Virus record (IMG/VR): IMGVR_UViG_3300005933_000079
Span: 1-22,660 of that record
Direction: 5' to 3' (one strand)
DNA: 22,660 nt
Origin: a virus
A program made the position numbers and the translations under genes. Positions 1-22,660 of this stretch are shown piece by piece (position 1 is the first letter of the stretch; each line of letters begins with the position of its first letter). The notes below the pieces were generated by a model. That model was not told the DNA's origin. It made no database searches and saw only the letters and a program-made list of their open reading frames with translations.

Positions 1-245
1 AATGTCCACAAGTTACAATTTCTAATATTGTCGAATCCATTTATTTTTGGATCATAAGGAAAGGCACCTAGTGGTATTCGCTGAACATCTGATGTACCAT
101 AAAAATCACTAAACTTTATTGTACCTGAAACTGGAATTTCTGGAGCAACACTGTAAAATTCTGTTAAAGCCCAAGGTTTAGGGTTGTCATATTCTGCTTC
201 AATTTCTGTAAATGTAAGAGTACCAAATGCTGCTTTAATTGGCAT
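1..245 (-). CDS. Fibre-like structural protein, N-terminal 81 residues (3' end outside window)
   Basis: The frame opens with ATG at 245, one base after the stop of the S74 fibre gene, and runs open off the window edge. The visible protein begins MPIKAAFGTLTFTEIEAEYD and contains the segment GTIKFSDFYG near residues 48-57. Short [IS]xFSxFYG segments of this kind recur near the N-termini of phage tail-fibre and other virion proteins, which is family knowledge and a weak hint. Its place as the last visible gene of the baseplate-to-fibre array supports a fibre or adhesin role. No domain can be assigned from 81 residues, so function is inferred mainly from position. The tight spacing implies co-transcription with the S74 gene. 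Confidence 0.6.
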   Translation of the reverse strand, partial: MPIKAAFGTLTFTEIEAEYDNPKPWALTEFYSVAPEIPVSGTIKFSDFYGTSDVQRIPLGAFPYDPKINGFDNIRNCNLWT

Positions 246-246
246 A

Positions 247-1299
247 TTATTTACCTATTTTTTCGTTTAATTCTTTAATAGCTTCGATTAATAACCCAAC
301 TAAATTTCCGTGACGAACTGCATAAACTTTCTCTTTAGTGTTAGGGTTGTCATGTTCATATACAATACCAGGCAACACTCCAATAATTTCCTGGGCGATG
401 ACGCCAGTCATAGGATTATCATTTCCTATATAATTAAATGTGTATCCACCAAGTTGTAAAACTTTTTCTAGCGCGTCTGAAATTGGAAGTATATTTTCTT
501 TCATTGTAATATCCGAAACGGATCCGTAAGCTGTTACGTCGCCTGCGGCAACAACTTGACCTTGCACATTAACATTTCCAGAAGTAAGTATATTGTTGAA
601 TGTTACATTGGATGTAGTTGCAACATCCTGCCCGATGCTTACAACCCCAGTTGCATTATCATAAGTAACACCGGTTCCACCAGAAATTGATGATCTAGCT
701 CTTGCAGAAGTAAAATAGAGATTACTACTACCTTCAGCCAAGTCATCCGAATTGTGATTTGATATATCGCTTACTGTACCCGTAATATCCCCAATTACAT
801 TGCCAGTTATACTAAATGGAGATGGTACTTCAATACCGTTTAACGCTATGAATTTTCCTGAAATAGTTAAATCACCAGTTGGTGTTAATACCAATCTACG
901 AGGATTAGCCCCGGTATCGATGATAAAATTGTTATTGATTGTATCTTCAAATCCAGTTAACCAGGTTGAAGAACCAGACGAATATTTAAATCTCGGCCCT
1001 GCTGGGCTAATTACAGTTTGTGAAATTGTGCCAGAACTGTTAATTTCAATAGGGGCAGTGTAGGATACTTTAGTAAAACCACTTCTGGGCATAATAGTAT
1101 TTACTTTAAGTGAATCGTGAGCAATTACGTTATTTGCCGTAAATGTACCTACAAGAGTGGCATTGCCTGTAGTTGAATCGCCGAGTGCGGATGCCGTCAT
1201 AACATCGGTTTCCAGCAGTATTACTATGTCATTAGTTTTATCTAACCACGATTGGAATGTTTGCGTTGTTGTGATCTGGCCTATAGCTGTTTTTGACAT
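247..1299 (-). CDS. Tail fibre protein with C-terminal peptidase S74 intramolecular chaperone
   Basis: A 350-residue fibre-type protein. The N-terminal part starts MSKTAIGQITTTQTFQSWLD. The middle is rich in Gly, Ser, Thr, Asn and Val and carries the fibre-type segment NLYFTSARAR. The last 89 residues look like the S74 (endosialidase-type) chaperone domain: SDITMKENI at 262-270, then GVIAQEI, then AVRHGNLVGLLIEAIKELN at the end. In that family a Ser and a Lys five residues later form the self-cleavage dyad; here they would be Ser262 and Lys267. The domain guides trimer folding and then cuts itself off, leaving a mature fibre of about 261 residues. ATG at 1299 follows the small coiled-coil gene by three bases. 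The S74 assignment is firm; the location on the virion is inferred. Confidence 0.85.
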   Translation of the reverse strand: MSKTAIGQITTTQTFQSWLDKTNDIVILLETDVMTASALGDSTTGNATLVGTFTANNVIAHDSLKVNTIMPRSGFTKVSYTAPIEINSSGTISQTVISPAGPRFKYSSGSSTWLTGFEDTINNNFIIDTGANPRRLVLTPTGDLTISGKFIALNGIEVPSPFSITGNVIGDITGTVSDISNHNSDDLAEGSSNLYFTSARARSSISGGTGVTYDNATGVVSIGQDVATTSNVTFNNILTSGNVNVQGQVVAAGDVTAYGSVSDITMKENILPISDALEKVLQLGGYTFNYIGNDNPMTGVIAQEIIGVLPGIVYEHDNPNTKEKVYAVRHGNLVGLLIEAIKELNEKIGK

Positions 1300-1302
1300 A
1301 TC

Positions 1303-1479
1303 TTAAATACTTTCTATCCGATCAAGTCTTTCGCAAACTGAAGTAAGAACTTTTTTAACTTCCCTTACTTCTTTTGAAAGAGATTCAATTTTTCTAATGC
1401 GATTTCTTTCTAATTTGTATTTATTCAAAGATGCAATATCGCTATTTAGTAATGCTTTTGTTTTTTCATCTCTTATCAT
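1303..1479 (-). CDS. Small charged coiled-coil protein, 58 residues
   Basis: A 58-codon frame starting with ATG at 1479 and ending with TAA at 1303-1305. Its ATG overlaps the stop of the 1,792-residue gene as ATGA, a typical translational-coupling arrangement. The protein begins MIRDEKTKALLNSDIASLNK, then has a basic stretch (KLERNRIRKI) and a heptad-like helix to the end (VREVKKVLTSVCERLDRIES). No membrane segment or enzyme motif is visible. Similar short, charged, helical proteins occur beside structural genes in marine T4-like phages as I recall them; their function is not established. Retained overlaps on both sides, a sensible composition and the coupling argue that it is real. A role as assembly factor for the neighbouring giant protein or fibre is only an inference. 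Confidence 0.8.
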   Translation of the reverse strand: MIRDEKTKALLNSDIASLNKYKLERNRIRKIESLSKEVREVKKVLTSVCERLDRIESI

Positions 1480-4400
1480 GTTAGCGAAATTCCTCTGTAA
1501 TCTAACAACCTAGGTGCTTTAAATATGCTTTCGGAATGTAATTCTATTTTAATTGCAAATCTACGATAACCTTCAAAGGTTGCTATAGCATTCGTATATG
1601 TTAATATGCCAAGAGCAGTTTTGTCTGTATCTTTAACTTTATATGCAAATTCTTTAAAGTCGTTTATATTACTTATCGAAGAATATAAATTTATACCTTC
1701 AGTAAGTTCTAATTCCATCCAGGCATTAGTATCAAATACACTTGCGTCATCAACAGATTGTGGCTTAATAAATACTTTTATGTCAGTTCCACTTGGGCGA
1801 TACGCTGTAGTTAATAATGTAAAATCTTCGGCGTCTAGATTTTCTGATAATTCAACAGTTCTTGAAATATATTTAGCCGTTGTGTTTGAGTCATTTGTAA
1901 TTTGCCATTCACTTGCAAGTACAGATGCAGTTTCAATATCTATCATTGGCGACGACGTTGAATTTGACCCATTTGCTAAAGATACCGTTAGATTTAAAGA
2001 TTTTACACCAGCTATGTCGTTAGACTTACTATATATGGCTATACCATTTTCCGCAAATAATGTTTTATCATTAAAAGCAACGCTTTGATTATATGCAGCA
2101 CCTGTAGTAGAGTTTGCAAATGTCCCAGCTAGTGATGTGCTTGATACAATATCGTTTGTTCTTGTAATCATTGGCTGTATGTAACTAATGTTTTTATTAT
2201 CGACCGAAACAATTCCAGCTGTAGATTCACTATCAAATCCACTAATAGTATCTCCAGCTTCAAACTTTCTAGTTGAAGTTGCTGACGAACGTTCCAATAC
2301 CATAGATGTTGGGTATCTAAAATCGTAATGTGTTATAGTTGCAGCTGTAATTGGATTTGAATCTATTGAAGCTGTAAAGAACGCATTTCGATCTGCCGTA
2401 ATTGTTGATGTTGTTGAAGACGTAACTCTAAGTATTTGTTTATTCGTCGCTCCGTCATCCAGCAAAATATAATCCCCGGCAGAATACGTATCAGACAAGC
2501 TCGTTCCAGTTATGACATTACTTCCAGCAGTAACACTCACTGAAATTGCAGTAGACCCAATTAATGGCTCATCTGTATAAACAAGTTCGCCAACTTCAAA
2601 CCGCCCTACATTATTCGCTGTAGTAAAGAATTCATTGTCGTCGTTTGTAAATGTTATAGTACCGGTGTCTGATCCAAAGTTATGGCGATATAATTTAAAC
2701 TTAACATCTTCATCTTGATAAGATTTCCACGCTCTGTTATTAGTAGACGTAAAGAGAACTCCATCTCCCCAATCCTGAACAACAGCAAGACCTTGTGTTG
2801 CACCTGGGCTAAGATTTTTTCCACCAACCTTGGAAGTAAAGAGCAGGTAATCTGGATCATTTGCGTCTGGTTTAACGACGAATGCGTATTCTTTTTCAGC
2901 ATCTAATCGTATAGGAGATTTAAATGTTACGGTTGTAGCAACTGAAGCATTATCTGAAACACCTATTTCTGCTGGGTCTAAATGAACATCTGATAATGGA
3001 ACAGATATACTTGAAGGATAACCATTAATAACTTCTCTAATGTCAACCAATAAGCCGTTTGTTGTACTTATTCTTTTAAAGAATATATCTAACTTTGATA
3101 TGAACACGGTTTCAGATCCGCGGCCCATTCCAGTTTTAATAAAAAATGTTTGCGCAAGAGGATCGGGCCCATTATCATTATCATTATCTGGTACTGGCGC
3201 TGTCCTCCGAGTAACAGTCCTATCAGATGTTTCGGTTTGTATGAAGTTTGCAGGCGATCTTGTTGAAACCGATAAGGAAGATTTTTCAACCGAAAAGTTA
3301 TATGCACGATACATTAACGAACCATACGACGTTTTTCCTGATGCTATTGAAGCATATGTATCAATATCTGCTATTTCAAGTCTTCTATCACCTACAAAGA
3401 AAGTACCTTCTGGTATTTTAAATACCGCTCTTACAATTCCATTTCCGTCTGATGTTACGGCAGATCCAATGACCCCACCTCTTGTAAATAACCTAGGATC
3501 GTTTACATTACCGGGTGCTCCTTGAGCAGGATATATGTGAGAATTTACATCATCTTCATCAAAGAAAAAGTAGTGCTGAGTATTAGGTCTTAGACCAGCC
3601 ATGAACACGCCTACTTCTCTAGACCTCATGTATGGATTAAAAGTAAAGTTTGTAACGAAATCGCCAACTTTTTGTTCATTTACATTTTCGCCAGATAATT
3701 GCACACTCCTAGTCGTATCGCGTAAACTAGTAGTCGAGGTTGTACCAGTGCGGCGAGTGCCAGCTCTTACAGTCCCAAGGTTTTCTGTTACTGTAGATGT
3801 TAACGGGATAAATTCCTGTATTGCATCTACTAATTGAGTAAATGGTGTTGTTAAATCTATGTCTATATTTAAAGGATTTGTAACTGTGTCGTATAGTGCG
3901 TCGTATTCAGGTGATAAGGCGCCTGTGCCAATGTAATTATAAAAACTACTTACACAGTTTCTAAATGCTGTTGCATACGGCTGAGATATAATTTCAACGT
4001 CGGAATCTCTTTGTAAAGATCCAAGAACAGGATTCGTTGCATTTGGAAATACCGTTGCATTCGTAATAGTTTTAAGCTTTAGGTTAATTGGAAACGATTT
4101 TACAGAAGGCATAAGTGATTTTTCTGTAAAATCAATGGCCGCGTTATATTCTGTATTTTCCAAATTTGCAATGCTAAGGTCATTAAACGGATCTACAATA
4201 ATACCATTTTTAAATCTACTCAAGCCGTTTTCGTCAGTAATATTTAAATTTTTGGTGTCTGCTTCTAATGTACTTAAGAGAACATAATATCGCAACTGAT
4301 CTACTTTTTGCTCTATATTTTCTATAGCTTTCATGTTATATCCGCGAGTACCTTTTTGTTTGACTGTTGCGGAATAATCAATTCTATCTTGCACGTATGC

Positions 4401-6854
4401 CTCGGCCGGGGAAAGAGCAGGTTTTCCTGGGACAAAAATCTCGGCGATTTTTAATTGGTCTTTAGGAGTAGTTTCAGGAAATGGATTTTCTGATTCAGTT
4501 CCTTTGACAATTGAAATTCTTGAAAAAGAATCTATAACAACTATATCTTTTCTTGAAAAATAATATTGATAATCAACATCCGCGGACTGATTGAGTGAAG
4601 GAGTAAGAATTTCATACGAACTAGAAAAAACAGGGGCAATGTTTACACCAGTTGCAGAATTACTAACTGATGGTGCAGTCCCAACTAAGGCTGCGTTTGT
4701 GTATGTTGCCGGTGATAATGGTTCCACGTATGGTCTAAAGTCTAGAGAGTCTCTGAGATTGTATGTATCTCCTGCAGCTGAAATATAAGACTGTATCTTA
4801 TTCGTGGCAACAGAAGCAGGATAGCTGTTTATGTTAAAGAAATAATTTCCAGTTGTATCTCCAAGCTTAAAGGCATTCATTTCAACTGTCATATCACCAG
4901 GTGCTGGTATCACGCGCCCTGGTTTAAACTCAATATAAGAATGACCATAAAAATTATCTCTTTGGTTTGTTCTTAATTTGAAACTGGTTGTAACATCGTT
5001 CCCAGCTGAATCTGTGATTGTTACAATTTCGTATACATCTGGGAATCCTAAATTATATATTGAATTTGCAGATGTTATTGGCGGATTTGCAAAATCACAT
5101 TTTACATAAAGAGTTTCAGAAGTTTTTGTAAACGGTGAAGCATTTTGAATTCTTTTGTTATAATAGAGCGTAGCAGTTGCAGAAGGAGTTGAGGTCAATG
5201 TTAAATTTAATAGCGATCCAGCTAGCGAATTATTTAAAATATCTATTTTTGTGTTAGTGGCATCAACAAACAGCGCATCATCATTGTTAACAGCGAAGTC
5301 TTCTCCACTATCAGGAGATAATATAACAGTAGTACTAGTCAGGCCTGATAGAGATTTTTGGGCTCTTACAGGAATTGAAATGTTACTTAATGAATTAAGA
5401 CTTACCATCCCGCTATCGAATATCATTGACGATTTGCCAGCATCTTGAATTACAGAATTAACATTAATTGGTATAGATCCGCTTAATCCTACTACTTCTT
5501 CTACATCTGAAAATGTTTGCCCAGGTAAAGTACGAATATCAAATAAGAATATCTTATCGTTTGTTATATTACGAACCCTTGCTGTACCAGCAGCATTACC
5601 GCCCCCGTCTTTTAGTTGAACAGTTTCAAATGTTCCGAGGTTAACTGTGCCTGACGTTGAGGAATTCGCTGTCTTTGCGTATCCTCCATAGTTAAAAGAA
5701 ATTGGTTGGTTTGTTCTTACGCCTATTGATGTGTTAGCTACTTCATCAACTGGTTTGAAAATTTCACTTAAAGTTTCAACACGATAACCTTTTATATATG
5801 CCAAACCCGGCGATATCGTGGCAGTAAGAACACCGTTTTTTCTTACTAGTTTTGGTTTAAATCCTCTTACTGTATAATCACCAGATTCTTCGAATGTGCG
5901 GCGAGCCATTTCATCACCGATAACATTATATTGCGAAACGTTTCTTAGAACAACTTGGTTTCCGTCTGAATATCTAACTAATGAGAAAAAGTCTGCATTG
6001 GCATCAGCTAGTGCATTCGTCAAAGATTTTAGTACTGGAATTAATTTTAGGCGGTCTGCGCCAGGCGCATTTTGGTTGAACGAACCGTTAGCGTTATCTA
6101 AAAGTGATGTGTCTATATCCGAATTTATAATTTTCTCTTGAACTTCGTAACCTATTGAAGTTTCAGTAGGAACGTTATCGTATTTAGAAACAATAATTAA
6201 TTGTTCTTCAGCATATAAAAAATGGCCACGCTGATAAGTAACACCCGGCGCAGAGCGAAGACCAAAGGAATTACCAACAGCATTAACAAAAGAAGTAACG
6301 TTAATAGAATCTACTAATGTTGCTGTTGCGCTAATTCCTGCTCCAACTTCAACGGTGCTTATTTTATAGATTTCTAAAAGTTCACCAGTTTGAAATTGCT
6401 TGTTTACCCCAGAAGTCGATGTATAGTCAATAAAAAACGTATTTAAATTAGGATTTCTGGTTTCAAATCCAGCTGCAGCCGCAACTACAGTCGCGTTTAT
6501 ACCTGAAACTACACCACGCAATTCATAAGAATTGGTACGCACATATTCTTCACCTAGGACAGTTACAGTATCGTCAAATCCAACATAATCTGAAATACTA
6601 AAACCGGTTTTATCACCAAGTTTAACAAACTTAAGATCACTAAGTTCTGTAAAATTACAGCCATTAATAATAGAACCTTCTTGAAAAATATTGTCGCCAA
6701 ATTGTTCTACTTGATTTTGTAGAGTAGTCTGTAACTGCGTGAGTTCCCTAGCTTGTACAGGATATGACGGCTTAAAGAGAATTTTGTAAAATTGCTTCTC
6801 TAAGTTGTAATCATCAAAGTATGGATCAACATTAAGATCTGTATTAATTGGCAT
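1476..6854 (-). CDS. Giant DUF4815-type virion structural protein, 1,792 residues
   Basis: The largest gene of the window. The first 70 residues contain KILFKPSYPVQARELTQLQT followed by an EGSII segment, the hallmark of the DUF4815 family found near baseplate and fibre genes of marine T4-like phages. Most of the rest is beta-rich (Ser, Thr, Asn, Gly, Val) with few charged helices. A block near residues 1065-1170 contains NPYMRSREVGVFMAGLRPNT, and another begins near 1230 with DPLAQTFFIKTG. Between them lies an acidic Asp-Asn repeat (DNDNDN). No signal peptide, membrane segment or enzyme motif is visible. It follows gp8 and occupies the place where T4 carries gp9-gp12, so a peripheral baseplate or adhesin role is likely. 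A clear AGAGAG ribosome site lies just upstream of ATG 6854. Confidence 0.85.
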   Translation of the reverse strand: MPINTDLNVDPYFDDYNLEKQFYKILFKPSYPVQARELTQLQTTLQNQVEQFGDNIFQEGSIINGCNFTELSDLKFVKLGDKTGFSISDYVGFDDTVTVLGEEYVRTNSYELRGVVSGINATVVAAAAGFETRNPNLNTFFIDYTSTSGVNKQFQTGELLEIYKISTVEVGAGISATATLVDSINVTSFVNAVGNSFGLRSAPGVTYQRGHFLYAEEQLIIVSKYDNVPTETSIGYEVQEKIINSDIDTSLLDNANGSFNQNAPGADRLKLIPVLKSLTNALADANADFFSLVRYSDGNQVVLRNVSQYNVIGDEMARRTFEESGDYTVRGFKPKLVRKNGVLTATISPGLAYIKGYRVETLSEIFKPVDEVANTSIGVRTNQPISFNYGGYAKTANSSTSGTVNLGTFETVQLKDGGGNAAGTARVRNITNDKIFLFDIRTLPGQTFSDVEEVVGLSGSIPINVNSVIQDAGKSSMIFDSGMVSLNSLSNISIPVRAQKSLSGLTSTTVILSPDSGEDFAVNNDDALFVDATNTKIDILNNSLAGSLLNLTLTSTPSATATLYYNKRIQNASPFTKTSETLYVKCDFANPPITSANSIYNLGFPDVYEIVTITDSAGNDVTTSFKLRTNQRDNFYGHSYIEFKPGRVIPAPGDMTVEMNAFKLGDTTGNYFFNINSYPASVATNKIQSYISAAGDTYNLRDSLDFRPYVEPLSPATYTNAALVGTAPSVSNSATGVNIAPVFSSSYEILTPSLNQSADVDYQYYFSRKDIVVIDSFSRISIVKGTESENPFPETTPKDQLKIAEIFVPGKPALSPAEAYVQDRIDYSATVKQKGTRGYNMKAIENIEQKVDQLRYYVLLSTLEADTKNLNITDENGLSRFKNGIIVDPFNDLSIANLENTEYNAAIDFTEKSLMPSVKSFPINLKLKTITNATVFPNATNPVLGSLQRDSDVEIISQPYATAFRNCVSSFYNYIGTGALSPEYDALYDTVTNPLNIDIDLTTPFTQLVDAIQEFIPLTSTVTENLGTVRAGTRRTGTTSTTSLRDTTRSVQLSGENVNEQKVGDFVTNFTFNPYMRSREVGVFMAGLRPNTQHYFFFDEDDVNSHIYPAQGAPGNVNDPRLFTRGGVIGSAVTSDGNGIVRAVFKIPEGTFFVGDRRLEIADIDTYASIASGKTSYGSLMYRAYNFSVEKSSLSVSTRSPANFIQTETSDRTVTRRTAPVPDNDNDNGPDPLAQTFFIKTGMGRGSETVFISKLDIFFKRISTTNGLLVDIREVINGYPSSISVPLSDVHLDPAEIGVSDNASVATTVTFKSPIRLDAEKEYAFVVKPDANDPDYLLFTSKVGGKNLSPGATQGLAVVQDWGDGVLFTSTNNRAWKSYQDEDVKFKLYRHNFGSDTGTITFTNDDNEFFTTANNVGRFEVGELVYTDEPLIGSTAISVSVTAGSNVITGTSLSDTYSAGDYILLDDGATNKQILRVTSSTTSTITADRNAFFTASIDSNPITAATITHYDFRYPTSMVLERSSATSTRKFEAGDTISGFDSESTAGIVSVDNKNISYIQPMITRTNDIVSSTSLAGTFANSTTGAAYNQSVAFNDKTLFAENGIAIYSKSNDIAGVKSLNLTVSLANGSNSTSSPMIDIETASVLASEWQITNDSNTTAKYISRTVELSENLDAEDFTLLTTAYRPSGTDIKVFIKPQSVDDASVFDTNAWMELELTEGINLYSSISNINDFKEFAYKVKDTDKTALGILTYTNAIATFEGYRRFAIKIELHSESIFKAPRLLDYRGISLT

Positions 6855-6865
6855 CTTTTTCTCTC

Positions 6866-8566
6866 TTAAAATTCAAGGATGATTTTATATTGTTCATTTG
6901 AGCTCGCTGTCCTAGTAATAGGAAGAAACCTGTGCATATAGTATACTTCGCCAGTCCTTTGGACATACGGTGATAGCTTAAATCCTGGATATGCAGAATC
7001 ATAACCACCAGTATATACTGGATTGTTATCTGTATTTATCTGAATTCTCTGGCCCTGAGAAGTAGTTAATGGTAATGTAATATCTAAAGATATGTCACTA
7101 AAATCTGTATTTGCATTACTGCCCTGATCGTCTGGATAAGGTCCAGAATATTCGGCTAGATAAATAAAATCGCCTGTTACCTCATGAACCTTTGCACTAA
7201 ATCTAACGTCATCAAAGAAATCACTAGCGGTGTTAACAGTTTCAATTTGCGTAATAGTTTCGTTAACTGTAAACGGGTTTGTGTCTACTGCCAACTCTAT
7301 TCTATTATCAAAAACAGTAGGATACGAGTAATCTTTAAATTCTGGATTTTTTACAATACCAATGCTAGCATAAGTATTTGTAATTGGAATTGAGGTATTG
7401 TCTACTGTGTCAAGGTTTGTGTATGCTAAAACACGAGTACAACTGAGCTCTTCTACTAAATTTTTTCCATGGCCTCCAGCAGGAGAAAGAATAGGCCTTA
7501 GTGTTACTCTTACATCTAAACTACCCGCCAAGTTTGGATCAAACGCAAAGGGGTCAATAACTTTGGCTGTCGCATTCGTATAACCAGAACCAGCGTTTAA
7601 TATTGTTACACTAGAAATAGATCCGTTAGTGGCCACGCTTGGTATACCTACTGCGCCGGTGCCATCACCTTGTATTTTAATTCTCGGAAGCAAATTAAAT
7701 GTTGCAGTATCAATTAAAACCCCGTCGGTTGGAGTTCCTTCAACTAGCGTAATCGTTGCCCGCCCTGTAACTGGGTCATACGTATATGTGTCAACTTGAT
7801 ATGTCTGCGAGCGTGTATTTTGGTTCGTAACATACAAAGTATATCCTGAATAATAATTACCAATTGCGTTCAAAGCATTTGCTGTGTTTGGCGTAATTGT
7901 AATTGCGTTTACTGATCCTCTTAAAACTTGAAAAATAGTACCTATTACACTTTCATACCCGCCGTTTTGGTTTAAGTTTTCAATAAATATTTGGTTAATC
8001 GAGCTTTTACTTGTAATTACAGCGCTGTTTGCACTACTCACGGAACTGTTTGCATAATTCGTAGAAACATCTATAATTGGTATATAGCCTCTAGTATTAT
8101 ACTTGTCAAATTCTAACACAGAAAGAGAATACATATATTTCCAGGTGTAACCGTCTGGCATAATATAGGTTTGATCTGGAGTAGACGATTGATAATTCGG
8201 AGGATTTATTGATGCACCGCCATAATTATTAAATAAACACTTGTAAATTTTATAATCGCCAGTTGCATTATCTGCTGGGTAAACAGTTACATAATAATCT
8301 TCATCAGCCAAATCAGCTGCGTCATCATACTGCGTGTAAACTGTGCCTGCTTGCCACGTGTTATTTTCTATTATGTAAAATACGTTATTTACTGGTAATT
8401 TTTTTCCAAAGATAGTTTTTTCTAAAAAAGATCTTTTTGAAACTGCCGTGTTTTCTACAGCAGTATTTGACATACTTGAAGTAAAAAGATAATAATCGTT
8501 AGCCGCAACATCTTCCACAAAAAGACGTGCCGTATCTGATCTATAATTGCTGGTGATTATTGTCAT
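6866..8566 (-). CDS. 8: Baseplate wedge subunit gp8-like
   Basis: A 566-residue protein. The C-terminus, QRTGEVYYMHRFLPITR then EQYKIILEF, parallels the end of T4 gp8 (HSGEMIYMENRPPI and EINILFTF), and the N-terminal third has the gp8-like segment MPDGYTWKYMYSL at 136-148. T4 gp8 has 334 residues, so this version carries roughly 230 extra. Much of the extra length lies between residues 190 and 460, including a GSGY-type beta module (300-337) and the segment SPAGGHGKNLVEEL (361-374). In T4, gp8 bridges gp6, gp7 and gp10 in the wedge and helps hold the dome conformation before contraction. It has its own late-type promoter and a GAGG ribosome site at 8572-8575. It lies 50 bases downstream of gp7, as in T4. 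Confidence 0.85.
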   Translation of the reverse strand: MTIITSNYRSDTARLFVEDVAANDYYLFTSSMSNTAVENTAVSKRSFLEKTIFGKKLPVNNVFYIIENNTWQAGTVYTQYDDAADLADEDYYVTVYPADNATGDYKIYKCLFNNYGGASINPPNYQSSTPDQTYIMPDGYTWKYMYSLSVLEFDKYNTRGYIPIIDVSTNYANSSVSSANSAVITSKSSINQIFIENLNQNGGYESVIGTIFQVLRGSVNAITITPNTANALNAIGNYYSGYTLYVTNQNTRSQTYQVDTYTYDPVTGRATITLVEGTPTDGVLIDTATFNLLPRIKIQGDGTGAVGIPSVATNGSISSVTILNAGSGYTNATAKVIDPFAFDPNLAGSLDVRVTLRPILSPAGGHGKNLVEELSCTRVLAYTNLDTVDNTSIPITNTYASIGIVKNPEFKDYSYPTVFDNRIELAVDTNPFTVNETITQIETVNTASDFFDDVRFSAKVHEVTGDFIYLAEYSGPYPDDQGSNANTDFSDISLDITLPLTTSQGQRIQINTDNNPVYTGGYDSAYPGFKLSPYVQRTGEVYYMHRFLPITRTASSNEQYKIILEF

Positions 8567-8591
8567 TTTTTCCTCAGTGTTTTCTTTAATT

Positions 8592-8599
8592 TATTTATA
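8592..8599 (-). promoter_or_regulatory. Late-type promoter box TATAAATA upstream of gp8
   Basis: Exact TATAAATA on the minus strand in the 50-base gap between the gp7 stop and the gp8 start. With T4 spacing, the start is near 8586, about 20 bases before the gp8 ATG, and the GAGG ribosome site at 8572-8575 is inside that leader. It would boost gp8, the giant structural protein and the fibre genes independently of upstream readthrough. Confidence 0.7.
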
Positions 8600-8616
8600 A
8601 TAAAAAGTCTTGCTTA

Positions 8617-10764
8617 TCATTGTTCAGAGCGATTAATAACAATTTTGGTTGATATTGGTGTAGATATAATTTCTTCCAAATTAAATTTTGCAAACACCTT
8701 TGTGCCAGCGACATGGGTAATTTCTTTAAGAGATTCCTCATAATTTTCAAGGTTTAGTTTAGATTGAATTTCATAAGAATATTCTTGATAATAATTACTG
8801 TCTTGTATATATTTATTCGAATTATAATATTCTAAATTGCCGTTTACATTTTTATACCCATTAAGATGCGAATTGTAAGTTGACCAAAATCCACCAGTTT
8901 TTCCTTGGCCTTTGGCAGATAAAATTCCGCCAGAAACTATAGCTCCGTTTTTAAGTACTTCGGCCTGTGTATTATCTACATAACTATATCCTGAATCTAC
9001 TATTTCCACTTCTGCTATAATCCCAGCTTCAAAAATTACCGTTGGTTCAGTTATTGCATTACTTCCTGCAATTATATTACTACTGTAGTCTTTAGATATG
9101 GCTACAATTGGAAAGCTTATTCCGCCGTATGTAATTGGTGTTGACGAATTAAAACCGTAATATGCGTATGGTCTTACTGTTAAAGTATTACTGTTAATTG
9201 CTACAACCTTTCCGCTAATAAGACCTTGGTCTATTTCATCGCCTACACTTAAAGTAGAAGGAACAGAATTCAATGTGATTAATTGATTTTTCCTATCGAA
9301 ATTAGATAAACGCGAATCGTGTGTAAAGGTAACAACTTCATTAAAATAATTAAGGCCTTGATCTATGTTATTAAAACCAACAATAGAACCAATATCAACG
9401 TTTGTCAAATCAAATGCAACATCTAACCTAGTATTGATATCTGTTGGATTTACGTTTCCAGACATTGAAGTTGCTGCTGGCGGAATAACGTTATAGTTAG
9501 ACGAGTCAAGTGCAACGTTCACAAAATCTCCAATTATATCAAATATAAGACCTATAGATTCTATATTCTCTAACTCGCTGACAATGACATCCGTGGAATT
9601 GGTAGTCTCAGGATAAAGAGCACCTGGCGAACTATCATTCCTCGGAGTTACTTTTAGAGTTACTCCTGATAAAGATTGTATATCAATATTTGGAGATCTG
9701 TCAACTGTATCAATAATAGATGTATTGGTAAACTCGTTGCCAGCATCCATTCTTACACCAACAAAAAAATCACCTTGGTCTATAACAGTGCCCCTATTAC
9801 CATTATTGTCCTCGAGTGTTTCTAGCTTGGTAAAATTACTTGGAATATTTTCTAAAAAGATAATTTGGTTTGACACATATAAATGAGTTGACTCTATCGT
9901 GTAACCCCACCCGCCATCTGTAACCTCGTATTCAATTATGCCGGCGTTGTCATCGCGTACTTTAGACACTCTTCCTGTAGCGCCAATTCCGTCAGGAGCT
10001 CCCTTAAACGTAACAGTGTCCCCAACAGAGTTTCCTCCTGGTCCTTTGACGTTAATATTAATTGAATCCAAAGAGCCGTTTACAATTCCAAAGTTAACAG
10101 GTGTACCATTTATTCGGGCGGTAATTCCTTCCAACCCTAAAAACGTGCCTTGAACATCGTTAATAAAAATAATTGGTATAAACGAATTATTTAATATAAC
10201 AAAGTTTATTTTGTCAATTATTGCTTTCGCGCCAGATGTTTCGCCGGTGATAGGTGTGTTAACGATATCTCTATATGGAAATTTGTTATCGGCGTCTGTG
10301 AAGATATTTACAGACGTAAATATACCTGCGTTTGGAAACAACTGAAGATAAGTGCCAGCCTGCCAGTTGGAATCTGACACTTTAAATATATCTTTTGCTG
10401 GATAATATACTTTAATAAATTCATTATAAAAAAGTCTAAAGAATAACTCCAAGCCACCTTCAGAACCTTTGCGGCGATAAAGCCCAAGTATGTTTTTCAC
10501 AATAATACGAACAGTAGCATCGTTAAAGGGGAGATCTGAAAGATATTTGTTTTTAAAGAATATTAGCATTCTGTCAAGTGTAGTATCTATATCTTTATAT
10601 TCAAACAATCTTCGGCCGTTATAAAGCGCTTGGTTTGTGTCAGTCTCAAGAAATTTGTAATATTCTTTTACAAACTGAACAAGATCATGGCCTTCCTCAC
10701 GATATATCGCTGGGAATTGTTTTTCAATATGAAATGAAACTAACTTATCTACAGGTACTGTCAT
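8617..10764 (-). CDS. 7: Baseplate wedge subunit gp7-like (short form)
   Basis: A 715-residue protein that matches the C-terminal third of T4 gp7 rather than the whole 1,032 residues. Residues 25-145 (KEYYKFLE, then GLYRRKGSEGGLELFFRLFYN) parallel T4 gp7's AYIQYLSDGY and YSTKGIEASYKFLFKVLYN. Residues 650-695 (SNKYIQDSNYYQEYSYEIQS, then HVAGTKVFAKF) parallel its SRSYYVMKIKSNL and VHPVGFGF. Between these halves lies a beta-rich insertion with two GSGY-type modules (about 256-298 and 580-606). gp7 is the wedge protein that contacts gp10, gp8, gp6 and gp53 in T4. The position between gp6 and gp8 agrees. Its ATG overlaps the gp6 stop by one base (TAATG). The identification rests on motif and synteny, not alignment. 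Confidence 0.75.
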   Translation of the reverse strand: MTVPVDKLVSFHIEKQFPAIYREEGHDLVQFVKEYYKFLETDTNQALYNGRRLFEYKDIDTTLDRMLIFFKNKYLSDLPFNDATVRIIVKNILGLYRRKGSEGGLELFFRLFYNEFIKVYYPAKDIFKVSDSNWQAGTYLQLFPNAGIFTSVNIFTDADNKFPYRDIVNTPITGETSGAKAIIDKINFVILNNSFIPIIFINDVQGTFLGLEGITARINGTPVNFGIVNGSLDSININVKGPGGNSVGDTVTFKGAPDGIGATGRVSKVRDDNAGIIEYEVTDGGWGYTIESTHLYVSNQIIFLENIPSNFTKLETLEDNNGNRGTVIDQGDFFVGVRMDAGNEFTNTSIIDTVDRSPNIDIQSLSGVTLKVTPRNDSSPGALYPETTNSTDVIVSELENIESIGLIFDIIGDFVNVALDSSNYNVIPPAATSMSGNVNPTDINTRLDVAFDLTNVDIGSIVGFNNIDQGLNYFNEVVTFTHDSRLSNFDRKNQLITLNSVPSTLSVGDEIDQGLISGKVVAINSNTLTVRPYAYYGFNSSTPITYGGISFPIVAISKDYSSNIIAGSNAITEPTVIFEAGIIAEVEIVDSGYSYVDNTQAEVLKNGAIVSGGILSAKGQGKTGGFWSTYNSHLNGYKNVNGNLEYYNSNKYIQDSNYYQEYSYEIQSKLNLENYEESLKEITHVAGTKVFAKFNLEEIISTPISTKIVINRSEQ

Positions 10765-12560
10765 TAGCTTGACTCTTCAAAATTAATTTTAATGTCTTCG
10801 CTTCGAATAGACAGAACACGATTTTTTGGTGCTGTAATATTAGGAGTCATCGACGCAGCATATATTTTAATTGCGTTTCCTGAAAATGCTTCTACGCCAA
10901 ATTTAATTAATTTGACTTCACCTGTAACATAATTTACCGTACCTATCGAAGGATTTATTATTGCTTGGTTTGAATTATTAGCATTTACAATCGAATTAAC
11001 GATGGCCATGTTTCCTAGGCCATCGTCAATTAATTTGGACAAGATCCCCTTATATGTAAACACAGAACTTGTTATTGATGGTTTAAATCCAGTCAATCCA
11101 ACCACTGCGTCGTACGGATACGGTTTAATAAGCTGAGTAGCAAACTTAAATGTTGGGTTCAATTCTAAGTTAAGAACTGGCGCATATTCAATAATAGGAT
11201 TTACACAAACGTTATTACTTAATATTCCGTCATCAATACCATCTATGATAGACGCTAGTTTTGAAACTCTTAATGTTTCGCCAAAGTCATCCAAGTTTGT
11301 AGTATTATAATCGGCTATCTCTGCTCTTATTAAAGTTTCAAGTGCTTGTGTTGATTTTGTTGTGAATTTTTTCGAATAAATTACATCTACGATAGTTTCA
11401 GAATATAAAAATCCAGGATCAATGAATATAGGTTCAATCGCAAGTGGAGTTTTATCAGCCAGATATCTTAAATACGAGTTTTTACGTGTTTCTGATAAAA
11501 ATCCTTCGCCTTGCAAGTTTACAGAAATCGCAACTCGGCCATATCTAGGAGGATCTAACTCATCACCACCGTATGCTGATACGCTTTTTATTTCCGGGAA
11601 TCTTTGCGATAATAAAATTTTATAATCGCCCGCAGTAATTGCTCTTTCTTGAACTTGAATTGATTTCGGTGCAAAAAACTTTATATTATCTAAGGTTTCG
11701 CGCTCGGCGCCACCAGCCGCAACGGACACTGTTGTTACAGTTGTATTTGGTTTAAACGAAGTTGCAAACAAATTAGCTCCGTTTACCTCAGTGCCATTAC
11801 ATACACGATATTGTATTTTTACATCAATATCTCTTTTTGGCTGTTCGCCGAATACATTCCCACCAAAATAAACAGAATACCTATTATCAAAATGTGGCTC
11901 AAGATAAAAAACTTTGCTTGTCGGTGTTACACCAAATATATCTGCTGTATAGAAAAACTGATTTTTTCCAAGAGTAGCTTCATCGTCAACATATACTTCA
12001 ATAGTATTTGTATCGATGTTATCGTTTATTAAATTACATTTTAAAGAATTTGTTTCATCAACAAAAAACCCGTCTTTTTCAAACTCGCCTAATATATATC
12101 CTTCGAATATTTCAACATCTGTTGCTACAAAAACTCCTGCTGCTGTCTTTTTAGCAATATAAGATTGATCTGTAATGAATGTATAGCTACTGCGTTGGAA
12201 ACTGGCTGTAAATTCCGTAAATCTTGGTATAGTAATCACCGAAGCGGTTTCAAGCGGATCCCGTAATGTTACATTTACAACGGCTTTTGCTGATTTTCTG
12301 GACCGAGGTAGATAATTTAATTCTTTTGCATGTGAAACAACTGAATTTTTAATAATGGCAGAATCAAGAAACATCTCGTTAATTGCCATGTTAGTGTAAA
12401 AATTATTCATGTGCGTATTGTAGGCTAGAACATCAAGTAAGACATTCATGTTTGCCCCTGTAAAATCATAATCTTTAAACTGAGTTTGATTTTGTAAGTG
12501 CGCTATGAATTGATCCTTAATGGTTGCAAAATCCAGCTCGTTAATTGGTTTGGTAGCCAT
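10764..12560 (-). CDS. 6: Baseplate wedge subunit gp6
   Basis: A 598-residue protein (660 in T4). The N-terminus has the characteristic gp6 region: NELDFATIKDQFIAHLQNQ, then LLDVLAYNTHMNNFYTNMAI and SVVSHAKELNYLPRS at about 84-98. The central part carries the gpJ/gp6-type baseplate fold region (KSIQVQERAITAGDYKILLS). gp6 forms the continuous ring of the T4 baseplate inner wedge together with gp25 and gp53, and is the most conserved wedge protein among contractile tails. It lies three bases after gp25 and overlaps gp7 by one base, so the three wedge proteins are coupled. Start ATG at 12560 gives the full conserved N-terminus. Confidence 0.93.
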   Translation of the reverse strand: MATKPINELDFATIKDQFIAHLQNQTQFKDYDFTGANMNVLLDVLAYNTHMNNFYTNMAINEMFLDSAIIKNSVVSHAKELNYLPRSRKSAKAVVNVTLRDPLETASVITIPRFTEFTASFQRSSYTFITDQSYIAKKTAAGVFVATDVEIFEGYILGEFEKDGFFVDETNSLKCNLINDNIDTNTIEVYVDDEATLGKNQFFYTADIFGVTPTSKVFYLEPHFDNRYSVYFGGNVFGEQPKRDIDVKIQYRVCNGTEVNGANLFATSFKPNTTVTTVSVAAGGAERETLDNIKFFAPKSIQVQERAITAGDYKILLSQRFPEIKSVSAYGGDELDPPRYGRVAISVNLQGEGFLSETRKNSYLRYLADKTPLAIEPIFIDPGFLYSETIVDVIYSKKFTTKSTQALETLIRAEIADYNTTNLDDFGETLRVSKLASIIDGIDDGILSNNVCVNPIIEYAPVLNLELNPTFKFATQLIKPYPYDAVVGLTGFKPSITSSVFTYKGILSKLIDDGLGNMAIVNSIVNANNSNQAIINPSIGTVNYVTGEVKLIKFGVEAFSGNAIKIYAASMTPNITAPKNRVLSIRSEDIKINFEESS

Positions 12561-12563
12561 ATC

Positions 12564-12980
12564 TTATCTAGTCCTCTCTAGAAACACGGTAAGTGCAATT
12601 GGGTCTGCAACATTATTTATGTAAAAATATATATCTATTTTAACGGTATTATCATCCAATGAAGATAACACATTTACATCAATAAGTGCGCACCGTGGCT
12701 CGTATGTTTCGATTGTAATTCTTATTTGCTCTTGTATCATTTTGATTACAGCGGGTGTATTATTTTCAAATAGCATTGCTCGAATATTACCGCCGATAAG
12801 AGGCTGCATAAGTCTTTCACCCTTATCCGTAAGAATAAGATTTTTTATTGATTCTTTAACAGCTTCTTCGTTTCTTTTTAAAGCAATATCCCCAGATATA
12901 GGATTTACAGACAAATCTTTATGAAGATCAGAATATAAGTCCAGCTTTTTTAATCTTGGAGTTATGAGTTGTACTACCAT
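12564..12980 (-). CDS. 25: Baseplate wedge subunit gp25 (gpW/gp25 family)
   Basis: A 138-residue protein close to T4 gp25 (132 residues). It shows the family signature: an N-terminal LYSDLHKDLSVNP segment, IKNLILTDKGERLMQPLIGG (residues 46-65), MLFEN, and the diagnostic EPR of TYEPRCALIDV near residue 93, in beta strands that bind the sheath. In the T4 baseplate, gp25 sits with gp53 and two copies of gp6 at the inner core and starts sheath assembly. In T4 it lies in the hub cluster beside gp26; here it precedes gp6. The gap to the upstream gene is five bases and to gp6 three, so it belongs to one transcription unit. Confidence 0.93.
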   Translation of the reverse strand: MVVQLITPRLKKLDLYSDLHKDLSVNPISGDIALKRNEEAVKESIKNLILTDKGERLMQPLIGGNIRAMLFENNTPAVIKMIQEQIRITIETYEPRCALIDVNVLSSLDDNTVKIDIYFYINNVADPIALTVFLERTR

Positions 12981-12985
12981 CTATT

Positions 12986-14671
12986 TTACCTATAAGTTGC
13001 AGGATCGCGAGGATTTACACCGTCTACAGATCCCCAATACCGTGCGTGCCCTTCGTCTATATGAACAAAACCACTATATCCACCGATTCCAACCATACCT
13101 TCTTGCACTGCAATTTTTAAAAATTCTTTGCGGCCTGCTGGGTAACCAGCCCATAGTATATCATATGCATGACCTTGTTCGTGCTTTGAGTTTCCAGGTT
13201 TGGCCACTTTGCTCTTATCCTTAGTACGGTTATATATGCCTTTCTGTTCTTGATAAGTTCTTCTTAAGCTGGTCATTATTAATTGTTTACCAAACCTTTT
13301 TTGTATTCTCATAACCTTAACACGCGATGCCATTGACTGAGTTTCCCAGCGCCATGCAGGTGGTTTTTTACCTTCTTTTGTAATAGCTTGTCTTAATGCA
13401 CCTCCGGTAAATGTAATTCTTGAATCCCCTTTACCTTCATTATATTTTGTAACGCTGTTAAGTTCTTCTGCAGAAAGTGGAGAAATGTCGCCAGTTTCAA
13501 CTTGTGTTATTGGTGTGCTATCAGCGCCTGCACCGCCAAACGGCTCAAGTGCACTTGTATTACCAGTCGCTGCACTTACTACTGCTGATCTTTGCTCTGG
13601 TGAAACACGTATTGCGCCTGCTCTTATAGCACGTTCAGTGTTTACATTTGAGCTTGACTTTAATGCGTTTAAAGAAGACTGATAACTATTTGTATAATCT
13701 GTTAATGGATTTATAAGACCTTTGATGCCTTTTTCTATTTGAGCACCAAAATTACAAAAGCGATATATTAAAAATTGTATTTCATCTAGTGATGGGTTTT
13801 TAAATAAATTAAGAGCATATTCGATTATACCTTTTATTTTATTTTTAAAGCTTTCTATGTTTGACGGGCTAAAAAAGTTTAATACTTTTTCTTTAATATC
13901 ATAAAATCTTAATATTACATTTTGCTGAAAGTACGTGGCAGCTTCTTTAATGATATTTTCTATACTGAAATTTTCAATAATATTTTTTACATTATCAACA
14001 ACTCTTTCAACTACACTTATTATTTGATCTTTAATTTTATCAATAAGTAGCTTTAACGATAAGTCTGCTAGAGAAAAGTTTTTAATTGCATTTACAAAAT
14101 TTTGTATATCATTAAGAGTGTCAAAAAAGCCATCAATCGCACCGAACACGGATGGCATAATAGAGCAAAAACTATCAAGTACTCCGCCAGAAATACTATT
14201 TCCATAAAAATCTTCTACTTCGTTTAAAAGCTTTGGTGTAATTGTGTTTGCTTGGTTTTTAAGCGTGATAGGTACATATTGATAGTTGCTTGTAAATTCT
14301 GCTACTTCAATAGGAGTAAAGATAAGGTTTTGGTTAATTCTTTTTGTGATATTTGGATATCTTTCAATATCGGCAATTAATTTTTTTATTTCACTATTTT
14401 CAAAGTATGTGTTAAATGTAGAAACAGATTCATAGAAAGGTGTTTCGCCATATTGCTGAATTAACAGTTCAGTTGTGCTTATTGGTTTAAATACTGCACC
14501 TTGCTGGAAGCTATCACTTAAAGAATCAGCGTTATTAATTGTATATGTCCCAAAGTTTAATTCGTTTGCGAAGGCTGCAACCACATCATTTACTGCAGCT
14601 TCAGGATTTGAAGCTGTTGATCCTATTCGGATAACGCAATGATTTCTAGTTGATATGTTCGACCCGGACAT
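12986..14671 (-). CDS. Virion-associated protein with C-terminal M15-type peptidase domain
   Basis: A 561-residue protein. Residues 466-561 form a peptidase M15-like (VanY/endolysin) domain: SKHEQGHAYD supplies the SxHxxGxAxD zinc motif with His497 and Asp504, and GFVHIDEG gives the third ligand His537 with Asp539 next to it, followed by ARYW. Such enzymes cut peptide bonds in the stem or cross-bridge of peptidoglycan. The N-terminal 190 residues are unrecognised. Residues about 190-340 are helical and Ile/Asn/Lys-rich. A Ser/Ala-rich linker precedes the enzyme. It sits between the spike gene and gp25, so it is probably a hub component or a hub-delivered lysin rather than a cytosolic endolysin; that is inference. 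An AAGGAAA ribosome site (14679-14685) supports ATG 14671. Confidence 0.85.
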   Translation of the reverse strand: MSGSNISTRNHCVIRIGSTASNPEAAVNDVVAAFANELNFGTYTINNADSLSDSFQQGAVFKPISTTELLIQQYGETPFYESVSTFNTYFENSEIKKLIADIERYPNITKRINQNLIFTPIEVAEFTSNYQYVPITLKNQANTITPKLLNEVEDFYGNSISGGVLDSFCSIMPSVFGAIDGFFDTLNDIQNFVNAIKNFSLADLSLKLLIDKIKDQIISVVERVVDNVKNIIENFSIENIIKEAATYFQQNVILRFYDIKEKVLNFFSPSNIESFKNKIKGIIEYALNLFKNPSLDEIQFLIYRFCNFGAQIEKGIKGLINPLTDYTNSYQSSLNALKSSSNVNTERAIRAGAIRVSPEQRSAVVSAATGNTSALEPFGGAGADSTPITQVETGDISPLSAEELNSVTKYNEGKGDSRITFTGGALRQAITKEGKKPPAWRWETQSMASRVKVMRIQKRFGKQLIMTSLRRTYQEQKGIYNRTKDKSKVAKPGNSKHEQGHAYDILWAGYPAGRKEFLKIAVQEGMVGIGGYSGFVHIDEGHARYWGSVDGVNPRDPATYR

Positions 14672-14692
14672 TTTACTCTTTCCTTTATAATC

Positions 14693-14700
14693 TATTTATT
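14693..14700 (-). promoter_or_regulatory. Possible late promoter variant AATAAATA upstream of the M15 protein
   Basis: AATAAATA on the minus strand in the 57-base gap upstream of the 561-residue gene, differing from TATAAATA at the first base and followed by GA as in the divergent pair. It would start a leader of about 16 bases with AAGGAAA. The variant also occurs by chance in coding DNA here, so position is the main argument. Confidence 0.4.
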
Positions 14701-14728
14701 CGCGATTGAACTCGCAATAGTTTAAACA

Positions 14729-16579
14729 TTAGCTAAGACCCCAATTTTTATTATAATATGCATTAATGCTTCCTACTGTGATCCTGCCGTCAGAACCGCG
14801 CCATGGCGGGTTTTGCGCATATGCTTTTGAGCCTCTTTTGTAAACTTCAAAATTATCAGGACGGCCATAATATGCCGGAGCTGCTTGAATAATTCCAAGA
14901 TCGCCACCTTTATACTTAGCACTTGCAAGATATTTGTCGTATACTTCTAATTGCTGAGTTGGGTTCATATTACGAATTTGACTCGTTGTATAACCAAGGC
15001 CTTTTGCTGTGCCAGGTATAAACTGGAACAAACCCGACGCTCCAGAATTTTGATTATATGCAGCAGTATTAAATGCGCTTTCACCGCTAATGATTGCATA
15101 TAATTGCTGCTTTTCGAGACTAGGATATTTACTTTGCATTTCCGCAAGTTTTGTTTGAAACGCTTGATCATTTTCGAGGCCTGCTGCAGATGTTTTAATT
15201 CCGGTAGATGATTTTTTAATTGCGTCTGCTGTAGAGGAAGTCGAAGCTTCACTAGATGTTTCTGTTGCTGCCGCCCTTTCAACTGATTCTTCACCTTCGT
15301 CTTGTGATGTATAACCACTCGACCCAATTATGCCACCGTCATAGCTTTCGTTACGTGTTGTGCTTATGGCTTTACCTACAGGTTCTGGGGCATCTACAGC
15401 TTCAGCCGTGCCAGCACCTGAAGAATCTGGTTCAACTGCCTTACCTTCGGCCATTCGTACATAATCATCAATAGCAGTAAGTTCAGCACTGATACTTACT
15501 TGAGATTCTCCGGCTATTTTTGGATGCTCAGCTTTAATACTTAAATCACCTTCTGCATCGAGATACATTGTTTTTGCCTTTAAGTTAATAGCATCAACAG
15601 CTTGTAGGTTTATTTTTTTGCTTGCCTTTAAATTAATGCCTTCTACGTTTGATTCAAGGCGTAGCTTCCCACCTCTTATTTGAATTTCTTCGCTTGCATT
15701 AATAGTAGACTGCCCGCCAACAGAAAGATAATGGTTTCCTCTAACATTTTGTATTAGATCACCAGTGATTTCTTCTATTTTATTTCCTTTTACAAAAACC
15801 TGAGAATCACCTTCGATAGTAACTATGTTTCTACCTTTTACATATACATAATTATTTCTATCATTTATTTGAATTTTATCAGACGCAGATTTATGAGTAG
15901 TACTTCCGCGCGCGTCAATAGCAATATAAGACCCTGCGCCGTGATATATGGTAATTCTCTCGGCCCCAGGAGTATCATCCAATTCTATTGAATGTGTTGC
16001 TGTTTCTATTACTCTATTAAATGGATACTCCGCGTTATATGCAGGCGCTGGTTCTGCAAAAAATTCGCGATCACCATCCTCAGCTTTATCCGGGTTTTGG
16101 TCTGCAATGCCAATATCTTTTACACGAGATATTTCCTGCTGGTGAACATAAGTTTCTTCAATATTTTCACCGCGAACTAATCTTGAATTTGATGGCTGCC
16201 CTATATCAGGTGGCATTGATCTTTTTGCAAGAATCCTTGAATTTGTTTCGGGTATTTTGCCCCAACCAGTTAAATCTGGGTTTATTATTTCAGTCATTTG
16301 CGTTGGGATTAAGCCCAATATCATTGGCTGCTGTGCATCACGACCGTCAACAAAAAACCCAAATACAAATGAGTTTACACGCGGTATCTCAGCGTTAGGG
16401 TCATAGCTACCATGTACTAGTGTTGCCCACGGAAGATTTTCAGTTGGGACCTGTTGGGTTGTTCCATGCACTCCAAAGGCACGTACTTGTACTCTTCCTT
16501 CAAGACGCTCATCAACATTATTTTCTACAACCCCCATAAAAAATAAAGGATTTAATATCCCAGCACCAGTTTCCATCAT
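14729..16579 (-). CDS. 5: Baseplate hub spike gp5-like with C-terminal lytic transglycosylase
   Basis: With the start chosen here the protein has 616 residues. Residues about 8-105 form an OB-fold region as in gp5 and VgrG proteins (FMGVVENNVDERLEGRVQVR, then ENLPWATLVHG). Residues about 190-370 are short alternating hydrophobic repeats (GRNIVTIEGDSQVFVKGNKI, LKASKKINLQAVDAINLKAK) that match a triple-stranded beta-helix spike. An Ala/Ser/Glu-rich linker follows. Residues 468-616 form an SLT-type transglycosylase: ISGESAFN with catalytic Glu500, and SGASGLFQF at 512-520. T4 gp5 instead carries its lysozyme between OB-fold and helix. The ATG at 16579 overlaps the gp27 stop as ATGA and has GGAG six bases upstream. 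A TTG at 16591 is in frame but less likely. Confidence 0.9.
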   Translation of the reverse strand: MMETGAGILNPLFFMGVVENNVDERLEGRVQVRAFGVHGTTQQVPTENLPWATLVHGSYDPNAEIPRVNSFVFGFFVDGRDAQQPMILGLIPTQMTEIINPDLTGWGKIPETNSRILAKRSMPPDIGQPSNSRLVRGENIEETYVHQQEISRVKDIGIADQNPDKAEDGDREFFAEPAPAYNAEYPFNRVIETATHSIELDDTPGAERITIYHGAGSYIAIDARGSTTHKSASDKIQINDRNNYVYVKGRNIVTIEGDSQVFVKGNKIEEITGDLIQNVRGNHYLSVGGQSTINASEEIQIRGGKLRLESNVEGINLKASKKINLQAVDAINLKAKTMYLDAEGDLSIKAEHPKIAGESQVSISAELTAIDDYVRMAEGKAVEPDSSGAGTAEAVDAPEPVGKAISTTRNESYDGGIIGSSGYTSQDEGEESVERAAATETSSEASTSSTADAIKKSSTGIKTSAAGLENDQAFQTKLAEMQSKYPSLEKQQLYAIISGESAFNTAAYNQNSGASGLFQFIPGTAKGLGYTTSQIRNMNPTQQLEVYDKYLASAKYKGGDLGIIQAAPAYYGRPDNFEVYKRGSKAYAQNPPWRGSDGRITVGSINAYYNKNWGLS

Positions 16580-17904
16580 TCTGTGCTCCAATCATACTTA
16601 ATCAATTTAAGAGCAGTAGTATGTACGTCTCTTACAAAGTTGTGGGTTATAGTATCTATCATATAATATCCAGACAATTGCGGATTTAACCCCTTTTGCG
16701 ATGATGAAATAAATTGAGGTATTTTAATGTTTATCATGCTTCCTGCATTTAAATCTAATCTACCGTTCGCTGTTGCGTACACGATAGTGTTATTTAAATG
16801 GTGCCGATACGCCGTTCTATTTGCAACTATTTCTGGAAGAAATTGATTTCCTCTTAATTGAAATTCTCCACTGTCATCAGCATAATCACGAACTACCATA
16901 TAGCGTTTTTCATTTTCTTGTGTAAAGTAAGAACTTTTAAATTCAGGAGAATGAACACCTTCATCAGTAGACCGCCCTGAGGTGGATACATATTTTGATT
17001 TTTCGGTTTCAAAATCATAAGAATGCACTGTAGATTTAGTTGGAAGGTTTACTCTTCTTTTTACTATATCAACTTCAATAACATGACTACGATAAGCACC
17101 AGAACCGAGATCCTTCATAGTGTTAATGCGATCTTCGTTTTTAATAGTTATAAGATTTTGCATTTGCTGCGAGTATTCTTTACCTGACTTGTCTAAAGCA
17201 TCACTATAAGTAAATTCTTTGATATTGTCAGTATTTTCCAATGCTCGTTTGATTAAATATTCGTCCGAAACAAAAAAGTGATTGTGAGCAGTTTCAAAAA
17301 ATCTAAAAGAGCATGATGGACTCGATGTACTATAAGCACGCTGTGATAAAAAATTCATTGCTTGGACTGGTGTATAATTTGGAATTACACAGCGAAATAC
17401 GCCTTCGGTTGGTTCAACAACTAAGCTCGAAGAATTTTGCGGAGGGCTATAATAACTATTAAAAATGGTTGATGCTATGTTTGATATTTTATCTTCAAAA
17501 GGTTCTGTAATGCGCCGTGCACTTACATTAAATCTTGATTTTGAAACAAAATGAATTTCATATCTTAAACCATCGTTTGCATCATTAATTTCAACATTTA
17601 TAACTTTATATATTCGCATTTGATAAATTCTACGATTTTTCATAGCGTCTTCAACAGTAAAAATCAAATGTTCTTCACCACGAATAGGTAAGTCTTCAAG
17701 AAAACCTATGTTATCAATTATTTCTGCATAACCTTTCATGCAGTCAGAATTAATAGATTCTTCAATTACAAAAACAGGTATGAAGCCTGAAAATTCATTT
17801 GAATTTCCTTGCCCTGAAACTCCTAACTCGATAGATGGAGCTGAATCTGAAACTAATACGGCACTTAATAATTTATATTGGCCTGGTAAAATAAATTCAC
17901 TCAT
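16576..17904 (-). CDS. 27: Baseplate hub protein gp27-like
   Basis: A 442-residue protein (T4 gp27 has 391). It is recognised from position and style more than strong motifs. It lies directly upstream of and overlaps the gp5-like spike by four bases. It has a beta-rich N-terminal half with VEINDANDGLRYEIHFVSKS and RRITEPFEDKISNIASTIFN, and a central hub-like segment, PNYTPVQAMNFLSQRAYS, followed by SCSFRFFET. That helix-strand combination occurs in gp27 and gpD-type hubs. Such hubs form a trimeric torus that joins the tail tube to the spike. In T4, genes 27 and 5 are far apart; here the two partners are coupled. A divergent hub of another subtype is the main alternative. Confidence 0.72.
   Translation of the reverse strand: MSEFILPGQYKLLSAVLVSDSAPSIELGVSGQGNSNEFSGFIPVFVIEESINSDCMKGYAEIIDNIGFLEDLPIRGEEHLIFTVEDAMKNRRIYQMRIYKVINVEINDANDGLRYEIHFVSKSRFNVSARRITEPFEDKISNIASTIFNSYYSPPQNSSSLVVEPTEGVFRCVIPNYTPVQAMNFLSQRAYSTSSPSCSFRFFETAHNHFFVSDEYLIKRALENTDNIKEFTYSDALDKSGKEYSQQMQNLITIKNEDRINTMKDLGSGAYRSHVIEVDIVKRRVNLPTKSTVHSYDFETEKSKYVSTSGRSTDEGVHSPEFKSSYFTQENEKRYMVVRDYADDSGEFQLRGNQFLPEIVANRTAYRHHLNNTIVYATANGRLDLNAGSMINIKIPQFISSSQKGLNPQLSGYYMIDTITHNFVRDVHTTALKLIKYDWSTE
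16586..16589 (-). promoter_or_regulatory. Ribosome binding site deciding the gp5 start
   Basis: GGAG on the minus strand, six bases before the ATG at 16579. It lies downstream of the in-frame TTG at 16591, so it cannot serve that codon and favours ATG 16579, which overlaps the gp27 stop as ATGA. Confidence 0.75.
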
Positions 17905-18151
17905 TTAATTTATTCGTAATCTCTTTTTCAATTTTTGATACTAAGTTTCTATCAATAAGTTGAATGTTTCTTTTATTGTCATTTGTTGCTTGTTCAAAAT
18001 CCCACACGCGATACGGAATCCATTCAGTTGGAATGATTCTTTGTAATGCAATTCGCTTGCCTGCTTCACTTCTTAATATGACTCTATCTTCTTTGCGAAG
18101 GTAAAGAGTTTTAAAACTGTCAGGACTAATTTTTATTATATCAATTGCCAT
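17897..18151 (-). CDS. Conserved-context small protein of unknown function, 84 residues
   Basis: An 84-residue protein beginning MAIDIIKISPDSFKTLYLRK and containing RVILRSEAGKRIALQRIIP, PYRVWDFEQA and a charged C-terminal helix (SKIEKEITNKL). It is not recognised. It contains no cysteine and no membrane segment. The predicted pattern is a small beta-rich core with a C-terminal helix, and two aromatic/proline segments in the middle. It lies one base after gp53 and overlaps the gp27-like gene by eight bases, so it is part of the same translated unit. It could be a small wedge or hub connector, or a chaperone, but nothing in the sequence decides. The packing between two structural genes makes a chance frame unlikely. 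Confidence 0.8.
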   Translation of the reverse strand: MAIDIIKISPDSFKTLYLRKEDRVILRSEAGKRIALQRIIPTEWIPYRVWDFEQATNDNKRNIQLIDRNLVSKIEKEITNKLNE

Positions 18152-18152
18152 T

Positions 18153-18536
18153 TTATACCTCTTTATAATAATAAACTATATTATCTGTGTTAGTATTAGC
18201 TTTGGTCCAATCAACTAAATCATAACCGTTTAACCCGCCTGCTTGCCCACTATATTTGCTAATTAAATATTGGTTGAATGTATATTCGTCCATCGGCCAT
18301 TCATTATATGGGTCAATAATATTGTTTGCTAAATATATTAGCCAAGTATAGTTAGAGTCGCCGTAATAGTGATACGCAATATCCTCAGCTCTTTCGCCTT
18401 CCTTGATAGTATACGGCAAAAAAGAATACGGATCTTGTAAAGTTTCTTTTAGGAATTTTACTCTTTTTGTTACGTCTTTAACTAAAACATTATTATAGCT
18501 TATGTCTGGGAATTTATCGAAATATTCGCCTGCCAT
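18153..18536 (-). CDS. 53: Baseplate wedge subunit gp53
   Basis: A 127-residue protein (T4 gp53 has 196). The N-terminus, MAGEYFDKFPDISYN, and the central block FLPYTIKEGERAEDIAYHYY followed by GDSNYTWLIYLANNIIDPYN are typical of gp53. That block is LysM-like in fold in T4, where it binds the gp6-gp25 core and stabilises the inner ring rather than binding peptidoglycan. Here the protein ends after the short WTKANTNTD region, so it lacks the T4 C-terminal third. Gene spacing is five bases from the gp48-like gene and one base to the following small gene. Identification is by characteristic residues and by wedge-gene context. Confidence 0.88.
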   Translation of the reverse strand: MAGEYFDKFPDISYNNVLVKDVTKRVKFLKETLQDPYSFLPYTIKEGERAEDIAYHYYGDSNYTWLIYLANNIIDPYNEWPMDEYTFNQYLISKYSGQAGGLNGYDLVDWTKANTNTDNIVYYYKEV

Positions 18537-18541
18537 TTATA

Positions 18542-19534
18542 TTACCCCGCCCCGCCACTTATTGTTTGATCGCCAGTTGTTAAATCTGAAACTGACACGT
18601 TATTAGTTGATACTCCGCCATAATCTTCGGATGTATGAATATCCATTTCCATGAGAGTCATATTCATTGACACCATAGCTGGCTTTCCGCCTGTCACTAC
18701 TGCCAAACCGTTTGGAGTATAGTTATTTTGAAATTGTTGTACCATGCATGTCTTATATTTAAAGAAATACCCGTCGTCAATTCCTAAAAAGAATATGTCT
18801 ACAGTACTAGGATAATTTAACAAGACTTTATTTAAACCAACTGCGCTCCCATAAGTAGGAAGAATGTTTCTACGAACTGTTGTAATAATATCTCGTATCC
18901 TATCAGACTCTGCAGCTTCTGTTGGAGCAAGAGTCCAATTAAAATCAAATTGTTTTAAATTTACACCTTCAAAAAACAATGATGATTTCGGGTTAACTGT
19001 ATTTCCTAACCCTTGGTCAACAGCCTTTCCAGCACCAGCAAGCAACTTATCAATTGATCTTCTACCTAAAAATGATAAGTTTTTCGAAGCTTGGTCAATA
19101 TCAGAATTAAGTATTGAACTAAGATCTACTCCGGGTATTAGGTTGCCTAAAACATTTCCTAAATTTGAAACAGTAAGATCGCCTGCGCCAGCAAATTGAG
19201 ATGCCCCTGTAGCAACCGCTGACTGTGCAATACCCATATCACTTCCTGCTACTCTAATAGAATAAATGTCTTGAATATTAGCAGGCAATGGAAGCTGAAT
19301 TACATCCGTTCCGTTTGGTATTGGTCCAAATTCACCGCCGCGATTTCTAGCAGAACCACCAGACAATTTGTTCAATCCTCGTTCGCCGGGCGGAACAAAA
19401 GCGTATTTATTAAAGGCTAATAATACACTGTGAGCTCCGATATTTAACGGAAAGTTTAAAAAATTAGAACTTTGCGAAATTTTACTGTTACTCATGACCT
19501 GTTCAGGCCTTTGACCAAAATCTTGATACGGCAA
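18542..19534 (-). CDS. 48: Tail tube cap / baseplate protein gp48-like
   Basis: A 330-residue protein (T4 gp48 has 364). Segments parallel T4 gp48: FNWTLAPTEAAESDRIRDII resembles FTWDLTPRSTEDLMAIINIY, NYTPNGLAVV resembles TPNGNFNGLAI, and MVSMNMTLMEMDIHT near the C-terminus resembles FTLEITMREIITLN. gp48 sits on gp54 at the top of the hub and gives the platform for tube polymerisation. The frame starts at TTG 19534, with AAGGA about eight bases upstream in the late-promoter leader. An ATG at residue 14 (19495) is a possible alternative giving 317 residues. It is the first gene of the leftward array. Confusion with gp54 is possible because both are tube-related, but the latter fits the gene at 20677 better. 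Confidence 0.75.
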   Translation of the reverse strand: MPYQDFGQRPEQVMSNSKISQSSNFLNFPLNIGAHSVLLAFNKYAFVPPGERGLNKLSGGSARNRGGEFGPIPNGTDVIQLPLPANIQDIYSIRVAGSDMGIAQSAVATGASQFAGAGDLTVSNLGNVLGNLIPGVDLSSILNSDIDQASKNLSFLGRRSIDKLLAGAGKAVDQGLGNTVNPKSSLFFEGVNLKQFDFNWTLAPTEAAESDRIRDIITTVRRNILPTYGSAVGLNKVLLNYPSTVDIFFLGIDDGYFFKYKTCMVQQFQNNYTPNGLAVVTGGKPAMVSMNMTLMEMDIHTSEDYGGVSTNNVSVSDLTTGDQTISGGAG

Positions 19535-19547
19535 ACCTAAATTCCTT

Positions 19548-19555
19548 TATAAATA
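19548..19555 (+). promoter_or_regulatory. Late-type promoter box TATAAATA for rightward array
   Basis: Exact match to the T4 late promoter consensus, read by the gp55 sigma-like factor with gp33 and the gp45 clamp in T4. With T4 spacing, transcription would start near 19561, 43 bases before the gp4 ATG. It lies just upstream of the GAT dinucleotide steps and is paired with a mirror copy on the other strand. The consensus also serves marine T4-like phages. Confidence 0.75.
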
Positions 19556-19575
19556 GATATACGTGGCTTTGATTC

Positions 19576-19583
19576 TATTTATA
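19576..19583 (-). promoter_or_regulatory. Late-type promoter box TATAAATA for leftward array
   Basis: Exact TATAAATA on the minus strand. With T4 spacing, transcription would start near 19570 and proceed left, giving a leader of about 35 bases before the TTG of the gp48-like gene. It faces the plus-strand box instead of lying back to back with it. Confidence 0.75.
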
Positions 19584-19603
19584 TTAAAAATTGGACAGCA
19601 TGA

Positions 19604-20068
19604 ATGACTAGAGGACATAAAGGGCGGTTTAGGCCTAAACACCCAGAAAAGTATAAGGGAGATTCTTCAAAGATCATTTATAGATCTTTATGGGAATTTA
19701 AATTTTTTAGATATATTGATGTTCACCCAGATGTTATTTGGTGGCAGAGTGAAGAAGTTATAGTACCTTACGTGTCTCCTATAGATGGAAAAAGGCACAG
19801 GTATTACCCAGACGTAGTTGTAAGAAAGAGAACGCCAAATGGCACAACCGAAACTATTATGATAGAAATAAAACCGCACGCTCAAACTAAAGCACCTGAT
19901 ATTCGAAAAAAGAATTCAACTCCTTCAGGAAGACTTTCACGTAGATATGTAAACGAAGTTAAAACGTATGGTGTCAACGAATCTAAATGGAAAGCTGCAC
20001 GCCAATACTGTGCAGATAGAGGATGGGTATTTGAAATATTTACCGAACACGAATTAGGAATTAAGTAA
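19604..20068 (+). CDS. 4: Head completion protein gp4 (TnsA-like nuclease fold)
   Basis: A 154-residue protein, near the 150 of T4 gp4 (also called gp50/65). It has the family pattern: FRPKHPEKYKGD, IIYRSLWEFKFFRYIDVHPD, QSEEVIVPYVSPIDGKRHRY, and YGVNESKWKAARQYCADRGW near the C-terminus. The residues Glu31, Pro69-Asp70 and Glu88-Ile-Lys90 fall in the order of a PD-(D/E)xK nuclease core as in TnsA. gp4 is needed late in head maturation, after packaging and before tail joining; the reason for its nuclease fold is not settled. It is the first gene of the rightward array, just after the late promoter, and overlaps the next start by one base (TAATG). A nearby ATG at 19600 stops at once. Confidence 0.92.
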   Translation: MTRGHKGRFRPKHPEKYKGDSSKIIYRSLWEFKFFRYIDVHPDVIWWQSEEVIVPYVSPIDGKRHRYYPDVVVRKRTPNGTTETIMIEIKPHAQTKAPDIRKKNSTPSGRLSRRYVNEVKTYGVNESKWKAARQYCADRGWVFEIFTEHELGIK

Positions 20069-20676
20069 TGACTGCAAAAGTATTTGACGATATTCTTTTA
20101 AAAGGTATTCGAGCAGGTCAAGTACCAGCACGTACAAAATTGGCGCGCGATTGGTATCGGAATCAAGCAAAGTCAGTATCACGTTCGAGCATAGAAGAAA
20201 CAAAAATTATTCGCCAAATGAAAGATAGATACGAAAGTAAATTTAGACTTGGCCACATGTATACGTTTTTATATGACCCTAAACATAAAGAAACTCTTCC
20301 TTATTATGACAGGTTCCCACTTGTATTTCCAATAAATACAGCTAAAGGTGGCTTTCTTGGAATGAACTTTCACTACTTACCACTTCCTTTACGTGCGCAA
20401 TTAATGGATGCCTTATACGAGGTGACAGGAAATCAAAAATACGATGAAACTACAAAAATGCAAATATCATATAGTATCCTTAATGGTGCTTCAAAATATA
20501 GAGAATTTAAACCTACAGTGAAACATTATTTAACGTCTCAGATAAGAACAAAATTGGTATATATAAATCCTGCTGAATGGGATATAGCGCTATTCTTACC
20601 ATCTGAACATTTTGAAAAGTCTTCAAAAGGAAGAGTCTGGGCAGACTCAAGAAAAATAGCAAGAGGCGGGCGATAA
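20068..20676 (+). CDS. Uncharacterised T4-like structural or assembly protein, 202 residues
   Basis: A 202-residue basic protein that I do not assign with certainty. The N-terminus is Arg/Lys-rich (ARTKLARDWYRNQAKSVSRS), followed by an aromatic core: GHMYTFLYDPKHKETLPYYD, RFPLVFPIN, GMNFHYLPLPLRAQLMDAL. The C-terminal part has YINPAEWDIALFLPSEHFEK. The pattern has the look of a conserved T4-like phage protein. It is coupled to gp4 by a one-base overlap and abuts the gp54-like gene (TAAATG), so it belongs with tail or head assembly. In T4, gene 2 (DNA-end protector) neighbours gene 4, so gp2 is one candidate; I see no motif that proves this. The basic N-terminus would suit DNA contact. Confidence 0.8.
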   Translation: MTAKVFDDILLKGIRAGQVPARTKLARDWYRNQAKSVSRSSIEETKIIRQMKDRYESKFRLGHMYTFLYDPKHKETLPYYDRFPLVFPINTAKGGFLGMNFHYLPLPLRAQLMDALYEVTGNQKYDETTKMQISYSILNGASKYREFKPTVKHYLTSQIRTKLVYINPAEWDIALFLPSEHFEKSSKGRVWADSRKIARGGR

Positions 20677-21483
20677 ATGCCATTTAATATAAACGAATTT
20701 AAAAGTACTATGAATAAGTACGGCGGGCCTGCGCGCAAAAACCTATACGTTGTCGAAATAATGAACGGGCCAGTACAATCAGACGGTATGTCAATGCAAG
20801 ATCTTAGATTTTTTTGCCAAACCGCAACGATCCCGGGCCTAAATTATACGGTAGCAGATTACTATCCAAATGGGTTTGGTGTGAAACAGTCAATCCCAAC
20901 AGCTGTTCAGCCCGATCAATTTAATGCAGTGTTTATGTTAGACTCTGATCATATGGTACTTAGATTTTTTCATCAGTGGATGCAATCAGTAATTAATTAC
21001 AACTATTCAGACGGAGCGTTTTCTCAAGTAAATGGTCAGCTTCCATACGAAGTTGGATATAAAAAAGATTTTGCTTGTAACATAATAATTAAGCACTATA
21101 GTACAGATGGCGCCGATGGCATACCAAAATATTATGAATACACGTTGTATGATGCGTTTCCAACACAGGTAAGCGGCGTTGATGTATCATGGGCAGACAA
21201 TGATTCTTTCGCAACTTCTACAATTAACTTTACATATGCTCACATGGCAGTGTCAAGTTCAAGACAAGGTACGCCAACCGAAAGGTTTGCACGAGGTACT
21301 GGTTTTGTAGAATATGTAAATACTTTAGGAGCAAATGGCCAAGCAATAGGGCAAGGCAGTTTGCCAATTTCAATTCAAGATTCAATAAACGCATTTACTA
21401 AACTTGGTAACTTGAAAAATAACATAAATAATTCGTTTTCGCAAATTAGATCCGGACTAAACGGTTTGCGAAATATATTTTAA
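20677..21483 (+). CDS. 54: Baseplate tail-tube initiator gp54-like
   Basis: A 268-residue protein (T4 gp54 has 320). The N-terminus, INEFKSTMNKYGGPARKNLY, is followed by VVEIMNG and FFCQTATIPGLNY, a layout shared by tube-type proteins. MVLRFFHQWMQSVINYN resembles T4 gp54's NYRAMQDWVNSVQDP, and FATSTINFTYAHM resembles ITTFDVTFAYRVM. gp54 binds the hub and, with gp48, seeds the gp19 tube. The C-terminal 60 residues are Asn/Ser-rich and flexible. The gene starts directly at the stop of the preceding one. gp19 tube protein is the main alternative but would be shorter (163 residues in T4), and the neighbour genes gp26 and tape measure favour gp54. Confidence 0.75.
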   Translation: MPFNINEFKSTMNKYGGPARKNLYVVEIMNGPVQSDGMSMQDLRFFCQTATIPGLNYTVADYYPNGFGVKQSIPTAVQPDQFNAVFMLDSDHMVLRFFHQWMQSVINYNYSDGAFSQVNGQLPYEVGYKKDFACNIIIKHYSTDGADGIPKYYEYTLYDAFPTQVSGVDVSWADNDSFATSTINFTYAHMAVSSSRQGTPTERFARGTGFVEYVNTLGANGQAIGQGSLPISIQDSINAFTKLGNLKNNINNSFSQIRSGLNGLRNIF

Positions 21484-21485
21484 TT

Positions 21486-21491
21486 GAGGAG
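21486..21491 (+). promoter_or_regulatory. Strong ribosome binding site of gp26
   Basis: GAGGAG, ten bases upstream of the ATG at 21502, in an 18-base spacer. It is the best ribosome site of the rightward array and contrasts with the absence of any such site before the next frame at 22203. Confidence 0.8.
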
Positions 21492-21501
21492 ATAATACAC
21501 A

Positions 21502-22203
21502 ATGCCACTACCAAAGATTGACATGCCGATATATGAGCTTTCGTTACCATCTAACGATAAAAAGGTTAAGTATCGGCCCTTTACAGTAAAAGAAGAAAAA
21601 ATTCTTTTAATTGCTCAAGAATCAAAAGACACTGAACAAATTATAAGTTCAATTAAACAGATTGTGAATAATTGTTTACTTGAAGATACTATTGATTCAT
21701 TATCACTCGTTGATTTGGAATACTTATTAATATCAATTCGTTCTAAGTCTGTTGATAACATTGTAAAGTTTAAAATAGAAGACCCAGACACTGAAGAATC
21801 TATTGAATTAGAATTAGATTTAACGCAAGTAAAAATTGAAAAACCTGAAAACCATACGAACCAAATTGAAGTATCAGAAAATTATGTATTGTTTTTAAAA
21901 TACCCTACGGCTGAAGACTTCTTTGTTCTTTTAAACGAGGATAAGTCTGAGACCGAAAGAAATTACGATATTATGCTTTGCTGTTTAGACAAATTAGCAT
22001 CAGAAGAAGACGTGTTTAACTTTAAAGATTTTAGTAAAAAAGAAGTTAATGATTTCATTGAAAGTCTACATAACGATGTTGTTAAAAAAATGAAAGAGTT
22101 TTTTGATACGATACCAAAAGTAAGACATGAAGTTGAATACATAAATAAAAACGGTGATAATAAAACCTTTGTGATACAAGGAACCCAAACTTTTTTTATC
22201 TGA
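21502..22203 (+). CDS. 26: Baseplate hub assembly protein gp26 (putative tape-measure chaperone)
   Basis: A 233-residue acidic, helical protein (T4 gp26 has 208). The N-terminus YELSLPSNDKKVKYRPFTVK, followed by EEKILLIAQESKD and IIKQ-type helices with IVNNCLLEDTID, matches the gp26 family (T4_baseplate). gp26 is required for hub assembly in T4 and is not a major component of the finished structure. It has a strong GAGGAG ribosome site. The last codons, ACT TTT TTT ATC TGA, contain a seven-T run in slippery phase. The stop overlaps the start of the next frame by one base (TGATG). The order gp26, short frame, tape measure is that of the lambda G/T chaperones, so a chaperone role on the tape measure is likely. 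Confidence 0.88.
   Translation: MPLPKIDMPIYELSLPSNDKKVKYRPFTVKEEKILLIAQESKDTEQIISSIKQIVNNCLLEDTIDSLSLVDLEYLLISIRSKSVDNIVKFKIEDPDTEESIELELDLTQVKIEKPENHTNQIEVSENYVLFLKYPTAEDFFVLLNEDKSETERNYDIMLCCLDKLASEEDVFNFKDFSKKEVNDFIESLHNDVVKKMKEFFDTIPKVRHEVEYINKNGDNKTFVIQGTQTFFI
22191..22197 (+). promoter_or_regulatory. Putative -1 frameshift slippery heptamer T TTT TTT
   Basis: Seven Ts phased exactly as X XXY YYZ relative to the gp26 frame (TTT at 22192-22194 and 22195-22197). After a -1 slip, reading continues TAT, CTG and then the ATG frame of the next gene at 22203, with no stop until 22374. The product would be 291 residues: 232 of gp26, Tyr-Leu, then all 57 of the next frame. Confidence 0.65.
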
Positions 22204-22264
22204 TGTTGAGTCATACGAACCTTTCGATTTATTATGATAAAATTTTTGGAATGGTTCAACATCA
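22201..22264 (+). promoter_or_regulatory. RNA stem-loop downstream of the slippery run
   Basis: TGATGTTGA (22201-22209) is exactly complementary to TCAACATCA (22256-22264), a 9-base-pair stem starting three bases after the slippery run. Inside the 46-base loop, TCATA (22211-22215) pairs with TATGA (22233-22237) and CGAA (22216-22219) with TTCG (22223-22226). Spacing from slippery site to stem is shorter than the usual 5-9 bases unless the lowest pairs open. Confidence 0.55.
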
Positions 22265-22376
22265 TAAGTATTCAGTTGATGAGTTAGAAAGAATGATGCC
22301 TTTTGAAAGAGATTTATATTTTGATATGTTAATTAACTTTATAAAGCAACAAGAAGAAAAGCAAAGAAGAAAATAA
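22203..22376 (+). CDS. Short frame in the gp51 position, likely C-terminal extension of gp26 by -1 frameshift
   Basis: A 57-codon frame, ATG 22203 to TAA 22374-22376. The protein begins MLSHTNLSIYYDKIFGMVQH, continues HKYSVDELERMMPFERDLYF and ends in a charged helix (KQQEEKQRRK). The pattern of hydrophobic helix, MPFERD and acid/base tail resembles the C-terminal part of tail assembly chaperones. No ribosome site precedes its ATG; GGA at 22180 is too far away. It overlaps the gp26 stop by one base and is in the -1 frame. It could be made as a gp26 fusion, by coupling, or both. T4 gene 51 lies in this place but encodes 249 residues, so gp51 homology is not claimed. It abuts the tape-measure start (TAAATG). 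Confidence 0.8.
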   Translation: MLSHTNLSIYYDKIFGMVQHHKYSVDELERMMPFERDLYFDMLINFIKQQEEKQRRK

Positions 22377-22660
22377 ATGGCAACGTTTGAAGATCTTAAA
22401 ATTGTATTAGACTCTATTGATATTAACATATCGCAGCAAGGTGCTATGTTATCTTCCATGGCGCAAATTGATAATCAGCAGGTTGATTTACTTGCTGAAC
22501 AAAATAGTATGCTGCAGAAAATGTTATCGGCACAGGAAAGAGCAACAACCTTAGGAGATGCTAGTAGGGCGTCTGTAAGCCCACAGCCAATGTACCAATC
22601 ATCTTCAGGTGGATCTACTGCAGCTGCACCAAGCAGTGCTGGTAAGGGTGGTTTTAGTCT
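22377..22660 (+). CDS. 29: Tape-measure / baseplate hub protein gp29-like, N-terminal 94 residues
   Basis: The frame starts with ATG immediately after the preceding TAA and stays open to the window end. The visible protein begins MATFEDLKIVLDSIDINISQ and has a heptad-like helix, QQVDLLAEQNSMLQKMLSAQ, then a low-complexity Ser/Gly/Ala/Pro-rich linker (QSSSGGSTAAAPSSAGKGGF). This is how tape-measure proteins of marine T4-like phages begin. T4 gp29 (590 residues) spans the tube lumen and sets tail length; it also belongs to the hub. Assignment rests on position after gp26 and the short frame and on the coiled-coil style; the diagnostic core lies outside the window. Confidence 0.65.
   Translation, partial: MATFEDLKIVLDSIDINISQQGAMLSSMAQIDNQQVDLLAEQNSMLQKMLSAQERATTLGDASRASVSPQPMYQSSSGGSTAAAPSSAGKGGFS

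Follow-up and report, generated by a model that had tools for sequence, protein, structure and literature searches.

The window analysed here is a stretch of viral DNA 22,660 nucleotides long (IMG/VR record IMGVR_UViG_3300005933_000079, positions 1 to 22,660). Near its right-hand end, on the plus strand, lies a gene for gp26, a putative short tail assembly chaperone that is TAC-N like (21502..22203; 233 residues plus stop). Its product matches PF12322 (E 3.3e-54; 184.3 bits, above the curated cut-off of 24.5) and phrog_150 (E 2e-56). The gene ends in ..CAA ACT TTT TTT ATC TGA, which places a slippery heptamer, T TTT TTT (22191..22197, plus strand), in the X XXY YYZ phase for a -1 shift, with ATC as the sole sense codon before the stop. 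This heptamer and its phase had been claimed in the original prediction, as had an open -1 frame, and both are confirmed: the -1 frame is open from upstream of the T run, passes through TAT CTG and an ATG at 22203, and closes at a stop at 22374-22376. Read from the slip site (22191..22376, plus strand), it encodes 61 residues (FFYLML...QRRK) followed by the stop, a candidate C-terminal extension for a longer form of gp26. The predicted fusion would have 230 + 61 = 291 residues, its junction would read ..GTQTFFYLMLSH.., and the tryptic peptide crossing that junction is predicted to be TFVIQGTQTFFYLMLSHTNLSIYYDK.

A gene finder would instead call a 57-residue frame from the ATG (22203..22376, plus strand), in line with the separate gp51 genes annotated elsewhere. 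This frame was said to have no ribosome site of its own, and there is indeed no Shine-Dalgarno-like sequence at a normal distance from the ATG at 22203; AAGGA (22178-22182) is 20 nt upstream. The same stretch, extended to AAGGAA (22178..22183, plus strand), ends 7 nt before the T run and is a possible upstream stimulator of frameshifting. A feature absent from the original prediction is the overlap of the gp26 stop with the second ATG as TGATG (22201-22205). Stop/start overlaps of this kind typically mark coupled reinitiation, and the window sequence alone is therefore ambiguous between frameshifting and reinitiation. A predicted downstream RNA stem, also on the plus strand, begins at the gp26 stop and includes the ATG, its 5' arm (22201..22214) pairing with a 3' arm at 22251..22264.

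The -1 frame had been predicted to end beside the start of the tape measure gene. The adjacency holds, as the stop directly precedes an ATG at 22377; the tape-measure label of the gene that starts there was not confirmed. Only the start of this gene is present (22377..22658, plus strand), cut by the window end, and a tape measure role is suggested by its position, length and repeats. In the relative L005 the gene (3876-6359) encodes 827 aa with repeated Gly-rich hydrophobic blocks. Searches against PHROG and Pfam gave no PHROG match and no significant Pfam match, and in BLASTP its similarity to two proteins that carry a tape-measure-like annotation or note was weak. Elsewhere in the window, two minus-strand open reading frames (18542-19534 and 14729-16591) are both long and are listed from TTG starts.

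Relatives were gathered through two scans of viral contigs (the best 80 of 201 and the best 80 of 276 relatives) and two further viral scans with a Vibrio gp26 and a Stenotrophomonas gp26, which contributed two loci each. Twenty named phage regions, hand-picked from listings, were added before the count of 94 described below. Including the window, the total is 185 loci. A gp26 gene was found in 183 of them (L026 and L029, with no complete gp26 open reading frame, were left out), and 94 remain at 90% identity (NR90). T4-type loci (L084, L086 and L179-L188) were held apart as a control, and loci L199-L205 were added later, outside the 94.

The original prediction had proposed a comparison of gp26 3' ends among relatives, and this comparison supports it. 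An in-phase T TTT TT(C/T/G) stands at the 3' end of gp26 in 92 of the 94 NR90 relatives, with C as the last base in 56, T in 33 and G in three, and it lies one codon from the stop in 73 of these 92 carriers. Inside gp26 bodies the same motif occupies 14 of 21,351 codon positions, and a chance origin of the heptamer was rejected on this comparison. Within the window, an in-phase T TTT TTN occurs at seven of 7,163 codons over 16 open reading frames, the slip site counted, so a single heptamer in a window of 35.6% GC is unremarkable alone.

Part of the T run reflects protein constraint, as the Phe-Phe pair (FF) is invariant in an alignment of 45 gp26 sequences. Because this pair is conserved in the protein (with Phe-Leu in the three TTTTTTG cases), the choice of codons offers a fair test. 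In all 92 heptamer carriers the preceding codon ends in T and the first Phe codon is TTT. In gp26 bodies, by comparison, TTT accounts for 686 of 1,063 Phe codons, and 824 of 1,374 codons for the same residue as the one preceding the pair have T as their third base. Judged against each gene's own codon use, the bias has a log10 P of about -20 over 35 NR60 representatives and of -9 at 40% identity (n=12). Other FF pairs in gp26 bodies take the T TTT TTY form in five of 80 cases. The T4-type gp26 control carries no heptamer (0/11) and has no -1 open reading frame to reach. It keeps FF in eight of 11 sequences, written TTC TTT or TTC TTC after GAA or GAG, although these 11 include several near-identical T4 strains and three of the eight FF cases are identical there. 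As T4-type gp26 thus retains FF in heptamer-breaking codons, protein constraint on FF as the sole cause of the heptamer was rejected.

The -1 frame is conserved together with the heptamer. A homologous -1 product of 59-68 residues, alignable from the slip site onward, is present in 90 of 90 untruncated NR90 cases (L006 and L047, cut in the -1 frame, were excluded). Within the first nine -1 codons past the slip site, 42 of these 90 have an ATG, five a GTG without ATG, 18 only a TTG and 25 none of the three; in the NR60 subset, 12 of 34 have none. In these 25 the open -1 frame also has none of the three codons further upstream; such frames therefore lack a conventional start, despite their conservation. 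Pelagibacter phages Mosig and HTVC008M are examples of relatives whose second frame has no start codon. The original prediction would have been undermined by relatives in which the gene order is retained, the slippery run is missing and the second frame has its own start; the relatives examined display the opposite. Separate gp51 genes are annotated in S-PM2, P-SSM2 and phiM12, and one other public record annotates none. In three further phages the annotated gp51 begins well within the conserved -1 frame: Mosig (L083, 3262-3396), P-HM2 (L192, 3289-3381) and syn9 (L195, 3271-3414).

RNA structure downstream of the slip site was compared with shuffled sequences and with synonymous recodings. In the window the stem forms 14 of 14 pairs, with a minimum free energy of -16 kcal/mol (z -2.05; eight of 200 shuffles equally good; P 0.045 against synonymous recoding), and is thus only modestly better than chance. 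Among 34 NR60 relatives, downstream stability has a mean z of -1.88 against shuffles, with control stretches at -0.23 and 0.01, and of -1.96 against synonymous recodings of the -1 product, with controls at -0.23 and -0.27. A recoding P of at most 0.05 was obtained for 17 of 34 downstream stretches, against four of 34 and one of 34 for the controls. The stem is not universal, as eight of the 34 have no extra stability (z > 0 in the recoding test). Loci that carry the heptamer without extra downstream RNA stability include L061, L094, L131, L189 and L194.

Covariation was scored for 29 of the 32 sequences with a T7 run (three were omitted because of gaps); 53 other ungapped sequences with a T6 run lay outside this alignment. 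Over the 29, 78.3% of cells of the window stem are paired. Its covariation score is 0.210, against a shuffled mean of 0.150 (0/500 as high) and a maximum of 0.100 when slid, although this test is biased towards the stem, which was taken from the fold of the window itself. By a second measure, pairs in which both partners have changed, the stem does not stand out (5 vs 3.8; 124/500 shuffles as high). In S-PM2-type relatives, represented by 11 of the 53 ungapped T6 sequences, another hairpin occupies this position; it covaries weakly (0.111 vs 0.085; 1/500 shuffles as high), and its further pair types number five, where shuffles give 5.5. When the 29 T7-run sequences were folded to a consensus, only five pairs formed (-0.32 kcal/mol), so the case for a stem rests on the shuffle z, the recoding z and covariation. 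Rfam gave no match at gathering thresholds for 21400-22660. The stem begins 3 nt past the T run, which is a short spacer.

Upstream of the heptamer, an SD-like match of at least four bases ends 8-11 nt before it in 26 of 34 NR60 relatives. Such a match lies within 25 nt upstream in 30 of 34, against 245 of 748 control stretches. The site overlaps a nearly invariant Gly codon and so is indistinguishable from protein constraint, which may account for its conservation.

Comparison with T4 connects the two frames of the window to known tail genes. According to a 2010 review of the T4 tail, gp51 is essential and of unknown function (PMC3004832). Sullivan et al. 2010 report that gp51 copies in cyanophages and marine vibriophages resemble the C-terminus of T4 gp51 and are missing its first ~200 residues (PMC3037559). 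The window frame (22203-22373) matches phrog_634 (E 4e-21), as does T4 gp51 (E 1.2e-23). A profile of the 90 predicted fusions aligned with T4-type gp51 at 99.7% over 249 columns, and at 99.3% over 242 in a repeat with other settings; column-shuffled T4-type gp51 reached at most 2.7% against the fusion profile in 40 trials. With the -1 part alone, hhalign gave 96.3-97.3% against the gp51 C-terminus, and shuffled versions a maximum of 1.4% in 40. The assignment of this frame to the gp51 position, made in the original prediction, is thus borne out and exceeded, through the phrog_634 match and the alignment with the C-terminus of T4 gp51.

T4-type gp26, for its part, aligns with the short form only and ends three residues past FF. 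PF12322, to which the window gp26 belongs, covers residues 1-201 of T4 gp51. The 57-codon frame of the window is without a gp26-like N-terminal domain of this kind, whose counterpart is encoded in the other frame, by gp26. T4 gp51 therefore aligns end to end with the predicted fusion and T4 gp26 with the short form, so that in T4 each of the two forms has a gene of its own, as the PRFect paper also states for some T4-like phages. In this T4 differs from the window: its two genes are separate, gp51 is fused in frame and there is no heptamer. In a tree, T4 gp26 (93/96) and T4 gp51 (100/100) form separate groups beside all others, the root having been placed for drawing only. Because these groups are not adjacent to the frameshift-type Straboviridae (D525, Aeromonas 65 and avDM12), the tree does not date a duplication.

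Predicted structures were obtained for gp26 (pLDDT 88.2) and T4-type gp51 (pLDDT 87.5). The two models share the order of most elements, and gp51 has extra C-terminal helices. Residues 1-94 of the gp26 model matched 3fgx (Z 8.0), the HK97 chaperone 2ob9 (Z 7.6), YqbN 3klu (Z 6.6) and 5ir0 (Z 5.0), followed by an unrelated entry at Z 2.5; the fold tool itself warns that a Z under 8 can reflect a common arrangement. Superpositions on 3fgx, 2ob9 and 3klu gave an rmsd of 3.9-4.2 over 83-84 residues, and 3fgx and 3klu are presumably chaperone relatives. The N-terminal domain of the gp26 model thus resembles solved tail assembly chaperones. Foldseek returned no match for the gp26 model at E 0.001 and none with E <=0.001 for the T4-type gp51 model. 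VIA-align listed no chaperone for the latter, an absence that proves nothing.

Taken together, these comparisons make it very probable that programmed -1 frameshifting yields a 233-residue short chaperone and a 291-residue long one, in the manner of lambda G and GT. This agrees with the original prediction of gp26 and a 291-residue extension, which is supported by the heptamer, the coding capacity of the -1 frame, the start-less frames, the covarying stem and the homology to T4 gp51. The gp26 gene and the 'gp51' frame would then form a single gene that encodes two proteins. At the TGA at 22201-22203 the majority of ribosomes would terminate, releasing the short chaperone. A smaller fraction, held up by the RNA stem and perhaps aided by the upstream GG-rich site, would move back by one nucleotide on T TTT TTT, enter the -1 frame and complete the long form. 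If lambda is a guide, tape measure binding would fall to the region common to both forms, and tail tube subunits would be recruited through the extension. That the shift occurs, the rate at which it does so and the roles of the two chaperones are what we infer here.

Other routes from the same sequence to a gp51-type product have to be weighed against frameshifting. Coupled termination and reinitiation, in which ribosomes stop at the TGA and restart at the overlapping ATG to make a separate 57-residue gp51, would explain the TGATG of the window, the ATG found early in the -1 frame of nearly half of the relatives (42 of 90) and the public records with a separate gp51. It requires neither the heptamer nor its codon choice, however, and it would have to operate on an ATG that in the window lies within the RNA stem. 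The start codon is also not kept among relatives, as 25 of the 90 have none and yet their protein aligns from the slip site, and T4 gp51 is a full-length gp26-like protein with a C-terminal fusion. Simple reinitiation as a general mechanism was rejected on the absence of a start codon in those 25, and for this locus it appears very unlikely. A combination of the two is somewhat easier to accommodate, though still improbable. The long form would come from frameshifting, and wherever TGATG or TAATG is present reinitiation would yield a third product, the free C-terminal domain. The window and the Vibrio phages D525 and VS1 do combine the heptamer with an overlapping ATG; a general need for a free domain, however, is contradicted by the many relatives that lack a start codon at this point.

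The fused frame could also arise by ordinary translation if polymerase slippage on the T run added a U to some mRNAs. The seven T of the window would lend themselves to this, and in L178 the run is one T shorter than in its relative, phage Moby. Against it, 59 of 92 relatives have six T only, a run that is short for polymerase slippage, and slippage could proceed without the X XXY YYZ phase and without a stem downstream. Transcriptional slippage is very unlikely to be the source of the long form.

If frameshifting is the correct reading, the truncated look of 'gp51' in cyanophages and marine vibriophages is explained, with gp26 supplying the missing part through the shift. Public records such as those of S-PM2, P-SSM2 and phiM12 would then carry a misread second gene, and T4 gp26 and gp51 would acquire a testable role.

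Frameshifting in tail chaperone genes is classical, and the window adds another case. Like the window, lambda G/GT combines a short protein with a -1 extension, and frameshifting there is low-level; the lambda slippery sequence differs from T TTT TTT. The analogy drawn in the original prediction fits both the extension and the predicted fold. The Atkins 2016 review describes the G part as binding the tape measure protein and T as binding the tail tube protein, and reports that long-tailed phages, 'except T4', widely share the shift (PMC5009743). A further parallel is the chaperone locus reported for the Vandenendeviridae and Andersonviridae (phage Adele), in which a T-rich shift site ends the short gene and an open -1 frame precedes the tape measure gene. 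These are different families, and the motif described for Adele is the shorter GTTTTT, without a T6 heptamer.

The original prediction had hinted that a frameshift is not standard for T4-like gp26. The idea is in fact already known, judging from citations of Vladimirov, Gautam and Davidson 2022 (Virology 566:9-15), which is cited in print for poly-T frameshift signals in T4-like chaperone genes. The PRFect paper (PMC10885494) cites the same work for some T4-like phages having a short gene and a longer fused gene, with no frameshifting. The title of Vladimirov et al. 2022 stresses a non-frameshifting mechanism, and two citing papers describe the content of that work differently. In the literature searched, the stems, the start-less second frames and the Ackermannviridae-type variant were not found described; Vladimirov et al. 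2022 lies outside this coverage, so no novelty is claimed.

A broader reading, which we advance tentatively, is that the signal has two parts. The slip site would be nearly frozen, and the stem would be repeatedly rebuilt by lineage at the same place in conserved coding sequence. N NTT TTY would represent a weaker, single-Phe site in Ackermannviridae-type phages, and T4, with its separate genes 26 and 51, would have dispensed with the signal. In seven Ackermannviridae-type loci N NTT TTY replaces the heptamer, and the -1 frame is still conserved. Four of these are Ackermannviridae by record (L199, L202, L203 and L204) and three resemble them (L092, L200 and L205). In Kuja, VPALA and the Klebsiella phage cp18, which belong to this type, the second frame has no ATG at its start, ATG alone having been scored. 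A single-Phe slip at this site is possible, given its likeness to the GTTTTT motif reported in other families. Of the loci L199-L205, one carries the heptamer, L201 (Aeromonas phage avDM12-TAAL), and six are without it.

The two NR90 genes without a heptamer are K393 (L092) and L178. L178 is 99% identical to Stenotrophomonas phage Moby, and with one T fewer its gp26 runs into the +1 frame, which is either a real variant or an assembly error.
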